A stretch of DNA of 64,000 nt. Origin: Pseudomonas sp. G2-4. GTDB taxonomy: Bacteria; Pseudomonadota; Gammaproteobacteria; Pseudomonadales; Pseudomonadaceae. Location of the stretch: contig NZ_CP125957.1 in assembly GCF_030064125.1 (NCBI RefSeq), forward strand, positions 2,232,001 to 2,296,000. Reading direction: 5' to 3'. This document shows, one piece after another, positions 1 to 64,000 of the stretch (the first letter of the stretch is position 1; each line of letters opens with the position of its first letter). Both the position numbers and the translations under genes were made by a program. Under the pieces are notes generated by a model. It was not told the origin of the DNA, did no database searches, and saw nothing but the letters and a program-made list of their open reading frames with translations.

Positions 1-1889
1 TCCCCTGGCAGGAGAAACCCGACCTGGCCGGCCTTGCAATCAAACGGAACGCTGTGGCTGCGGTTGTCTGGGCCGAAATACATCAGGGTCATGCCTGACT
101 GAGGGCAGACCGTGCCGTCGAGGCTGACCTGGTGGGCTCGCGTGCTTTTGTTCACGCCCAGCAGATTGCGTTGCGTTCCAGTGGCCATGGCCAGCGCGTC
201 GACTTCAAACGCATCGTTGTCCAGGCGCAGCACCTGATCGAGCCAGTGCTGTTGAATAAACTGCTGGGCCAGGCCCACGGGCTTGAGCTCGAAGCGCTGA
301 TTGTCCAGCACCCGCACCATGCCTTTGGGGTATTCAGGTTCGTCGGCGAGCATGAACCAGTTGAGCATGTCGAGCCAACCATCCGCAGAGGCGTTGATCG
401 CCACCGATGTCCACCACAAAGCGGCGTAATGGGTTTCCTGGTCGTAAGGGCTCAGGCTCGAGCCGCTGGACATGTTGGTCTGGTCCAACAGCAAAGCCTT
501 GCGGGGCCGGCCCTGGCTGTCCAGTCCCACCAGGTTGGCGGCCTGACGGACACTGTCGCGGTAGACCCGGGTCGCCAGCAGATCGCGGATCATCCATTCA
601 TGCCAGGCCAGGGCGTCGATCTGGTCGTCGGACGTCGCGAGCAGGCGCCGTGCCCAGTCGATCCCGCGCTTGTCAGCTGCATTTTCGGTGAAGGGGCCGT
701 TGGTGAATCGGGAGCTGGCGGGTATGGCGATGCGGACACCGGCGCGTGCGTTGGCGGGATCGGCGCGGACCTGGGCAGCCATGGTCTGGAACAGTTGCTG
801 GAAACTGGCGAAGTCTGGGTAGTTGAGGTTTGGCTCATCGGCAAAGCTGAGGTAATGAATGCCGTTGTCGCCCGAAGCCCGGGTCGACATGAGCCAGGCT
901 TGCAAACCGCTGAGACTGGTCCGGTCGGCCTGCAGATCCGCACGGCGCTGGGTGGCGGCCAGCAGGGTGATGTCTTGGCTGATGCCGAAGCGGCCCCGGT
1001 ACAAGCGTCGGAAGGCATCTTCATGATTGACCTTGGCGGCCATGACGTCGACGAAGCTGTAGAGGGTTGCCGCCTGGGGTTTGAGCGCATCGAGCATAGC
1101 GTAGCTGGATGGCGGCAGTAGCTCATAGGGCATGTATATGCCCAGCTTGGGGGTCTTGCCGAGCGCTTCGTCGTACAACGTCAGGTGGGTCTGCCCCGGC
1201 TCCTGGCGCACCGGTTGCAGGTGCGCCGGGTCCTGGGCGAACAGGTTGGCCGTGCCGTCCAGCCAGAACGCCAGTTTGCCATTGCCCTGCACATGCAGGC
1301 GCCAGATTTGATCGACGTCCGTGACCGGCAGGGCCACTTGGTCGAACTGCCAATAGGCGCGGTACGGCTTGAGGTTCAGTTGGAGCTGTTTGCCGTCGGC
1401 GACGCGCCGGGCTTGCAATGCGCGTGCGCCGTTGTGGAATTTGCCTGCCAACACCGCCTGCTCACCGGCCGCCACTTTGAAATACAACTCGTCGCCGTCG
1501 TGGGCTTCGGCGCTGAAATGCACCTTGGCCGGGGCAAACAGGGCACGGGTGCGCGCGTCGTGTTCGACGCTATAGCGCCGGAAACTGTAGCCGGGAATTT
1601 CCAGCCGATAACTGGCGGCACCCGGCAGCAGCGGCCATTGCTGTTCGCCACGGGTCTGATCCGCCTTGACCACGCGTTCACCCGCCAATTGCCCGTGGCC
1701 GTCGAGCAGATACAGATGTTCGGCATTGGCCTCGGCTTGCCAGGCAGGCACCCAGCGCACGGTGACAGAGGCCGGGCGGTCGGTTTGCAGGTACAGGCTG
1801 CCGTCGCGGATACCGGTCCATTGCATGGACGCTGCTTGGGCCAACGTCGCCAACAGCAGGAAACACAGGCAGCCGCCGATTTTGAGCAT
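1..1889 (-). CDS. Secreted glycoside-hydrolase-like protein of the EPS operon (C-terminus beyond window)
   Basis: The reading frame stays open from about 1907 to the left edge, so roughly 629 residues are visible and the stop lies outside the window. I start it at the ATG at 1889, which gives a signal peptide (MLKIGGCLCFLLLATLAQA) preceded by a GGGGG tract; an ATG at 1907 lies inside a REP element and is less likely. After an N-terminal beta-rich region of about 220 residues comes a TIM-barrel-like stretch. It contains SFADEPNLNYP, which resembles the Asn/Asp-Glu-Pro acid/base motif of clan GH-A glycosidases, and later ALAWHEWM and MLNWFMLADEPEYP. It is the last visible gene of the EPS operon, so it probably trims or releases the polymer in the periplasm, as PslG does for Psl. 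The family is not certain; a non-catalytic carbohydrate-binding role is possible. Confidence 0.7.
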   Translation of the reverse strand, partial: MLKIGGCLCFLLLATLAQAASMQWTGIRDGSLYLQTDRPASVTVRWVPAWQAEANAEHLYLLDGHGQLAGERVVKADQTRGEQQWPLLPGAASYRLEIPGYSFRRYSVEHDARTRALFAPAKVHFSAEAHDGDELYFKVAAGEQAVLAGKFHNGARALQARRVADGKQLQLNLKPYRAYWQFDQVALPVTDVDQIWRLHVQGNGKLAFWLDGTANLFAQDPAHLQPVRQEPGQTHLTLYDEALGKTPKLGIYMPYELLPPSSYAMLDALKPQAATLYSFVDVMAAKVNHEDAFRRLYRGRFGISQDITLLAATQRRADLQADRTSLSGLQAWLMSTRASGDNGIHYLSFADEPNLNYPDFASFQQLFQTMAAQVRADPANARAGVRIAIPASSRFTNGPFTENAADKRGIDWARRLLATSDDQIDALAWHEWMIRDLLATRVYRDSVRQAANLVGLDSQGRPRKALLLDQTNMSSGSSLSPYDQETHYAALWWTSVAINASADGWLDMLNWFMLADEPEYPKGMVRVLDNQRFELKPVGLAQQFIQQHWLDQVLRLDNDAFEVDALAMATGTQRNLLGVNKSTRAHQVSLDGTVCPQSGMTLMYFGPDNRSHSVPFDCKAGQVGFLLPG

Positions 1890-1905
1890 GCGCTGCACTG
1901 CCCCC

Positions 1906-1982
1906 ATCGCGAGCAAGCTCGCTCCCACGGTAGATCTGTCATGTCCAACACCGGACCCTGTGGGAGCGAGCCTGCTCGCGAT
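1906..1982. repeat. REP doublet (REPIN), family 1
   Basis: Two inverted copies of the GTGGGAGCGAGCNTGCTCGC unit, at 1906-1928 and 1960-1982, are separated by 31 bases. The doublet lies between the flippase gene and the terminal glycosidase gene. It could fold as a long hairpin in the operon transcript and lower expression of the distal gene. Confidence 0.9.
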
Positions 1983-2005
1983 GGCGGTATGACTGGCAAT
2001 GGTGT

Positions 2006-3310
2006 TCACGCGGATTTCCCCAACAGCATCTGACGCATCGGCAGCAAATCGCTGGGCAGGATAATCAGCGTCTGCCACACCGCCACGCCGCTGAGGCGGC
2101 AATACAATGCGAGCATCGCCAGGGTCACGCCCAGATAGGCGATTGACGAAGCGGCGGCAGCGCCGACGATCCCGTAGCGCGGAATCAGAATCAGGTTCAG
2201 CGCCAGGTTCAATAGCGCACCCACGCCCATCAGCAACGAAACGCTACCGGGACGGTTCTTGCCCAGTAGATCCAGGCGCAGGATGCTCGCGTAGCACAAC
2301 CCGAACACCCCTGGCAGCAGCGCCAGCAGGGCCGGGTACGCCGGTTGATAGGCGATGCCGAACATGGTAACGATCAGCCATTCGCCGATCAGTACCATGC
2401 CCAGACAGGCGCCCAGCATGGCCGTGGCGGTCAGGCGCAAGGCCAGCGGGGTCAGGCGCTTCATGTCTGAGTCTTGCTGCAGCAGGCGTTTCATCAGTGG
2501 CGTGGTGACCGCTTCCGGCACGATATGCAGCAGTTCGGCCGCCGCGCTGGCCATGGCGTAATGCCCCAGCGCCGTGCTGCCCAGCAGTGCGCCGATGAAA
2601 AGGTAATCCGAGCGCATCATCAGTTGCTGGAACAACAGGTCCGGATGACTGCGGACACCGTAACGCAACAGTTCGTTCTGGCCGGTGCGATCCCAGCGCA
2701 GGGTGACAACATGGTCGCGACGCAACCACATCCAACCCGCCAGTACCACCAGGCTCAGGCCCGCCAGCCAGCTGATCAGTGCCGCTTCCAGCGCTTTGTC
2801 TTTCCACATCCAGAACAGCGCCACGAACAGCAACAGCGGGACCAGGGACTCCGTCAGCCGCAAGGCGTTGAACGCGCCGACGCCGCCGGAGGCGTTGTGC
2901 AACGTCAGCAGGCCACTCTTGAGCACCGCCAGTGGCACGGCCAGCAACAGCAGCCAGGCCAGCAGTCCCAGTTGGGTGGTGATGTCCAGTTCGGCGCCGA
3001 ACTCACGCACCAGCGCCACCACTAGCAGCGTCAGCAACCCCGCTAGCAGGCAACCAAAGACCAGCACGTGGCTGAGCAACAGGCTCATCGAGCGGTGCTG
3101 CGCCGCCTGATAACCCACGGCGGAATTCAAGCCCCCACTGGTGGTGGCGCTGATCAGGTCCGGCAGGGTGCTGAGCAGTGCCAACAGCCCGCGTTCGCTG
3201 GGCCCCAGGATCCGTGCCAGCAACACGTTGCGCAACAGGCGCAGGCCAATCATCGCCAGGCTCGTGCCCATGCTCAGCACCAAGAGCCTGAGGTAGCGTG
3301 CGCGGTTCAT
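2006..3310 (-). CDS. Wzx-like polysaccharide flippase (MOP superfamily)
   Basis: The 434-residue protein is almost entirely hydrophobic, with about 12 predicted membrane helices and an N-terminal MGTSLAMIGLRLLRNVLLAR region like that of polysaccharide transport proteins of the MOP superfamily. It should move the undecaprenyl-linked repeat unit from the cytoplasmic to the periplasmic face of the inner membrane. Its ATG overlaps the stop of the deacetylase gene by four bases (ATGA), so the two are translationally coupled. Together with the Wzy-like polymerase and the GumB/GumC homologues it defines a Wzx/Wzy-dependent export route. The length is slightly shorter than many Wzx proteins but normal for this group. 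Confidence 0.85.
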   Translation of the reverse strand: MNRARYLRLLVLSMGTSLAMIGLRLLRNVLLARILGPSERGLLALLSTLPDLISATTSGGLNSAVGYQAAQHRSMSLLLSHVLVFGCLLAGLLTLLVVALVREFGAELDITTQLGLLAWLLLLAVPLAVLKSGLLTLHNASGGVGAFNALRLTESLVPLLLFVALFWMWKDKALEAALISWLAGLSLVVLAGWMWLRRDHVVTLRWDRTGQNELLRYGVRSHPDLLFQQLMMRSDYLFIGALLGSTALGHYAMASAAAELLHIVPEAVTTPLMKRLLQQDSDMKRLTPLALRLTATAMLGACLGMVLIGEWLIVTMFGIAYQPAYPALLALLPGVFGLCYASILRLDLLGKNRPGSVSLLMGVGALLNLALNLILIPRYGIVGAAAASSIAYLGVTLAMLALYCRLSGVAVWQTLIILPSDLLPMRQMLLGKSA

Positions 3311-4311
3311 GAACGGGCTCCTCGGCGAATGCGCCAGGCCAGTAATTCAGGGTGGCAGGCGTTGCGCTGGCTGACGCCGAAACGTGGCAGGTTCAGAGGG
3401 TCGCCGTCATGGCGATACAGTCCGGCCTCGGTGCCCAGCGCGAACGGAAAACCGTGGGCTGCCACCTGTTCGCGCACACGGGCATCCTGGTCGCCGTTGG
3501 GGTAGCAATACACCGGCAGGGGTTGGGCGCAGCCGTTTTCCAGGGCGGTCCAACTGCGGGTCAATTCTTCATGCAGGCGCTGGTCATCCAGCCCGGTCAG
3601 GATCGCATGGCTGGCGCCGTGGGGGCCGAAGCGCACCAGCCCGGAATCTTCGAGCATGCGCACTTGGGTCCAGTCCAGCGCCTGGGGTTGGGAACCTTGC
3701 GGGCAGGCGTCGGTAAGGTCGCTCAAGGTATGTGGATCGAGGCTCTTGAGGCTTTGCAGAAAATGCAGCAGCGCCACGCTGCGGCGCTCGTCATCGATGT
3801 CATCGAGCAACACCGGCAGCGGCCGGCCGATGTGGTGCAGGTGTTCGATCAAGGCATGCCGCGCCACCTGCCCATGGCTGCCCCACAGGGTCTCGCCGAT
3901 GCTTTCCCACCAGAAGTGCTGGCGGCTGCCGACGAAATCAGTGGAGAGGAAAATGCTCGCCGGCACCTGGTACTGGCGCAGCAGCGGGAAGGCATTCATT
4001 GCGTTGTCGCGCCAGCCGTCGTCGAACGTCAACGCCACCCGTGGACGGTTCGGAACGCTTTCGGGGTCGGCCAGCAACAAGCTCATCAACGGCACGCATT
4101 CAAAATGCCGTAGCAGCCAGATCAACAGGTGTTCGAACGCATCCGGACCCACGCACAGCTCGTTGCGATGGGGCAGTTCGGCGGCGCGGTCGTTGTTCAG
4201 CACCCGGTGCAACATCAGGATGACGCCAGCGCCACGCAACGGGTGGCGGCCCAGGGACGTGTTCAGGTACAGCCAGCCGCCGGTGCGCTTGAAAACGTGT
4301 TTGATCGACAT
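3307..4311 (-). CDS. Polysaccharide deacetylase (NodB-like, CE4)
   Basis: The 334-residue protein carries the CE4 motifs in order: VALTFDDGWRDN (catalytic base and metal Asp) near residue 93, FGPHGASHAIL (the HxxxH metal ligands) and CYPNGDQD (the third conserved loop). A long insert separates the first two motifs. It should remove N- or O-acetyl groups from the EPS or its lipid-linked precursor. No signal peptide is visible, so it may act on the cytoplasmic precursor or be held at the membrane. I chose the ATG at 4311, which has AAGGAG eight bases upstream; the GTG at 4320 sits on top of that ribosome site. It follows the GT2 gene by 12 bases. Confidence 0.88.
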   Translation of the reverse strand: MSIKHVFKRTGGWLYLNTSLGRHPLRGAGVILMLHRVLNNDRAAELPHRNELCVGPDAFEHLLIWLLRHFECVPLMSLLLADPESVPNRPRVALTFDDGWRDNAMNAFPLLRQYQVPASIFLSTDFVGSRQHFWWESIGETLWGSHGQVARHALIEHLHHIGRPLPVLLDDIDDERRSVALLHFLQSLKSLDPHTLSDLTDACPQGSQPQALDWTQVRMLEDSGLVRFGPHGASHAILTGLDDQRLHEELTRSWTALENGCAQPLPVYCYPNGDQDARVREQVAAHGFPFALGTEAGLYRHDGDPLNLPRFGVSQRNACHPELLAWRIRRGARS

Positions 4312-4323
4312 CGGCCTCACTCC

Positions 4324-5460
4324 TTAGCGATTCTGCTCGGGGTTCCATTGGCTGTAGCGCTGGCCGCGCAGGAATTGCCACAGGCCGATGCTCATGCCCG
4401 CCAGCGTGACCAGCACGAACGCGGCCAGGCGAAAGGGGCGGGGCAAGCGATGGCCCGCGTCCATCAAGCCGATCAGCGCCATGGCATAGCCGAGCAATTG
4501 CGCCAGCAGGCTCAGGCGATAGAACGGATGGTCGTTCCACAGCCAGGCATTGCTCAGCAACAGCGGCAAGAGCAACACCGGCGCCAGGCGGCGGATCAAC
4601 TTGTGGCTGATCAGCCCGATGGCGTAGAGCCCATGGCGCAGCGGGTTGAGCAACTCCCGGCGCTGGGCCAGGCTCTGCAAACCGCCGACGGTGACCCGCT
4701 GGCGACGGCGAAACTGCTTGTTGGCTTCGTCCACGCCTTGATCGGTCACCCGGGCCCGTGGCGCGTAGACGATGGACTTGCCCATCGCCGGCGCGCAGGT
4801 ACTGAGGAAAAAGTCATCGTTGACTTGCGCCGGTATCGGTTGGAACAGCGCCCGGCGCAGGGCCAGCAGGGCGCCGTCGGCCGAGACCATGCAGCCGGTG
4901 CGGCTTTCCACCCGGCGCAGCCAGCCTTCGTAATGCCGGTACAGGCTGTCGCCCAGGCTCAGGCCCTTGCCCGGCACGGGGATTTCCATATGGCCGGCAC
5001 AGGCGCCGACTTCCGGATCGCCCAGCGGCGCCAATAAATGGCCGAGAGTGTCCTGGGCCCATTGATTGTCGGCGTCGGTGAACACCAGGATGTCGCCCCT
5101 GCTGTGGCCCACGCCGGTATTGAGCGCGGCGGCCTTGCCCTGGCGTGGCAGGTCGAGCACGGTGATGCGCGGGTCGACCACTTTGTGCGCACAGGCCACC
5201 GTGTCGTCGGTGGAGCCATCGCTGGCAAGGATGATTTGCAACGAGCGGGCCGGGTAATCCTGGGCCAGCAACGTGCGCAGTTTCTCTTCGATGTGACGCG
5301 CCTCGTTGTGGGCGGCAATGACAATGCTGACGTCCATCGGCAAGGCCGTGCCGTAGCGCCGGACAGGGAACAGCGGAGCCATCAGGCTCAGCATCAGCGG
5401 GTAGCCGAGGTAGGCGTAGACGGGCAGCAACAGACAAGACCAATAAATGAATTCAGCCAC
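4324..5460 (-). CDS. Family 2 glycosyltransferase, membrane-bound
   Basis: The 378-residue protein has an N-terminal membrane helix, a GT-A fold with VSIVIAAHNEARHIEEKL, LASDGSTDDT, the DxD-type FTDADN and a QFRRRQR motif like the Q/RxxRW region of processive synthases, followed by three or four C-terminal membrane helices. It should add a sugar to the lipid-linked repeat unit, or possibly act as a processive synthase. Translation starts at a GTG overlapping the preceding gene by eight bases, with GGAG at a good distance. The substrate cannot be read from the sequence. Confidence 0.87.
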   Translation of the reverse strand: MAEFIYWSCLLLPVYAYLGYPLMLSLMAPLFPVRRYGTALPMDVSIVIAAHNEARHIEEKLRTLLAQDYPARSLQIILASDGSTDDTVACAHKVVDPRITVLDLPRQGKAAALNTGVGHSRGDILVFTDADNQWAQDTLGHLLAPLGDPEVGACAGHMEIPVPGKGLSLGDSLYRHYEGWLRRVESRTGCMVSADGALLALRRALFQPIPAQVNDDFFLSTCAPAMGKSIVYAPRARVTDQGVDEANKQFRRRQRVTVGGLQSLAQRRELLNPLRHGLYAIGLISHKLIRRLAPVLLLPLLLSNAWLWNDHPFYRLSLLAQLLGYAMALIGLMDAGHRLPRPFRLAAFVLVTLAGMSIGLWQFLRGQRYSQWNPEQNR

Positions 5461-6412
5461 GGGCGGGTCTCCTGACGTTCCATTGACATAGATTGAGTAG
5501 CAACGCGGCGCCGGTCAGGTGCAGGCGCACCCCATGCAGGATCCACAATTGCAAGGCCAGGTGCGGGTCGCGTTGGCTCTGGCGCAGGCTGAGGATCAAG
5601 GCCGGCAACGTGGCGATGAACAGCAGCATCAGTCCCAGGCGCGCCTGGCCCTGGAGCAGCGCGACCAGTGCCAGGAGATCCACCCCCCAGGCGCCGATGG
5701 ACAGCGCGGGAAAGCGCAACAGGCGCAGGCTCGGTCCATGGCTGCGCAGCAACTGCCAATGACTGCCCTGGCGCCACAATTCCTTGCTCATCCATTCGCG
5801 CCAACTGCGTTCGTAGCCCCAGTGCAGGGCCACGCTTTCGTTGACCAACAACAGCTGTGCACCGGCCTCGCGCAAGCGCAGGGAAAAATCCTTGTCTTCG
5901 CCGGTGCGCAGGGTTTCGTCGAAGCCGCCAACCTGATCGAACCAGGTGCGGCGCATCAGTAGGTTGGCGCTGGGCAGCCACTGCACCCGATGCAGGGGAC
6001 GCGACCCCGGCCGCCGGCTGCGGCGCTGCCAGGCTCGTGCGAACCATGGCGCTTGCCCGGGCGTGTCCAAATCAAGCCCCAGTACGTCGCCCTGGCAGCC
6101 TGCCATTTCGACCAACAGCTTGAGCCAGTCGGCCGGCATCTCCATGTCGGCGTCGATGAACGCCAGCCAATCACCGCTGGCGACCGCCGCGCCACGGTTG
6201 CGCAGGGCACCGATGTGCACGCCGGGCACGATCAGCACCCGCGCGCCGAGCTCATTGGCGATACGCGGGCCATGGTCATCGGAGCCGTTGTCCACCACGA
6301 TCAGCTCGCAGTCCAGTTGCGCCTGGCGCGCGGCTTCCCACGCCGCCAAGAGGGTGCGGCCGATGTGCAGGGCCTCGTTGTACATCGGGATCACGATACT
6401 GACGCGGCTCAT
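5453..6412 (-). CDS. Family 2 glycosyltransferase
   Basis: The 319-residue protein begins at the ATG at 6412 (MSRVSIVIPMYNEALHIGRT), which overlaps the stop of the upstream polymerase by four bases. A longer in-frame reading upstream lies inside that gene and is not real. It has a GT2 N-terminal half with VDNGSDDHGP, the metal-binding AFIDADMEMP, and GGFDETLRTGEDKDFSLRL, which matches the acceptor-side ED motif. Two hydrophobic helices follow near residues 225-280. It should transfer one sugar during repeat-unit assembly on the inner face of the membrane. Confidence 0.88.
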   Translation of the reverse strand: MSRVSIVIPMYNEALHIGRTLLAAWEAARQAQLDCELIVVDNGSDDHGPRIANELGARVLIVPGVHIGALRNRGAAVASGDWLAFIDADMEMPADWLKLLVEMAGCQGDVLGLDLDTPGQAPWFARAWQRRSRRPGSRPLHRVQWLPSANLLMRRTWFDQVGGFDETLRTGEDKDFSLRLREAGAQLLLVNESVALHWGYERSWREWMSKELWRQGSHWQLLRSHGPSLRLLRFPALSIGAWGVDLLALVALLQGQARLGLMLLFIATLPALILSLRQSQRDPHLALQLWILHGVRLHLTGAALLLNLCQWNVRRPARG

Positions 6413-7779
6413 GTGCGAGCCTCCTGCGGCGCGGCCTGTTCGGCGTCGTAGCGCAACACGCTGGTCAGGGCGAGCATGATCCACAGCAACTTGTGATTCG
6501 GCGCGCTGAGGAACATCAGGAACAACGCCAGCGACAGGAAGCTCATGCCCAGGTGCGTCAACAAGTCCGCTTGCGCCCAGTCCCGGCGCTGTAGCCAGAG
6601 TTGCCGCGCGCGCAGCAGGTTGTAGAGGCCCAGCCCAATCGTACCGACAAACATCAAGCCGCCCGGCACGCCGATTTCGCTGAAGATTTCCAGGTAGGTG
6701 TTATGGGCCTGGCGGTACAGATCCCCTCGTTTGCGATTGGCCGAGAACGCCTTCGCGTAGCCGGTGGGGGCGTAGTGCTGCGGAAACGTCCCAGGGCCTG
6801 AACCGAGTATCGGGTTCTCTCGGATCATCTGGCTGCCCACCACAATGTACGAGGCGCGGCGACCCAAGGATCCGTCCTTGTGGGCGTTGGTGCCGGAACT
6901 GAGGATGCTCAATGACTGGATGCGTGCCACGTAGCCAGCAGGCATCAAGGCAACTGTCGCCGGGACCATGAGTGCTAGGCCGAGCATCGCGAACCCCAGG
7001 TGCCGAGGACGTACGCGTGGTAGCTGCGCCCGATAGTGATACAACCCGATCATCAGGCTGAGCAACAGCACAACCAACCCTGAACGCGATTCGGTCTTGG
7101 TCATTCCACCCAGCAACAGGATGAAACCGCCACCCCAGAACAACCGGTGCAACAGGTTCTGGCTGCGTATTGTCAACAACAATGCCAGCGGTACGGTAAA
7201 CGCAATCAACAGCGCAAAGGCGTTCGGGTCTTCCAGCAAACCCGAGGCGCGGCCCTGATCCTGGTACCTGGCTGAAAACATCGCGAGCAAGCAGGCCGTG
7301 GCGACGCTCACTGTCATCAGCCGGGCGAACATGTCCAGGTTCAGCTCGCGACCGATCAGCAACGTGATCACGAACAGAATCAGCCCTACTGCGAGTTCAC
7401 GCAGATGCGTCAGGGACACGCCCACGTTTTCCGAGATCAACAGGCTCAGGCCATACAGGGCCATGAAGCCGATCAACGGCTTCCAGATATTGCTCCGCAA
7501 GCGCGTCGCAGGAATTTGGTGCAAGGCCAACTGCAGCATCAGGATCAGGATCAGCGCCACGCCGAAGAATTTGCTGCCGGAAAACGCGTTGTCCTTGAAC
7601 AGGCCTTCGAACGGCAGCAGCGCGGCAATGCCCAGCAAACCCCAGCCGGGCTTGCGGTAGAGCATGGCAACACCCACCAGGCCGAGCACCGCGCCGGGCG
7701 CCAGGAACGGATAAGGACTGGCCAGCAGTGCCAGGCACACCAGCCCCAGCAGACTGACGATCGAGAGCGGGACGATCAT
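6409..7779 (-). CDS. Wzy-like O-antigen polymerase/ligase family protein
   Basis: The protein has 456 residues if started at the ATG at 7779, which overlaps the upstream glycosyltransferase stop as ATGA; a longer upstream reading belongs to another gene's frame. It has about ten membrane helices and a large periplasmic loop containing GSGPGTFPQHYAP and AHNTYLEIFSEIGVPGG, the signature of the Wzy_C (O-antigen ligase/polymerase) family. It should polymerise repeat units in the periplasm. Wzy and WaaL look alike at this level, but the position among Wzx, Wzz and Wza homologues favours a polymerase. Confidence 0.85.
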   Translation of the reverse strand: MIVPLSIVSLLGLVCLALLASPYPFLAPGAVLGLVGVAMLYRKPGWGLLGIAALLPFEGLFKDNAFSGSKFFGVALILILMLQLALHQIPATRLRSNIWKPLIGFMALYGLSLLISENVGVSLTHLRELAVGLILFVITLLIGRELNLDMFARLMTVSVATACLLAMFSARYQDQGRASGLLEDPNAFALLIAFTVPLALLLTIRSQNLLHRLFWGGGFILLLGGMTKTESRSGLVVLLLSLMIGLYHYRAQLPRVRPRHLGFAMLGLALMVPATVALMPAGYVARIQSLSILSSGTNAHKDGSLGRRASYIVVGSQMIRENPILGSGPGTFPQHYAPTGYAKAFSANRKRGDLYRQAHNTYLEIFSEIGVPGGLMFVGTIGLGLYNLLRARQLWLQRRDWAQADLLTHLGMSFLSLALFLMFLSAPNHKLLWIMLALTSVLRYDAEQAAPQEART

Positions 7780-8879
7780 CGCCGAGCCTCCCGTGCCGTG
7801 CGGATATAGAGTTGTGACCAGCGTTCGGCCAGCGTGCGCAGGTCGTAGCGGTCGCGTTGGGTGCACCGTGCGTTGTCGGCGAGGATCCGCGCCAGGGGCG
7901 GTTCGCTGAACAGCGTTTCGATCTGGCGGGCCAGCGCGTCGCTGTCCGCCGGCGTAGCGAGCAGGCCGTTGTGACGGTCTTGCAGCACATCGGGTATGCC
8001 GCCGACGCCGAATGCCACCACCGGCACGCCGGCTTGCATGGCTTCGAGCAGGATCATCGGCGTGCCTTCGGTACGTGAACTGATCACTAGCGCATCGAGG
8101 CGGCTCCACCACTCATTCATGTCGGTCTGGTAACCGGGCAATTCGATGCGGGTGGGCAGCCCGGCGTCGGCGATGCGCTTGAGCAAGGGCTGGCGTTCCG
8201 GGCCGTCGCCGAGCATCACGGCGTGCAGCGACGCGTGGCGCTGGCACAGCGGGATCATGGCGTCGAGGAACAGATCCGGGCCTTTCTCGCTGCTCAAGCG
8301 CCCCACGTAGCCGACCCGCCAGCGCTGCCGATCGTCGCGGTGGGGCAGCAGCGTCGTGCTGGCCGGCAGGCCGTTGGGGATCACGTCGAGTTTTTCCGCC
8401 TTCACGCTGGCCTGGCGGTGCAGAGCGGCGATGCTTTCGGCCACGCATACCACCCGCTTGACCGGCGCGGTACGGCACAGTTGCAGGCTCAGCCACGTAT
8501 AGAACCGCTGTTTTGGACTGCGCGGCGTGAAGCCGTGCTGGGTGATCACCAGCGGCAGGCGCAGCATCGTTGCTGCGGCCCAGCCGAACAACAGGCCCTT
8601 GAAGTTGTGGGTGTTGATCAGCGGTCCCTCGGCGCGCCGTCGCCGCAAATGCTGCAACAGGTCGGCCCAATTGGCGCAGTGGTGGCAATCGACCCCGGCC
8701 TGGCGGAACCGCGTGATCAAGGTCGGTGGCGCCGCCAGAAACACCACTTGATGCTGGCCGGGTGTCGCCAGGCAATGATCGAGCAGCATCCGCTCGGCGC
8801 CATAGAAGCCGCCGCTGTCGAGCAGATGAATGATCGACAGGGGGCTGTCTTGGCGGGACGGGCCGAACGGCGCGTTCAA
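7776..8879 (-). CDS. Family 4 glycosyltransferase (GT-B)
   Basis: The 367-residue protein has an N-terminal GT-B domain with LLDSGGFYGAERM and a C-terminal domain with RVGYVGRLSSEKGPDLF and the GT4 EX7E-type segment SRTEGTPMILLEAMQAGVP. There is no suitable ATG. I use the TTG at 8879, which overlaps the stop of the chain-length gene as TTGA, in line with the other four-base overlaps in this operon; a TTG at 8891 is the alternative. It should be a retaining transferase that adds a sugar to the lipid-linked EPS unit. Confidence 0.87.
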   Translation of the reverse strand: MNAPFGPSRQDSPLSIIHLLDSGGFYGAERMLLDHCLATPGQHQVVFLAAPPTLITRFRQAGVDCHHCANWADLLQHLRRRRAEGPLINTHNFKGLLFGWAAATMLRLPLVITQHGFTPRSPKQRFYTWLSLQLCRTAPVKRVVCVAESIAALHRQASVKAEKLDVIPNGLPASTTLLPHRDDRQRWRVGYVGRLSSEKGPDLFLDAMIPLCQRHASLHAVMLGDGPERQPLLKRIADAGLPTRIELPGYQTDMNEWWSRLDALVISSRTEGTPMILLEAMQAGVPVVAFGVGGIPDVLQDRHNGLLATPADSDALARQIETLFSEPPLARILADNARCTQRDRYDLRTLAERWSQLYIRTAREARR

Positions 8880-10468
8880 TTTTTCACCCAATGGACAAGG
8901 CTGGGCAGGCTCCAGTTGCGGTGCGGATTGACCTGCGTGGGTGATTGCTCGTTGATCACCAGCAAGACCGGCAGATCCAGTTGCTGGCTGATTTGCGCTG
9001 GGTGCTTGAAGCGATGGTCGAAGAACTCACGCACATAGACCAGGGCGATCGCCAGCAGCAGGCCACTGAACATGCCGAAGACAATAATCAGCATCGGCTT
9101 GGGAAAGGCCGCGGCGGTCGGTTCGAACGGCGGGCTCAGGACCCGGGCGTTGGACAGGTCGTTGTCCAGCGAGCGCACGGAGCTGGCCTCGGCGAAGCGC
9201 TGGGCATAAGTCGAGAAGGCCGCATGCAGCGCGTTGATCTCGGTGTCCATCTGCCGCAGCTTGCTCTGGGTTTCCTGCAACTGATGGATCCGGTCCTTGA
9301 AGTCGGCGATGCGCTGGGCCTTTTGATTGATCACCGAACTGACCACCGCCAGGTCGGTACTGCGTTCCTGGATGCGGTTGTTCACCACCTTGAGAAATTG
9401 CTGGCGGGTGCGCATGATCTGTTCGCGAGCCAGCAACATCGGTTCGCTGCTGGGTTGGAAGATCGCCAGGTCGTTCATGTAGCGGCTGACCTGGCTGGTC
9501 AATTGCTCTCCCAGTTGCCTGATTTCCCGGTCTTCGAAGGCAATGTTGTCCACGGTGGTGGTGAAGGTGAACGGGAAGGTGTAGTCGTTGAACCGCGAGC
9601 TGTTCGCTGCCGCCAGGGCGGTCTTGAGGTAATCGAGCCAGCGTTGGCTTTGCAGCAGGCGATCCTGGTACAGGTTCAGGGCCTGCTCCTCGGTGTTGAT
9701 CGCATTCAAGCGAAAAGTGATTTCTTCCTTGGGATCGGAAGATCCGATGCCTTCAAGCAGTGTCAGGCGATGGCCTTCCAAGCCGTCAAGGCGCGTCTGG
9801 TACTGGACTTTTTTCTGCTCGTAGAACGTCTGGGGCAACTCGATCGATTGCAAGTCCTGGCGGCCGGTGAGGTAGTTCTGCAGCAGTTGCGCCACGAACC
9901 GGGTGCCCTGGGCAGGGTCGCCGAAGCTGTAGACGATCGAAATGACGTTGGAGCCAGGCAGGGTTTCGATCTTCAGGTTTTCGATGGCCTGATCGGTCAG
10001 CGTATCGAGGACGGTGTCGCGTACTGGATCCACCTCCAGCCCCAGGCCGTCGCGCAGCGGATTGATGACGTATTCGCGCAAAGGCTGGGTGATGTAGCGC
10101 TTGAGCGGTTCGCTCACCCACTTGTTGAGGGCGCCCGGGCTTGGGGTGTATTCACCCTGGTCGCGCAGGGTCTTGATGGTTTCGCGAATCAACGCCGGCG
10201 AGCGCAGGATGTTGCTCTCGGTTTCCATGTCCGCCAGGGACGGTGGAACGAACGTCGCGTTTTCCTGGTTCAGCGACGTGGTGGCGTCGCCCTGGGAGAG
10301 CTTTTTCGACTGGACGATCACTTGGGCGGTGATATCGAAGCTCTGCTTGAGCATCAACGGCAGCACCAGGGCGATCACGGCGAAAATCAGGAAGACGCGC
10401 TTCACCCACTGCTTGTTGGCGAAGAAGATCCTGAAGAACTCGTGCAGATAGTTTTCCTTGGGGTTCAT
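8876..10468 (-). CDS. GumC/Wzz-type polysaccharide co-polymerase
   Basis: The 530-residue protein has an N-terminal membrane helix (about residues 20-40), a long periplasmic region with coiled-coil segments (about 200-430), and a second helix near residue 460 (MLIIVFGMFSGLLLAIALVYV region). This is the Wzz/GumC layout. It ends shortly after the second helix, so no tyrosine-kinase domain is fused; the partner ATPase homologue is the separate gene at 11530-12174. It should set chain length and link the inner membrane to the outer-membrane exporter. It starts 15 bases after the export lipoprotein gene. Confidence 0.88.
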   Translation of the reverse strand: MNPKENYLHEFFRIFFANKQWVKRVFLIFAVIALVLPLMLKQSFDITAQVIVQSKKLSQGDATTSLNQENATFVPPSLADMETESNILRSPALIRETIKTLRDQGEYTPSPGALNKWVSEPLKRYITQPLREYVINPLRDGLGLEVDPVRDTVLDTLTDQAIENLKIETLPGSNVISIVYSFGDPAQGTRFVAQLLQNYLTGRQDLQSIELPQTFYEQKKVQYQTRLDGLEGHRLTLLEGIGSSDPKEEITFRLNAINTEEQALNLYQDRLLQSQRWLDYLKTALAAANSSRFNDYTFPFTFTTTVDNIAFEDREIRQLGEQLTSQVSRYMNDLAIFQPSSEPMLLAREQIMRTRQQFLKVVNNRIQERSTDLAVVSSVINQKAQRIADFKDRIHQLQETQSKLRQMDTEINALHAAFSTYAQRFAEASSVRSLDNDLSNARVLSPPFEPTAAAFPKPMLIIVFGMFSGLLLAIALVYVREFFDHRFKHPAQISQQLDLPVLLVINEQSPTQVNPHRNWSLPSLVHWVKN

Positions 10469-10483
10469 GATCGGTCACCTGGG

Positions 10484-11509
10484 TCAGTTACTGCCGCTGC
10501 TATTGTTGTCGAGGTCGTAGCCGAAGCTGACGCCAACGCCCTGGAACAGCACCACGTCGGCCAGTTGCCGAGCCATTTCACCCGCTTTGGCCAGGCCGGT
10601 CTTGGGCACGAACAGCATGTCTTCCGGTTGCAGGTAGGCGATCTGCGAGGCGTCACCGCTCAGGGCTTTTTCCACGTCATAGTGGCGGGCTTCGACCTGG
10701 TTGCCGTTGCGACGCATGATCACCACCGAGTCGAGCCGGGCCTTGACGTTCGTGCCACGAGCCAGGGTCAGGGCCTCGAGGACCGAGATCGGCCGGCGGA
10801 TCGGATAGGAACCGGGCTGGGCCACTTCACCGAGGACATAGATCTCGTTGCCGGCGGTGGACTTGAGCAGCACATCCACCGTCATGTGGCCGGGCAGTTG
10901 GGCGTAGCGCTCGTTGAGGAAGGTCTCCAGCTGGGTGACGGTCATGCCTTGCAACGGCACGGAACCGATTTCCGGGAAGCTGGCGTAGCCATCCCTGCCC
11001 ACGATGATTTCCCGGCTCATGCCCGTGGCCGGGTGGGTCAGGGTGTTGCGCAAGTTCGTCTCGCCGGACAGCGGGCTGGTCACCAAAACGGTCAATTGGT
11101 TGCGGTTGGGCTGGAACAGCATCTTCTGGTTGTAGGCACGCTGTACCTCCAGGCGCGCCTCGTCGGTGGTCAGGCCGGCGACTTTCACCGAGGTGTTGGC
11201 GCCCGGCAGTTCGATACTGCCGTCGGGCATCACCTGCTGCGTGCCGTTGAGCTGGCTGGCGGCGGTGAAGTTCAGGGCAATCTGGTCGCCTGGCTGCACT
11301 CGATAAGCCTGGGAAGAGGTCGTGTCGATGTGAAAAATCACATCCAGCACATCCTGCGGCCTCAGGGTCTGTTCGACCCTGGGCATGTCGGTGGCCTGGG
11401 CGTTGGCCGGTGCAGCCGTGAGGATCTGCACCGGCATCGAGCGGGTATCGGTGGTGCTGGAGCAACCGGCAAGCGGCAGCAACAGCAGGACAAGCATTCT
11501 GGCGTTCAT
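10484..11509 (-). CDS. Outer-membrane polysaccharide export lipoprotein (Wza/GumB family)
   Basis: I start this at the ATG at 11509 (341 residues), preceded by AAGGATGACGAG. The N-terminus MNARMLVLLLLPLAGCSS is a lipoprotein signal with a cysteine lipobox. A Poly_export domain follows (LRPQDVLDVIFHID, YRVQPGDQIALNF), then two SLBB-type repeats (GRDGYASFPEIGSVPLQGMT and YVLGEVAQPGSYPIRRPISV). It should form the octameric outer-membrane channel for the polymer. Its gene precedes the GumC homologue, as in gumBC. Confidence 0.92.
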   Translation of the reverse strand: MNARMLVLLLLPLAGCSSTTDTRSMPVQILTAAPANAQATDMPRVEQTLRPQDVLDVIFHIDTTSSQAYRVQPGDQIALNFTAASQLNGTQQVMPDGSIELPGANTSVKVAGLTTDEARLEVQRAYNQKMLFQPNRNQLTVLVTSPLSGETNLRNTLTHPATGMSREIIVGRDGYASFPEIGSVPLQGMTVTQLETFLNERYAQLPGHMTVDVLLKSTAGNEIYVLGEVAQPGSYPIRRPISVLEALTLARGTNVKARLDSVVIMRRNGNQVEARHYDVEKALSGDASQIAYLQPEDMLFVPKTGLAKAGEMARQLADVVLFQGVGVSFGYDLDNNSSGSN

Positions 11510-11529
11510 CTCGTCATCCTTTTGCAGGC

Positions 11530-12174
11530 TTACAGGTTGTTGTAGAGCCACTTGGGCATGTAGTACTTGCGGCGGTTGAAGACGCTACCGACCACTTTCG
11601 CGCCGGCTTGGGACAAGCGCTGGCGGGCGGCCTGGGCCACTTCCCAGCGCGTGTCTTCACCGCGCACCACCAGCACCACACCGTCCACCTGGGTGCTGAG
11701 CACCAGCGTGTCGCTGGCCGAATACACCGCATCGGCGTCGACCACCACAAAGCGGTACTGCGCCGCCAGTTGCCTGAACAGCGGGCGCAATCGCTCGGGG
11801 CTCAGGTGCTCGGCATTGCGGCCCAGGCGACCGTGGGGCAGCACATCGAAGGGCAGGCTGGACGCCTGCACCACGCAGTCCTGCAATAGGGGAGGGGCGA
11901 GGCTGTTGAACAGCAGGTCGGTGAAGCCGCGCTCCTTGTGCAACGACAGTTGCTGGCTGAGGTTGCGCGGTGACTGGCTGGCGTCCACCAGCAGCACACG
12001 ACCGCTGCTCATCTGCGCCAGTTGAGCGGCCAGCGCCATGGTGCTGGTGCTGGTGCCGGTGCCGGTGTTGGCGGCCGTCAGAAGAAGGATCCGCAGATCC
12101 GGGTCGAGCACGGTCGAGGTCAGGTTGGTCTCGCTCGGGCTTGCGATAGTCGGGATATTTGTTGAGCCGTCCAT
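11530..12174 (-). CDS. CapB/CpsD-like EPS ATPase homologue with degenerate P-loop
   Basis: The 214-residue protein has the fold order of BY-kinase/MinD-type ATPases: a P-loop position at residues 36-45, a Walker A'-like VLLVDAS, a Walker B-like FVVVDADAV and a C-terminal tail with tyrosines (RRKYYMPKWLYNNL). The P-loop reads NTGTGTSTST where the family has GxGKST, so the catalytic lysine is replaced by threonine. These codons form a GGCACC/AGCACC hexamer run (12046-12063). It probably cannot hydrolyse ATP in the usual way and may be a regulatory or structural partner of the GumC homologue. Its ATG directly follows the stop codon of the sugar-transferase gene. Confidence 0.8.
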   Translation of the reverse strand: MDGSTNIPTIASPSETNLTSTVLDPDLRILLLTAANTGTGTSTSTMALAAQLAQMSSGRVLLVDASQSPRNLSQQLSLHKERGFTDLLFNSLAPPLLQDCVVQASSLPFDVLPHGRLGRNAEHLSPERLRPLFRQLAAQYRFVVVDADAVYSASDTLVLSTQVDGVVLVVRGEDTRWEVAQAARQRLSQAGAKVVGSVFNRRKYYMPKWLYNNL

Positions 12175-12921
12175 TTAACTCGCTCCGTGGCCGCTGAAAA
12201 CTTTGAAGGGGGTAATCATCAGGATCTTCAAATCCAACAACAGGCTTTGCTCAGCGATGTAGCTGAGGTCCAATTCCACGCGCTGGTCGAAGTCGATATT
12301 GCTGCGCCCGGAGATCTGCCACAGGCCGGTCAGGCCGGGGTAGATGCTCAGGCGCACAAGATGGTTGTCCTTGTAGCGATAGGCGTTGAACGAGGTCGGC
12401 CGCGGGCCCACCAGGCGCATGTCGCCGGTCACCACATTGATCAGGTTCGGCAGTTCGTCGAGGCTGCTGCGTCGCAGGAACCGGCCGATGGGGGTAATGC
12501 GCGGGTCGTTGTCGATCTTGAAGTCGATAGCGTCGGCACCGTGCTTGTTGAGGTGGCGCAGCGACTCCTTGAGGGCTTCGGCGTTGGCGACCATAGTGCG
12601 GAACTTGTACATGCCGAAAACCCGCCCCCTGTAACCGGTGCGCTTCTGCACGAAGAGCACCGGGCCGGGGCTGGAGAACTTGACCAATAGGGCCAGACCC
12701 AGCAGCAGCGGGCAGAGCAGCAGCAGGATCGCCAATGCGCCGAGGCACGCCACCACGCGGTTGGTGCGCGAGACGGTCCAGGGCCGACCGCCGTCGCGGC
12801 CGGTCAGCCAGCCACGGCCTTGTCGGTGGATGGCGGCGTCCAGGCGCCTGCGGTGGTCGGGGTCGACACGTTTGTCGCGTCCGAGGGTGTTGATCGGAAT
12901 ATTCTGCTCATGTCGGGTCAT
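12175..12921 (-). CDS. Undecaprenyl-phosphate sugar-1-phosphate transferase (WbaP/ExoY family)
   Basis: The 248-residue protein has one strong hydrophobic segment near residues 57-82, then the bacterial sugar transferase domain: SSPGPVLFVQKRTGYRGR, MYKFRTM, SSLDELPNLINVVTGDMRLV and GPRP, and a conserved PGLTGLWQISGRS. It should start each repeat unit by moving a sugar-1-phosphate (hexose, commonly Glc or Gal) onto undecaprenyl phosphate. It is the short ExoY-like form without the four-helix N-terminal domain of WcaJ. The start overlaps the epimerase stop by four bases. Confidence 0.93.
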   Translation of the reverse strand: MTRHEQNIPINTLGRDKRVDPDHRRRLDAAIHRQGRGWLTGRDGGRPWTVSRTNRVVACLGALAILLLLCPLLLGLALLVKFSSPGPVLFVQKRTGYRGRVFGMYKFRTMVANAEALKESLRHLNKHGADAIDFKIDNDPRITPIGRFLRRSSLDELPNLINVVTGDMRLVGPRPTSFNAYRYKDNHLVRLSIYPGLTGLWQISGRSNIDFDQRVELDLSYIAEQSLLLDLKILMITPFKVFSGHGAS

Positions 12922-13976
12922 AGGTTCCTCCGCTGGAGTTCAGCCGCGTGCGGCGCGTGGGCGATGGGCAGTGCGTAGTAATCGAGGAACCACTGGACGA
13001 AGCGGCCCAGGCCGTCCTCCAGCTCGATGCCGGGCCGGAAACCGGTGGCCCGTGCCAGGTCGCTGGCGTCGGCGCAGGTATTGAGCACATCCCCCGCTTG
13101 CAGCGGCAGCAGCTCGATGCGGGCGGTTCGGCCCAGGTGTTTTTCCAGCAACGCCACGTAGGTGCGCAGTGCCACCGGGTGCTGGCCGCCGATGTTGTAG
13201 ACCCGCCAGGGTGCACGGCTGGTGGCCGGGTCCGGTTGTGCGTGATCCCACAGCGGTGTGACGTGGGGCGGTTGTTCGATCAGCCGGGCGATGCTCTCGA
13301 TGATGTCGTCGATGTAGGTGAAATCACGCTGGTGCTCGCCATGGTTGAACAACTGCAGCACACGGTCTTCGGCGATGGCGCGGGCAAACTGGATGGGCGA
13401 CATGTCCGGCCGGCCCCAAGGGCCGTACACCGTAAAGAACCGCAGGCCGGTGCAAGGGATGCCGAACAAATGGCTGTAACTGTGGGCCATCAGTTCGTTG
13501 GCTTTTTTGCTTGCCGCGTACAGCGACAGGGGATGGTCCACGTTGTCCTGCACCGAGTACGGCGTGCGCTGGTTGGCGCCATACACGGAGCTGGAGGAGG
13601 CGTAGACCAGGTGCTTGACCGGATGCCGGCGACAGCTTTCCAGGATGTTCAGGAAACCGGTGAGGTTGCTGTCGACATAGGCCCGCGGATTTTCCAGGGA
13701 GTAACGCACACCGGCCTGGGCGGCGAGGTGAATCACCACCTCCGGGCGGCGGGTCTGGAACAGTTCATCGATGGCCGAGGCGTCGGTCAGGTCGATCCGG
13801 GCCAGGGGGAACTCGCCGGCCTGGTCTTTCACCCAGGCCACGCGATCGTGCTTGAGCTGCGGGTCGTAGTAGTCGTTGAAGTTGTCCAGCCCGCACACCC
13901 GATGCCCGTCGCGCAACAGTCGCAGCACGCAATGGGCGCCGATGAATCCGGCCGCGCCGGTCACCAGGACATTCAC
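12918..13976 (-). CDS. UDP-glucuronate 4-epimerase (SDR family)
   Basis: The 352-residue protein begins with the NAD-binding motif VTGAAGFIGAHC and has LDNFNDYYDPQLK, a signature of UDP-GlcA 4-epimerases (LspL/Cap1J type), the catalytic YAASKK (YxxxK), and RFFTVYGPWGRPDM. It should convert UDP-glucuronate to UDP-galacturonate, following directly on the product of the upstream ugd. It starts with GTG overlapping the ugd stop (GTGA). A UDP-glucose 4-epimerase role is less likely given the motif and the ugd neighbour. Confidence 0.9.
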   Translation of the reverse strand: MNVLVTGAAGFIGAHCVLRLLRDGHRVCGLDNFNDYYDPQLKHDRVAWVKDQAGEFPLARIDLTDASAIDELFQTRRPEVVIHLAAQAGVRYSLENPRAYVDSNLTGFLNILESCRRHPVKHLVYASSSSVYGANQRTPYSVQDNVDHPLSLYAASKKANELMAHSYSHLFGIPCTGLRFFTVYGPWGRPDMSPIQFARAIAEDRVLQLFNHGEHQRDFTYIDDIIESIARLIEQPPHVTPLWDHAQPDPATSRAPWRVYNIGGQHPVALRTYVALLEKHLGRTARIELLPLQAGDVLNTCADASDLARATGFRPGIELEDGLGRFVQWFLDYYALPIAHAPHAAELQRRNL

Positions 13977-15337
13977 GCTTGCGGCCCTTGGGTTGGCAGG
14001 CTTGGCAGGGTGTGCCGCAGCCCGATGCCGCGATACAGCAGTCCGGCGGCCGCCAGGTGTTCAGGGTTGTACAGGTTGCGGCCATCGATGATGACCCGGG
14101 CGCGCAGTTTGCTGGCCAGCAGGTCGAAGTCCACTACACGAAAATTTTTCCACTCGGTGCAGATCACCAGGGCGTCTGTGTCTTCCAGGGTGTCATCACG
14201 AGTGGCGCACAGGTTCAGGTCTTTGCGATAGCCATAGAGACGGCGGCATTCGGACATGGCTTCCGGGTCATAGGCGTGGACCCGGGCGCCTTCGCGCCAT
14301 AGCGCTTCCATCAGGTAGCGGCTGGGTGCTTCACGCATGTCGTCGGTGTTGGGCTTGAAGGCCAGGCCCCAGATGGCAATCGATTTGCCGGCCAGGCCGT
14401 CGGGGAATTGCTGCGCCAGTTTCCCGAACAGGATGTGTCGCTGGCTGTCATTGACGTCGGTGACACTGCGCAACAGGCGCAGTGGCATGCCGTTTTGTTC
14501 AGCGGTGTGCAGCAGGGCGCGCAGGTCCTTGGGAAAGCACGAACCGCCGAAGCCGCAGCCGGGGTAGATGAAGTGATAGCCAATGCGCGGGTCCGAGCCG
14601 ATGCCCTTGCGCACCGCTTCGATGTCGGCGCCCAGGCGTTCGGTGAGGTTAGCCAGTTCGTTCATGAAGCTGATGCGGGTGGCGAGCATTGCATTGGCAG
14701 CGTACTTGGTCAGTTCCGCGCTGCGGTTGTCCATGAACATCAGTTTTTCGTGGTTGCGGCAAAAGGGTGCGTAGAGCTCCGTCATCTGGTCGCGGGCCAG
14801 CGGGTCGGCGGTGCCGATAATGATCCGGTCCGGGCGCATGCAGTCGGCCAGGGCGCTGCCTTCCTTGAGAAACTCGGGGTTGGAGACCACGCGTACGGTG
14901 AGCTTTTTCAGGCCCCGGCGTTCAAGGACCTGGCGCGCGCACTCGGCGACTTTGTCGGCCGTGCCCACCGGCACCGTGGACTTGATGATCAGGGTGCGGT
15001 CGCTGTCCATGAAATCAGCGATTTGCCGGGTGACTGCCAACACATGGCTCAGGTCGGCCGAGCCGTCTTCATCGGCGGGGGTGCCGACGGCGATGAAAAT
15101 CAGTTCGCCGTGATTGACCGCGTCGCTGGCCTGGGAACTGAACAACAACCGTCCGGCCTTGATGTTGTCTTCGAGCAACACGGAGAGCCCCGGCTCGCTG
15201 ATGGTCGGGACCGCTTGTTGCAGCTGCCGGATCTTGTTGGGGTCAATGTCGATGCACAAAACGCGGTGTCCGACGTCGGCCATCGCGGCGGCTTGGATCA
15301 ACCCCACATACCCCGTACCAAATACGCTCACGTCCAT
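13973..15337 (-). CDS. ugd: UDP-glucose 6-dehydrogenase
   Basis: The 454-residue protein has the N-terminal NAD fold FGTGYVGLIQAAAMADVGH, the central dimerisation helix, and the catalytic cysteine in GCGFGGSCFPKDL. The C-terminal UDP-binding domain carries IWGLAFKPNTDDMREAPS. It makes UDP-glucuronate from UDP-glucose with two NAD+. It is the first gene of the EPS operon, so this precursor supply is transcribed together with the assembly genes. Confidence 0.95.
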   Translation of the reverse strand: MDVSVFGTGYVGLIQAAAMADVGHRVLCIDIDPNKIRQLQQAVPTISEPGLSVLLEDNIKAGRLLFSSQASDAVNHGELIFIAVGTPADEDGSADLSHVLAVTRQIADFMDSDRTLIIKSTVPVGTADKVAECARQVLERRGLKKLTVRVVSNPEFLKEGSALADCMRPDRIIIGTADPLARDQMTELYAPFCRNHEKLMFMDNRSAELTKYAANAMLATRISFMNELANLTERLGADIEAVRKGIGSDPRIGYHFIYPGCGFGGSCFPKDLRALLHTAEQNGMPLRLLRSVTDVNDSQRHILFGKLAQQFPDGLAGKSIAIWGLAFKPNTDDMREAPSRYLMEALWREGARVHAYDPEAMSECRRLYGYRKDLNLCATRDDTLEDTDALVICTEWKNFRVVDFDLLASKLRARVIIDGRNLYNPEHLAAAGLLYRGIGLRHTLPSLPTQGPQA

Positions 15338-15714
15338 CTTTGGCGCGCCTCATGAACCGAATGATGTAACTCGGATGAAACTGTTTAGAGGGGTATAGCG
15401 CAGCTTCAGAAAAGCGTGTCAGCAAAATGACAGTTGTCAGTGTTGGCAATTCAAGTGAAGTCGGGCCTTTTGATATCAAGTCATTGACTGACTTAGGGAA
15501 GTGGCGGTTTTATTGGGTATTTATGGGGTTTAACAAAGCGATGAACGGTAGTTATCCATAGTTTTTTACATTTTGTGACGGTAATTCGTGTCATTTTTGG
15601 GGTAACTATTTTTTGACGCGTGGTTGGGGAAAGGCTTTTCTTGCGCTTTGAAAGCCCGCTGCTAATGTGCAGAAACGAACCCCTCTTCAACGCCGTGCTA
15701 CCGCCGAGAAAGAC
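15338..15714. promoter_or_regulatory. Divergent regulatory region between EPS operon and phosphoethanolamine-transferase-like gene
   Basis: This 377-base non-coding stretch is clearly AT-richer than its flanks and must hold the EPS promoter. On the minus strand a possible sigma-70 promoter is CTGACA, 18 bases, CTATAC (about 15390-15420). A TGACAGTTGTCA inverted repeat at 15428-15439, with further TGTCA-like copies beside it, is a candidate operator just upstream. The half towards the plus-strand gene contains AT-rich tracts but no promoter I can assign with confidence. Confidence 0.45.
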
Positions 15715-17412
15715 ATGCTCCGATACCTCAAGGAACTGCTGCTGGTGCTGTACCTGGTGCGGGGGTATGACTATTACCTTGACCGTCTGGGGGCACTGGG
15801 TTTTGGTTTCGCTACGCTGTTGTTCGCAGCGATGTTTGGCGCGTTGGTGGTGGCGTTGTGGATGAGCGCCCACATTCGCCAGACCCTGGTGCGGCATCTG
15901 TTCGCGCTGGCGATGTTTGCTTCGGCGGTGTTCTTCGAGGTGTACACCCGGGTGACCGACAGCTACCTGACGTACAGCCAGTTCGTGTCACTGGTGTACT
16001 CCGGTGGTTTCATCCAAGAGGCGGCCTATCAGTACCGCGAGGTGATCATCAGCGCTGCGGCCGGTGGCTTGTTGCTGTTGTTGGGGCTTGGCCTGAAGCC
16101 TCGCCGCTCGGTGTCGTTGCCCGGTTTTCTGCCCATCGCCGCGCCGGTGATGGGGGTGTTACTGCTCAGCGCTGTGCTGTTCGTGCGGGCGGGCGAGGGC
16201 GCGCGCGGCCTGCCGGTGATGTACACGCCGTTGGCCTATTTGAATCTCTTTGCCTACGAGTCCTTGCACAACACCATCGGCCCCCGGGAGCCGGTCACCC
16301 TGACGCGGCGATCATCTTTGATCGAGCAGGACATCGTACTGATCATCGATGAAAGCATCGGTGGCAATTATCTGGATATCAACACGCCGTTTGGCGTACA
16401 CACCGGTCTGAAGACGCCGCCCGAGGGCGTGGACGTCTTCAATTTCGGCTACGCAGCCTCCATCGCCAACTGCAGCGCCGACACCAACGTCACCCTGCGT
16501 TACGGCGGCACTCGCACCGACTACATACGCATCAACAGCACCCGGCCGTCGATTTGGCAGTACGCCAAGAAGGCCGGCTTGCGTACCGTCTACATCGACG
16601 CCCAGCGCACCGGCGGCCACCTGCAGAACCTGATGAGCGACCTTGAAAAACAGGACATCGATGAGTTCGTCCAATTCGACGCGGTCAGCGTGCGCGACCG
16701 CGACATGGCGGCGGCGGCGAAGTTGATCGAATTGCTGGGCGACCACCAGGCCGAACTGGTGGTGATCAACAAGGTGGGGGCGCATTTCCCGGTACACGAC
16801 AAATACCCCGATGATTTCATGAACTACCGCCCGGCCTTGCCGCGCGGGCAGTTCCAGGAAGTGGCCGATACCGGCAGCCGCGAAGGCTTCAATGGGCAGA
16901 AAGATGATTGGCTGTTGTACCGCAACGCCTACCAGAACACCTTGCTGTGGAACATCGGCGAGTTCTTCAAGCGGATTTTTCAGCAGGCCAATCTGAGCAA
17001 CGCTGTGCTGATCTACACCTCCGATCACGGCCAGGATCTGCACGAGCGCGGCAACCCTGGGCTCAACACCCACTGCGGCGGGGAACCAGTGGCGGAAGAG
17101 GGGTTGGTGCCGTTGGTGGTGATTCAGGGCAGCCAACTGCGCACCCTCGATTGGCGCGATGCCTGGGCGCAAAACAAGGACCGCTCGAGCCACTACAACA
17201 TTTTTCCGACGCTGTTGCACCTGATGGGGTATGACCCGGCCGGAGTCGAAGCGGTCTATGGAAAATCCCTTGACCAACCGACCGATGATGACTTCACCTT
17301 CAACTACCGTTTCAACGCACGGTTGGGCGCCAAGCCAGCGTGGAAACACATCGATCTGGGCAGCATCGTGACACCGCCACCTGGGCAGGCTGAAATGGCG
17401 GTGGGGCATTGA
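15715..17412 (+). CDS. Phosphoethanolamine-transferase-like inner-membrane sulfatase-fold protein
   Basis: The 565-residue protein starts at the ATG at 15715 (GAGA upstream); an upstream GTG at 15667 lacks a ribosome site. Four or five N-terminal membrane helices (residues 10-185) precede an alkaline-phosphatase-fold domain. Its IVLIIDESIGGNYLDIN aligns with the metal-binding Glu motif of EptA/CptA, NCSADTNVT marks the nucleophile region, and YTSDHGQDLHERG is the C-terminal Asp-His metal motif. It should transfer phosphoethanolamine from phosphatidylethanolamine to a periplasmic acceptor such as LPS core, or to the EPS made by the divergent operon. The acceptor is inferred from position only. 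Confidence 0.8.
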   Translation: MLRYLKELLLVLYLVRGYDYYLDRLGALGFGFATLLFAAMFGALVVALWMSAHIRQTLVRHLFALAMFASAVFFEVYTRVTDSYLTYSQFVSLVYSGGFIQEAAYQYREVIISAAAGGLLLLLGLGLKPRRSVSLPGFLPIAAPVMGVLLLSAVLFVRAGEGARGLPVMYTPLAYLNLFAYESLHNTIGPREPVTLTRRSSLIEQDIVLIIDESIGGNYLDINTPFGVHTGLKTPPEGVDVFNFGYAASIANCSADTNVTLRYGGTRTDYIRINSTRPSIWQYAKKAGLRTVYIDAQRTGGHLQNLMSDLEKQDIDEFVQFDAVSVRDRDMAAAAKLIELLGDHQAELVVINKVGAHFPVHDKYPDDFMNYRPALPRGQFQEVADTGSREGFNGQKDDWLLYRNAYQNTLLWNIGEFFKRIFQQANLSNAVLIYTSDHGQDLHERGNPGLNTHCGGEPVAEEGLVPLVVIQGSQLRTLDWRDAWAQNKDRSSHYNIFPTLLHLMGYDPAGVEAVYGKSLDQPTDDDFTFNYRFNARLGAKPAWKHIDLGSIVTPPPGQAEMAVGH

Positions 17413-17545
17413 TCGGCGTGGACGCAATTGCACACTCGACACCGCCAACACGGCCAGCCCGGCGTCCGCAACGCTTCATCCCCCTGGTGGAGCCGTCACG
17501 TAACTCCGCTATCCTGAGCCTCACGTTTATCCGTCGAGCCTTTTC

Positions 17546-18214
17546 ATGCTGGAAGTTCGTGCTGTTTTTAAAAGCTACGCCACGCCCCAGGGCCCGTTGC
17601 CGGTGCTGCAGGGCGTCGACCTCACGCTGAAGCCGGGCAGCAGCCTGGCGCTGATGGGGGAGTCGGGCAGTGGCAAGAGCACGTTGCTGCACCTGGTCGC
17701 CGGGTTGGACAAGGTGGATCGCGGCAGCATTCGCAGCGGCGAGTATCGTCTCGATGGCATGAGCGAAAGCCAGTTGGCGAACTGGCGACGCACGGAAATC
17801 GGCCTGGTGTTCCAGCAGTTCAACCTCATCAGCAGCTTGCCGGTGGAGGACAACTTGGCGTTCCAGGCGCGGCTGTGTGGCCGCTATGACCCGGTCTGGC
17901 AGGCCCATCTGGTGCAGAGGCTCGGGCTGAAAGACCTGCTGCGACGGTATCCCGAGCAGCTGTCCGGCGGACAGCAGCAACGAGTGGCGCTGGGTCGGGC
18001 GCTGGCCTCGCGACCGCCTCTGTTGCTGGCCGACGAACCCACCGGCAGCCTCGACGAAGCCACCAGCGACGAGGTGTTGCACCTGTTGTTGGAGTTGCTG
18101 GACGGCAGCCCCACCAGCCTGCTGATGGTCACCCACAGTCCCCGGGTGGCGGCCCGCCTGGCCCATCGCGTGGAGTTGCACCATGGACGCCTGGCTCAGG
18201 TGGCCCAAGGGTGA
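17546..18214 (+). CDS. ABC transporter ATP-binding protein (LolD/MacB/AttE type)
   Basis: The 222-residue ATPase has Walker A GESGSGKST, the Q-loop VFQQFNLI, the signature LSGGQQQR, Walker B LLLADEPTGSLDEA and the switch histidine in MVTHS. It belongs to the LolD/MacB class that powers FtsX-type permeases in mechanotransmission rather than classical import. Its stop overlaps the permease start as GTGA. With the two following genes it matches the AttEFGH arrangement (ATPase, permease, CrtC-like lipoprotein). Confidence 0.9.
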   Translation: MLEVRAVFKSYATPQGPLPVLQGVDLTLKPGSSLALMGESGSGKSTLLHLVAGLDKVDRGSIRSGEYRLDGMSESQLANWRRTEIGLVFQQFNLISSLPVEDNLAFQARLCGRYDPVWQAHLVQRLGLKDLLRRYPEQLSGGQQQRVALGRALASRPPLLLADEPTGSLDEATSDEVLHLLLELLDGSPTSLLMVTHSPRVAARLAHRVELHHGRLAQVAQG

Positions 18215-20682
18215 TGATCTTTCGTCAGACCCTCAAGGCGCTGCTCAGCCATTGGCGTCAGCACCCGGTGCGGTTCTTCAGTGTGTTGACCGGGCTCTGG
18301 CTTGCCACCAGCCTGCTCACCGGCGTGCAGGCGCTGAACAGTCAGGCCCGGGACAGCTATGCCCGGGCCAGCCAGCTTATCGGCGGCGAACCCCAGGCCA
18401 GCCTCAGTGCGCCCGGCGGCGGCACCTTCCCGCAGCAATGGTTTGTCGACCTGCGGCGCCAGGGCTGGCCGGTGTCGCCGGTGTTGCAAGCGCGGGTGAC
18501 GCTCAAGGAACACGAAGACCAGCGCCTGCAACTGATGGGCATCGACCCGGTGTCGCTGCCTCCCGGTGCGGCGCTGGCCGGTCAGGCACGGGAGATCACC
18601 GAGGTGGTGGAGTTCTTCAGCGATCCAGGCCGCACCTGGATCGCTCCACACACCTTGCAAGCCTTGGGAATGGGCGAGGGCGACCGGCCTCAAACCGTCG
18701 ATGGACAACACCTGCCGCCACTGCACGTCCAGGCGGACATGGCGCCGGGCGTGCTGTTGATGGACATCGGTTTTGCCCAACAGGTGCTCGGGCTGCCGGA
18801 CCAACTGTCACGACTGCTGTTGCCTGCCACGTTCACTGCGGCGTTGCCGGAGGCGTTCAGCGGCCGGCTGCAATTCAAGCACGCCGATGAAGAAAACAAC
18901 CTGTCGCGCCTGACCGAAAGCTTTCACCTGAACCTCGACGCCTTGGGGTTTCTCTCCTTCGTGGTGGGGCTGTTCATTGTCCATGCCGCCATCGGCCTGG
19001 CCTTGGAACAACGTCGGAGCCTGCTGCGAACCCTGCGGGCCTGTGGTGTCAGTGCGCGGGTGCTGATCACCAGCCTGACCCTTGAATTGGGGGCACTGGC
19101 TTTGTTGGGCGGGATCGCTGGAGTGCTCAGCGGTTACTGGCTGGCGAGCCTGTTGTTACCCGATGTCGCGGCGAGCCTGCGGGGTTTGTACGGTGCCGAA
19201 GTGGCCGGGCATCTGAACCTCAGCCCATGGTGGTGGCTCAGTGGCGTGGGCTTGAGCCTGTTGGGGGCGTTGTTGGCCGGGGCCGACAGTTTGCTGCGGG
19301 CCGCGCGCCTGCCTTTGTTGGCGCTGGCCAATCCCCAGGCCTGGCATCAGGCCCATGCGCGCTGGTTGCGACGCCAGGGTTGGGTGGCGACATTGGCGGC
19401 GCTGATCGCCATGTCGGCGTTGATCTGGGGCGATAGCCTGGCCAGCGGTTTTGTCTTGATGACCACCTTGTTGCTGGGGGCGGCGCTGGCCTTGCCGGTG
19501 TTGCTCAATCGCGCGCTGAACCTGCTGTTGCGCCGCAGCCGCTCGGTGCTTGGGCAATGGTTTCTTGCCGATTGCCGCCAGCAGCTGCCGACGTTGAGTC
19601 TGGCGCTGATGGCTTTGTTGCTGGCGCTGGCGGCCAATATCGGCGCCGGCAGTATGACTGCAGGCTTCCGCCAGACTTTCAGCAATTGGCTCGAACAACG
19701 GCTGAGCGCCGAGTTGTACATCAACCCGCAAAACCCGGCCCAGGCGGTTGAGTTGCACGCCTGGCTCAAGCAGCAACCGGTGATCACTGCCGTCGTGCCT
19801 ATCTGGCAGGTATCGATCCCGCTGCAAGGCTGGCCGACGGATATCCACGGCATCATCGATCATCCCCACTATCGCCAGCATTGGCCGCTGTTGGAATCGG
19901 CCAGTGACGAGCCTTGGGCACAACTCACCCACGCCGACACGCTGATGCTCAGCGAACAGCTGGCCCGCCGCCTCGAGGTGAGGATTGGCGACCGGTTGAA
20001 TATCCCGACGCCCACCGGGCCGTGGGCGCCGCGGGTCGTCGGGATCTATGCCGACTATGGCAACCCCAAGGGGCATGTGCTGGTCAATGCCGATCATTTG
20101 CTGGCGCACTGGCCGGACCTGACGCCGAACCGTTTCAACTTGCGTATCGAGCCGTCTGCGATTCCTGCGCTGCTGAAGGCGCTGCAAGAACGCTTCAACC
20201 TGGATGACAGCCGCATCGTCGATCAGGCTCGACTCAAAGGCTGGTCGACCCAGGTGTTCGAACGCACCTTCGCCGCCACGGCCGCCCTCAACAGCCTGAC
20301 TCTGGCGGTGGCCGGGGTGGCGTTGTTCATCAGTCTGCTGACCCAGAGCCAGAGTCGCCTCGGGCAATTGGCGCCGTTGTGGGCGTTGGGGGTGACGCGC
20401 CGGCAATTGATGCTGCTCAACCTCGGCCAGACCTGGCTGCTGGCGCTGTTGACCCTGGTGCTGGCCTTGCCGCTGGGCATCGCCCTGGCCTGGTGCCTGG
20501 ACGCGGTGATCAACGTGCAGGCGTTCGGTTGGCGCCTGCCGTTGCGGGTGTTCCCGTTGCAGCTGGCGCAGTTGTTGGCCCTGGCGATGCTCGCCACGCT
20601 GCTGGCATCGGCCTGGCCGCTGTATGCGTTGTACCGCACGCAGCCGGTGGATTTGCTGAGGACCTTTGCCCATGAAGATTAG
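18211..20682 (+). CDS. FtsX-family ABC permease, double-length (AttF-AttG-like fusion)
   Basis: The 823-residue protein has an N-terminal helix, a periplasmic domain of about 215 residues, three or four helices with the FtsX motif SFVVGLFIVHAAIGLALEQR, further helices around 390-490, a second periplasmic domain, and a final three-helix FtsX module with SLLTQSQSRLGQLAPLWALG. This is two permease halves in one chain, where the Att system of Agrobacterium has two genes. It probably extracts or moves a lipid, peptide or antibiotic at the outer face of the inner membrane. Translation starts at GTG 18211 or the adjacent ATG 18214. Confidence 0.87.
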   Translation: MMIFRQTLKALLSHWRQHPVRFFSVLTGLWLATSLLTGVQALNSQARDSYARASQLIGGEPQASLSAPGGGTFPQQWFVDLRRQGWPVSPVLQARVTLKEHEDQRLQLMGIDPVSLPPGAALAGQAREITEVVEFFSDPGRTWIAPHTLQALGMGEGDRPQTVDGQHLPPLHVQADMAPGVLLMDIGFAQQVLGLPDQLSRLLLPATFTAALPEAFSGRLQFKHADEENNLSRLTESFHLNLDALGFLSFVVGLFIVHAAIGLALEQRRSLLRTLRACGVSARVLITSLTLELGALALLGGIAGVLSGYWLASLLLPDVAASLRGLYGAEVAGHLNLSPWWWLSGVGLSLLGALLAGADSLLRAARLPLLALANPQAWHQAHARWLRRQGWVATLAALIAMSALIWGDSLASGFVLMTTLLLGAALALPVLLNRALNLLLRRSRSVLGQWFLADCRQQLPTLSLALMALLLALAANIGAGSMTAGFRQTFSNWLEQRLSAELYINPQNPAQAVELHAWLKQQPVITAVVPIWQVSIPLQGWPTDIHGIIDHPHYRQHWPLLESASDEPWAQLTHADTLMLSEQLARRLEVRIGDRLNIPTPTGPWAPRVVGIYADYGNPKGHVLVNADHLLAHWPDLTPNRFNLRIEPSAIPALLKALQERFNLDDSRIVDQARLKGWSTQVFERTFAATAALNSLTLAVAGVALFISLLTQSQSRLGQLAPLWALGVTRRQLMLLNLGQTWLLALLTLVLALPLGIALAWCLDAVINVQAFGWRLPLRVFPLQLAQLLALAMLATLLASAWPLYALYRTQPVDLLRTFAHED

Positions 20683-21742
20683 AGTCGGCCTGATGGTGCT
20701 GGCGTTGCTCAGCGGTTGTGATGACTCGCCACCGGCGCAAAAGGGCTTTGCCGGCCTCGGCGATCAGGCTGTGGCATTCACTCCGGTGGTGCCCGGACGG
20801 GTGTTCAGTTTTCCCGCTGATCACGGGATTCATGAGGGCTTTCGTATCGAGTGGTGGTACGTCACCGCCAACCTCATGGATGCCGAAGGGCGTGAATTCG
20901 GTGTGCAATGGACGCTGTTTCGCAGCGCCTTGAACGCGACTCCCCAGGCCAGCGGCTGGCGTAACCAGACGATCTGGCTAGGCCACGCCGCCGTCACGTC
21001 CGCCACCGTCCACCATGCCGCCGAGCGTTACGCACGGGGTGGCGTGGGGCAGGCCGGGGTACAGACGACACCCTTCGAGGCCTGGATCGACGACTGGCGC
21101 TTCGGCACTCAAGCGACAGGTGCTGACCCGCTGGCGCAGATGCAACTGACGGCCCGGGACCCGCATTTCAGCTATGCGTTGCGGCTCACGTCGACCCGCC
21201 CGCTGGTGTTGCAGGGCGATCACGGTTTCAGCCAGAAATCCGAACAGGGCCAGGCGTCGTACTATTACAGCCAGCCGTTTTTCCAGGCCAGCGGCCAACT
21301 GGAGATCGACGGCCAGCGCTACACAATCAGCGGCCCGGCCTGGCTTGACCGCGAATGGAGCAGCCAGCCCCTGACGGCAAACCAGACCGGGTGGGACTGG
21401 TTCTCCCTGCACCTGGGCGGCGGTGAACACGTGATGCTTTATCGCATGCGCCACAAGGAGGGGGCGCCGTATCTGACGGGCACCTGGATCGATGCCCAGG
21501 GCCAAGCGCAAACCTTGCACGCCGGGGAGATCAGCCTCGAGCCGCTGGACACCGCCAAGGTCGCCGGGCGGTCGATGCCGGTGCGCTGGTCAATCAAGAT
21601 CCCCGGAAAGCAGCTCGAGGTCACCACCCAGGCCTTGAACCCCAACGCCTGGATGAACCTGCGGATTCCCTATTGGGAAGGGCCAGTGCGGTTGAGCGGC
21701 AGCCACGCCGGCAACGGCTATCTGGAAATGACCGGCTACTGA
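20672..21742 (+). CDS. CrtC/AttH-domain lipoprotein
   Basis: The 356-residue protein begins MKIRVGLMVLALLSGC, a lipoprotein signal with a cysteine at position 16. I start it at the ATG at 20672, preceded by GAGGACC and overlapping the permease gene by 11 bases. The rest is the lipocalin-like CrtC/AttH domain (HEGFRIEWWYVTANL near residue 55, GPAWLDREWSSQPL, WDWFSLHLGGGEHVMLYRMR). The family includes hydroxyneurosporene hydratase, but in this operon context it is the AttH partner of the ABC transporter. A lipid-like ligand is likely; its identity is unknown. Confidence 0.88.
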   Translation: MKIRVGLMVLALLSGCDDSPPAQKGFAGLGDQAVAFTPVVPGRVFSFPADHGIHEGFRIEWWYVTANLMDAEGREFGVQWTLFRSALNATPQASGWRNQTIWLGHAAVTSATVHHAAERYARGGVGQAGVQTTPFEAWIDDWRFGTQATGADPLAQMQLTARDPHFSYALRLTSTRPLVLQGDHGFSQKSEQGQASYYYSQPFFQASGQLEIDGQRYTISGPAWLDREWSSQPLTANQTGWDWFSLHLGGGEHVMLYRMRHKEGAPYLTGTWIDAQGQAQTLHAGEISLEPLDTAKVAGRSMPVRWSIKIPGKQLEVTTQALNPNAWMNLRIPYWEGPVRLSGSHAGNGYLEMTGY

Positions 21743-21807
21743 GAATTGCCGGAACTCCCCGCGGACGTCAGCCCTCATACCTTATGAATGCCTCGCAGGA
21801 GCCCGTC

Positions 21808-22050
21808 ATGAGCGATGACCTCAAACCTCCGTCGCTGGCCGATTGGCAGCGGCTGTTCGACGACAAGGCCTATTGGCAACAGTCACCTGATGCACACTTC
21901 AGCGAGCTGATGCGGGTGAATGATGATCTGTTCGGCCAAGGTGCTATCGACCTGGCGCAGTGGCAGGCGCTGAAGGCCAAGGCTGAGCAACTTCACCAGC
22001 GTTCCCCGGATGCCAATGTCGCTGAAGAAGTCGCCGACCCTGACGCCTGA
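21808..22050 (+). CDS. Small conserved-looking protein of unknown function
   Basis: The 80-residue acidic, soluble protein starts MSDDLKPPSLADWQRLFDDK, with GCAGGAG eight bases before the ATG at 21808. An upstream ATG at 21784 lacks a ribosome site. It is predicted helical, with no signal peptide or membrane segment. It lies 65 bases after the AttH-like gene and 30 bases before another tiny gene, so the two may share one transcript. I do not recognise a domain. Confidence 0.65.
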   Translation: MSDDLKPPSLADWQRLFDDKAYWQQSPDAHFSELMRVNDDLFGQGAIDLAQWQALKAKAEQLHQRSPDANVAEEVADPDA

Positions 22051-22080
22051 TCGCCAGGCCTGAAACTCAAGGAGTTCGCC

Positions 22081-22254
22081 ATGAAGCACAGCCCTGATCC
22101 AACGCCGAAAAACCCTGACGAGCCGGCGATGCCTGGCGAAGTGGAACGCGACAACGACGCCCTGCGCCCTAACGATCCGGCCAAGCGCAAACAGCAGCAG
22201 GGGGACCCCGAAGCGGGAGAGACCGATGCGCAGAAAACCGGCCGGCGCGGTTGA
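22081..22254 (+). CDS. 57-residue disordered hydrophilic protein
   Basis: An ATG at 22081, preceded by CAAGGAGTTCGCC, opens a 57-codon frame ending in TGA. The product is rich in Pro, Asp, Glu, Lys and Arg (MKHSPDPTPKNPDEPAMPGE at the start) and is probably fully disordered. The excellent ribosome site and its place after the 80-residue gene argue that it is translated. Function is unknown. Confidence 0.6.
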   Translation: MKHSPDPTPKNPDEPAMPGEVERDNDALRPNDPAKRKQQQGDPEAGETDAQKTGRRG

Positions 22255-22329
22255 GGGCGCGCGGCAAAGATGAATAATTATTTAAATGAACTCGCGGAAA
22301 TATCCTGCAAGTTCCACTAGTATTGTGCC

Positions 22330-22391
22330 GTTCGCCCAGTGTCAGGCTCTTTACCAGTGCATGGAATGCCGAGGCCGTCGCACTGGGCGAA
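22330..22391. repeat. 12-bp perfect inverted repeat with long loop
   Basis: GTTCGCCCAGTG at about 22330 pairs perfectly with CACTGGGCGAAC at about 22380, leaving a loop of some 37 bases. It lies in the 218-base gap between the 57-residue gene and the 3' end of the convergent hcp gene. A second hairpin (CGGCCAG/CTGGCCG, loop TGGGC) sits at about 22433-22451. Neither is followed by a T-run, so factor-independent termination is doubtful; a processing site or insertion remnant is possible. Confidence 0.5.
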
Positions 22392-22472
22392 CACCCTCTG
22401 GCATCAATCATTACCGTTTACTTCGATGCATCGGCCAGTGGGCCTGGCCGGTGCGTGGGCGGGGCTTTCGAA

Positions 22473-22991
22473 TTAACTAACGACCGGCGAGCGCCAGTCA
22501 TCGGAACCCGAGGTGCCGCTCACTTCGTGGGTCCAGGTGATCTTGCGGTACGTGAAGTGAACATCTTCCAGGTGGGTAAAGTGTGCGTTTGCCGGGTCCT
22601 GGCAGTTGAACATGTAGTCCTTGATTTCGACGATGATCGCGTCCCACAGCGTCGTGGTGAAATAATGCTCCTGGGTACCCGCAGCGGATGTCCGGAACCA
22701 TTGAATCGCCACTTCTTCCATGCGCTCACCGCTGGTAAGAGCCCCCAGCAGCAGCGGCGTAGATTTGTCGAACACTTTGGTGATGATGAGAGGGTGATGC
22801 ACGCGTTGGCCGGTTGGCTGGCCGGATTGAGCATCGCGCGGAATGGTCACTTGGTGTTGGAAGCCTTGCACCATGATCCTGTCTTCACGACCTTCCTGAA
22901 AGATATTGCCAACCGAGTCGGCTGTAAACGCGCCGGCAGTGATCAAACCTTGTTTGATCCCGGTAATGGTCATATACGCTGGGGTAGCCAA
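22473..22991 (-). CDS. hcp: Hcp (TssD) type VI secretion tube protein, orphan
   Basis: The 172-residue protein is a full-length Hcp: ATPAYMTITGIKQG at the start, EDRIMVQGFQHQV and GQRVHHPLIITKVFDKSTP in the core. Hexameric rings of this protein form the T6SS tube and carry small effectors. No other T6SS gene is in the window, so it must work with an apparatus encoded elsewhere. The start codon appears to be TTG (CATCCATTGGCT), with AAGGAGAG at proper spacing; the usual ATG of the family seems to have changed to TTG. Confidence 0.93.
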   Translation of the reverse strand: MATPAYMTITGIKQGLITAGAFTADSVGNIFQEGREDRIMVQGFQHQVTIPRDAQSGQPTGQRVHHPLIITKVFDKSTPLLLGALTSGERMEEVAIQWFRTSAAGTQEHYFTTTLWDAIIVEIKDYMFNCQDPANAHFTHLEDVHFTYRKITWTHEVSGTSGSDDWRSPVVS

Positions 22992-23293
22992 TGGATGCTC
23001 TCCTTCCTGGATAACTTAAGGGCCTGGAACGGGGAATCGTTCCGAGGTGGCCTGACGGTTATCAAGAGCCGTGCCATTCCATAAAAAAACATACAGTTCA
23101 AAGAGTTAGATCTATTCTTTGTGAACTATTGCCTCGGGCAGGCAGAAATGCGCGCCAGGTGCCGCCCAGTGCAGTGCATTCTCTTGCGCACAGCACCGGC
23201 GCCACGGCCTTTCAGGGGGAACGGCTTAATTGTTGAGCTTCTAGCAGCAAATCTGTAGCGCAACTTCTTACACGGCCGACCTTCAGCCCGTTC
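22992..23293. other. Non-coding upstream region of hcp
   Basis: This 302-base gap lies between hcp and the 3' end of hglS and should contain the hcp promoter. It has an AT-rich stretch around 23080-23130 with an imperfect hairpin (AGTTCAAAG ... CTTTGTGAACT, about 23096-23128). I see no clear sigma-70 or sigma-54 promoter and no gene. Confidence 0.5.
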
Positions 23294-24670
23294 CTACACG
23301 CCCAACGCAGCCCGGCATTCATCAATGGAGCGCTGCTGCGTCTCGGCATACAGCCCCAACTCATCAATGGTCGCCCGCCCCAGCGCCTCTTCAAAGGCCT
23401 GGCGATTGGACTGCCCGGCGTAGTGACTCTGGGCGGCGTCGCCAAGGTTGGACTGGAAGATGCCGGCGGCGCTGACCGGCAGGAAATCTTCGTACACCAA
23501 CGGTTCGGCGCGCAGGTATTGCTGCTCCAGCAAATGTTCCAGTGAGGCTGTTTGCTCAAGGGTGCCCTTGGCGGCGAGACCCTTCGGCGTCACGAAGTAA
23601 CGGAAGTACGCCAGTGCCTGTCGACGCAGTTCATCGTGGGTATCCGGGAGTTGGGCAAAGTGTTCGCCCATCAGCGTGTTGTAGCGTTCGGCGTTGGCTT
23701 CGTTGGGAAAAGCCCCCAGCGCATCCCGTGCAGCATTCAGCAATTGATCGTAGAGCGCGCGGCCCTTGGGCGTGAGGGCGGCGCCCCGTTGCTCGATTTC
23801 GCCAAAGCGGGCGCTGTGGCTGCCTTGGGATTGACCCTGGTCGGTGAAACTGACCGGCTCATCGAGCGCCTTGAAACTGGTCTGGCGCAGCAGGATCGGG
23901 CAATTGCGACGGGGCGGCCCTTCGATCACGGCTTTGGGTGTGATGCCGTGCACGGGCATCTGCGCCTGGACGATGTCGATGTCCAGGGTGCGCGGTGTCA
24001 GGTGATTGATGTGCGGGCCCTTGAAGGCAACCACGTCGGCGATCAAGCGATGTTGGCTGCTCAGCTGTCGATATTGCTCGGCCGTGACCGTCGCGCTGTG
24101 GTGCCAGCGAAATGTTTCCAGCGCCTGTAGGACGAAGTCCTCGGCTTGCGGTGCCGTCAGGCCACCCTGGCGTTCGGCGAGGTCGATGAGCTCAAGCGCG
24201 GTGGGGGTAAAGATCTGCCGCTTATCCAGTACCGATTTGGCAAAGGTGCGAAGCTCGGCGTTTTCGATCAGCTCCAGGCGCAGCAGCGAGGTGAACACTC
24301 GGAACGGGCTGACCTGCAAGGCGGTTTCATGCACGGCGCGAAATGCCGTGGAATGCACCGGCACCCCGGCCGGTGTGAGGTCGTAGTAGCCCACCGGCTG
24401 CATGCCCATGACCGCAAACAGGCGACCCAGGGTGGCCAGCTCCGCGGCGGTGCCAACGCGGATCGCGCCGTGGCGTTCCAGGTCCAGGCGCTGGAGTTCG
24501 CCGGTGCTGCCCAGATGTTCGGCCAATGGCGGATTCTCTGCCAGCACCCGGGCATTGGTTTGCTCCACCAGCTTCATCAGGGCGCCGTACAGGGGCACCT
24601 CGTCGCGGTACATGTCGGACATCGCTTTGGAGAAGCGTTGGCGGATCAGGTCGGGACTGACGAAGCTCAT
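23294..24670 (-). CDS. hglS: 2-oxoadipate dioxygenase/decarboxylase (DUF1338, YdcJ/HglS)
   Basis: The 458-residue protein begins at the ATG at 24670 (AGGAAC upstream). It is a DUF1338-family non-haem iron enzyme: ERHGAIRVG near residue 67 holds the first metal His, FKGPHINHLTPR the second and RFGEIEQRG the Glu, by analogy with P. putida HglS. HglS converts 2-oxoadipate to D-2-hydroxyglutarate in D-lysine / pipecolate breakdown. No other lysine-catabolic gene is next to it, so the substrate is inferred from the family. Length fits the family. Confidence 0.88.
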   Translation of the reverse strand: MSFVSPDLIRQRFSKAMSDMYRDEVPLYGALMKLVEQTNARVLAENPPLAEHLGSTGELQRLDLERHGAIRVGTAAELATLGRLFAVMGMQPVGYYDLTPAGVPVHSTAFRAVHETALQVSPFRVFTSLLRLELIENAELRTFAKSVLDKRQIFTPTALELIDLAERQGGLTAPQAEDFVLQALETFRWHHSATVTAEQYRQLSSQHRLIADVVAFKGPHINHLTPRTLDIDIVQAQMPVHGITPKAVIEGPPRRNCPILLRQTSFKALDEPVSFTDQGQSQGSHSARFGEIEQRGAALTPKGRALYDQLLNAARDALGAFPNEANAERYNTLMGEHFAQLPDTHDELRRQALAYFRYFVTPKGLAAKGTLEQTASLEHLLEQQYLRAEPLVYEDFLPVSAAGIFQSNLGDAAQSHYAGQSNRQAFEEALGRATIDELGLYAETQQRSIDECRAALGV

Positions 24671-24817
24671 TGTGAAAGTTCCTGGTTCGGGCGGCGAGAA
24701 AGTTGAACGAAAGATCGCAGCCTTCGCTAACGCCGACAAACGAAGAATCTTCAGGACTTCATTCTGCCAGGGACTGATCCACCCACTCGATCCCGTGCCG
24801 CATGGGCAGGCATCCTG

Positions 24818-25747
24818 TCACTGCCCCAGCCCTTTGAGGAAATCGCGATACAGTGCGGCAGTTGCCCCCGGTTTTTCAATCATGGGCAGGTGGCCGACCC
24901 CGTCCCAGATTTCCACCCGCAAATCCGCGATGCCCTTGCTCCACAGCGGCACGCTGCTGACGTCGATCACCCGGTCCTGGCGACCCCAGAGCAACAACGA
25001 CGGTGCACGGATGTCAGCCAAACGGGGTTCCATCGGCGGGCTGGCGCGAAAATCACGGTATATCTCAGCCAGTTCTTCCCGGCGCTGTACATAACGCTCG
25101 GCCAATGCCGCCATCACCATGCTCGGCACCCAGGGCGGGGAGGCCATGGTCATGGCGTAAAACGGCGCGAAATCCTCCCGCGATTGCACGAGGGACGGGT
25201 TATGGCCGGCGGCGAGCTGGCGGTCCATATCGCTGGGCTGGGGTGAAGTGACACCGGCCGGATTGAGCAGCGCCAGGGTCAGCACGCGTTCCGGCGAAGT
25301 GGCCGCCAGCCACGCGGCGAGTTGACCGCCCATGGAATTGCCGATCACATGGACCTTGTCCAGGCCACAGGCGTCGAGCAACTCGATCATCCGCCGGGCC
25401 TGGGTCGGGATGTCATAACCGCCGCCAGCCTTGAAGCCGGTTTCGCCGTGGCCGGGCAGGTCGGGGATCACCACCCGGTAATCGCCGACAAACTGCCGGG
25501 CAACGCGCAGCCAAAGTTCCTTGTCGCCGCTGTAGCCGTGCAGCATCAGGATACTGCCGGGTGCCTCATAAGGCCCGCCTTGCCAGGTCGACACCGTCAT
25601 TTCGCTGATGGGCACGGTGATTTTTCGCAACCGATAGAGGCGTGCCTCCAGGGCCATGCTCGTGTCGTACAGCACATGGCCGATGCTTGGGTACGTCAAC
25701 CAGCTCCAAGCGATAAACACAGCAAGAACAACCAACAACACCAGCAT
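24818..25747 (-). CDS. Membrane-anchored alpha/beta hydrolase
   Basis: The 309-residue protein starts at the ATG at 25747 with GGAGG upstream. One N-terminal helix (MLVLLVVLAVFIAWSWLTY) anchors it. The hydrolase fold has the oxyanion region LHGYSGDKELW, the nucleophile elbow GNSMGG, the acid in LLWGRQDRVID and the catalytic His in GVGHLPMIE. Substrate unknown; it resembles lipases/esterases and the meta-cleavage-product hydrolase group. It is 147 bases upstream of hglS on the same strand and may be transcribed separately. Confidence 0.85.
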   Translation of the reverse strand: MLVLLVVLAVFIAWSWLTYPSIGHVLYDTSMALEARLYRLRKITVPISEMTVSTWQGGPYEAPGSILMLHGYSGDKELWLRVARQFVGDYRVVIPDLPGHGETGFKAGGGYDIPTQARRMIELLDACGLDKVHVIGNSMGGQLAAWLAATSPERVLTLALLNPAGVTSPQPSDMDRQLAAGHNPSLVQSREDFAPFYAMTMASPPWVPSMVMAALAERYVQRREELAEIYRDFRASPPMEPRLADIRAPSLLLWGRQDRVIDVSSVPLWSKGIADLRVEIWDGVGHLPMIEKPGATAALYRDFLKGLGQ

Positions 25748-26053
25748 ATTTTGCCCTCCATGGGTCACGAAAAAATGTGATCGGCCAGTCTGAGTCGACG
25801 GGTCAGACAGTGATAAGTGAAGCTGAAGCCGGGGAACATCGCGATGATCTTTTCCTCATCCGGTAGGTGCCCACGGACATCCTCTTGGATGATTGGCTGA
25901 TTCCCCTGTCATGTATAGCCAAAATCCAGGCAGAGCCCCGGTTTCGAAAAAAGAAAATACCCCTTCATTGAGTAGTGGCTATTTGATGCTGCCCTGATAG
26001 ACTCCAAGCAACCCTATCCCAATGTCTTGGGAAACCCCGGTGCAGAGGCCTCT
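25748..26053. other. Divergent intergenic region, no gene seen
   Basis: This 306-base gap separates the divergent hydrolase and diguanylate cyclase genes and must hold both promoters. It includes an AT-rich run (about 25945-25965) and a TATTTGATGCTGCCC segment before the cyclase gene, but no promoter I would assign firmly. Confidence 0.4.
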
Positions 26054-27136
26054 ATGCAGAAAACCGGAAAAAAGGGACGCACGCTCGCCAGGAGGCTCTA
26101 TATATCTCGCACCCTGGGCTTGGCGCTGGGGTTACTGCTGGTCAGTGCCGCCCTTTATCCTCTCGATCCTCCGCGGTGGGTCTGGGTTTTCATGCTGTTC
26201 AACGGCCTGCTCTGGCCACACTTGTCCTATCTATGGGCCCGGCACAGCACGGTACCGTACCGCGCAGAGCACCTTAATTTGCTGATTGATGCGCTGCTTG
26301 GAGGTTTTTGGGTCGCGGCGATGCAGTTCAACCCTCTGCCCACCGCCGTCACGCTGGCCATGATGGCAATGAACAACGTCGCCATAGGCGGCTTGCGTTT
26401 CCTGCTCATCGGGGCGGTGGCCCAAGTGGCAGGCATTGTCGTAGGCGTGGTGATTTTCCCGCTGGCCAGCGTACCCATGACCAGCCCGGCGCAGATCTAC
26501 GCCTGTTTGCCGCTGCTGTGCCTGTACCCGATGGTGCTGGGTTGGTTCTGCTTTCGCCAGGCCCACGTTCTGGGCCGGCAAAAGCGCGAGTTGCTGGCCC
26601 TGAGCCGTACCGACAGCCTGACCGGGTTGCTCAATCATGGCGCCTGGAAAGATCGGCTCAACGAGGAATTCGAACGCTGCCTGCGTCACCCAAAAGACGG
26701 GGCAGGGCGCGGCGCGATTGCATTGATCGACATCGATCATTTCAAAGCCATCAATGACACCTACGGCCATGTGACGGGCGACATCGTGCTGCGCCGGCTC
26801 GGCAAGATGCTCAAGCACAACCTGCGAGCCGCCGATGTGGCCGGGCGTTATGGTGGTGATGAGTTCTGCGTGATTCTGCCGGACCTGACACTGGCCAATG
26901 CCGTACAGGCCATGGACGGTTTGCGCGAGCGCTTCTCGATGCTCGGCTATGAGAACCCGACGTTGAAGGTGAGCCTGAGCATTGGCCTGGCGGCGTTCAA
27001 CCCGGACTATGACGACGCGACCCTCTGGCTCAACGATGCCGACCAGGCGCTTTATGAAGCCAAGACCACGGGGCGCAATCGGGTTACTTGCTATCGGCCT
27101 CGAGCGGTATTGGAAGCGTCGGCCATTCCTCTTTGA
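26054..27136 (+). CDS. MASE2-GGDEF diguanylate cyclase
   Basis: The 360-residue protein starts at the ATG at 26054 (AGAGG five bases upstream). Residues 1-180 form about six membrane helices of MASE2 type, as in E. coli AdrA/DgcC. A GGDEF domain follows: DSLTGLLNHGAW, IDIDHFKAINDTYGH, an intact active site RYGGDEF and, five residues before it, the RAAD inhibitory I-site. It should be an active, product-inhibited cyclase raising c-di-GMP at the inner membrane. This could feed EPS production, as AdrA does for cellulose, but the link to the upstream EPS operon is only a guess. Confidence 0.92.
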   Translation: MQKTGKKGRTLARRLYISRTLGLALGLLLVSAALYPLDPPRWVWVFMLFNGLLWPHLSYLWARHSTVPYRAEHLNLLIDALLGGFWVAAMQFNPLPTAVTLAMMAMNNVAIGGLRFLLIGAVAQVAGIVVGVVIFPLASVPMTSPAQIYACLPLLCLYPMVLGWFCFRQAHVLGRQKRELLALSRTDSLTGLLNHGAWKDRLNEEFERCLRHPKDGAGRGAIALIDIDHFKAINDTYGHVTGDIVLRRLGKMLKHNLRAADVAGRYGGDEFCVILPDLTLANAVQAMDGLRERFSMLGYENPTLKVSLSIGLAAFNPDYDDATLWLNDADQALYEAKTTGRNRVTCYRPRAVLEASAIPL

Positions 27137-27192
27137 TGTGAGGGATCCATGGACGCCGGATTCAAGAGCAGAGGTGCGAGCATAGGAGCGGT

Positions 27193-27225
27193 GCCCCCGA
27201 CTTGCGCCGGGGGGCGTTGCTTCTT
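27193..27225 (+). terminator. Rho-independent-like terminator after the diguanylate cyclase
   Basis: GCCCCCG and CGGGGGGC form a GC-rich stem at 27193-27214, followed by TTGCTTCTTT. It lies 56 bases after the cyclase stop codon. Confidence 0.6.
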
Positions 27226-27263
27226 TGTTAGAGCCGCTATGGCAAAGTTCGAGGTCATGTGGA

Positions 27264-27692
27264 TTAAGGCATGTCTGAGGTTAAATCTAACTTGACCCGT
27301 TTCCACTCGCCGTTTGTTTCATAGTAGGCGGTATTTCTGTATTCGTAGATCATGTCTAATGTTCTGAGTTTTACTCTTCCGGGCAAAATTTCTCGAACGG
27401 CGCCAGAGCTTTTGGTTACAAGGAATGGATGGGCTGACTTTATTTTATTAAGCGCCTCGGTGTGGTTGTCATCTCTTTTCATGAGGAAATACCGGTAGAC
27501 GATTGGGACAGTAGCTCCTCCTGAATTATAAAGCACCTCGTAAATTGCACCTGTTGAGTTGACTGGTATTACGGAAATTATCTCCGTTGGTTCTGGTGAG
27601 GCGGGGGCGGTCATGTAAATGTATATAGCCTGCGCGACGCAGAGTGTTGATATCGTAAAAGAAAACCACCTAGAAGCCCTTGGTTTTTGCAT
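27264..27692 (-). CDS. Candidate immunity protein, N-terminally membrane-anchored
   Basis: The 142-residue protein has one N-terminal hydrophobic segment (about residues 9-28, FSFTISTLCVAQAIYIYMTA) and a soluble domain of about 110 residues. I do not recognise the family. It overlaps the 3' end of the toxin gene by 23 bases and lies directly downstream, the normal place of an immunity gene. Its AT-rich sequence matches the toxin gene and not the flanks. An N-terminal anchor with a periplasmic domain, as in colicin M immunity proteins, would suggest that the toxin acts in the periplasm. The immunity role is inferred from position. Confidence 0.65.
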   Translation of the reverse strand: MQKPRASRWFSFTISTLCVAQAIYIYMTAPASPEPTEIISVIPVNSTGAIYEVLYNSGGATVPIVYRYFLMKRDDNHTEALNKIKSAHPFLVTKSSGAVREILPGRVKLRTLDMIYEYRNTAYYETNGEWKRVKLDLTSDMP

Positions 27693-29181
27693 ACGCTATA
27701 CCTGCTTTTATCCATATCTGATCAATCTTATCATCGCCGTAAGGCGACTCTGCCCACCATTTTCCAAATTCTTCCTTTGATGTTCCCGCTATGGATTGAG
27801 CCGCTCCTGCCGCTCTTAGTAAAATCTGCTCTGAAATGCCTGCCGCTGTGCCAGTGGCACCATAATTGAAATTGCCAAACTCCTCAAACTCTCTGCCATG
27901 CTGTTTATAGTCCCATTCGCCTTTGTTTCGAACTTTGGTGTAAAAAATTCCAAAAGTAACAGCGTCACCTCCCACAATGATTTTTGAGGCATCTTTCAAT
28001 TTTCTCGCCTCCTCCATATTTGCGATAAGCATGATGTTGGGTGGGGAGAGGGGAGGTACTCCGGAGTTGGCGCGTTGTTCGATTAGTTTTTCTTGCTCGG
28101 GAACTAATCTTATAAGTCGAGTTTCAAGGTTGTTAATCTCGGCGTTCAATATGTCGCTCTGATAGGTGGCATAGAGCGCGGAAAGTTCCTTTTTCAGAGA
28201 CGCCTCAGGGTCGAGGTGATTAAGTCGTGTGTGCTCAACGAATGCTTTGCTATCTTGGTTTATTAAGTCTTTACCTGGGTGGCCAGCTAAGAGCGAGAGA
28301 TGCCGTTGCAGTTCTTTTTGTTTCATCTCCACTAGCTTTTCAATGATGGATATGGTTTTGGTGAGCCTCTGCTCCTGTGATATATCAACCGTCGAGCCAG
28401 CCTTTTTCTCGGCAGTATTCAGTTCGGTCTGAAGTCTTTTTTCTAAACTGCCTTTATCCAATTGATATTGACTGGTGATAGCTTTTTTTTCTTGATTGTA
28501 TCGATTGGACCAAGTGTCTAAGTATTTTTTTTCTTCGGCTTCTGTAGTTGTGATGGTTGAGGCTAGCTGTTTGGATTTTTCAGCAAGGATTTTTGTTTTT
28601 GCAGCTAGCATTTTGGCTGTATAGGCGGCGGTGATGGAGGTTAACCATTTGTTATAGGTCGTGAGAGAAGGCTCTCTGCTTTTATGAAAAATGTTCACAA
28701 AGTCAACTGCATTTTTTTTGATATCTTTGTTAAAAGGATTTCTTCTGTAAAAAAGGTTGGCTGTTGCAGTGCTCTGTTGGAGTTCGGATTTCTTTAGTTC
28801 AAGAAGTTGATCGGCGATAGATTTTTCAAGCTTGTACTGCTCCAGTGCAGTTGGCTTGCCAGGGCCTGATTTGTGTGCGATTTCTTCGTCAAGCTCACGC
28901 CTGAAAAACGGGGTGTGTGCGTTATAGGCTTTGTCTAAAATATCTTGTTGGGTGGCGATAGCAACGATTATTGCTATTGTCTGATCCGGATGTTTGATGT
29001 TTTTTTTGCTGAAGAGTGTTTTGATTTCGCGTGTTTCAATAATTTTTCCGTTCCAAGGCAGGGGTTTTGCAGTATATACAGGTGGCAGCGGAGCGGATGG
29101 CAGTCGTGGCAAAGGCTGGTCCGGTTTTATAATAATGGGCGGAAGATTGATTTTATCAGGTGGGCCGTTCGGGTTTTTCAT
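27670..29181 (-). CDS. Polymorphic toxin type 44 domain protein, bacteriocin-like
   Basis: The 503-residue protein begins with a proline-rich, probably disordered stretch of about 45 residues (DKINLPPIIIKPDQPLP). A helical and coiled-coil middle follows (about 60-370, rich in Lys, Glu, Gln and Thr). The C-terminal domain, residues 382-503, matches the Ntox44 pattern: FYTKVRNKGEWDYKQHG, FEEFGNFNYGATGTAAG, SPYGDDKIDQIWIKAGI. There is no signal peptide, and no PAAR, VgrG, Rhs or TpsA feature. The layout resembles colicin/S-pyocin proteins with an unstructured translocation arm. AGGAGG precedes the ATG. The gene is markedly AT-rich and is probably horizontally acquired. Mode of release and target are unknown. 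Confidence 0.82.
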   Translation of the reverse strand: MKNPNGPPDKINLPPIIIKPDQPLPRLPSAPLPPVYTAKPLPWNGKIIETREIKTLFSKKNIKHPDQTIAIIVAIATQQDILDKAYNAHTPFFRRELDEEIAHKSGPGKPTALEQYKLEKSIADQLLELKKSELQQSTATANLFYRRNPFNKDIKKNAVDFVNIFHKSREPSLTTYNKWLTSITAAYTAKMLAAKTKILAEKSKQLASTITTTEAEEKKYLDTWSNRYNQEKKAITSQYQLDKGSLEKRLQTELNTAEKKAGSTVDISQEQRLTKTISIIEKLVEMKQKELQRHLSLLAGHPGKDLINQDSKAFVEHTRLNHLDPEASLKKELSALYATYQSDILNAEINNLETRLIRLVPEQEKLIEQRANSGVPPLSPPNIMLIANMEEARKLKDASKIIVGGDAVTFGIFYTKVRNKGEWDYKQHGREFEEFGNFNYGATGTAAGISEQILLRAAGAAQSIAGTSKEEFGKWWAESPYGDDKIDQIWIKAGIAYAKTKGF

Positions 29182-29620
29182 GGTGCCTCCTGGCAGTGTG
29201 TCGATTATGTACAGCGTTGGATGGTTTTATTCGCATCAAGCGTCGGTTGTGTCGATTGTGTTTTTTATAATTCGATTTTATGAGTGTGCGAGTTGTTATC
29301 AATGTTTCGGGCAGGTATGACAGGCTGTTTGCTGGACGCTATCACGGACAAGCACTTGTATTCTGCGAAACAAGATCAGGCTAGGGGCGCCACTTCCGAG
29401 CAGCAACCTGAAAAAGTTGTCGGAAAATTATTAACGATCTATCGGCTTGTGCATTTTTCCATGCTTCGGCTGCGCTATTTCCTACATGGTGATAAGAAAT
29501 ATGCTTTCAGGAGTGTCGCTACTAGAGTGGCGTATGGCACCTTGCGTAGTGGCTGGAGCCTTGGCTCATTGTCGGGTAGGGTTGCCAAAGCACTCTCCCG
29601 CTACGGACAAGGATGAACTC
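29182..29620. other. Non-coding AT-rich region between toxin and carboxypeptidase genes
   Basis: This 439-base gap between two divergent genes holds the toxin promoter on the minus side and the carboxypeptidase promoter on the plus side. GTGTCGATT occurs twice (about 29199 and 29249). The AT-rich composition of the toxin island fades out towards 29600. Short open frames here have no ribosome site and no recognisable product. Confidence 0.45.
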
Positions 29621-30859
29621 ATGACGATTACTCCTCTTCGCTCCCGTCTGGCCGTCAGTCTCGGCCTGAGCCTGGCCCTGGGCGCCTTCGCCCCCGTTGG
29701 TTTCGCGCAGCCCCATCAACAAGTACTGAGCGACGCCGAACAGTACAAGGGTGAGGCCCTGAAATTGCTCGAGCGACTGGTGAACATCGACTCCGGCTCC
29801 GGGTATGTGCCGGGGCTGACCCAGGTCGGCGACATAGCCATCGATGAACTGAAGAAGCTGGGCGCGACCATCGAGAAGGTGCCTAACTCCGACGGCACCG
29901 AACATATCCTGGCGACCTTCAAGGGCACCGGTAAGGCGAAAATCCTGCTGATGGCGCACATGGACACGGTGTTCAAGGAGGGCTCGGCCGCCGAGCGTCC
30001 TTTCCACATCAAGGATGGCCGGGCCTATGGGCCGGGGGTGATGGACGACAAGGGCGGCATCGTCGCCGGGATCTACGCGTTGAAGGTGCTCAAGAATCTG
30101 GACTTCAAGAACTACGCACAGATCACCTTCTTGCTGGATGCCAGCGAAGAAACCGGCTCGGATGCCGCCACTGATCTGATCAAGAAAACCGCCAAGGCCC
30201 ATGACGTAACACTCAACCTGGAACCGGGTCGTCCGGCCGACGGTTTGGTGGTCTGGCGCAAGGGCAGCGCCACGGCATTGGTGGAGGTCAAGGGCAAGGC
30301 GTCCCACGCTGGTGTCGCGCCGGAACTGGGGCGCAATGCGGCGATGGAAGCCGCGCACCAGATCCTGCAACTGGGCAAGCTCGGTGATGCGGAGAAGAAA
30401 ACCACCATCAACTTCACCGTGCTCCAGGCCGGCGACCGGACCAACGTGATCCCCGCCGAGGCCAGCGCCAAGGCCGATGTGCGGGCGGCGGTGCCGGAAG
30501 AATTCGACCGCATTGAAAAAGACCTGGCCCGCGTGTCGCAAGACAAGCTGATTGCCGACACTGAAGTCACCACCAGCCTGAAACGTGGCTTGCCGCCGAT
30601 GCCGCAGACGGCGGAGTCGGATCGCTTGATGGCCATGGCCCAAGGCATCTATGGCGAGCTGGGGCGCAAGCTCACCGAAGAAGGCAGCGGCGGGGCGGCG
30701 GACGCCAGCCTGTCGGCCGGGGTCGGCACACCGACGCTGGATGGCTTTGGCATCGTCGGCGGGAATATCCATACGCCGGAGGAATATGCGGAGGTTGAGA
30801 GTGTGGTGCCACGGATTTATCTGTTGTCGAGGATGATCATGGAGTTGGCTAATCGATAG
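29621..30859 (+). CDS. Glutamate carboxypeptidase (carboxypeptidase G2 type, M20)
   Basis: The 412-residue protein starts at the ATG at 29621 (AAGGATGAACTC upstream). It has a signal peptide ending near LALGAFAPVGFAQ. The di-zinc M20 residues are visible: MAHMDTVF, GPGVMDDKGG (bridging Asp), DASEETGS (catalytic Glu-Glu), LEPGRPADG and the C-terminal NIHTPEEYAEVES (His). The family removes C-terminal glutamate from folates and N-acyl-glutamates in the periplasm. The specific substrate here is inferred from similarity to CPG2. It stands alone as a single-gene unit. Confidence 0.88.
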   Translation: MTITPLRSRLAVSLGLSLALGAFAPVGFAQPHQQVLSDAEQYKGEALKLLERLVNIDSGSGYVPGLTQVGDIAIDELKKLGATIEKVPNSDGTEHILATFKGTGKAKILLMAHMDTVFKEGSAAERPFHIKDGRAYGPGVMDDKGGIVAGIYALKVLKNLDFKNYAQITFLLDASEETGSDAATDLIKKTAKAHDVTLNLEPGRPADGLVVWRKGSATALVEVKGKASHAGVAPELGRNAAMEAAHQILQLGKLGDAEKKTTINFTVLQAGDRTNVIPAEASAKADVRAAVPEEFDRIEKDLARVSQDKLIADTEVTTSLKRGLPPMPQTAESDRLMAMAQGIYGELGRKLTEEGSGGAADASLSAGVGTPTLDGFGIVGGNIHTPEEYAEVESVVPRIYLLSRMIMELANR

Positions 30860-30917
30860 CAGTCAGCCCTGCACAACCTGCGGCAAGAACACAACCTGAT
30901 GGCAAGAACACAATCCT

Positions 30918-31049
30918 GTGGCGAGGGAGCTTGCTCCCGCTCGGCTGCGAAGCAGTCGTAAAACCGGCTGATGCGGTCCACCTGAAAGACCGCGTCAGTC
31001 CATTTTTGGGGCGGCTGCGCCACCCAGCGGGAGCAAGCTCCCTCGCCAC
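30918..31049. repeat. Family 2 REP doublet, copy A
   Basis: GTGGCGAGGGAGCTTGCTCC at 30918 and its inverted partner ending at 31049 bound an interior of about 85 bases. The whole element is almost identical, in the same orientation, to the copy at 31830-31960. Confidence 0.9.
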
Positions 31050-31114
31050 AGAAGCTCGGTTCGCGTTGGCCTCTGGAGGTGTTATCCAGAGGCCAGTTTC
31101 ATTGGGTGAGTCGG

Positions 31115-31468
31115 CTAGCGCGGATCGACGTTATCCAGCGCCCGGTTCGCCAACAAACCGCTTAGTTCGATCAACTGCTGGATACCCAGGGCCACGTGCC
31201 GCTTGGAACCCTCCAGATCAAACGCCAGGTCGCTGACCATGGCGTTGGCCGAGGCCAGGGTTTCGCTGAGGTTGGCGAGCAAGGACTCGGTGTCGATGCC
31301 GTTGACCACCGTGAACAGTTGGCTGGGATCGGCTTCGGGTTTGTCCGGTTTGGGATTCAGGTAATAGTCGAGGGCTCGCTCGGCGGCTTCGTCGAGTTTT
31401 TTGGAGTTCGGTTTTTTGCGTGGTGAAGTCGGATCGGTGTCCGGAGGGTTAGGTGTTGGTTTGAACAT
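31115..31468 (-). CDS. DUF6124 family protein
   Basis: The 117-residue protein starts at the ATG at 31468 with AAGGAG upstream. MFKPTPNPPDTDP and KKLDEAAERALDYYLNPKP are the hallmarks of the Pseudomonas DUF6124 family, and ESLLANLSETLASANAM follows. It is soluble, with a disordered N-terminus and a helical C-terminal half. No function is known. Upstream lies a strongly structured leader (31492-31707), and the gene plus leader are bounded by two near-identical REP doublets. Confidence 0.85.
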   Translation of the reverse strand: MFKPTPNPPDTDPTSPRKKPNSKKLDEAAERALDYYLNPKPDKPEADPSQLFTVVNGIDTESLLANLSETLASANAMVSDLAFDLEGSKRHVALGIQQLIELSGLLANRALDNVDPR

Positions 31469-31491
31469 AGATGAAACTCCTTGGTAAAGGG

Positions 31492-31707
31492 AGCCGCAAC
31501 CTATTGCTACCAAACATTAGGTGGCGGCTATACGCAGGTTGGTAGACCGGGTACCAAGGCAAACCCAGCGCGCCACAAGGGCGCCCCGCGCACAGCCGCC
31601 ATAACAAACCTGCCGACGAAAATCGTCAACGGCTGTATTTGACGGAGCTGTGCGCCTTAGTTTTACCCGGGCTACCAAACCCGATCGCTGATTCGTCAGC
31701 GACCGGG
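31492..31707 (-). ncRNA. Candidate structured 5' leader RNA of the DUF6124 gene
   Basis: Directly upstream of the DUF6124 ribosome site, on the same strand, are several strong helices. H1: 31492-31503 with 31518-31529 (11 of 12 pairs). H2, long range: 31541-31552 with 31665-31676 (11 of 12), extended by AACC/GGTT with one bulge. H3: 31588-31596 with 31647-31655 (9 of 9). H4: 31593-31598 with 31630-31635, which competes with H3 for the same bases. H5: 31615-31619 with 31623-31627. H6: 31680-31691 with 31696-31707 (11 of 12). The motif GCTACCAAAC occurs twice (31506 and 31671). Mutually exclusive helices suggest a switch or attenuator; no ligand can be proposed. Confidence 0.55.
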
Positions 31708-31829
31708 AAACGATAAAGCCGGGCCTCCAGGCGCACAAGCCGGCGGATTCTGGCGTAGTTGTAGGCAATGGCGCAAGGCGGCGGGGCTTGGTCCTACATC
31801 GAAATCAGCGGGATAAACACATGGCTCTT

Positions 31830-31960
31830 GTGGCGAGGGAGCTTGCTCCCGCTCGGCTGCGAGGCAGTCGTAAGGCCGGCTGATGCGGTCCACCTGAAAG
31901 ACCGAGTCAGTCCATTTTGGGGCGGCTTCGCCACCCAGCGGGAGCAAGCTCCCTCGCCAC
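31830..31960. repeat. Family 2 REP doublet, copy B
   Basis: Units at 31830-31853 and 31937-31960 are inverted. The interior differs from copy A at only a few positions. It lies between the DUF6124 leader and the PstS-OmpA gene. Confidence 0.9.
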
Positions 31961-32003
31961 GGGAATGAGGTTTGCCGTGGGAGATGTATCCGGCCTTTGG
32001 ATG

Positions 32004-33338
32004 CTAGTAAACCCAAACCTCCACCCGCCGATTCCTGATCCTTCCTTCATCTTCATTATTGGCCGCTACCGGCATCAGCGCGCCGAAGCCGCGCACTTCT
32101 CGCAGGGTCACGCCGTGCTTGACCAGCTCACGTCGCACCGCCATGGCCCGTAGTTTGGACAAGAGATCCGCCCGCGCCGGGTCGTCCTTGGCATCGCCAA
32201 AACCCACCAGCGTCACGCGGCGCTCGGTCTTGCCGTGTTTCCGGATGTAGTCGAGCACTCGGCCCAGATCATGATGGGCCTTGCTGTCGAGGCTCGCGCT
32301 GCCTTCTTCAAAGCGAAAATTCACGGTCAGGCGCTGGGCATGACGGCTCAGGGCTTGATAACCCTCCGGCATCAGCGCATTCGGCGTAACGGCCATGGCC
32401 TGGACGGTTTGGGCAATGAACCCGTTGGCGGCGACGATGGCCTGGCCTTTGTCACTTTGTGTGAACTCAACCAGTGCCGCGGCCCACGGGTTGGTTTCCC
32501 GCGAAGGCAAATAAAAGAACAGGCGCCGGGACAACGGGTAATCCTCGGTGGCGATCAGGGGACTCAGCGGCAACATGGGTTGGGAATAGCCGTCGATAAT
32601 CGCCAGGGCCTTGGCTTGGCGCACGTAGGGCAAACCGATGAAGCCGATGCCTTGCGGGTCCTGGCTGACGGAGTCGGACAACTGTTCGCTGGATTCGAAG
32701 CGCCGCGCTGTGGGATCCAGCCGTTTTCCCTGTCGGTTAAGCACCAGCTCCTTGAAGGTATCGTAGGTTCCGGATTGTTCATCCCGGGCGTACAGATGAA
32801 TCGGCCCGCCAACGCTGCCGACCATTTCCCAGGTTTTTGCCTCGCCGCTGAATATCCGTGCCAGTTGCCCGGTATCGAGCTGACGCAGCGGGTTTTGCGG
32901 ATGAAGAATAATCGCCAGGCCGTCGATGGCGATGACCTGCTCGGCGGTGGGACTTTTCAGATCGCCGAGGGACGATAATTCCTTCAGTTCACTGTCCTTG
33001 ATCGGGCGGGACGAGGCCGCCAGGTCGGCGCTGCCTTGTTTGAGGGCGGCGAACCCGGTGCTGGAGCCATGGGCGGCAATGTCGATTTGCACACGCCGGC
33101 CGTCGGCGGTCTGGCCGACGACGCGCTGTTCGTTGTCCCGACCGGTGATTTCAGCGCTGACCTTGAGCAGGCCCTGATCCTCCATCAGTCCTCTGATCAG
33201 GGCCGGCCCCAGGGCTGCGCCAATGGTATTGGAGCCCTGGAGACGCAGGGCAGGGCCGTGATCGGGGATGAGCAAGCCGCTGGCCCAAGCCACGAGCGGC
33301 AAGCAAAGCCCCACGAAAAAAACAACGCACAGCCGCAT
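32004..33338 (-). CDS. PstS-like substrate-binding domain fused to an OmpA C-terminal domain
   Basis: The 444-residue protein has a signal peptide (CVVFFVGLCLPLVAWASG), a PstS-like phosphate-binding-protein domain (LRLQGSNTIGAALGPALI, AHGSSTGFAALKQGSADLA, DEQSGTYDTFKELVL) to about residue 320, and a C-terminal OmpA domain (NFRFEEGSASLDSKA, VTLVGFGDAKDD, RNRRVEVWVY). A peptidoglycan-bound phosphate (or other anion) binding protein would result. No Pst permease or PhoU gene is nearby, so transport is not implied; phosphate scavenging or sensing at the wall is a possibility. The family length is normal for this fused form. Confidence 0.85.
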   Translation of the reverse strand: MRLCVVFFVGLCLPLVAWASGLLIPDHGPALRLQGSNTIGAALGPALIRGLMEDQGLLKVSAEITGRDNEQRVVGQTADGRRVQIDIAAHGSSTGFAALKQGSADLAASSRPIKDSELKELSSLGDLKSPTAEQVIAIDGLAIILHPQNPLRQLDTGQLARIFSGEAKTWEMVGSVGGPIHLYARDEQSGTYDTFKELVLNRQGKRLDPTARRFESSEQLSDSVSQDPQGIGFIGLPYVRQAKALAIIDGYSQPMLPLSPLIATEDYPLSRRLFFYLPSRETNPWAAALVEFTQSDKGQAIVAANGFIAQTVQAMAVTPNALMPEGYQALSRHAQRLTVNFRFEEGSASLDSKAHHDLGRVLDYIRKHGKTERRVTLVGFGDAKDDPARADLLSKLRAMAVRRELVKHGVTLREVRGFGALMPVAANNEDEGRIRNRRVEVWVY

Positions 33339-33425
33339 GCTGGTACCTTCTGACCCTGAGGAAGTGTCGGAAGATTAAGTCAGTAGGGTTACCGAAATAT
33401 GACGAGGTTGCGACCGTGAACCCCT

Positions 33426-33510
33426 GTGGGAGCGAGCTTGCTCGCGATGACGGCGGCACATTCAAAATCAATGTGGCAGATACGCCGCTATCGCGAGCAA
33501 GCTCGCACAC
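33426..33510. repeat. REP doublet, family 1 (second unit degenerate)
   Basis: A full unit at 33426-33448 is paired with a diverged inverted unit at 33490-33510, which ends CGCACAC instead of CGCTCCCAC. It lies between the PstS-OmpA gene start and the xthA 3' end. Confidence 0.85.
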
Positions 33511-33553
33511 AACTGGATGGCGGATGTTCACAAATTTTGTGCGCGCCTTGGCC

Positions 33554-34366
33554 TCAGCTCAGTTGCAACCAGATCGGCGCATGGTCCGAAGGCTTCTCCA
33601 TGCCCCGCAGCTCATAGTCCACGCCGGCGTCCTTGATCCGTGGCAGCAGGCCATGGGAGGTGAGGATCAGGTCGATGCGCAGGCCACGCTTGGGCTCGTC
33701 TTCGAAGCCGCGGCTGCGGTAGTCGAACCAGCTGAAGCGGTCGGCGACGTCCGGGTTCAGGTGGCGGAAACTGTCCACCAGGCCCCAGTTCTTCAGGCGG
33801 GCCATCCACTCGCGTTCTTCCGGCAGGAAGCTGCATTTGCCGGTTTTCAGCCAGCGCTTCATGTTGTCCGGGCCGATGCCGATGTCGCAGTCTTCCGGGG
33901 AAATGTTCACGTCCCCCATCACTACCACGGGCTGGTCATTGCTGAAGCGGCTTTCCAGCAGTTGCTGCAGATCGTTGTAGAAACGTTCCTTGGCCGGAAA
34001 TTTGGTCGGGTGGTCGCGGCTTTCACCTTGTGGGAAATAACCATTCATGATGGTCACCGGCACGCCGTTGGCATCGGCGAAGGTGCCCCAGATAAATCGC
34101 CGCTGGGCGTCTTCGTCGTCGCCCTCGAAGCCTTTGTGCAGGGTCAGTGGCGCCTGACGGGAGAGCAGGGCGACGCCGTAGTGGCCTTTTTGCCCGTGGT
34201 AATGCACGTGGTAACCCAGGGCTTGAACCTCGGCCAGGGGGAATTGTTCGTCGTGGACCTTGGTTTCCTGCAGGCCGATCACGTCCGGCTGATGCTTCTC
34301 GATCAGCGCCGCCAGCTGATGGGGACGGGCGCGCAGCCCATTGATGTTGAAGGAGACGATCTTCAT
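33554..34366 (-). CDS. xthA: Exodeoxyribonuclease III
   Basis: The 270-residue protein starts at the ATG at 34366 ([18 protein letters not shown]); a longer reading upstream is not supported. It has the exonuclease-endonuclease-phosphatase fold: [10 protein letters not shown] (metal Glu), [27 protein letters not shown] (Asp/Asn), [20 protein letters not shown] and the C-terminal SDHAPI (catalytic Asp-His). It cuts at abasic sites and has 3'-5' exonuclease activity in base-excision repair. Length is as expected for XthA. Confidence 0.95.
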
Positions 34367-34543
34367 GGTCGGCAGTCCTGGCAAAACTGCGATGCTAGCT
34401 GACATGTCGGAACTGAGCCAGCGTGGCAGTAGGACAAATGCGCTGCTAATGTCCTTTGCTTGTAGGAACGATCACAACCCAATCGGGTTCGTACTCAATA
34501 AGAGCAGGGCCTCATCGAGCCTCGCCCCAGGAGATCTACCGTC

Positions 34544-35194
34544 ATGCCTGAAACCGCCACCGCCATTGCCGACATTCATATGCTCGACAGCGGTTACTCC
34601 CGAGAAGCGCGTTCATTGCTGTATCAGGCTTATCGACATGAGCCGACCTTCAGCTTTCTGTTTGAATCCGAGCGGCCCGGCTATGAGCATCGGGTACGGG
34701 CCACGGTGCGTGAGCTGGTCAAGCAGCATTTTCTCCAGGATCTGCCGGCCATCGGCCTGTTGGTCAATGACCGTTTGATTGGCATCGCCCTGATCGCTCC
34801 ACCGCAACGGCGACTGGGTATCACCGAAAGCTGGGCCTGGCGCCTGCGCATGGTGTTGAGTACCGGTTTTCGCTGCACCCGGCGCTACCTGGACTACCAC
34901 GCGGCGGTAGCGGCCTGCCTGCCGTCGGACGCAGTCCATGTGTTGCCGCTGCTGGGGGTTCATCCACAGTTTCAAGGCCAACACTTTGGCGAACAGCTAC
35001 TCGAGGCGGTGCACAACTGGTGTGCGGTGGACGAAAACTCCCAAGGCGTCGTGCTAGACACCGGCAACCCACGTTACCTGGAGTTTTATAAACGCCAGGG
35101 CTACGAAGAAATCGGTGAAATTGCGGTAGGACCCGTCCGCGAACATGTGTTCTTTCACGCCAATCCCCAAGTCTTGCAAAGCGCAACAGCGTAA
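34544..35194 (+). CDS. GNAT-family N-acetyltransferase
   Basis: The 216-residue protein starts at an ATG with CAGGAG upstream. The acetyl-CoA site is VLPLLGVHPQFQGQHFGEQL (motif A, Q-x-x-G-x-G/A-like), followed by GVVLDTGNPRYLEFYKRQGY (motif B). The N-terminal half contains an arginine-rich stretch and RYLDYHAAVAACLP. Substrate unknown; similar proteins include puromycin- or amine-type acetyltransferases. It is transcribed away from xthA across a 177-base gap. Confidence 0.85.
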   Translation: MPETATAIADIHMLDSGYSREARSLLYQAYRHEPTFSFLFESERPGYEHRVRATVRELVKQHFLQDLPAIGLLVNDRLIGIALIAPPQRRLGITESWAWRLRMVLSTGFRCTRRYLDYHAAVAACLPSDAVHVLPLLGVHPQFQGQHFGEQLLEAVHNWCAVDENSQGVVLDTGNPRYLEFYKRQGYEEIGEIAVGPVREHVFFHANPQVLQSATA

Positions 35195-35259
35195 TCGGCC
35201 GAACTTTTGGGAAATGTCCGGCTCTATCAGGCTTCCAAGCCCGTGATAGCATCCGCGCC

Positions 35260-36987
35260 ATGAATTTCCCAGGACGAATAACCAGTGGCGCGCTCTTGCT
35301 GTCCCTCAGCTGCGCGGCACTGGCACAAAGTGAATTGGATGTACGGGTCAAGCCGTCCAACGACGAACTCAAGGCCAACGTAGAGGGTTACATTGGCGGC
35401 GTGGGCGATCGTGACGAAGAGGCCTTGCTGCGCTTCAGTCGTGGCGCCGAGGAACAAGCGCGCAAAGCCGCCCAGGCGCTGGGCTATTACCAGCCGCAGA
35501 TTGACAGCGAGGTCAAGGGCGGCAAGGTCCCGCGCCTGGTGCTGACCATCGACCCCGGCGAGCCTGTGCATTTGCGCGATGTCACGGTGCGCATCGATGG
35601 CCCGGCGGCATCGCTCAAAGCCTTTCGCGTGCCTGATAATGCCGCCCTCAAGCCCGGCGCGGTGCTCAACCATGGCCGTTACGAGGACGCCAAGCGGTTG
35701 ATCCAGAACCAGGCTTCGCGTTACGGCTTTTTCAGCGGGCGCTTCGTCAGCCAGAAATTGCGCGTGGATCCCCAGGCGGGGATCGCCGACATCGAGTTGA
35801 TCTACGACAGCGGCCCGCGCTATACCCTGGGCCCCGTGCACTTCGAAGGCGACACCCCACTGGACGAAGACCTGCTGCAACGCATGGTGCCGTTCAAGGC
35901 GGGCACCGCGTACGATTCCGAACTGATTGCCGAGCTCAACCAGGACCTGCAATCGAGCGGTTATTTCGAAGGTGTCCGGGTGGATGCGGCGCCCACTGCG
36001 GCCACCGATAACGTGATCCCGGTGGCGGTCAAGCTCGACACCCGCAAGCCGCGCACCATGGGCCTGGGCTTGGGGTTCTCCACCGACGTTGGCCCACGGG
36101 CCAAGGCCAATTGGACGCGCCACTGGGTCAATGCCCAGGGCCACAGTTACGGCTGGGAGACGGAAGTGTCGGCGCCCCGGCAGAACGTCGGCCTGTGGTA
36201 CGACGTGCCGTTGGACCCGCCGCTGACCGACAAACTGCGCTACGCCGGCGGTTATCAATATGAAGAACTGGCCGACACTGACAGCCTCAGCAAACTGCTG
36301 ACCGTGGGCCCGGAATGGCATAGCAAGTTGCCCAGCGGTTGGCAACGGGTCGTGTCGCTCAAGTGGCAACGAGAAGAGTATCGCCTCGGCGATGATGCGG
36401 GCCTGAGTACGCTGCTGATGCCCGGCGTCAGTTATTCCTACCTGCGCAGTGACAACCGCATCGACCCCCATAACGGGTATCGCCTGCAATTCGATACCAA
36501 GGTGGCCAAGGAAGGACTTGGGTCGGATAACAACCTTTTGTATGGCACCGCCATGGTCAAGGGCCTGACCACGGTGTTTGACAAACATCGTCTGCTGGCC
36601 CGGGCCCAGGTCGGCGGCAGCGCCACCAATGGCTACAAATCCATTCCGCCGTCCCTGCGCTTTTTCGCCGGTGGCGACCAGAGCGTGCGCGGTTACGACT
36701 ACCAGAGCCTGTCGCCGGAAAACTCCGAAGGTGATCGTATCGGCGGTCGCTACATGGTGGCCGGCAGCCTCGAATATCAATATTCAATCGCCGAGAAATG
36801 GCGGGTGGCGACCTTCGTCGACCAAGGCAACTCCTTCAACAGCCTTGAACTGCCGAGCCTCAAGACTGGCGTCGGCGTTGGTGTGCGTTGGGTGTCGCCG
36901 GTGGGCCCGATCCGCCTCGACCTGGCCCATGCGCTGGACGACGAGGGCGGCATTCGCTTGCACTTTTCCATGGGGCCCGAGCTGTGA
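35260..36987 (+). CDS. tamA: Translocation and assembly module subunit TamA
   Basis: The 575-residue protein is an Omp85-family outer-membrane protein. It has a signal peptide (GALLLSLSCAALAQ), three POTRA domains to about residue 265, and a 16-strand barrel with the conserved RFFAGGDQSVRGYDY (the RGY/L6 loop) and a final strand ending HFSMGPEL. With TamB it forms a bridge across the envelope implicated in autotransporter assembly and phospholipid transport. Its stop overlaps the tamB start by four bases. Confidence 0.94.
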   Translation: MNFPGRITSGALLLSLSCAALAQSELDVRVKPSNDELKANVEGYIGGVGDRDEEALLRFSRGAEEQARKAAQALGYYQPQIDSEVKGGKVPRLVLTIDPGEPVHLRDVTVRIDGPAASLKAFRVPDNAALKPGAVLNHGRYEDAKRLIQNQASRYGFFSGRFVSQKLRVDPQAGIADIELIYDSGPRYTLGPVHFEGDTPLDEDLLQRMVPFKAGTAYDSELIAELNQDLQSSGYFEGVRVDAAPTAATDNVIPVAVKLDTRKPRTMGLGLGFSTDVGPRAKANWTRHWVNAQGHSYGWETEVSAPRQNVGLWYDVPLDPPLTDKLRYAGGYQYEELADTDSLSKLLTVGPEWHSKLPSGWQRVVSLKWQREEYRLGDDAGLSTLLMPGVSYSYLRSDNRIDPHNGYRLQFDTKVAKEGLGSDNNLLYGTAMVKGLTTVFDKHRLLARAQVGGSATNGYKSIPPSLRFFAGGDQSVRGYDYQSLSPENSEGDRIGGRYMVAGSLEYQYSIAEKWRVATFVDQGNSFNSLELPSLKTGVGVGVRWVSPVGPIRLDLAHALDDEGGIRLHFSMGPEL

Positions 36988-39900
36988 AACGTGGTTTGAA
37001 GATAACGTTGCTGGCGCTCGCCGGGTTGCTGGTGGCGCTCATGCTGGCCTTGAGCGTTGTGCTCGGCACAGCCGTCGGCAGTCGTTGGGCCCTTGGCCTG
37101 GTGCCAGGGTTGAGCGTGGAGAATTTCCAGGGGCGCCTGGGGGGACAGTGGAGCGCCGATCATCTGTTATGGCAGCAGGACAGCAGCCGGGTGGAGCTGG
37201 ATCGGCTGATATTCGCCTGGTCGCCGTTGTGCCTGGCGCGCATGACGCTGTGCATCGAGCAGCTCAAGGCCGACGAGGTCAGCCTGCAATTCCCGCCGTC
37301 TGCCGATGAGTCAAGCAGCGGGCCGATCACCTTGCCGGACCTGGACTTGCCGGTCGCCATTGAATTGGGCGAGGTGCAGATTGGCAGCCTGTTGTTCAAC
37401 GGCAGCGAACAGCTCAAGGGCCTGCAACTGGCCGCCCACTGGACCGCCCAGGGCCTGCAGATCGACTCGGTGCAATTGCAACGTGATGAGCTGAGCCTGA
37501 AGCTCTCCGGGTTGCTGAAACCGGGCGGCGACTGGCCTTTGAACGCCGAGGGCCAGCTCACGTTGCCGGCACCGGGTGCCACGCCCTGGCGGCTGGACCT
37601 GAAAGTCGACGGCAATCTGCTCAAGACCCTCAACCTCAACGCCGACAGCAGCGGCTACCTGCAAGGCCGTTTGGTCGGTGAGCTGCAACCGTTGGCCGAC
37701 AACTTGCCGGCCAAGGTGCGCATCACCGCCGACGGCTTCAAGGCCAGTGCCGACCTGCCCGATACCCTGGTGCTCAATCAGGTGGAGCTGACCGGCGAGG
37801 GCGATCTGAAAAACGGCTATCAGCTGCTCGGCAAGGCCACGCTGCCCGCCGAGAAAGGGCCGGTGGCGTTGTTGCTACAAGGCAAGGTGGATGCCAATGG
37901 GGCCCAGATCGCCGGTCTGGACCTGAATGCCGGTGACCAGCAAAGCCTCAAGCTCACCGGTGAGTTGGACTGGCGCGAAGGCCTGAGCGCCGAAGCGAAA
38001 ATCGCCTGGCTGGATTTTCCCTGGCATCGCCTTTATCCGCTGATCGACGAGCCGCAAGTGACGCTGCGCAGCTTCAACGGCGAGGTGTCCTATACCGACG
38101 GCAAATACCTAGGCAATTTCCAGGCTGCGTTGGACGGCCCGGCTGGGGCCTTCAGCCTGGACAGCCCGTTCAGCGGTGACCTGACGCAGATTTTCTTGCC
38201 GCAGCTCAAGCTCGCCGCCGGGCAGGGCAAGGCTGAAGGGCACCTGAACCTGCAGTTCGCCGACGGCATCGCCTGGGACACGGCGCTGCAATTCTCGGCG
38301 ATCAACCCGGCGTACTGGCTTGGCGAGCTGCCCGGCACCCTGGCCGGACCGCTGCGCAGCAAGGGCTCGATGAAAAACGACAACCTCAGCCTCGATGCGG
38401 ACCTCGACCTCAAGGGCAAACTGCGCGGCCAACCGGCGTTGCTCCAGGCCAAGGCCAGTGGTGCGGGTGAGCAGTGGAACCTCAGTACGCTGGATATCCG
38501 CCTGGGGGATAACCGCATCAACGGCACCGGCAGCCTGCAACAGAAACTCAGCGGCCAGATCGACATCAAGCTGGCGCGCCTGGCCCAGCTCTGGCCGCAA
38601 TTGCGCGGCCAAGTCATGGGCCGTGTCGACGTGGCCGGAACGCTCAAGGCCCCCCAAGGCAAGCTCGGCCTGCAAGGCACGCAACTGGCGTTCCAGGACA
38701 ACCGCCTGCAAAGCCTGAACCTGGACGCGAGCCTCGACAGCGCGCAGCGCGGCAAGGTCGACCTCAAGGCCAGCGGTATCCGCGCTGACGAAACTTCACT
38801 GGGCGTCCTGACGGTCAGCGGGCAGGGCGACATCAAGCAGCAAAAGTTGAACCTGGACCTGCAGGGACCGCAACTCGACACGACCCTGGCGCTCGATGGC
38901 GCGCTCGACCAAGGCAACTGGCGCGGACGCCTGGCCAGCGCAAACGTGCAGGCCGGCGGTCAAGCCTGGCGCTTGCAGGCCCCGGCGAAGCTGGAACGCC
39001 TGGCCAATGGCACACTTAACGTGGGCGCCCATTGCTGGCGTTCCGGCCAGGCCAGCCTGTGTGGCGAAGACCAGCGTCTGATGCCGGAGCCGAAGCTGCG
39101 CTATCACCTCAAGCAGTTTCCCATCGAAAGCCTGGCCCAGTGGATGCCCAAGGATTTTGCCTGGCAGGGCCAGCTCAACGCTGACCTGCAATTGGATCTG
39201 CCGGCCAGCGGTCCGAACGGTCGGATCCAGGTGGATGCCAACGGCGGCACCCTGCGGATCCGGGACAAAGAGCAGTGGCTGGATTTCCCGTATCAAACCT
39301 TGATGCTCGACAGCCGCCTGACCCCCAAGCGCATCGACACCCAGCTGAATTTCGTTGGCGCCAAGCTTGGCGAATTGATGCTCCAGGCGCAGATCAACCC
39401 GCTGCCGGCCAGCAAGCCTTTGAGCGGCTCGTTCCGCCTGACGGGCCTGGACTTGTCGGTGGCCCGGCCGTTCCTGCCGATGGTGGAAACCCTCACCGGC
39501 CATCTGAACGGCAGCGGGACGTTGTCCGGTGGTTTGCTGGCGCCCCAGGTCAACGGCAACCTGGTGCTCAGCGACGGCGAAGTGTCTGGCCCGGAACTGC
39601 CCATCAGCCTCGAAGCCTTGCAGGTACGGGCGATGATTACCGGCGAAGCGGTGCAACTCAACGGTGACTGGAAAAGTGGCAAGAGCGGTCGGGGCAGCCT
39701 GAGCGGGCGCATCGCCTGGGACGAGGCGCTGACGATGGACCTGGCCCTCAAGGGCTCGCAACTGCCGGTCACTGTCGAGCCTTATGCCATGTTGGACGTG
39801 GCGCCGGACCTTCATATCACGATGCAGGGCGAGCGGCTCTCCATCGCTGGCAAGGTCCTGGTGCCCAAGGGCGAGATCACCATCCGTGAACTGCCGCCGT

Positions 39901-40658
39901 CTACCGTCAAAGTGTCGGATGACACGGTGATCGTCGGCCACCAGACCGAAGAGGGCAAAACGCCGCTGGCCATGGCGATGGACATCGACGTGATCGTCGG
40001 CCAGGAGAAGCTCGCGTTTTCCGGGTTTGGGCTGACGGCCAATGTGCAGGGACAAGTCCACATCGGCGACAACATGGACACCCGCGGCGAACTCTGGCTC
40101 AACGACGGTCGCTACCGGGCCTATGGGCAACGGCTGACGGTGCGGCGGGCGCGGCTGCTGTTCGCCGGGCCCATTGACCAGCCCTATCTGGACATCGAGG
40201 CGATCCGCCAGACCGACGACGTGGTTGCCGGTATCCGCTTGAGCGGCAGCGCCGAACAGCCGACCACGCAAATCTTCTCGGAACCGGCCATGAGCCAGGA
40301 GCAGGCCTTGTCCTACCTGGTGCTGGGCCGGCCGCTGAGCACCACGGGCGAGGACAACAACATGCTCGCCCAAGCCGCCTTGGGCCTGGGGTTGATGGGC
40401 AGCTCGGGCGTGACCACCAGCCTAGCCAGTAACCTGGGGATCGAGGACTTCCAGCTCGACACCCAGGGCAGCGGCGATACCACCAGCGTGGTGGCCAGCG
40501 GCAATCTCTCGGAAAAACTCAGCCTGCGCTATGGCGTCGGCGTGTTCGAACCTGCCAACACCATTGCCCTGCGCTACAAGCTGAGCAAGAGGGTCTACCT
40601 CGAAGCCGCCAGCGGCGTCGCCAGCTCCCTGGATATCTTCTACAAGCGCGACTTCTAA
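36984..40658 (+). CDS. tamB: Translocation and assembly module subunit TamB
   Basis: I start it at GTG 36984, overlapping the tamA stop (GTGA); upstream frame extension lies inside tamA. The 1224-residue product has one N-terminal helix (ITLLALAGLLVALMLALSVV), a very long AsmA-like beta-taco region of amphipathic strands, and the C-terminal DUF490/TamB domain (TRGELWLNDGRYRAYGQRLT, EPAMSQEQALSYLVLGRPL, YGVGVFEPANTIALRYKLSK). It spans the periplasm and docks with TamA; homologues move phospholipids. Confidence 0.94.
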   Translation: MKRGLKITLLALAGLLVALMLALSVVLGTAVGSRWALGLVPGLSVENFQGRLGGQWSADHLLWQQDSSRVELDRLIFAWSPLCLARMTLCIEQLKADEVSLQFPPSADESSSGPITLPDLDLPVAIELGEVQIGSLLFNGSEQLKGLQLAAHWTAQGLQIDSVQLQRDELSLKLSGLLKPGGDWPLNAEGQLTLPAPGATPWRLDLKVDGNLLKTLNLNADSSGYLQGRLVGELQPLADNLPAKVRITADGFKASADLPDTLVLNQVELTGEGDLKNGYQLLGKATLPAEKGPVALLLQGKVDANGAQIAGLDLNAGDQQSLKLTGELDWREGLSAEAKIAWLDFPWHRLYPLIDEPQVTLRSFNGEVSYTDGKYLGNFQAALDGPAGAFSLDSPFSGDLTQIFLPQLKLAAGQGKAEGHLNLQFADGIAWDTALQFSAINPAYWLGELPGTLAGPLRSKGSMKNDNLSLDADLDLKGKLRGQPALLQAKASGAGEQWNLSTLDIRLGDNRINGTGSLQQKLSGQIDIKLARLAQLWPQLRGQVMGRVDVAGTLKAPQGKLGLQGTQLAFQDNRLQSLNLDASLDSAQRGKVDLKASGIRADETSLGVLTVSGQGDIKQQKLNLDLQGPQLDTTLALDGALDQGNWRGRLASANVQAGGQAWRLQAPAKLERLANGTLNVGAHCWRSGQASLCGEDQRLMPEPKLRYHLKQFPIESLAQWMPKDFAWQGQLNADLQLDLPASGPNGRIQVDANGGTLRIRDKEQWLDFPYQTLMLDSRLTPKRIDTQLNFVGAKLGELMLQAQINPLPASKPLSGSFRLTGLDLSVARPFLPMVETLTGHLNGSGTLSGGLLAPQVNGNLVLSDGEVSGPELPISLEALQVRAMITGEAVQLNGDWKSGKSGRGSLSGRIAWDEALTMDLALKGSQLPVTVEPYAMLDVAPDLHITMQGERLSIAGKVLVPKGEITIRELPPSTVKVSDDTVIVGHQTEEGKTPLAMAMDIDVIVGQEKLAFSGFGLTANVQGQVHIGDNMDTRGELWLNDGRYRAYGQRLTVRRARLLFAGPIDQPYLDIEAIRQTDDVVAGIRLSGSAEQPTTQIFSEPAMSQEQALSYLVLGRPLSTTGEDNNMLAQAALGLGLMGSSGVTTSLASNLGIEDFQLDTQGSGDTTSVVASGNLSEKLSLRYGVGVFEPANTIALRYKLSKRVYLEAASGVASSLDIFYKRDF

Positions 40659-40692
40659 CCCTTTCCCAAATCCCATGTAGGGCCAATCCCCT

Positions 40693-40780
40693 GTGGGAGC
40701 GAGCTTGCTCGCGATAGCGGCGTGTCAGTCAACGACGATGTTGAATGTCATAGCGCTATCGCGAGCAAGCTCGCTCCCAC
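40693..40780. repeat. REP doublet, family 1
   Basis: Perfect inverted units at 40693-40715 and 40758-40780 lie 34 bases after tamB. Confidence 0.92.
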
Positions 40781-40840
40781 ATTTGTTCCCCACAGACTTT
40801 CTGCGTTCGTCTGTTAGTACGTAGCAACCTATCTATTTGT

Positions 40841-40895
40841 TTGACATTTGCTGCCTAAGCAGTAATATCTCGACACACATTCACTGCCTAGGCAG
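40841..40895 (+). promoter_or_regulatory. Promoter of the MarR/efflux operon with two palindromic operators
   Basis: TTGACA (40841-40846), 16 bases, TAATAT (40863-40868) is a strong sigma-70 promoter. Two palindromes, CTGCCTAAGCAG at 40851-40862 (inside the spacer) and CTGCCTAGGCAG at 40884-40895 (downstream of the -10), are almost the same sequence with centres 33 bases apart. They are the likely sites for autorepression by the MarR protein encoded next. Confidence 0.8.
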
Positions 40896-40909
40896 CAAAC
40901 GGTGGTCAG

Positions 40910-41383
40910 ATGAAGCATTTCACCCCAGACGATTTCCACAATTGCCATCTCGGCATGCTGCTCGGCCGCGCCGCGCTGCTCAAGGACCGGATCATCGATA
41001 CCCACATGGAACCCGTCGGCATCACCGCCGCGCAGTTCAAGGTATTGATCATCATGGCCCAGCACGGCATCGACACACCCGCCGAGCTGTGTCGGTACCT
41101 GTCCCTGGACAGCGGCTCGATGACCCGGATGCTCGATCGCCTGGAGCAGAAAGGTTTCCTCGCCCGCCAACGCTCGGTGGATGACCGTCGGCAAGTGCTG
41201 CTGGTGCTGACCGAAGCCGGCCAGGCCCTGGCGGATCGCCTGCCGGTGATCGGCGCCGATGCCATGAACCAGTTGGCCAACGCCATCAGCCGCGAGGAGC
41301 TGCAAACCCTCGAACAGATCCTCAAGAAAATTCTGCTTGCCGCCGGTGATCCCATCACCGTGTTGCGAATGGGGGACAAATGA
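40910..41383 (+). CDS. MarR-family repressor of the efflux operon
   Basis: The 157-residue protein has the winged-helix MarR layout: GITAAQFKVLIIMAQHG, the recognition helix LSLDSGSMTRMLDRLEQKG and the wing [17 protein letters not shown]. It resembles EmrR/MprA. It is the first gene of a unit encoding a tripartite pump, and its promoter carries two palindromes suited to a MarR dimer. It should repress the operon until it binds a phenolic or similar ligand. Its stop overlaps the start of the outer-membrane gene (ATGA). Confidence 0.92.
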   Translation: MKHFTPDDFHNCHLGMLLGRAALLKDRIIDTHMEPVGITAAQFKVLIIMAQHGIDTPAELCRYLSLDSGSMTRMLDRLEQKGFLARQRSVDDRRQVLLVLTEAGQALADRLPVIGADAMNQLANAISREELQTLEQILKKILLAAGDPITVLRMGDK

Positions 41384-42849
41384 AGCGTAAGACCTTGCGT
41401 GCCCGCCTGAGCCTGGTGGTGTTGGCCATGAGCCTGGCCGGTTGTGCCAGCTACAGCGGCCTGCAGACCGAAGGCGTCAGCCTTGAAGCCCAGAGTCTCA
41501 AGGCTGGGCAATCCCTGAACGGCGTCACCTTGTCGCCGGCCTCATGGCCGAAAAGCGACTGGTGGAAAAGCCTCGGCGACCCACAACTCGACGGGCTGAT
41601 TCGCGAAGCCTTGCGTGACAGCCCGGACATGCAGATCGCCAGCGCCCGGGTGCATCAGGCCAGTGCCGCGGCTTACGCCGCCAACGCCGCGCGCATGCCG
41701 ACCCTGGATGCCAGCGGCAGTGTCAGCCGTTCGCGCCTGGCTCGGGATCAGGATCCGCAGGGGCAGGGCGGTGCCTACAGCACCTTGCGTTCGCTGAGTG
41801 TCGATTTCAATTACAACTTCGACCTCTGGGGTGGCCAACGGGCCGCCTGGGAAGCCGCCCTGGGCCAGGCCCGTGCCGCCGAGATCGATCGCCAGGCCGC
41901 GCAACTGACCCTGGCCGCCGACGTGGCCCGGGCCTACAGCGACCTCGGCCAAGCCCACATCATTTATGACTTGGCCTCCGAAGACCTCAAGCGCACTCGG
42001 CAAATGCTTGACCTGGGCAAGCGCCGCCTCAACGCCGGGATCGACAGCGAATACCAGTTCCAGCAGACCGAAAGCCTGGAAGCCAGCGCCGACGCGACCC
42101 GCATCGACGCAGAGAAACGCCTGCAAAGCGCCAGGATTGCCCTGGCAGTGTTGCTGGGCAAGGGCCCGGACCGTGGCAATGAAGTCGCCCGGCCCAACGT
42201 GCTGCAAGCCAGCGCGGTTGCCCTGCCGTCGAACCTGCCGGCCGAGCTGCTGGGCCGCCGTCCGGACCTGGTCGCGGCGCGTTGGCGGGTCGAGGCGGCG
42301 GGCAAGGACATCGAGGCCGGCAAGACCAACTTCTACCCCAACCTCAACTTGGGCGCGGCGGCGGGAGTGCAGTCGCTGCTGGGGGATGCAATGTTCGGCT
42401 CGGCCAGTCGCTTCTTCAATGTGGCGCCAACCGTGTCGTTGCCGATTTTCGATGGCGGACGCTTGCGAGCGGACCTGGATGCCCGGGACGCCGACTACGA
42501 CATGGCGGTGGCGCAGTACAACAAGAGCCTGGTCAAGGCACTTGGGGATGTCAGCGACACCATCAATCAACTGCGCGACATCGCGCGGCAGATCGGCGCC
42601 CAGCAACATGCCACCGATATCGCACAGCACTCCTACGACACCGTGGTCCAGCGCTACGGCTCCGGCATCGGGAATTACCTGGACGTGCTGAGCATCGAGC
42701 AGCAATTGCTCCAGTCCCAGCGCCAACTGGCGAACCTGAATGCCGAACAGATCGATTTGTCGATCCAGCTGATGCAGGCCCTGGGCGGTGGTTTCGAGCC
42801 CCAGGCCCTGGCTGCGGCCACGCCGGCCTCCACCACGCCGAATAACTGA
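41380..42849 (+). CDS. Outer-membrane efflux lipoprotein (NodT/OprM family)
   Basis: The 489-residue protein has a lipoprotein signal (VVLAMSLAGC) and two outer-membrane-efflux repeats: PDMQIASARVHQASAAAYAA in the first half and LLGRRPDLVAARWRVEAAGK, the hallmark NodT motif, in the second. FFNVAPTVSLPIFDGGRLRA follows. It forms the trimeric outer-membrane channel for the EmrAB-type pump encoded next. The start overlaps the marR stop by four bases. Confidence 0.93.
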   Translation: MKRKTLRARLSLVVLAMSLAGCASYSGLQTEGVSLEAQSLKAGQSLNGVTLSPASWPKSDWWKSLGDPQLDGLIREALRDSPDMQIASARVHQASAAAYAANAARMPTLDASGSVSRSRLARDQDPQGQGGAYSTLRSLSVDFNYNFDLWGGQRAAWEAALGQARAAEIDRQAAQLTLAADVARAYSDLGQAHIIYDLASEDLKRTRQMLDLGKRRLNAGIDSEYQFQQTESLEASADATRIDAEKRLQSARIALAVLLGKGPDRGNEVARPNVLQASAVALPSNLPAELLGRRPDLVAARWRVEAAGKDIEAGKTNFYPNLNLGAAAGVQSLLGDAMFGSASRFFNVAPTVSLPIFDGGRLRADLDARDADYDMAVAQYNKSLVKALGDVSDTINQLRDIARQIGAQQHATDIAQHSYDTVVQRYGSGIGNYLDVLSIEQQLLQSQRQLANLNAEQIDLSIQLMQALGGGFEPQALAAATPASTTPNN

Positions 42850-42864
42850 TTCGAGGTACTTGTC

Positions 42865-44064
42865 ATGGCCACTGCCGAAACGACTCAATCCGAACCTACT
42901 CAAGACAACAGCAACCCGCGCAAGCGCAAGGTCATGCTGGTGGCACTGGCGGTGATCGTCATCCTCGCAGGCGTAGGCGTCTGGGGTTGGCATGAACTGT
43001 ATGGCCGCTGGAACGAAAGCACCGACGATGCTTATGTGAACGGCAACGTGGTGGAGATCACGCCGCTGGTCACCGGCACTGTGGTGAGCATCGGCGCCGA
43101 CGACGGTGACCTAGTGCGAGAAGGCCAGGTGCTGGTGCAATTCGACCCAAGCGACGCCCAGGTCGGGCTGCAAAGTGCCCAGGCCAATTTGGCCCGGACC
43201 GTGCGTCAGGTGCGTGGCTTGTACAGCAACGTCGACGGCATGCGGGCGCAGGTCAACGCGCAAGAAGCCGAGGTGCAGAAGGCCCAAGAGAACTACAACC
43301 GACGCAAGAACCTGGCGGCCGGCGGGGCGATTTCCCAGGAAGAGCTGTCCCACGCCCGGGACGACCTGACCTCGGCGCAAAACGCCCTGGCCAATGCCCG
43401 GCAACAGCTCAAGACCACCAGCGCGCTGGTGGATGACACGGTGGTGTCATCCCATCCCGATGTGCAGGCCGCTGCCGCGCAATTGCGCCAGGCGTACCTG
43501 GCCAATGCCCGTAGCACCCTGATCGCGCCGGTCACCGGTTATGTCGCCAAACGCACCGTGCAACTGGGTCAGCGGGTGCAGCCGGGCACGGCGCTGATGG
43601 CGGTGATCCCGTTGGACCAGCTGTGGATCGACGCCAATTTCAAGGAAACCCAACTGCGCGACATGCGCATCGGCCAACCGGTGGAGATTGAAGCCGACCT
43701 GTACGGCAGCGATGTGAAGTACAGCGGCACCATCGACAGCCTCGGCGCCGGGACTGGCAGCGCGTTTGCCTTGCTGCCGGCGCAGAACGCCACCGGTAAC
43801 TGGATCAAGATCGTCCAGCGGGTGCCGGTGCGCATCCATGTCAATGCCCAGGAGCTGGCCAAGCATCCGTTGCGGGTGGGCCTGTCGACCCAGGTCAACG
43901 TCAACCTGCACGACCAGAGCGGCCCGGTACTGGCGCAACAACCACCGCAGAAAGCCTCGTTCAGCACCCAGATATACGACCAGCAACTGGCCGACGCCGA
44001 CGCGATGATCACGCGACTGATTCACGACAACAGCGCGGGTGCCGGCAAGACGGTGCAGCGCTAG
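42865..44064 (+). CDS. emrA: EmrA/HlyD-type membrane fusion protein
   Basis: The 399-residue protein has a single N-terminal helix (VMLVALAVIVILAGVGVWGW), a biotinyl-lipoyl-like half (YVNGNVVEITPLVTGTVVSI), a coiled-coil hairpin (about 110-200) and the second half (NARSTLIAPVTGYVAKRTVQ, VIPLDQLWIDANFKETQL). It links the inner-membrane transporter to the outer-membrane factor. A REP doublet separates it from the transporter gene. Confidence 0.92.
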   Translation: MATAETTQSEPTQDNSNPRKRKVMLVALAVIVILAGVGVWGWHELYGRWNESTDDAYVNGNVVEITPLVTGTVVSIGADDGDLVREGQVLVQFDPSDAQVGLQSAQANLARTVRQVRGLYSNVDGMRAQVNAQEAEVQKAQENYNRRKNLAAGGAISQEELSHARDDLTSAQNALANARQQLKTTSALVDDTVVSSHPDVQAAAAQLRQAYLANARSTLIAPVTGYVAKRTVQLGQRVQPGTALMAVIPLDQLWIDANFKETQLRDMRIGQPVEIEADLYGSDVKYSGTIDSLGAGTGSAFALLPAQNATGNWIKIVQRVPVRIHVNAQELAKHPLRVGLSTQVNVNLHDQSGPVLAQQPPQKASFSTQIYDQQLADADAMITRLIHDNSAGAGKTVQR

Positions 44065-44083
44065 GCCGTTACGGCGTGAATCT

Positions 44084-44171
44084 GTGGGAGCGAGCTTGCT
44101 CGCGATAGCGGCGGGTCAGTTTGCATCAGTGGTGACTGATACACCGCTATCGCGAGCAAGCTCGCTCCCAC
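44084..44171. repeat. REP doublet, family 1, inside the efflux operon
   Basis: Inverted units at 44084-44106 and 44149-44171 lie between emrA and emrB. The 222-base gap is unusual for this operon type and could lower or stabilise distal expression. Confidence 0.92.
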
Positions 44172-44286
44172 AGGTTTTGTGTTCACCCCAGTTCATTCAA
44201 GCGACCTTGATGAACGGCAGTGTGTTCCCACAGGTTCTGTGCCTTGCCCCGAACGATTCACCACCTTCGCTCCATAGGATTTCGCA

Positions 44287-45816
44287 ATGAGCAATAACGC
44301 GTCTTTCACGCCGCCCAGCCTGTTGCTCAGCACCATCGGGCTGTCGCTGGCGACGTTCATGCAGGTGCTCGACACCACCATTGCCAACGTCGCCTTGCCG
44401 ACCATCTCCGGCAACCTGGGTGTCAGCTCGGAGCAGGGCACCTGGGTCATCACTTCGTTCGCGGTGAGCAACGCTATCGCGTTGCCGTTGACCGGCTGGC
44501 TGGCCCGGCGGTTTGGCGAAGTGAAGCTGTTCTTGTGGGCGACCCTGCTGTTCGTGCTCGCCTCGTTTCTGTGCGGTATCTCCACCTCGATGCCGGAGCT
44601 GATTGGTTTTCGCGTGCTCCAGGGGCTGGTGGCCGGGCCGTTGTACCCGATGACCCAGACCTTGCTGATTGCCGTGTATCCGCCGGCCAGGCGTGGCATG
44701 GCCCTGGCGTTGCTGGCGATGGTCACGGTGGTGGCACCGATTGCGGGGCCGATCCTCGGTGGCTGGATCACCGACAGTTACAGCTGGCCGTGGATCTTCT
44801 TCATCAACGTGCCCATCGGGATCTTCGCGGTGATGGTGGTGCGCCAGCAGCTCAAGGCGCGGCCGGTGGTCACCAGTTACCAGCCGATGGATTACGTGGG
44901 GTTGATCACGCTGATCATCGGCGTCGGTGCGCTCCAGGTGATCCTCGACAAGGGCAATGACCTGGACTGGTTCGAGTCGAACTTCATCATCATGGGCGCG
45001 GTGATTTCGGTGATTGCCCTGGCGGTGTTCGTGATCTGGGAGATGACTGACCGGCATCCGGTGGTCAATCTCCGGCTGTTCGCCTACCGCAACTTTCGCA
45101 TCGGCACCATCGTGCTGGTGGGCGGCTATGCCGGATTTTTCGGCATCAACCTGATCCTGCCGCAGTGGTTGCAGACCCAGATGGGCTACACCGCCACCTG
45201 GGCTGGTCTGGCGGTAGCGCCCATCGGGATCCTGCCAGTGCTGATGTCGCCCTTCGTCGGTAAGTATGCGCACAAGTTCGACCTGCGCCTGTTGGCCGGG
45301 CTGGCGTTCCTGGCCATCGGCCTGAGTTGCTTCATGCGCGCCGGGTTCACCAATGAGGTGGATTTCCAGCACATCGCCCTGGTGCAGTTGTTCATGGGCA
45401 TCGGTGTGGCGCTGTTTTTCATGCCGACCTTGAGCATCCTGATGTCGGACCTGCCGCCCCACCAGATTGCCGACGGCGCGGGGCTGGCAACGTTCCTGCG
45501 GACCTTGGGTGGCAGCTTTGCCGCGTCCCTGACCACCTGGATCTGGATCCGCCGGGCCGACCAGCATCATGCCTACCTGAGTGAAAGCATCAGCACGTTC
45601 GAGCCCGCCACCCGCGAGGCGCTCAACCAGCTCGGCGGCGCGAGCACGCCGGCCTATGCCCAGCTTGACCAGGTCCTCACCAGCCAGGCGTACATGCTCT
45701 CCACCGTGGATTACTTCACGCTGATGGGGTGGGCGTTCATGGGCTTGATCGTGTTGGTGTGGCTGGCGAAACCGCCGTTTGCGGCGAAGGCGGGGCCGGC
45801 TTCGGCGGGGCACTGA
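44287..45816 (+). CDS. emrB: EmrB/QacA-type MFS drug transporter (DHA2, 14 helices)
   Basis: The 509-residue protein has about 14 membrane helices, the DHA2 motif C-type stretch ARRGMALALLAMVTVVAPIA with GPILGGWI, and the N-terminal FMQVLDTTIANVALPTISG. It is the proton-driven pump of the tripartite system and should expel hydrophobic or phenolic compounds. The ribosome site is weak (ATAGGA). It follows the 222-base REP-bearing gap but has the same orientation as marR, so it probably belongs to the operon. Confidence 0.93.
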   Translation: MSNNASFTPPSLLLSTIGLSLATFMQVLDTTIANVALPTISGNLGVSSEQGTWVITSFAVSNAIALPLTGWLARRFGEVKLFLWATLLFVLASFLCGISTSMPELIGFRVLQGLVAGPLYPMTQTLLIAVYPPARRGMALALLAMVTVVAPIAGPILGGWITDSYSWPWIFFINVPIGIFAVMVVRQQLKARPVVTSYQPMDYVGLITLIIGVGALQVILDKGNDLDWFESNFIIMGAVISVIALAVFVIWEMTDRHPVVNLRLFAYRNFRIGTIVLVGGYAGFFGINLILPQWLQTQMGYTATWAGLAVAPIGILPVLMSPFVGKYAHKFDLRLLAGLAFLAIGLSCFMRAGFTNEVDFQHIALVQLFMGIGVALFFMPTLSILMSDLPPHQIADGAGLATFLRTLGGSFAASLTTWIWIRRADQHHAYLSESISTFEPATREALNQLGGASTPAYAQLDQVLTSQAYMLSTVDYFTLMGWAFMGLIVLVWLAKPPFAAKAGPASAGH

Positions 45817-45880
45817 TCCAGAAGTGAAATGCAATCCAATGTGTGGGCATGCTGTTCACTTGAAATTCACCTGAATCCCT

Positions 45881-45972
45881 GTGGCGAGGGAGCTTGCTCC
45901 CGCTTGAGTGCGAAGCACTCATATAAAAAAGGGGCTGCTGCGCAGCCCAGCGGGAGCAAGCTCCCTCGCCAC
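45881..45972. repeat. Family 2 REP doublet, short interior
   Basis: Units at 45881-45904 and 45949-45972 are inverted. The interior holds two small hairpins, GAGTGCGAAGCACTC and GGCTGCTGCGCAGCC. It lies between the convergent emrB and lpxH genes. Confidence 0.9.
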
Positions 45973-45981
45973 AGGGGGAAT

Positions 45982-46737
45982 TCAGGTTGGGTGGGGTGCT
46001 GGCAGTTGCGGCGGCGGGGCAAAACCAAACGGCGCCAACGCAAACCCCTGTTCATCCACCTGCAATGCCCACCCTTGCTTGTCCCAGTCCCCCAGCACGA
46101 TGCGTCGGGCAGCGTGTTCGCCCAGTTGCAGCTTATGGATGGCGGGGCGGTGGGTGTGGCCGTGGACCAAGGTCTTTACGCCGTATTGCTGCATGATCCG
46201 CGGGATCTCTTCGGGCGTGACGTCGACGATGTCATTGGCTTTCATCCGCGTCTGCGCACGGCTTTCGTTGCGCAGTTTGCGCGCCAGTTTCTGGCGACTG
46301 CCCAGCGGCAGATGGCGGAGGATGAACAGCGTGACCGGATTGCGCAGCCAGCGCCGCAGCTTCATATAGCCTTCGTCGCGGGTGCAGAGGCTGTCGCCGT
46401 GCATCAGCAGCACCGGTTCGTCGTTGAACTGCACGACACTCGGGTCCTTGAGCAGGGTGCAGCCGGCCGCTTTGCAGAAGGCCTGCCCCAGCATGAAGTC
46501 GCGATTGCCGTGCATCAGGAAAATGGCCGTGCCGCTGTCGCTCAACTCGCGCAGGGCCTGGCAGATGGAACGCTGGAACGGCGTCATGGCATCGTCGCCG
46601 ATCCAGGCTTCGAAAAAGTCGCCCAGAATGTACAACGCTTGCGCCGAGCGGGCGCGTGTGGCGAGTAAATCCAGAAACGCCCGGGTGATGTCCGGGCGCT
46701 CCTCTTCCAGATGCAAGTCTGAAATCAGCAATATCAC
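45982..46737 (-). CDS. lpxH: UDP-2,3-diacylglucosamine diphosphatase LpxH
   Basis: The 251-residue calcineurin-type phosphoesterase shows all metal motifs: [41 protein letters not shown] and VHGHTHRPA. It converts UDP-2,3-diacylglucosamine to lipid X in lipid A synthesis. It starts with GTG overlapping the ppiB stop (GTGA), so ppiB-lpxH form one unit. Confidence 0.95.
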
Positions 46738-47237
46738 CCGATGATCTCGGCTTTCTCGATGATCACGTCTTCTGCCGGGACGTCCTGGTGGCCAGCCTTG
46801 GACGTGGTGGAAACGCCTTTGATCTTGTCGACGACGTCAGTGCCTTCAATCACTTTGGCGAACACCGCATAGCCCCAGCCCTGGGTGGTCTTGCTGCTGT
46901 GGTTGAGGAAGCTGTTGTCGGCCACGTTGATGAAAAACTGCGCAGAGGCCGAATGCGGCTCCATGGTACGAGCCATGGCAACGCTGTATTTTTCGTTCGG
47001 CAGGCCGTTGTCGGCTTCGTTCTGGATGCTCGGGCGCTTGTCTTTCTTTTCTTTCATGCCAGGCTCGAAACCGCCGCCCTGGATCATGAAGTTACCGATG
47101 ATCCGGTGGAAAACGGTGTTTTCGTAGTGGCCGGCCTTGACGTACTCAAGGAAGTTGGCAACGGTCAGCGGAGCCTTCTCGGCGTTCAGTTCCAGGACGA
47201 TGTCGCCATGGTTGGTGGTCAGTTTGACTTGAGTCAT
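46734..47237 (-). CDS. ppiB: Cytoplasmic peptidyl-prolyl isomerase (cyclophilin)
   Basis: The 167-residue protein has no signal peptide and carries the cyclophilin core [34 protein letters not shown] and [18 protein letters not shown]. The catalytic Arg of FHRII is present. It assists folding by proline isomerisation in the cytoplasm. It is divergent from glnS, as in other pseudomonads. Confidence 0.95.
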
Positions 47238-47485
47238 GATCGGTACTCTTTCAAGGAATTCGTGGGTTTCGGGGCATTAATGCCCGCAACCGGTCTGGCT
47301 GCAACGGCCAGGCTGGGCAGTTTAGCGCGCCAGGCACGAATTTCGAGGCTGTTTTTCATCTGGTCGTCGATTAAATTCAATCGTTTACCGGCCTGGCCTG
47401 TCAGCTGCTTGACAGCATCGGCTATGATACGGGCTTTGATTTATCAGGCCGCACCCGGCCGCGCACTTGTCTGTTCAAGGATCCT

Positions 47486-49183
47486 ATGAGCAAGCCCACT
47501 GTCGACCCTACCTCGAATTCCAAGACCGGCCCGGCCGTGCCGGTCAATTTCCTGCGCCCGATCATCCAGGCGGACCTGGATTCGGGTAAGCACACACAGA
47601 TCGTCACTCGCTTCCCGCCGGAACCCAACGGCTACCTGCACATCGGCCATGCCAAGTCGATCTGCGTGAATTTCGGCCTGGCCCAGGAGTTCGGCGGCGT
47701 CACGCACCTGCGTTTCGACGACACCAACCCGGCCAAGGAAGACCAGGAATACATCGACGCGATCGAAAGCGACGTCAAGTGGCTGGGTTTCGAATGGTCC
47801 GGTGAGGTGCGCTACGCCTCGCAATATTTCGACCAGTTGCACGACTGGGCGGTGGAGTTGATCAAGTCCGGCAACGCCTACGTCTGCGACCTGACCCCCG
47901 AGCAGGCCAAGGAATACCGTGGCAGCCTGACCGAGCCGGGCAAGAACAGCCCGTTCCGGGATCGCAGCGTCGAAGAGAACCTCGACCTGTTCGCCCGCAT
48001 GCGCGCTGGCGAATTCCCGGACGGCGCACGGGTGCTGCGGGCCAAGATCGACATGGCCTCGCCGAACATGAACCTGCGCGACCCGATCATGTACCGCATC
48101 CGTCACGCCCATCACCACCAGACCGGTGACAAGTGGTGCATCTACCCGAACTATGACTTCACCCACGGTCAGTCGGACGCCATCGAAGGCATCACCCACT
48201 CGATCTGCACCCTGGAGTTCGAAAGCCATCGTCCATTGTACGAGTGGTTCCTCGAGCACCTGCCCGTGCCGGCCAACCCGCGCCAGTACGAGTTCAGCCG
48301 CCTGAACCTGAACTACACCATCACCAGCAAGCGCAAGCTCAAGCAACTGGTGGACGAGAAGCACGTCAACGGCTGGGACGATCCACGGATGTCGACGCTG
48401 TCGGGCTTCCGCCGTCGTGGCTACACGCCGAAATCGATCCGCAACTTCTGCGAGATGGTCGGCACCAACCGTTCCGACGGCGTGGTGGACTTCGGCATGC
48501 TGGAATTCAGCATCCGCGATGACCTCGACCACAGCGCCCCGCGCGCCATGTGCGTGCTGCGTCCGCTGAAAGTCGTCATCACCAATTACCCGGAAGGCCA
48601 GGTCGAGAACCTCGAGCTGCCACGCCACCCGAAAGAAGACATGGGCGTGCGCGTCCTGCCGTTCGCCCGGGAAATCTACATCGACCGCGACGACTTCATG
48701 GAAGAGCCGCCAAAAGGCTACAAGCGCCTGGAGCCTGCCGGCGAAGTGCGCCTGCGCGGCAGCTACGTGATCCGCGCCGACGAAGCGATCAAGGACGCCG
48801 ACGGTAACATCGTCGAGCTGCGTTGCTCCTACGATCCCGACACCCTGGGCAAGAATCCGGAAGGTCGCAAGGTCAAGGGCGTGATCCACTGGGTGCCGGC
48901 CGCCGCCAGCGTCGAGTGCGAAGTGCGCCTGTACGATCGCCTGTTCCGTTCGCCGAACCCGGAAAAGGCCGAAGACAGCGCCAGCTTCCTGGACAACATC
49001 AACCCTGACTCCCTGCAAGTACTCACTGGTTGTCGTGCCGAACCCTCGCTGGGCAACGCACAGCCGGAAGACCGTTTCCAGTTCGAGCGCGAAGGTTACT
49101 TCTGCGCAGATATCAAGGACTCGAAACCCGGTGCTCCGGTGTTCAACCGTACCGTGACCTTGCGCGATTCCTGGGGTCAGTGA
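47486..49183 (+). CDS. glnS: Glutaminyl-tRNA synthetase
   Basis: The 565-residue class I synthetase has the HIGH box in [17 protein letters not shown], the [11 protein letters not shown] equivalent of KMSKS, and the GlnRS anticodon-binding barrel at the C-terminus. It charges tRNA-Gln. An ATG preceded by AAGGATCCT starts it. cysS follows after 21 bases, so two synthetases share a transcript. Confidence 0.97.
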
Positions 49184-49204
49184 TCAAGTCTTAAGGGAAA
49201 CCCT

Positions 49205-50587
<1,383 letters not shown>

Positions 50588-50603
50588 GTCCACCCCGGCC
50601 TAT

Positions 50604-50691
50604 GTGGGAGCGAGCCTGCTCGCGAAGGCGTCGGCACATTCATCATTGATGCAAGCTGACCTACCGCTTTCGCGAGCAAGCTCGCTCCCAC
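50604..50691. repeat. REP doublet, family 1
   Basis: Units at 50604-50626 and 50669-50691 are inverted. The ends read CGCGAA/TTCGCG rather than CGCGAT, a matched change on both sides. Confidence 0.9.
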
Positions 50692-50737
50692 AAGGGTTCT
50701 GCAGTGTCCACAGATCCGGCATTCGCCCCAAATCCCT

Positions 50738-50825
50738 GTGGGAGCGAGCTTGCTCGCGATAGCGTCGGATCAGTCAACACTAATACTGACTGAACGATTG
50801 CCATCGCGAGCAAGCTCGCTCCCAC
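50738..50825. repeat. REP doublet, family 1, tandem with the preceding one
   Basis: Inverted units at 50738-50760 and 50803-50825 lie 46 bases after the previous doublet. The two doublets fill the gap between cysS and the DUF2214 gene. Confidence 0.92.
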
Positions 50826-50909
50826 ATTTTTTTGTGTCCAGCCTGGCAATCATTCTTTTATGAGCTAGTACTGTCAGGTCAATTCGACGTTCTCTGAAAG
50901 GACTCTTCC

Positions 50910-51365
50910 ATGTTGGCTCATTGGTCTCTGGCGGCCATTCATCTTCTGGCGTTAGCCCTTGGATTCTGGGCGGTGCTGACGCGCGGCACGGCGCTGCGAC
51001 GCCTGGCGGGCGGCGTGGATACGGTTCGGAGTGTGTTGATTGCGGACAATGTGTGGGGGCTGTCGGCACTGGTATTGCTGGTGACCGGTGGGATGCGGGC
51101 GTTCGGTGGCTACGAAAAAGGCTCGGACTATTACCTGCACCAACCCCTGTTTCACCTGAAGATGACCTTGTTCCTGCTGATCCTGCTGCTTGAAATCGCG
51201 CCAATGATCACCTTGATCAAATGGCGGATGGCGTTGGGCAAGGGTGCCTCGATCGATCCCTCAAGGGCTGGCCGGTTTGCCCGGATCAGCCACATCGAAG
51301 CCTTGCTGCTGGTATTGATGGTGATCGCCGCCACCGGCATGGCCCGAGGTGTGAGCTTGGGCTGA
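50910..51365 (+). CDS. DUF2214-family inner-membrane protein
   Basis: The 151-residue protein has four membrane helices (about residues 3-22, 47-63, 83-103 and 128-147). The pattern HWSLAAIHLLALALGFWAVL, RSVLIADNVWGLSALVLL and FHLKMTLFLLILLLE suits the DUF2214 family. Conserved His, Asp and Asn in the helices could bind a cofactor. GAAAGGACTC precedes the ATG. Function unknown. Confidence 0.75.
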   Translation: MLAHWSLAAIHLLALALGFWAVLTRGTALRRLAGGVDTVRSVLIADNVWGLSALVLLVTGGMRAFGGYEKGSDYYLHQPLFHLKMTLFLLILLLEIAPMITLIKWRMALGKGASIDPSRAGRFARISHIEALLLVLMVIAATGMARGVSLG

Positions 51366-51562
51366 CCGGCCACATACACCTGCTTCGTAGCCATTAAAAC
51401 GAAACGTCTGACAGCCATGCTACTAGCCATGCCATTAGTATCGGTTTCACGGGCTGGACGAAAATCAAAGGCGGGGTGGAGCAGGGTACGGCTCGGTCGG
51501 CCTGAATCTTTAGCCAGCCATTGCGGCGATGCAAACGGGCTGGCTACGGACTGCTGCAAGGC

Positions 51563-51757
51563 TCAGGGAGTTTGCGGTTTATCAGGGGCGGTAAGGCCTG
51601 CCTGAATACGCTGATAAATCTCTTCGCGATGCACCGCAACGTTTTTCGGGGCATTGATGCCGATCCGGACTTGTTGGCCACTCACGCCCAGAATGGTGAT
51701 CGTGATGTCGTCACCAATGTTTATGCTTTCACCGACTTTGCGGGTGAGTATCAGCAT
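51563..51757 (-). CDS. rsmE: RsmE, CsrA-family mRNA-binding regulator
   Basis: The 64-residue protein starts [20 protein letters not shown] and has the RNA-contacting [12 protein letters not shown] segment. The sequence and its 64-residue length match RsmE rather than RsmA of fluorescent pseudomonads (compare [12 protein letters not shown] with RRVGETLMVGDD). It represses translation of secondary-metabolite, biofilm and exoenzyme genes by binding ANGGA sites under GacS/GacA control. Its own ribosome site, CAAGGAGAA, contains such a motif, consistent with autoregulation. The following 195 bases to the DUF2214 gene hold one hairpin (AGCCAGCC/GGCTGGCT, about 51512-51545). Confidence 0.93.
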
Positions 51758-52004
51758 GGTGTTCTCCTTGATTGCTTTATAGGGCACCTGATTCAGACAG
51801 TGCAGATGTCGGTACTGCTTATAGATTAGTGCTAAGTGTCACAATGTGGGTGCCTCTTTCTGACGCGCAGACGCAGCATTAATTCCCAGGGTGCGACTAT
51901 ACAGAGACGCCGGGCAGGATTCTCGTGTTTTGAGCACTGTTTGCGGCGTTCTGGGTGGGTGTGAGTGTTAAAATCCGCACCTCATGTCTTCCAGGGGAAA
52001 CGTT

Positions 52005-52364
52005 GTGCGCAAATTGGCTTGGGTTATTGCGGTATTGGTATTGGCAGGGTGTGGTGAAGGACGTGATGTCAAGGCACCGAAACCGACCGCGACTTCCGCA
52101 CCTGCAGCCGTTGCTGCGCCGCAGTGGGGGGTTGAGGTTCGAGGCGAAACGCCGCAGGCCGTCAGCGACCTGACCGGCTGGCTGATCGAGCACAGTTTCA
52201 TGTCGAGCGTGGTGCGGGAAAATGGTAAGGATCGGGTCTTGGTTGGCCCTTTCAGCTCCAAGGCCGAGGCCGAGGCCAAGCAGGAGCAAGTCGCGGCTGC
52301 CCTGGTTCGGGCGAAAAAGCGCAATATCGAGGCGTTGGTGGTGGATTATCCGACGGCCCCGTAA
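52005..52364 (+). CDS. SPOR-domain lipoprotein
   Basis: The 119-residue protein starts at GTG 52005, six bases after AGGGGA; an upstream ATG at 51984 has no ribosome site. KLAWVIAVLVLAGC is a lipoprotein signal. After an Ala/Pro linker (about 22-45) comes a SPOR-like domain of 70 residues (WGVEVRGETPQAVSDLTGWL, KDRVLVGPFSSKAEAEAKQE). SPOR domains bind denuded septal peptidoglycan, so a cell-division or wall role is likely. It is not one of the well-known SPOR proteins that I can name. Confidence 0.82.
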   Translation: MRKLAWVIAVLVLAGCGEGRDVKAPKPTATSAPAAVAAPQWGVEVRGETPQAVSDLTGWLIEHSFMSSVVRENGKDRVLVGPFSSKAEAEAKQEQVAAALVRAKKRNIEALVVDYPTAP

Positions 52365-52433
52365 CGCGGCTGGATGCTAATCGGGCAGATGGACGGAAGG
52401 TCTCGTATGTCCGGGCGATGCTGTCCCGTTAAG

Positions 52434-52473
52434 AAAAACGCGGCTTCTTCCTGTGGGGCGCGGGCGGTTTTTT
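52434..52473 (+). terminator. Possible terminator after the SPOR lipoprotein gene
   Basis: AAAAACGC and GCGGTTTTTT can pair with one bulge and are followed by a T-run. The sequence resembles, in the same orientation, the cleaner terminator at 54551-54590. Confidence 0.4.
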
Positions 52474-52502
52474 GGAGCTCGTCTTTGTGAAGGGTGGTTT
52501 AT

Positions 52503-52780
52503 GGTTTGTGTGTATATCCGTTGCTGCGGTAACGGCGGCTTACGGTTCCGCTCTTACAGCGGGTCACTTTTGGAAGAGCGCCAAAAGTAACCAAAAGCGC
52601 TTTTGCCCCACCACTTGGTGCCTCGCCTAGGCTCGGCATGCCCTCTCTCCGGCATTGCTCCGTGGGCCGCCGCGAAGGGCCCTCCATGGCCCAGCGCGGC
52701 TATCCCGGCATCCATGCCGGGATGCCCACGGAGCAATGTCTGCGTTCGGCCATCGTGGTTAACGGGGCGCCCCAGATCAA
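52503..52780. repeat. Left arm of a 278-bp imperfect inverted repeat
   Basis: This non-coding arm is matched in inverted orientation by 52953-53128 plus 54432-54532. It contains GGTCACTTTTGG, a GCGCCAAAAGTAACC stretch, and an inner perfect hairpin ATCCCGGCAT-CC-ATGCCGGGAT. I see no gene in it. The total arm length, 278 against 277 bases once the IS is removed, supports common origin. Confidence 0.85.
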
Positions 52781-52837
52781 AAGCCGAAGCGAGGCGGCCT
52801 TATAGCCGACCTGGCTTCATGGGGGCGTGTTCATCCT

Positions 52838-52860
52838 GTGGGAGTGTGCTTGCTCGCGAT
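52838..52860 (+). repeat. Single degenerate REP unit
   Basis: One unit with GTGGGAGTGTGCTTGCTCGC, a diverged family 1 sequence with no inverted partner nearby. It sits in the centre of the large inverted repeat. Confidence 0.7.
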
Positions 52861-52894
52861 AGCGGTTCAGCTACATAGATGCTGGATGTGCCCT

Positions 52895-52950
52895 GCTCTT
52901 GCCGTTGCTCTTGCCGTTGCTCTTGCCGTTGCTCTTGCTCTTGCTCTGGA
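52895..52950. repeat. 12-bp tandem repeat
   Basis: The unit CTCTTGCCGTTG occurs about three times, then shorter CTCTTG units follow. It lies between the two arms of the large inverted repeat and could vary in copy number between strains. Confidence 0.85.
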
Positions 52951-52952
52951 CG

Positions 52953-53128
52953 TTGATCTCGGCGCCCCATTAACCACGCTGGCCGAACGCAGGCATTGTG
53001 GAGTGGGCATCCCGGCATGGATGCCGGGATAGCTGCGCTGGGCCATGGATGGCCCTTCGCAGCGGGCCCACGGAGCAATGCCGGAGTGAGGGCACACCGA
53101 GCCTAGGCGAGGTGCCGAGTGGTGGGGC
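52953..53128. repeat. Right arm, proximal part, of the large inverted repeat
   Basis: Reverse complement of about 52605-52780. It includes the same 10-bp hairpin CATCCCGGCATGG region and ends at GGGC, where the IS481-family element is inserted. Confidence 0.85.
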
Positions 53129-54431
53129 TGTACGGGACAACCACATGGGTTACAAAAAAGAGCATTCACATAGGTGACACTTTTATTGAAACATAACCGT
53201 TCTTCGCGTCCCTGGCATTGACGTGACCTAGGATCACCGGACCGAAGATCACATTCCATACCCCGTCTTTGATCATCTCCATTCCAATGTTCTGATGCCT
53301 GAGCAGATTCCCCACGTATATCCGCAGGCCAGCTCGATTAATGATGCCGCTACCATCTGCCAGGTAACACTCAATATGGCTCGCATATCCCATTTCCGGT
53401 AGCTTCTCCGGATAAGATCGAGTTGAGGGCATATAGCAGGTCGCCGGGGTTTTCTGGCCGAGCGCCTCGTGTCCTCGCTCATAATTGTAGTGCTGCATAA
53501 ATCGATCAAAGTGTTTTTGCTGAGCCTCCCAAGCAATTGCCGGCGGTTGGGGAAAGGTACTTTTCAAAGTCCGATGCATGCGCTCATGTCGTCCATTTTG
53601 GTCTGGCCGACCGGGCTCAATTCGCTCAGGAATAATCCCAAGCCGCAGCCACCAGATCGACAACTGCGACAGCCCCGCACGCCCTGTACTGGCAAACGGC
53701 ACGCCGTTATCGGTGCGGATGCGCTCAGGCATCCCATACTCACGAAAAACGCGCTCGAAGGTTTGCTGGGTCTCCTTGAGATTGGTATTGGCCATACTCT
53801 CGCAGGCCAGCAGGAAGCGACTGGCATGATCCATGATCGTCAGCGGATAGCACCAAACGCCCGCCCCGGTAAGGAACTGGCCCTTGTAATCTGCACTGAA
53901 GATCTGATTAGGCGTTTCTGCCTTACGCAAAGGCTTGGGATAGACAGCGACACGCTGACGCGACGGTCGAGGCGTGATCAGGTCAGCTGCCTTAAGTATG
54001 TTGTAAATGGTCGTTTTCGACGGAGGATCCTGGCCGGGGAAACGCGTCATCAAGTCGTTCTGAATCTTTTTAGGTCCCGGAACCGTTTCGCCAACAGAAC
54101 GAAGCTCAATGATCGCCTGCCTCACGGCCAGCGGCACCACATAGGTTTGGTTGATCCGTCGGCGGCTACGTTCGTCAAGCCCGCTGGGGCCCTCCCGCTC
54201 ATAGCGTTCAACCCATTTGTAGCCAGTCTTTCGGCTGATCTGATAGTCCTGGCACAGCCGGCTAAAGCTGTGCTTTTCAGACAGATACTCAGCGATGAAC
54301 ATCACTTTAAGGTCCATAGGTTTCAGCTCTTTCCAGGGCATGGTCAGATCCTCGCGAAATCGACCCTGCCAGTTAAAAACTGTTACCTATGTGCGTGAAC
54401 TGATTTGTAACCCATGTGGGTGAGTCATACC
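53129..54431. mobile_element. IS481-family insertion sequence
   Basis: The element of 1303 bases has imperfect terminal inverted repeats. The innermost 16 bases, CCACATGGGTTACAAA, are perfect (53141-53156 and 54404-54419). Comparison with the undisturbed left arm of the large inverted repeat places the ends at 53129 and 54431, with GGGC on both sides (53125-53128 and 54432-54435) as a likely 4-bp target duplication. The left end begins TGT, as is usual in the family. It carries one transposase gene. Confidence 0.82.
53166..54341 (-). CDS. IS481-family transposase
   Basis: The 391-residue protein has an N-terminal helix-turn-helix (MPWKELKPMDLKVMFIAEYL, then SRLCQDYQISRKTGYKWVER) and a DDE integrase core: FSADYKGQF (first Asp), IRTDNGVPFAS (second Asp) and the Glu in GRPDQNGRHERMHRTLK. 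All catalytic residues are present and the frame is intact, so the element may be active. It fills almost all of the IS. Confidence 0.93.
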   Translation of the reverse strand: MPWKELKPMDLKVMFIAEYLSEKHSFSRLCQDYQISRKTGYKWVERYEREGPSGLDERSRRRINQTYVVPLAVRQAIIELRSVGETVPGPKKIQNDLMTRFPGQDPPSKTTIYNILKAADLITPRPSRQRVAVYPKPLRKAETPNQIFSADYKGQFLTGAGVWCYPLTIMDHASRFLLACESMANTNLKETQQTFERVFREYGMPERIRTDNGVPFASTGRAGLSQLSIWWLRLGIIPERIEPGRPDQNGRHERMHRTLKSTFPQPPAIAWEAQQKHFDRFMQHYNYERGHEALGQKTPATCYMPSTRSYPEKLPEMGYASHIECYLADGSGIINRAGLRIYVGNLLRHQNIGMEMIKDGVWNVIFGPVILGHVNARDAKNGYVSIKVSPM

Positions 54432-54532
54432 GGGCAAAGCGCTTTGGTTACTTTCGCGCTTTTCGAAAGTGACCCGCCGTAAGGGCGGAACCGCCAGCCG
54501 CCGTTACCAAAAAAACGGATATACACGCGACC
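54432..54532. repeat. Right arm, distal part, of the large inverted repeat
   Basis: Reverse complement of about 52503-52600 (TTTGGTTAC, GAAAGTGACCCGCCGTAAGG, CGGATATACAC). It was split from 52953-53128 by the IS insertion. Confidence 0.85.
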
Positions 54533-54550
54533 GTAGTGCTGTTTACTTAA

Positions 54551-54590
54551 AAAAAACGGTGCTTCTTCTAGAGGGCGGGCACCGTTTTTT
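54551..54590. terminator. Bidirectional rho-independent terminator
   Basis: AAAAAACGGTGC (54551-54562) pairs perfectly with GCACCGTTTTTT (54579-54590), with A- and T-runs on either side, so it can work on both strands. On the minus strand it lies 73 bases beyond the endonuclease stop. Confidence 0.8.
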
Positions 54591-54662
54591 TGGGGGGCTC
54601 ATATTGTATTTGGGCGGGGGTTTATGGGTCGTATGTCCGGGACCATTTGTATTCCCATTCAA

Positions 54663-55352
54663 TCACCCGCAGGTCTTCATATCGACCGGGCCTACAAACT
54701 CATTTCCACGCCCCATGACGCACGCCACGCTCTGGTTGCGCTGACGCTCCCAGACCTGAACCGGGTAGGTCTTGTCCCAGGCTTCATACAAGCGCCGATC
54801 CTGTTTCGAGAGGCGCAGCCCGTACTGCTTGCTCATGTAGAAATACGTCCGGGCGATCATTCCCCGGATCGAAGGGCGGGGCATGACCTTCTTGGCCTTG
54901 AAATCCACCTGGGTCAGGCAAGAGCCGTACTGGCCCGTTTGCACCGGCAGCCAGCCAAAGCTGAAATTGCTGCGATCGCCATTCACTTCGCCGATGCTGG
55001 GCACCAGATTGTGCAGGTCGGCCTCGGCCCGTTGATAGATCGGATCATGGCGGGTGCAGTTTTTGCGCCCCCCTTGTTGCCAACATTGGCGCTGATGACC
55101 GATCTGCCACGCCGGGACAATATGCTCCCACTCGATGCGGGCGGCGCGCTTGGCATTCTTGCGGGGTACATAGCCGCAGGCGGCCAGGTCCACGCGATTG
55201 CCGGTGTATTTGCAGCCACAGTAGAACTCGGTGGATTGCGGGGCATAGAGTTTCCAGGCGACTTTCTTGGCTTCGTTGAAGGTGCGGGGAGCGCCGGCCT
55301 GTGCTCCCAGTGCGACGAAGACGAGCAATAAAGCAACACAACGTACGATCAT
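54663..55352 (-). CDS. endA: Secreted endonuclease I (EndA/Vvn family)
   Basis: The 229-residue protein starts at the ATG at 55352 with signal peptide MIVRCVALLLVFVALGAQAG. The beta-beta-alpha-metal core is RIEWEHIVPAWQIG (catalytic His) with DLHNLVPSIGEVNGDRSNF (metal Asn). Cysteine pairs such as FYCGCKYTG and CWQQGGRKNC fit a periplasmic or extracellular disulphide-bonded nuclease. It degrades DNA outside the cytoplasm. It follows the DUF1654 gene by five bases and so falls under the same LexA box. Confidence 0.92.
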   Translation of the reverse strand: MIVRCVALLLVFVALGAQAGAPRTFNEAKKVAWKLYAPQSTEFYCGCKYTGNRVDLAACGYVPRKNAKRAARIEWEHIVPAWQIGHQRQCWQQGGRKNCTRHDPIYQRAEADLHNLVPSIGEVNGDRSNFSFGWLPVQTGQYGSCLTQVDFKAKKVMPRPSIRGMIARTYFYMSKQYGLRLSKQDRRLYEAWDKTYPVQVWERQRNQSVACVMGRGNEFVGPVDMKTCG

Positions 55353-55357
55353 CTGGC

Positions 55358-55606
55358 TCAATCTTCCTTCGGCACAACCCAGAAAACCTGCACGCCACCA
55401 TCGTCGCGATAGGCGAGGGTCACATTGTCGTTTTCGTCGATTTCTTCCAGGAGGCGCTCCCACTCATCCACCGGTTCGTCGGGAAGGCGGAAGATCAGGG
55501 CGGCCTTGGCCTTTTGGGCGGTGGGTGCATTGATGATTTTAGAGACCCGAAGGCCCAGTCGTGTATAGGAATCTAAAGGGGCAGTTGCAGCGGAGGGCGT
55601 GGCCAC
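55358..55606 (-). CDS. DUF1654 family protein, SOS-controlled
   Basis: The 82-residue protein has the DUF1654 pattern: YTRLGLRVSKIINAPTAQKA, then LPDEPVDEWERLLEEIDEND and DDGGVQVFW. It is soluble and small; function is unknown. A perfect LexA box lies 19 bases upstream of its start, and endA follows by five bases, so the two form a damage-inducible unit. DUF1654 genes are also LexA-linked in other pseudomonads. Confidence 0.85.
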   Translation of the reverse strand: MATPSAATAPLDSYTRLGLRVSKIINAPTAQKAKAALIFRLPDEPVDEWERLLEEIDENDNVTLAYRDDGGVQVFWVVPKED

Positions 55607-55624
55607 AGGATTATCCTTATTAAG

Positions 55625-55640
55625 CTGTACGTGTATACAG
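55625..55640. promoter_or_regulatory. LexA box (SOS operator)
   Basis: CTGTACGTGTATACAG fits CTGT-N8-ACAG exactly. It lies 19 to 34 bases upstream of the DUF1654 start codon, where LexA would block the promoter of the DUF1654-endA unit. Confidence 0.9.
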
Positions 55641-55788
55641 TATTTAACCGTAGGGATTTACGCAACTGCTTAAAATTCAAGAAAATCGTCTGACAGCGCT
55701 TTTTCTATTTTGATGTAGGAGAAATGATTTTTTTATTGAGCGATGAAAACAGGGAGCCACCCGCTCAAGTAAGCGGGGGACGAAGAGG

Positions 55789-55812
55789 CGCCCGACCGGA
55801 GTCGGTCGGGCG
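55789..55812 (-). terminator. Terminator-like hairpin after the asparaginase gene
   Basis: CGCCCGACC pairs perfectly with GGTCGGGCG six bases away, just beyond the ansB stop. A second hairpin, CCCGCT/AGCGGG, lies at 55760-55777. Only a weak T-rich stretch follows. Confidence 0.55.
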
Positions 55813-55818
55813 AGGCGA

Positions 55819-57224
<1,406 letters not shown>

Positions 57225-57674
57225 ATGTCGTTTTCTGTCGGCTTCGCCAATGCGGCAGCCGTGACCATCGGCGGTAAATCTGCAGCCACTCTCAAGGCTT
57301 TGAGTGAGGCGGGCACCGAGGCAGCCGATGAAGCCTTGGGCGAAACGCAAGCGTCCGGCAAAGTCCGCACCGGCATGGCGCCTGTAGCGAAGGACGAAGC
57401 GCAGGAGAGCGGCGGCAGCACCCAGAGCGTTGCCATCCAGGTGTTGCTCAAGCGCATGCAAGAGCTTCAGCAACAGCTTCGGGAACAGCAGCAGCAATTG
57501 GCCGTTGCGCAGACACGCGCCTATCCGACACCGGAGTCCAAGACCGCAGCGGTCATGGCGGTTCAGGGCCAGATTGCCGACACCAGTGGCGCGTTACTGG
57601 AGGTCACTGGCCACCTGGTCACAGAACTGGCGAAGGGCTCAAGTTCCGGCTCGGTGGTCAACACCACGGCCTGA
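57225..57674 (+). CDS. FlxA-like small coiled-coil protein
   Basis: The 149-residue protein has a low-complexity Ala/Gly/Ser N-terminus and a Gln-rich coiled coil at about residues 72-95 (LLKRMQELQQQLREQQQQLA), then a C-terminal helical stretch. The coiled coil and its size suggest the FlxA-like family, but I am not certain. No signal peptide or membrane segment. GGAG precedes the ATG by nine bases. It is followed by the ribose operon, which has its own promoter. Confidence 0.65.
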   Translation: MSFSVGFANAAAVTIGGKSAATLKALSEAGTEAADEALGETQASGKVRTGMAPVAKDEAQESGGSTQSVAIQVLLKRMQELQQQLREQQQQLAVAQTRAYPTPESKTAAVMAVQGQIADTSGALLEVTGHLVTELAKGSSSGSVVNTTA

Positions 57675-57705
57675 CCCTTCGAACGTTGCGGGTGAAACCG
57701 CACCG

Positions 57706-57756
57706 TTGACAAATCCGCGAAGCCTTACCATAGTTCACTTCACGCAAACGTTTGCG
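57706..57756 (+). promoter_or_regulatory. rbs operon promoter and RbsR operator
   Basis: TTGACA at 57706 followed about 17 bases later by CATAGT suggests a sigma-70 promoter. The perfect palindrome CGCAAACGTTTGCG (57743-57756) lies just downstream. It has the form of LacI/PurR-family operators and is the likely site for RbsR, encoded in the same operon. Confidence 0.8.
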
Positions 57757-57809
57757 CGGCGTTCCGTGCATTGATTTGCTCACAATAATCATAAGATCGG
57801 AGTGAACCC

Positions 57810-58766
57810 ATGAAGTTGCCATTCGCTGGACGCCTTCTCGCTGTTGCCATGCTCGCGGCCGCATCCGCTGCGCTGCCTATTTCCTCGGCATTCGCCCAGA
57901 CCGCAGAAAAACCCAAGGTCGCCCTGGTCATGAAATCCCTGGCCAACGAATTCTTCCTGACCATGGAGGACGGCGCCAAGGCTTATCAAAAGGAACACTC
58001 CGCCGATTTCGACCTGATCTCCAACGGGATCAAGGATGAAACCGACACCGCCAACCAGATTCGCATCGTCGAGCAGATGATCGTGTCCAAGGTCGACGCC
58101 CTCATCATCGCGCCCGCCGATTCCAAGGCCATGGTGCCGGTGATCAAGAAAGCCGTCGACGCCGGCATCACCGTGATCAACATCGATAACCAACTCGACC
58201 CGGCCGTGGTCAAGAGCAAGAACATCACCGTGCCGTTCGTAGGCCCGGATAACCGCAAGGGCGCGCGACTGGTGGGTGAGTACCTGGCCAAGCAGCTCAA
58301 GGCCGGTGACGAAGTCGGCATCATCGAAGGTGTCTCCACCACCACCAACGCCCAGGCGCGGACTGCCGGCTTCAAGGATGCAATGGAAGCGGCGCAGATC
58401 AAGGTCGTCTCCCTGCAATCGGGCGACTGGGAAATCAACAAGGGCAACCAGGTTGCCGCGTCGATGCTCAGCGAATACCCGAACATCAAGGCCCTGCTGG
58501 CCGGTAACGACAGCATGGCAGTTGGCGCGGTCTCGGCCGTGCGGGCGGCGGGCAAGGCGGGCAAGGTGCAGGTGGTCGGCTACGACAACATCAATGCGAT
58601 CAAGCCCATGCTCAAGGACGGTCGTGTCCTGGCGACGGCTGACCAGTTTGCCGCCAAACAAGCGGTATTCGGCATCGAGACTGCGCTGAAAATCCTCAAG
58701 AAAGAAAAAGTCGACAACGGTGCCAACGGCGTTATCGAAACTCCGGTCGAGCTGGTGACCAAGTAG
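57810..58766 (+). CDS. rbsB: Ribose ABC transporter, periplasmic binding protein
   Basis: The 318-residue protein has a signal peptide (LLAVAMLAAASAALPISSAFA) and a sugar-binding fold of the LacI-like type: VALVMKSLANEFFLTMEDGA, VDALIIAPADSKAMVPVI, VINIDNQLDPAVVKSKNITV. It captures ribose in the periplasm. It opens the operon, and a hairpin follows it, which suits the higher level of binding protein needed. Confidence 0.93.
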   Translation: MKLPFAGRLLAVAMLAAASAALPISSAFAQTAEKPKVALVMKSLANEFFLTMEDGAKAYQKEHSADFDLISNGIKDETDTANQIRIVEQMIVSKVDALIIAPADSKAMVPVIKKAVDAGITVINIDNQLDPAVVKSKNITVPFVGPDNRKGARLVGEYLAKQLKAGDEVGIIEGVSTTTNAQARTAGFKDAMEAAQIKVVSLQSGDWEINKGNQVAASMLSEYPNIKALLAGNDSMAVGAVSAVRAAGKAGKVQVVGYDNINAIKPMLKDGRVLATADQFAAKQAVFGIETALKILKKEKVDNGANGVIETPVELVTK

Positions 58767-58787
58767 TTATCCTGGCGACACAACGGT

Positions 58788-58807
58788 GCTCGCCCATCCG
58801 GGCGAGC
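58788..58807 (+). promoter_or_regulatory. Intercistronic hairpin between rbsB and rbsA
   Basis: GCTCGCCC and GGGCGAGC form an 8-bp stem with loop ATCC, with no T-run after it. It probably protects the rbsB mRNA end or slows read-through so that rbsB is made in excess. Confidence 0.6.
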
Positions 58808-58823
58808 GCATGGAGAGTTTTTT

Positions 58824-60377
58824 ATGTCCGTTTTCGACCCGAACGCTGTCCTGTCTGTCAGCGGCATCGGCAAGACCTATGCCCAGCCGGTACTGACCGG
58901 CATCGACCTGACGTTGATGCGCGGTGAAGTGCTGGCGCTGACCGGCGAAAATGGTGCCGGCAAAAGCACGCTGTCCAAGATCATCGGTGGGTTGGTGACG
59001 CCGACGACCGGACAGATGCAATTTCAAGGACAGGATTACCGTCCCGGCAGCCGTACCCAAGCTGAAGAGCTGGGCGTGCGCATGGTGATGCAAGAGCTCA
59101 ACCTGTTGCCGACCCTTTCCGTGGCCGAGAACCTGTTTCTCGACAACCTGCCCAGCCACGGTGGCTGGATCAGCCGCAAGCAATTGCGCAAGGCGGCGAT
59201 AGAGGCCATGGCCCAGGTGGGGCTCGATGCGATTGATCCTGACACCCTGGTGGGTGAACTGGGCATCGGTCATCAGCAGATGGTCGAGATCGCCCGCAAC
59301 CTGATCGGCGATTGTCATGTGCTGATTCTCGACGAGCCGACGGCCATGCTGACGGCCCGCGAAGTCGAGATGCTCTTCGAACAGATCACCCGCCTGCAGG
59401 CTCGGGGCGTGTCGATCATCTACATTTCCCATCGCCTCGAAGAATTGGCACGGGTAGCCCAACGCATTGCGGTACTGCGCGACGGCAACCTGGTCTGCGT
59501 CGAGCCGATGGCCAACTACAACAGCGAGCAACTGGTGACGCTGATGGTCGGCCGGGAGCTGGGCGAGCACATCGACCTTGGCCCGCGCCAGATCGGCGCG
59601 CCGGCCCTGACCGTTAAAGGACTGAGCCGCTCTGACAAGGTCCGCGATGTGTCCTTCGAAGTGCGCAGCGGTGAGATCTTTGGCATCTCTGGCCTGATCG
59701 GGGCAGGGCGCACCGAACTGTTGCGGCTGATCTTTGGCGCCGATGCGGCCGACAGTGGCACCGTGGCGCTGGGCTCGCCGGCCAAGGTCGTGAGCATTCG
59801 CTCCCCGGCCGATGCGGTGGCCCACGGCATCGCGTTGATTACCGAGGACCGCAAGGGCGAAGGCCTGCTGCTGACCCAATCCATCGCGGCCAACATTGCC
59901 CTGGGCAATATGCCGGAGATTTCCAGCGCCGGTTTTGTCGACGGCGGCCAAGAGCATGCGTTGGCGAAGCGGCAGATCGACGCCATGCGCATCCGCAGTT
60001 CCAGCCCGACACAATTGGTGTCCGAGCTGTCGGGCGGCAATCAGCAGAAAGTCGTGATCGGCCGCTGGCTCGAGCGCGATTGCTCGGTACTGCTGTTCGA
60101 CGAGCCGACCCGTGGCATCGACGTCGGCGCCAAATTCGACATTTATGCGCTGCTCGGTGAGTTGACTCGCCAGGGCAGGGCGCTGGTCGTGGTGTCCAGT
60201 GACCTGCGGGAATTGATGTTGATCTGTGACCGGATCGGCGTGCTGTCCGCCGGACGCCTGATCGACACCTTCGAGCGCGACACCTGGACCCAGGATGACT
60301 TGCTTGCCGCCGCATTCGCCGGCTACCAGAAACGTGATGCGTTGCTCAACGAAGCAGCGCCTAGGGATCTTTCATGA
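58824..60377 (+). CDS. rbsA: Ribose ABC transporter, fused ATPase
   Basis: The 517-residue protein has two ATPase halves. The first has Walker A TGENGAGKST and Walker B HVLILDEPTAMLTARE. The second has SGLIGAGRTELLRLIFGADA, ITEDRKGEGLLL, the signature LSGGNQQKVVIGRW and VLLFDEPTRGIDVG. The second P-loop is non-canonical, as in all RbsA/MglA proteins. It drives ribose uptake through RbsC. The rbsC start overlaps its stop (ATGA). Confidence 0.95.
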   Translation: MSVFDPNAVLSVSGIGKTYAQPVLTGIDLTLMRGEVLALTGENGAGKSTLSKIIGGLVTPTTGQMQFQGQDYRPGSRTQAEELGVRMVMQELNLLPTLSVAENLFLDNLPSHGGWISRKQLRKAAIEAMAQVGLDAIDPDTLVGELGIGHQQMVEIARNLIGDCHVLILDEPTAMLTAREVEMLFEQITRLQARGVSIIYISHRLEELARVAQRIAVLRDGNLVCVEPMANYNSEQLVTLMVGRELGEHIDLGPRQIGAPALTVKGLSRSDKVRDVSFEVRSGEIFGISGLIGAGRTELLRLIFGADAADSGTVALGSPAKVVSIRSPADAVAHGIALITEDRKGEGLLLTQSIAANIALGNMPEISSAGFVDGGQEHALAKRQIDAMRIRSSSPTQLVSELSGGNQQKVVIGRWLERDCSVLLFDEPTRGIDVGAKFDIYALLGELTRQGRALVVVSSDLRELMLICDRIGVLSAGRLIDTFERDTWTQDDLLAAAFAGYQKRDALLNEAAPRDLS

Positions 60378-61351
60378 AAACCGCATCTGCCGTCGCTAAA
60401 TCGAATGGCAACTTCTATGGCCTGGGCACCTACCTGGGTTTGGCCGGCGCGCTGCTGGCGATGGTTGCGCTGTTCTCGGTCCTGAGCAGCCATTTCCTGT
60501 CCTATGACACCTTCAGCACCTTGGCCAACCAGATCCCGGATCTCATGGTGCTGGCGGTCGGCATGACGTTCATCCTGATCATTGGCGGCATCGATCTGTC
60601 GGTGGGCTCGGTGCTGGCGCTTGCGGCATCGACCGTAAGCGTTGCCATTCTCGGCTGGGGCTGGAGCGTCTGGCCGTCGGCCTTGCTCGGCATGGCCGTG
60701 GCGGCGCTGGCCGGTACCGTCACCGGTTCGATTACCGTGGCGTGGCGGATTCCCTCGTTCATCGTTTCCCTCGGCGTGCTGGAAATGGCCCGGGGCCTGG
60801 CGTACCAGATGACGGGCTCGCGGACGGCCTACATCGGCGATTCCTTCGCCTGGTTGTCCAATCCGATCGCCTTCGGCATTTCGCCTTCGTTCATCATTGC
60901 CCTGCTGGTGATCTTCATTGCCCAGGCGGTGTTGACCCGTACGGTGTTTGGCCGCTACCTGATCGGCATCGGCACCAATGAAGAAGCTGTGCGTCTGGCC
61001 GGTATCAACCCAAAGCCCTACAAGATCCTGGTCTTCAGTCTGATGGGGTTGCTGGCCGGTGTGGCGGCGCTGTTCCAGATATCCCGCCTGGAGGCGGCGG
61101 ATCCGAACGCCGGCTCGGGGCTCGAACTGCAGGTCATCGCGGCCGTGGTGATCGGCGGCACCAGCCTGATGGGCGGGCGCGGTTCGGTCATTAGCACCTT
61201 CTTTGGCGTGCTGATCATCTCCGTGCTGGCGGCCGGCCTGGCGCAGATCGGCGCCACCGAGCCGACCAAGCGCATCATTACCGGCGCGGTGATCGTGGTG
61301 GCGGTCGTACTCGATACCTATCGCAGCCAGCGCGCCAGTCGGCGGGCCTGA
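60374..61351 (+). CDS. rbsC: Ribose ABC transporter permease
   Basis: The 325-residue membrane protein has about eight helices and the RbsC-family motifs GGIDLSVGSVLALAA and GRYLIGIGTNEEAVRLAGIN, then VIGGTSLMGGRGSV. It forms the ribose channel in the inner membrane. Only three bases separate it from rbsR. Confidence 0.95.
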   Translation: MKTASAVAKSNGNFYGLGTYLGLAGALLAMVALFSVLSSHFLSYDTFSTLANQIPDLMVLAVGMTFILIIGGIDLSVGSVLALAASTVSVAILGWGWSVWPSALLGMAVAALAGTVTGSITVAWRIPSFIVSLGVLEMARGLAYQMTGSRTAYIGDSFAWLSNPIAFGISPSFIIALLVIFIAQAVLTRTVFGRYLIGIGTNEEAVRLAGINPKPYKILVFSLMGLLAGVAALFQISRLEAADPNAGSGLELQVIAAVVIGGTSLMGGRGSVISTFFGVLIISVLAAGLAQIGATEPTKRIITGAVIVVAVVLDTYRSQRASRRA

Positions 61352-61354
61352 ACC

Positions 61355-62374
61355 ATGGCGACGATCAAGGATGTGGCGGCGCTCGCGGGGATTTCCTACA
61401 CGACCGTGTCCCATGTGGTGAACAAGACGCGCCCGGTGAGCGAAGAAGTGCGGCTCAAGGTCGAGGCTGCGATCAAGCGCCTGGACTACGTGCCCAGCGC
61501 CGTGGCTCGTTCGCTCAAGGCCAAGACCACGGCGACCATCGGCCTGTTGGTGCCCAACAGCCTCAACCCCTATTTTGCCGAGTTGGCCCGGGGGATCGAG
61601 GATCATTGTGAGCGCAACGGCTATTGCGTGATCCTGTGCAACTCCGACGACAACCCGGACAAGCAGCGCAGTTATCTGCGAGTGCTGCTGGAAAAACGCA
61701 TCGACGGCCTGATCGTTGCGTCCGCCGGTGGCGACGTCGGCCTGGCCGAGGGGTTGGCCAATGTGCGCACGCCCATGGTCATCGTCGACCGCGGGCTCGA
61801 CGGCGTTGATGCGGACCTGGTGCGCATCGACCATGAGTACGGCGCGTACCTGGCGACCCGGCACCTACTGGAGCTGGGGCACCGTGATATCGCCTTTATC
61901 GGTGGCCCGGCCGACACCAGCGTGGCGCAAATGCGCTTGGCCGGTTATTGCCGCGCGCTGAAAGAGGCGGGGATCGAATTGCCCGTCGAGCGCATGCTTG
62001 AAAGTGATTTCACCAGTACCGGCGGTTACCGCGCAGCCGCGCAACTGCTTGAGCATCAGCCGCCCAGCGCCATTTTTGCCGCCAACGACATGATTGGCAT
62101 CGGTGTGCTACGGGCCGCCGCCGAGCGCAATGTGCGCGTGCCCAGCGAACTGTCGGTCATTGGTTTTGATGACATTCAAATGAGCCGTTATGTCTACCCG
62201 GCGTTGACCACGGTGGGACAATCGATCCTGCAACTGGGCGAGATGGCGGCCCAAGTGCTGCTGCGGCGTATTGCTACGCCGGGGCTTGCCACCGACCAGC
62301 GCATCGTGACGCCCAGTATCGTCTTGCGAGAGTCGACTGCGCCGCTCTCCGGTGCATTCGCCCAATACCGCTGA
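61355..62374 (+). CDS. rbsR: LacI-family repressor of the ribose operon
   Basis: The 339-residue protein has the LacI helix-turn-helix at residues 1-25 (MATIKDVAALAGISYTTVSH) and hinge helix VPSAVARSLK, followed by a sugar-binding core with IGLLVPNSLNPYFAELARG. It should bind the palindrome at 57743-57756 and be released by ribose. Its place inside the operon, between rbsC and rbsK, gives autoregulation. Confidence 0.93.
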   Translation: MATIKDVAALAGISYTTVSHVVNKTRPVSEEVRLKVEAAIKRLDYVPSAVARSLKAKTTATIGLLVPNSLNPYFAELARGIEDHCERNGYCVILCNSDDNPDKQRSYLRVLLEKRIDGLIVASAGGDVGLAEGLANVRTPMVIVDRGLDGVDADLVRIDHEYGAYLATRHLLELGHRDIAFIGGPADTSVAQMRLAGYCRALKEAGIELPVERMLESDFTSTGGYRAAAQLLEHQPPSAIFAANDMIGIGVLRAAAERNVRVPSELSVIGFDDIQMSRYVYPALTTVGQSILQLGEMAAQVLLRRIATPGLATDQRIVTPSIVLRESTAPLSGAFAQYR

Positions 62375-62397
62375 ACCGAATTGAAGAGTAGTGACGT

Positions 62398-63312
62398 ATG
62401 CCAGCAAAAGTAGTGGTAGTAGGCAGCCTGAACATGGACTTGGTGACCCGGGCGTCACGTCTGCCCCGGGGCGGTGAAACGCTGATCGGCAAGTCGTTCT
62501 CCACCATCCCGGGGGGCAAGGGCGCCAACCAGGCAGTGGCCGCCGCACGCCTGGGTGCGCAGGTGTCCATGGTCGGCTGCGTGGGCAATGATGCCTATGG
62601 CCAGCAATTGCGCGGTGCGTTGCTGGCCGAGGGCATCGATTGCCAGGCGGTCGGCATCGTGGACGACTCCAGCGGTGTGGCGTTGATCGTTGTCGATGAC
62701 AACAGCCAGAATGCGATCGTTATCGTCGCCGGTGCCAACGGTGCGCTCACTCCTGACGTGTTGGACAGTGTCGATGAGGTGCTGCAAAGCGCCGATGTCA
62801 TCATCTGTCAGCTCGAAGTGCCGGACGCCACCGTTGGCCATGCCCTCAAGCGAGGCCGTGAGCTGGGCAAGATCGTGATCCTGAACCCGGCGCCGGCCTC
62901 CCGGGTGTTGCCGGCCGATTGGTACGCCTGCGTCGACTATCTGATCCCCAATGAAAGCGAGGCGGCGACCCTGAGCGGGCTGACGGTTGATTCCCTGGAG
63001 ACTGCCGAAGCCGCCGCGACGCACTTGATCGCGGCGGGTGCCGGCAAGGTGATCGTGACCTTGGGCGCCCAGGGACTGATATTCGCCAACGGCTCGAGCT
63101 TCGAGCACTTTCCGGCCCCGCGGGTCAAGGCGGTGGACACCACGGCGGCGGGGGACACCTTTGTCGGCGGTTTCGCGGCCGCCCTGGCCAGTGGTCAAAA
63201 TGAGGTCGACGCGATTCGTTTCGGTCAGGTCGCCGCCGCCTTGTCGGTTACCCGTGCGGGGGCGCAGCCCTCCATTCCCACCTTGCTTGAAGTACAGGCT
63301 TTCAAATCATGA
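62398..63312 (+). CDS. rbsK: Ribokinase
   Basis: The 304-residue PfkB-family kinase has [37 protein letters not shown] (signature 1) and [20 protein letters not shown] (signature 2, with the catalytic Asp). It phosphorylates ribose to ribose 5-phosphate for the pentose phosphate pathway. The rbsD start overlaps its stop by four bases. Confidence 0.95.
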
Positions 63313-63713
63313 AAAAGACGCCGTTGTTGAACGTGGCACTGTCGCGACTGATCGCCTCCCTCGGCCATGGCGACAAAGTGGTCATCGGTGATGCTGGCCT
63401 GCCGGTACCGCCCCAGGTCGAGTTGATCGACCTGGCCCTGACCCATGGCATTCCCGATTTTGTCAGCACCTTGAAGGTGGTGCTCAGCGAAATGCAGGTG
63501 GAAAGCCATGTGCTGGCTGAGGAAATTTTCGATAAACAACCGGCGGCCCTGACGACGCTGGAAGCGCTGCATGCCGAAGGGGCGCTCGGGGCGCGGGAGC
63601 TGGTCAGCCATGAACAGTTCAAGATGCTTAGCCGTGACGCCCGGGCGATTATTCGCACCGGAGAGTGCTCGCCGTACTGCAACATTGTGTTAATCGCTGG
63701 AGTCACCTTCTAA
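63309..63713 (+). CDS. rbsD: D-ribose pyranase
   Basis: The 134-residue protein has the RbsD pattern: [40 protein letters not shown] (catalytic His) and [19 protein letters not shown]. It converts beta-pyranose to furanose ribose, the form used by RbsK. It is translationally coupled to rbsK. Confidence 0.95.
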
Positions 63714-63742
63714 CCCTGTCAACCTTGCACAAGGAGTGCGCC

Positions 63743-64000
63743 ATGCACCGCTATGCTCAGAAAATGCATCAACTGTTCCGGAGTCTGCTGCTTTTGTCAT
63801 TGATCACCGCTACAAGCGCCCAGGCGGCGGAAAAAATCGACCTGATCATCGACACCGATCCAGGGGCCGATGACGTGGTTGCCTTGCTGTTTGCCCTGGC
63901 ATCCCCTGAAGAGCTGCATATCCGCGCGCTCACCACCGTTGCTGGAAATGTGCGCCTGGACAAGACCTCCCGCAATGCTCGCCTGGCGCGGGAATGGGCC
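63743..64000 (+). CDS. Secreted nucleoside hydrolase (N-terminal part; runs off window)
   Basis: The frame opens at the ATG at 63743 with AAGGAG upstream and continues to the right edge (86 codons). A signal peptide (LFRSLLLLSLITATSAQA) is followed by KIDLIIDTDPGADDVVALLF, the DxDxGxDD calcium and ribose site of inosine-uridine nucleoside hydrolases. It would release ribose from nucleosides in the periplasm for uptake by RbsABC. It follows rbsD by 29 bases and is probably the last operon gene or near it. Confidence 0.88.
   Translation, partial: MHRYAQKMHQLFRSLLLLSLITATSAQAAEKIDLIIDTDPGADDVVALLFALASPEELHIRALTTVAGNVRLDKTSRNARLAREWA

Follow-up and report, generated by a model that had tools for sequence, protein, structure and literature searches.

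We think it likely that two overlapping genes in the window, the whole 64-kb stretch of Pseudomonas sp. G2-4 DNA analysed here, encode an S-type-pyocin-like bacteriocin and its immunity protein, and that the Ntox44 domain of the toxin is not a cytoplasmic RNase and would attack peptidoglycan or a peptidoglycan precursor in the periplasm. The toxin is probably an intact bacteriocin of this kind, with a toxin type that was not found described on pyocins and with a cell-wall target. The original prediction of an undescribed system holds in part: delivery is of a known kind, through an S-type pyocin module, and the new part lies in the toxin's place of work, in the toxin type that the module carries and in the immunity family. 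The features of the locus are these:

27137-29446, no strand: AT-rich inserted segment, flanked by a GGDEF gene and an M20 peptidase ORF, GC 0.448
27670-29181, minus strand: toxin gene, ORF of 503 aa
29047-29181, minus strand: toxin residues 1-45, proline-rich N-terminus, putatively the part that threads the outer-membrane receptor and meets TonB
28522-29046, minus strand: toxin residues 46-220, putative receptor-binding module common to S-type pyocins
28054-28521, minus strand: toxin residues 221-376, linker poor in proline and glycine, probably helical by composition
27670-28053, minus strand: Ntox44 domain, toxin residues 377-503 and the stop codon (PF15607, alignments and model)
27264-27692, minus strand: immunity gene, ORF of 142 aa for a predicted membrane-anchored protein whose beta-rich domain is probably periplasmic
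27609-27683, minus strand: immunity residues 4-28, predicted membrane anchor (AlphaFold helix and hydropathy, with a KD19 of only 1.33)
27670-27692, minus strand: overlap of the toxin and immunity genes, 23 bases, with the immunity start codon inside

The pair had been described as far more AT-rich than its flanks, and its GC content is indeed 0.437, whereas the rest of the window, taken as 576 overlapping tiles of the size of the pair, averages 0.616 (sd 0.026, minimum 0.543). The GC3 values of its two genes are 0.43 and 0.47 and those of the two flanking genes 0.74 and 0.76. For the insertion site, 16 other GGDEF loci (L190-L205) were compared with a flank of 1.5 kb. In four relatives (L190-L193), which hold the closest GGDEF genes but one (62-76% identity) and are the only ones of the 16 with the peptidase alongside, the GGDEF and M20 peptidase genes adjoin, with fewer than 180 bases between the aligned parts; the other 12 loci (48-61% identity) have no peptidase within 1.5 kb and are uninformative on an empty site. 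The same site is occupied by a related gene in P. brassicacearum subsp. neoaurantiaca (L035/L076), and L074 has the pair in this neighbourhood too, though no GGDEF gene was detected around it. Since the site is empty in the four relatives and filled in P. brassicacearum, an insertion is the simplest account of the segment 27137-29446, and composition and site together mark the locus, at the level of sequence comparison, as horizontally acquired, which agrees with the transfer that had been suggested. One Pyocin_S (PF06958) gene lies elsewhere in the source genome (G000:C1:1104572-1104964).

The layout had been likened to that of colicins and S-type pyocins without a recognised N-terminus; residues 1-220 can now be placed as an S-type pyocin module, which supports the likeness. 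In three Pseudomonas plasmid records, annotated S-type pyocins match residues 9-217 (42% identity, E 1e-19), and there is a weak sequence match to the pyocin S2 receptor domain 5odw (E 0.016 with the single sequence, 0.049 with a profile). Fourteen prolines fall within residues 1-45, in keeping with the proline-rich start that had been noted, and L13, P14, P40, W43 and G45 are invariant in an alignment of 11 proteins. As no 19-residue stretch of the toxin exceeds a KD of 0.92, it has no hydrophobic signal peptide, which had also been foreseen. Residues 217-370 hold only three prolines and four glycines, and the homologue at L035 (356 aa) is 54% identical over residues 1-219 and then passes to Ntox44, residues 221-376 being missing; this stretch therefore looks like a spacer.

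A search for the toxin protein in 298 Pseudomonas genomes, 74 of which gave any match, separated its two ends: besides a full-length relative (L034), it returned proteins in which the module precedes a different C-terminus and proteins in which Ntox44 follows a different N-terminus. Ten module-sharing proteins, several of them near-copies, were scanned with Pfam. Six combine Pyocin_S (PF06958) with the colicin/pyocin DNase domain (Col-Pyo_DNase), with L044/L047 and L038/L001 as near-identical pairs, and three (L046, L053 and L070, the first two alike) have a colicin pore-forming domain without PF06958. The tenth, L052 (3768-5882), carries PF06958 and ends in about 150 aa that match nothing in Pfam at E<=0.01, possibly a further pyocin toxin type. 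Residues 1-220 are, as judged by sequence, a module found on DNase, pore-forming and Ntox44 proteins, and the toxin-domain swapping that had been anticipated is seen among the proteins scanned from these genomes. By analogy, we infer that the module binds an outer-membrane receptor. L077 and L080 have different N-termini ahead of Ntox44; their short starting stretches resemble TonB boxes, so that the Ntox44 cassette may sit on several receptor modules.

That the 503-residue protein ends in Ntox44 was confirmed by the PF15607 search, which gave 59.7 bits (E 4.1e-16; cut-off 24) over residues 413-497, and the domain conserved in alignments spans about 377-503. Only Ntox44 exceeds a Pfam cut-off in the toxin. 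At E<=1 Pfam returned no PAAR, Rhs, VgrG, Hcp or CDI/CdiA part, as the original prediction had it, and no colicin, ColM, PF06958 or nuclease domain; NCBIfam gave no match of weight for the toxin or the 142-aa protein. The motifs DxK, GNxxxG and DxxxD are present. An alignment of 11 rows from Bacillota to Pseudomonas has 16 invariant columns, of which seven hold D, K, N or Q, and its conserved D-x-K, N, Y, Q and D-D-x-x-D are all found in the toxin, which keeps D424, K426, N437, Y440, Q462, D483, D484 and D487. The conserved Asp, Lys, Asn and Gln are likely to form an active site, as far as conservation can indicate. The AlphaFold model of the domain is all helical (mean pLDDT 93.1), and a Foldseek search with this model and that of the immunity protein found no known structure at E<=0.001. 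Weak matches to the Ntox44 profile (E about 1e-9) lie in Pseudomonas frames of 350-490 aa (G162:C1:1001810, G157:C18:8896, G226:C127:22415 and others) and perhaps represent a distant Ntox44 clade.

The neighbouring gene overlaps the toxin gene by 23 bases, as had been described, and its start codon sits over the codons for tyrosine and alanine at the toxin C-terminus. The AlphaFold model of its product (mean pLDDT 89.6) has a helix at residues 4-28, followed mostly by strands, and this helix bears out the single N-terminal membrane segment that had been proposed, with a modest hydropathy that falls just below the KD19 threshold of 1.4. Among the 298 Pseudomonas genomes, an immunity match adjoins 29 of the 30 Ntox44 genes counted intact, although one of the 29 (G178/L072) proved frameshifted on inspection; 23 of the 30 are standalone, with an open frame below 200 aa. 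At the exception, L068, a 150-aa ORF overlaps the toxin gene by the same 23 bases, and its product starts with a hydrophobic N-terminus. The intact-gene count retained 42 of 86 Ntox44 matches and left out 41 weak ones (E 8.5e-10 or worse, mostly frames of 350-490 aa), none of which adjoins an immunity match by coordinates, and three second rows for the same gene. The pairing of Ntox44 with this immunity family is beyond chance. Homologues of the immunity gene without the toxin, whose wide occurrence was to count against the original prediction, do exist in part: 37 of 48 strong immunity matches have Ntox44 alongside (partial or with stops in ten cases) and 11 have no detectable Ntox44, and among 15 weak matches it stands alongside in two. 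Because nearly every intact toxin has its partner, the toxin-less homologues are read as orphan immunity genes and not as a refutation.

The overlap itself recurs widely. Genome and viral contigs supplied 111 Ntox44 loci, of which four were dropped for stops inside the domain. At 96 of the 107 intact ones, an ATG gives precisely the 23-base overlap with the toxin gene and begins a frame of 90 codons or more. All 96 overlapping ORFs have a hydrophobic N-terminus (KD19 at least 1.4), compared with 47 of 318 other ORFs at Pseudomonas loci, controls that were picked by length and some of which may not be genes. The loci are not independent, and the 96 immunity proteins come down to 72 once those at least 90% alike position by position are removed. 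Eleven intact loci have no ATG at this place (L077, L100, L153, L175, L176, L177, L179, L180, L181, L183 and L184), and at L077, L100 and L184 no next gene was found. Judged by gene order and sequence, the Ntox44 cassette travels as a unit with the immunity gene that overlaps it. Broken or partial Ntox44 genes lie beside immunity frames at L071, L072, L073, L188 and G040:C35:35725-36093. One chromosomal site, beside a large chemotaxis gene that looks CheA/ChpA-like by eye, repeatedly holds standalone pairs of Ntox44 and immunity gene (L045, L048, L054, L058, L059, L061-L065 and L073), with no hcp in the stretch examined.

Ntox44 is carried by many other proteins, as seen in genome, contig, plasmid and phage collections, on which this breadth rests. 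A hcp gene stands directly upstream of Ntox44 in 21 loci, namely 17 of 23 from Enterobacterales, one labelled Chryseobacterium and three viral contigs (L098, L102, L111, L112, L117, L118, L122, L126, L127, L136-L139, L142, L143, L146-L148 and L157-L159). The hcp frame is broken in L102, and in 12 of the 20 others its stop overlaps the ATG or GTG start of the next gene (ATGA/GTGA); with hcp so placed, the standalone Ntox44 is very likely T6SS cargo in those loci. In seven further loci, six of them viral contigs much alike, hcp is divergent. Rhs-Ntox44 fusions occur at L179 and L209, and PAAR and LXG carriers are on record in the available sections of PMC9134191 and PMC7790226. A protein on a viral contig (L180) joins two PG_binding_1 domains to Ntox44, the next gene being a lipoprotein-like one of the DUF5412 family; a second scan of the viral contigs with L180 as query returned only itself. 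A Metabacillus plasmid protein has a Sec-like N-terminus, as judged by eye, ahead of Ntox44 and is likewise followed by a DUF5412 gene, and Paenibacillus phage phiERICV carries Ntox44 with an annotated signal peptide; within the annotated stretch this gene has no same-strand neighbour that resembles an immunity gene.

Neighbouring proteins at the distant loci L175, L179 and L180 have lipobox-like N-termini, and those at L176 and L179 score below the DUF5412 cut-off. The 142-aa protein itself has no Pfam match to DUF5412 (PF17428), and its family resembles DUF5412 weakly around a GAT motif (hhalign probability 52-55%, pairwise BLASTP E 0.002). The immunity family showed no conserved stretch on which to base a profile scan of the viral contigs.

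The place of work follows from several of these observations taken together. PF06958, the inner-membrane-translocation domain, is present in all six DNase relatives and in L052, in none of the three pore-formers and in none of 13 Ntox44 fusion proteins. These 13 comprise the window toxin, L154, L156 and ten more; the module is clear in four (the window toxin, L074, L035 and L034), weak in L156, L041 and L153, while six have other N-termini, and L154 and L155 are near-copies. The absence of PF06958, the hydrophobic or lipobox-like neighbours, the PG-binding and signal-bearing relatives and the conserved polar residues all suggest that Ntox44 works outside the inner membrane, and they lend indirect support to the periplasmic target that had been read from the anchored immunity protein. 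The PG-binding fusion and the signal peptides show an extracytoplasmic workplace, not peptidoglycan cleavage; peptidoglycan is proposed as substrate mainly from the L180 fusion and the secreted-looking relatives. The toxin would be released from the producer cell, bind an outer-membrane receptor of related pseudomonads, probably a TonB-dependent one, and be drawn into the periplasm, where it would stop for want of an inner-membrane-translocation domain. There Ntox44 would attack peptidoglycan or its precursor, and the anchored 142-aa protein would protect the producer.

An older label competes with this reading. The 2012 survey (PMC3482391), in the parts available, describes Ntox44 as all-alpha, with the motifs DxK, GNxxxG and DxxxD, lists it in its table under predicted RNase toxins and leaves the immunity column empty; likewise, in their accessible text, PMC12165300 and PMC6079546 term it an RNase and PMC7790226 a nuclease domain 'characterized' in other systems, a label behind which no test was found in that text. 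Ntox44 might accordingly be a metal-independent RNase that enters the cytoplasm in some way not yet recognised, with the anchored 142-aa protein blocking entry, and delivery by T6SS and T7SS leaves the compartment unfixed. We regard this as unlikely, given that PF06958 occurs in none of the 13 fusion proteins, that the neighbours have hydrophobic or lipobox-like N-termini and that PG-binding and secreted-looking forms of Ntox44 exist, and the evidence argues against the "predicted RNase" label. The missing PF06958, which the toxin shares with the pore-forming L046, L053 and L070, and the all-helical model would also fit an action on the inner membrane from the periplasm, on lipid or as a pore. 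This seems quite unlikely, however, as there is no hydrophobic hairpin (highest KD19 0.92), the invariant columns resemble an active site, with conserved polar residues that fit an enzyme better than a pore, and the immunity protein is modelled as one anchor with a soluble domain, not as several membrane spans.

Two further explanations concern the use of the pair and not its target. The window also contains an Hcp (T6SS tube) gene (22473-22991) 4.3 kb from the pair, one of three Hcp-family genes in the source genome, and with Ntox44 so often directly behind hcp in Enterobacterales the toxin could be a T6SS effector delivered through it; this is highly improbable, because the toxin begins with a pyocin module and has no PAAR, VgrG or Hcp part, and because the hcp gene is not adjacent and belongs to a chromosomal stretch common to L074 and L035/L076. 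The pair might instead be unused island cargo, intact but silent and kept for immunity only. For control of the SOS or pyocin type, the scan covered CTG-N10-CAG and, on one strand, a single PrtN-box-like pattern, and no CTG-N10-CAG (LexA-type box) was found in the 220 bases upstream of the toxin gene, nor nearby with three mismatches. Across 17 upstream regions, some of them near-copies, the box is present in eight (L038, L044, L046, L047, L053, L001, L070 and L036, the last with another N-terminus) and absent from the window gene, L034, L035, L037, L039, L041, L052, L069 and L074, so that seven of the 14 proteins with the module have it. The missing box, the ten strong immunity matches beside broken or partial Ntox44 and the AT-rich foreign composition speak for silent cargo. 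We nevertheless hold it very doubtful, since the toxin has kept every residue that is invariant from Bacillota to Pseudomonas, AGGAGG precedes its start and the same site in another species has an open homologue (L035). The only LexA-box-like site in the window, with three mismatches, lies far from the toxin gene at 55625-55640.

A bacteriocin acting on the cell wall, the reading we prefer, has points against it as well: the missing LexA box, the weak match to the pyocin S2 receptor domain, the lack of a fold match for either model, the weak kinship of the immunity family with DUF5412, the phiERICV gene without an immunity-like neighbour and the orphan immunity genes. It can be set against known systems. 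With the S-type pyocins (pyocin S2, PyoG) and the colicin-like pore-forming Pseudomonas pyocins the pair shares the proline-rich start and N-terminal module, the C-terminal toxin and the downstream immunity gene; it differs in the Ntox44 toxin, the lack of PF06958, the single-anchor immunity protein with its overlapping gene and the LexA box that was not found, and from the nuclease S-type pyocins in having neither PF06958 nor a nuclease domain at E<=1. The colicin M family, in the sections available of PMC5821083, would offer a likeness in its periplasmic cell-wall target and recombined toxin domain, and several of its branches have a single-anchor periplasmic immunity protein like the 142-aa protein; here, however, there is no ColM domain, Ntox44 is another family, and the immunity protein was compared with Cmi by Pfam only. 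The Hcp-linked pairs of Enterobacterales have the same domain and the same 23-base overlapping anchored immunity gene, but their toxins are standalone, mostly of about 137 aa, behind hcp and without a receptor module. The Ntox44 polymorphic toxins of the 2012 survey (PF15607; PMC3482391) share domain and motifs and, in the parts of it available, are predicted RNases exported by T2SS, T6SS or T7SS with no immunity listed, whereas the present case has a pyocin module, an immunity family and extracytoplasmic evidence. In the accessible journal literature from 2011 onward, no Ntox44 bacteriocin was found described and no test of the domain was found, and in that from 2016 no paper on DUF5412/PF17428.

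The known killing types of S-type pyocins are DNase, RNase and pore formation, with ColM in the M-type relatives (in part from PMC4905994 and PMC5358913). To a broader reading we would give an even chance: that Ntox44 is a widespread and unrecognised cell-wall toxin, not an RNase, for which no solved fold relative was found; that with an undescribed extracytoplasmic immunity family marked by a G-A-T motif it forms a cassette carried by pyocins, T6SS hcp operons, Rhs proteins and secreted or PG-binding Gram-positive proteins; and that the window encodes an S-type pyocin belonging to a new killing class. A Ntox44 pyocin would add one killing type to the S-type pyocins. If Ntox44 works on the wall, the RNase and nuclease annotations of PF15607 in T6SS and T7SS papers would be wrong, and a toxin family spanning Bacillota to Pseudomonas would gain a testable function and an immunity family unlisted in the 2012 survey.
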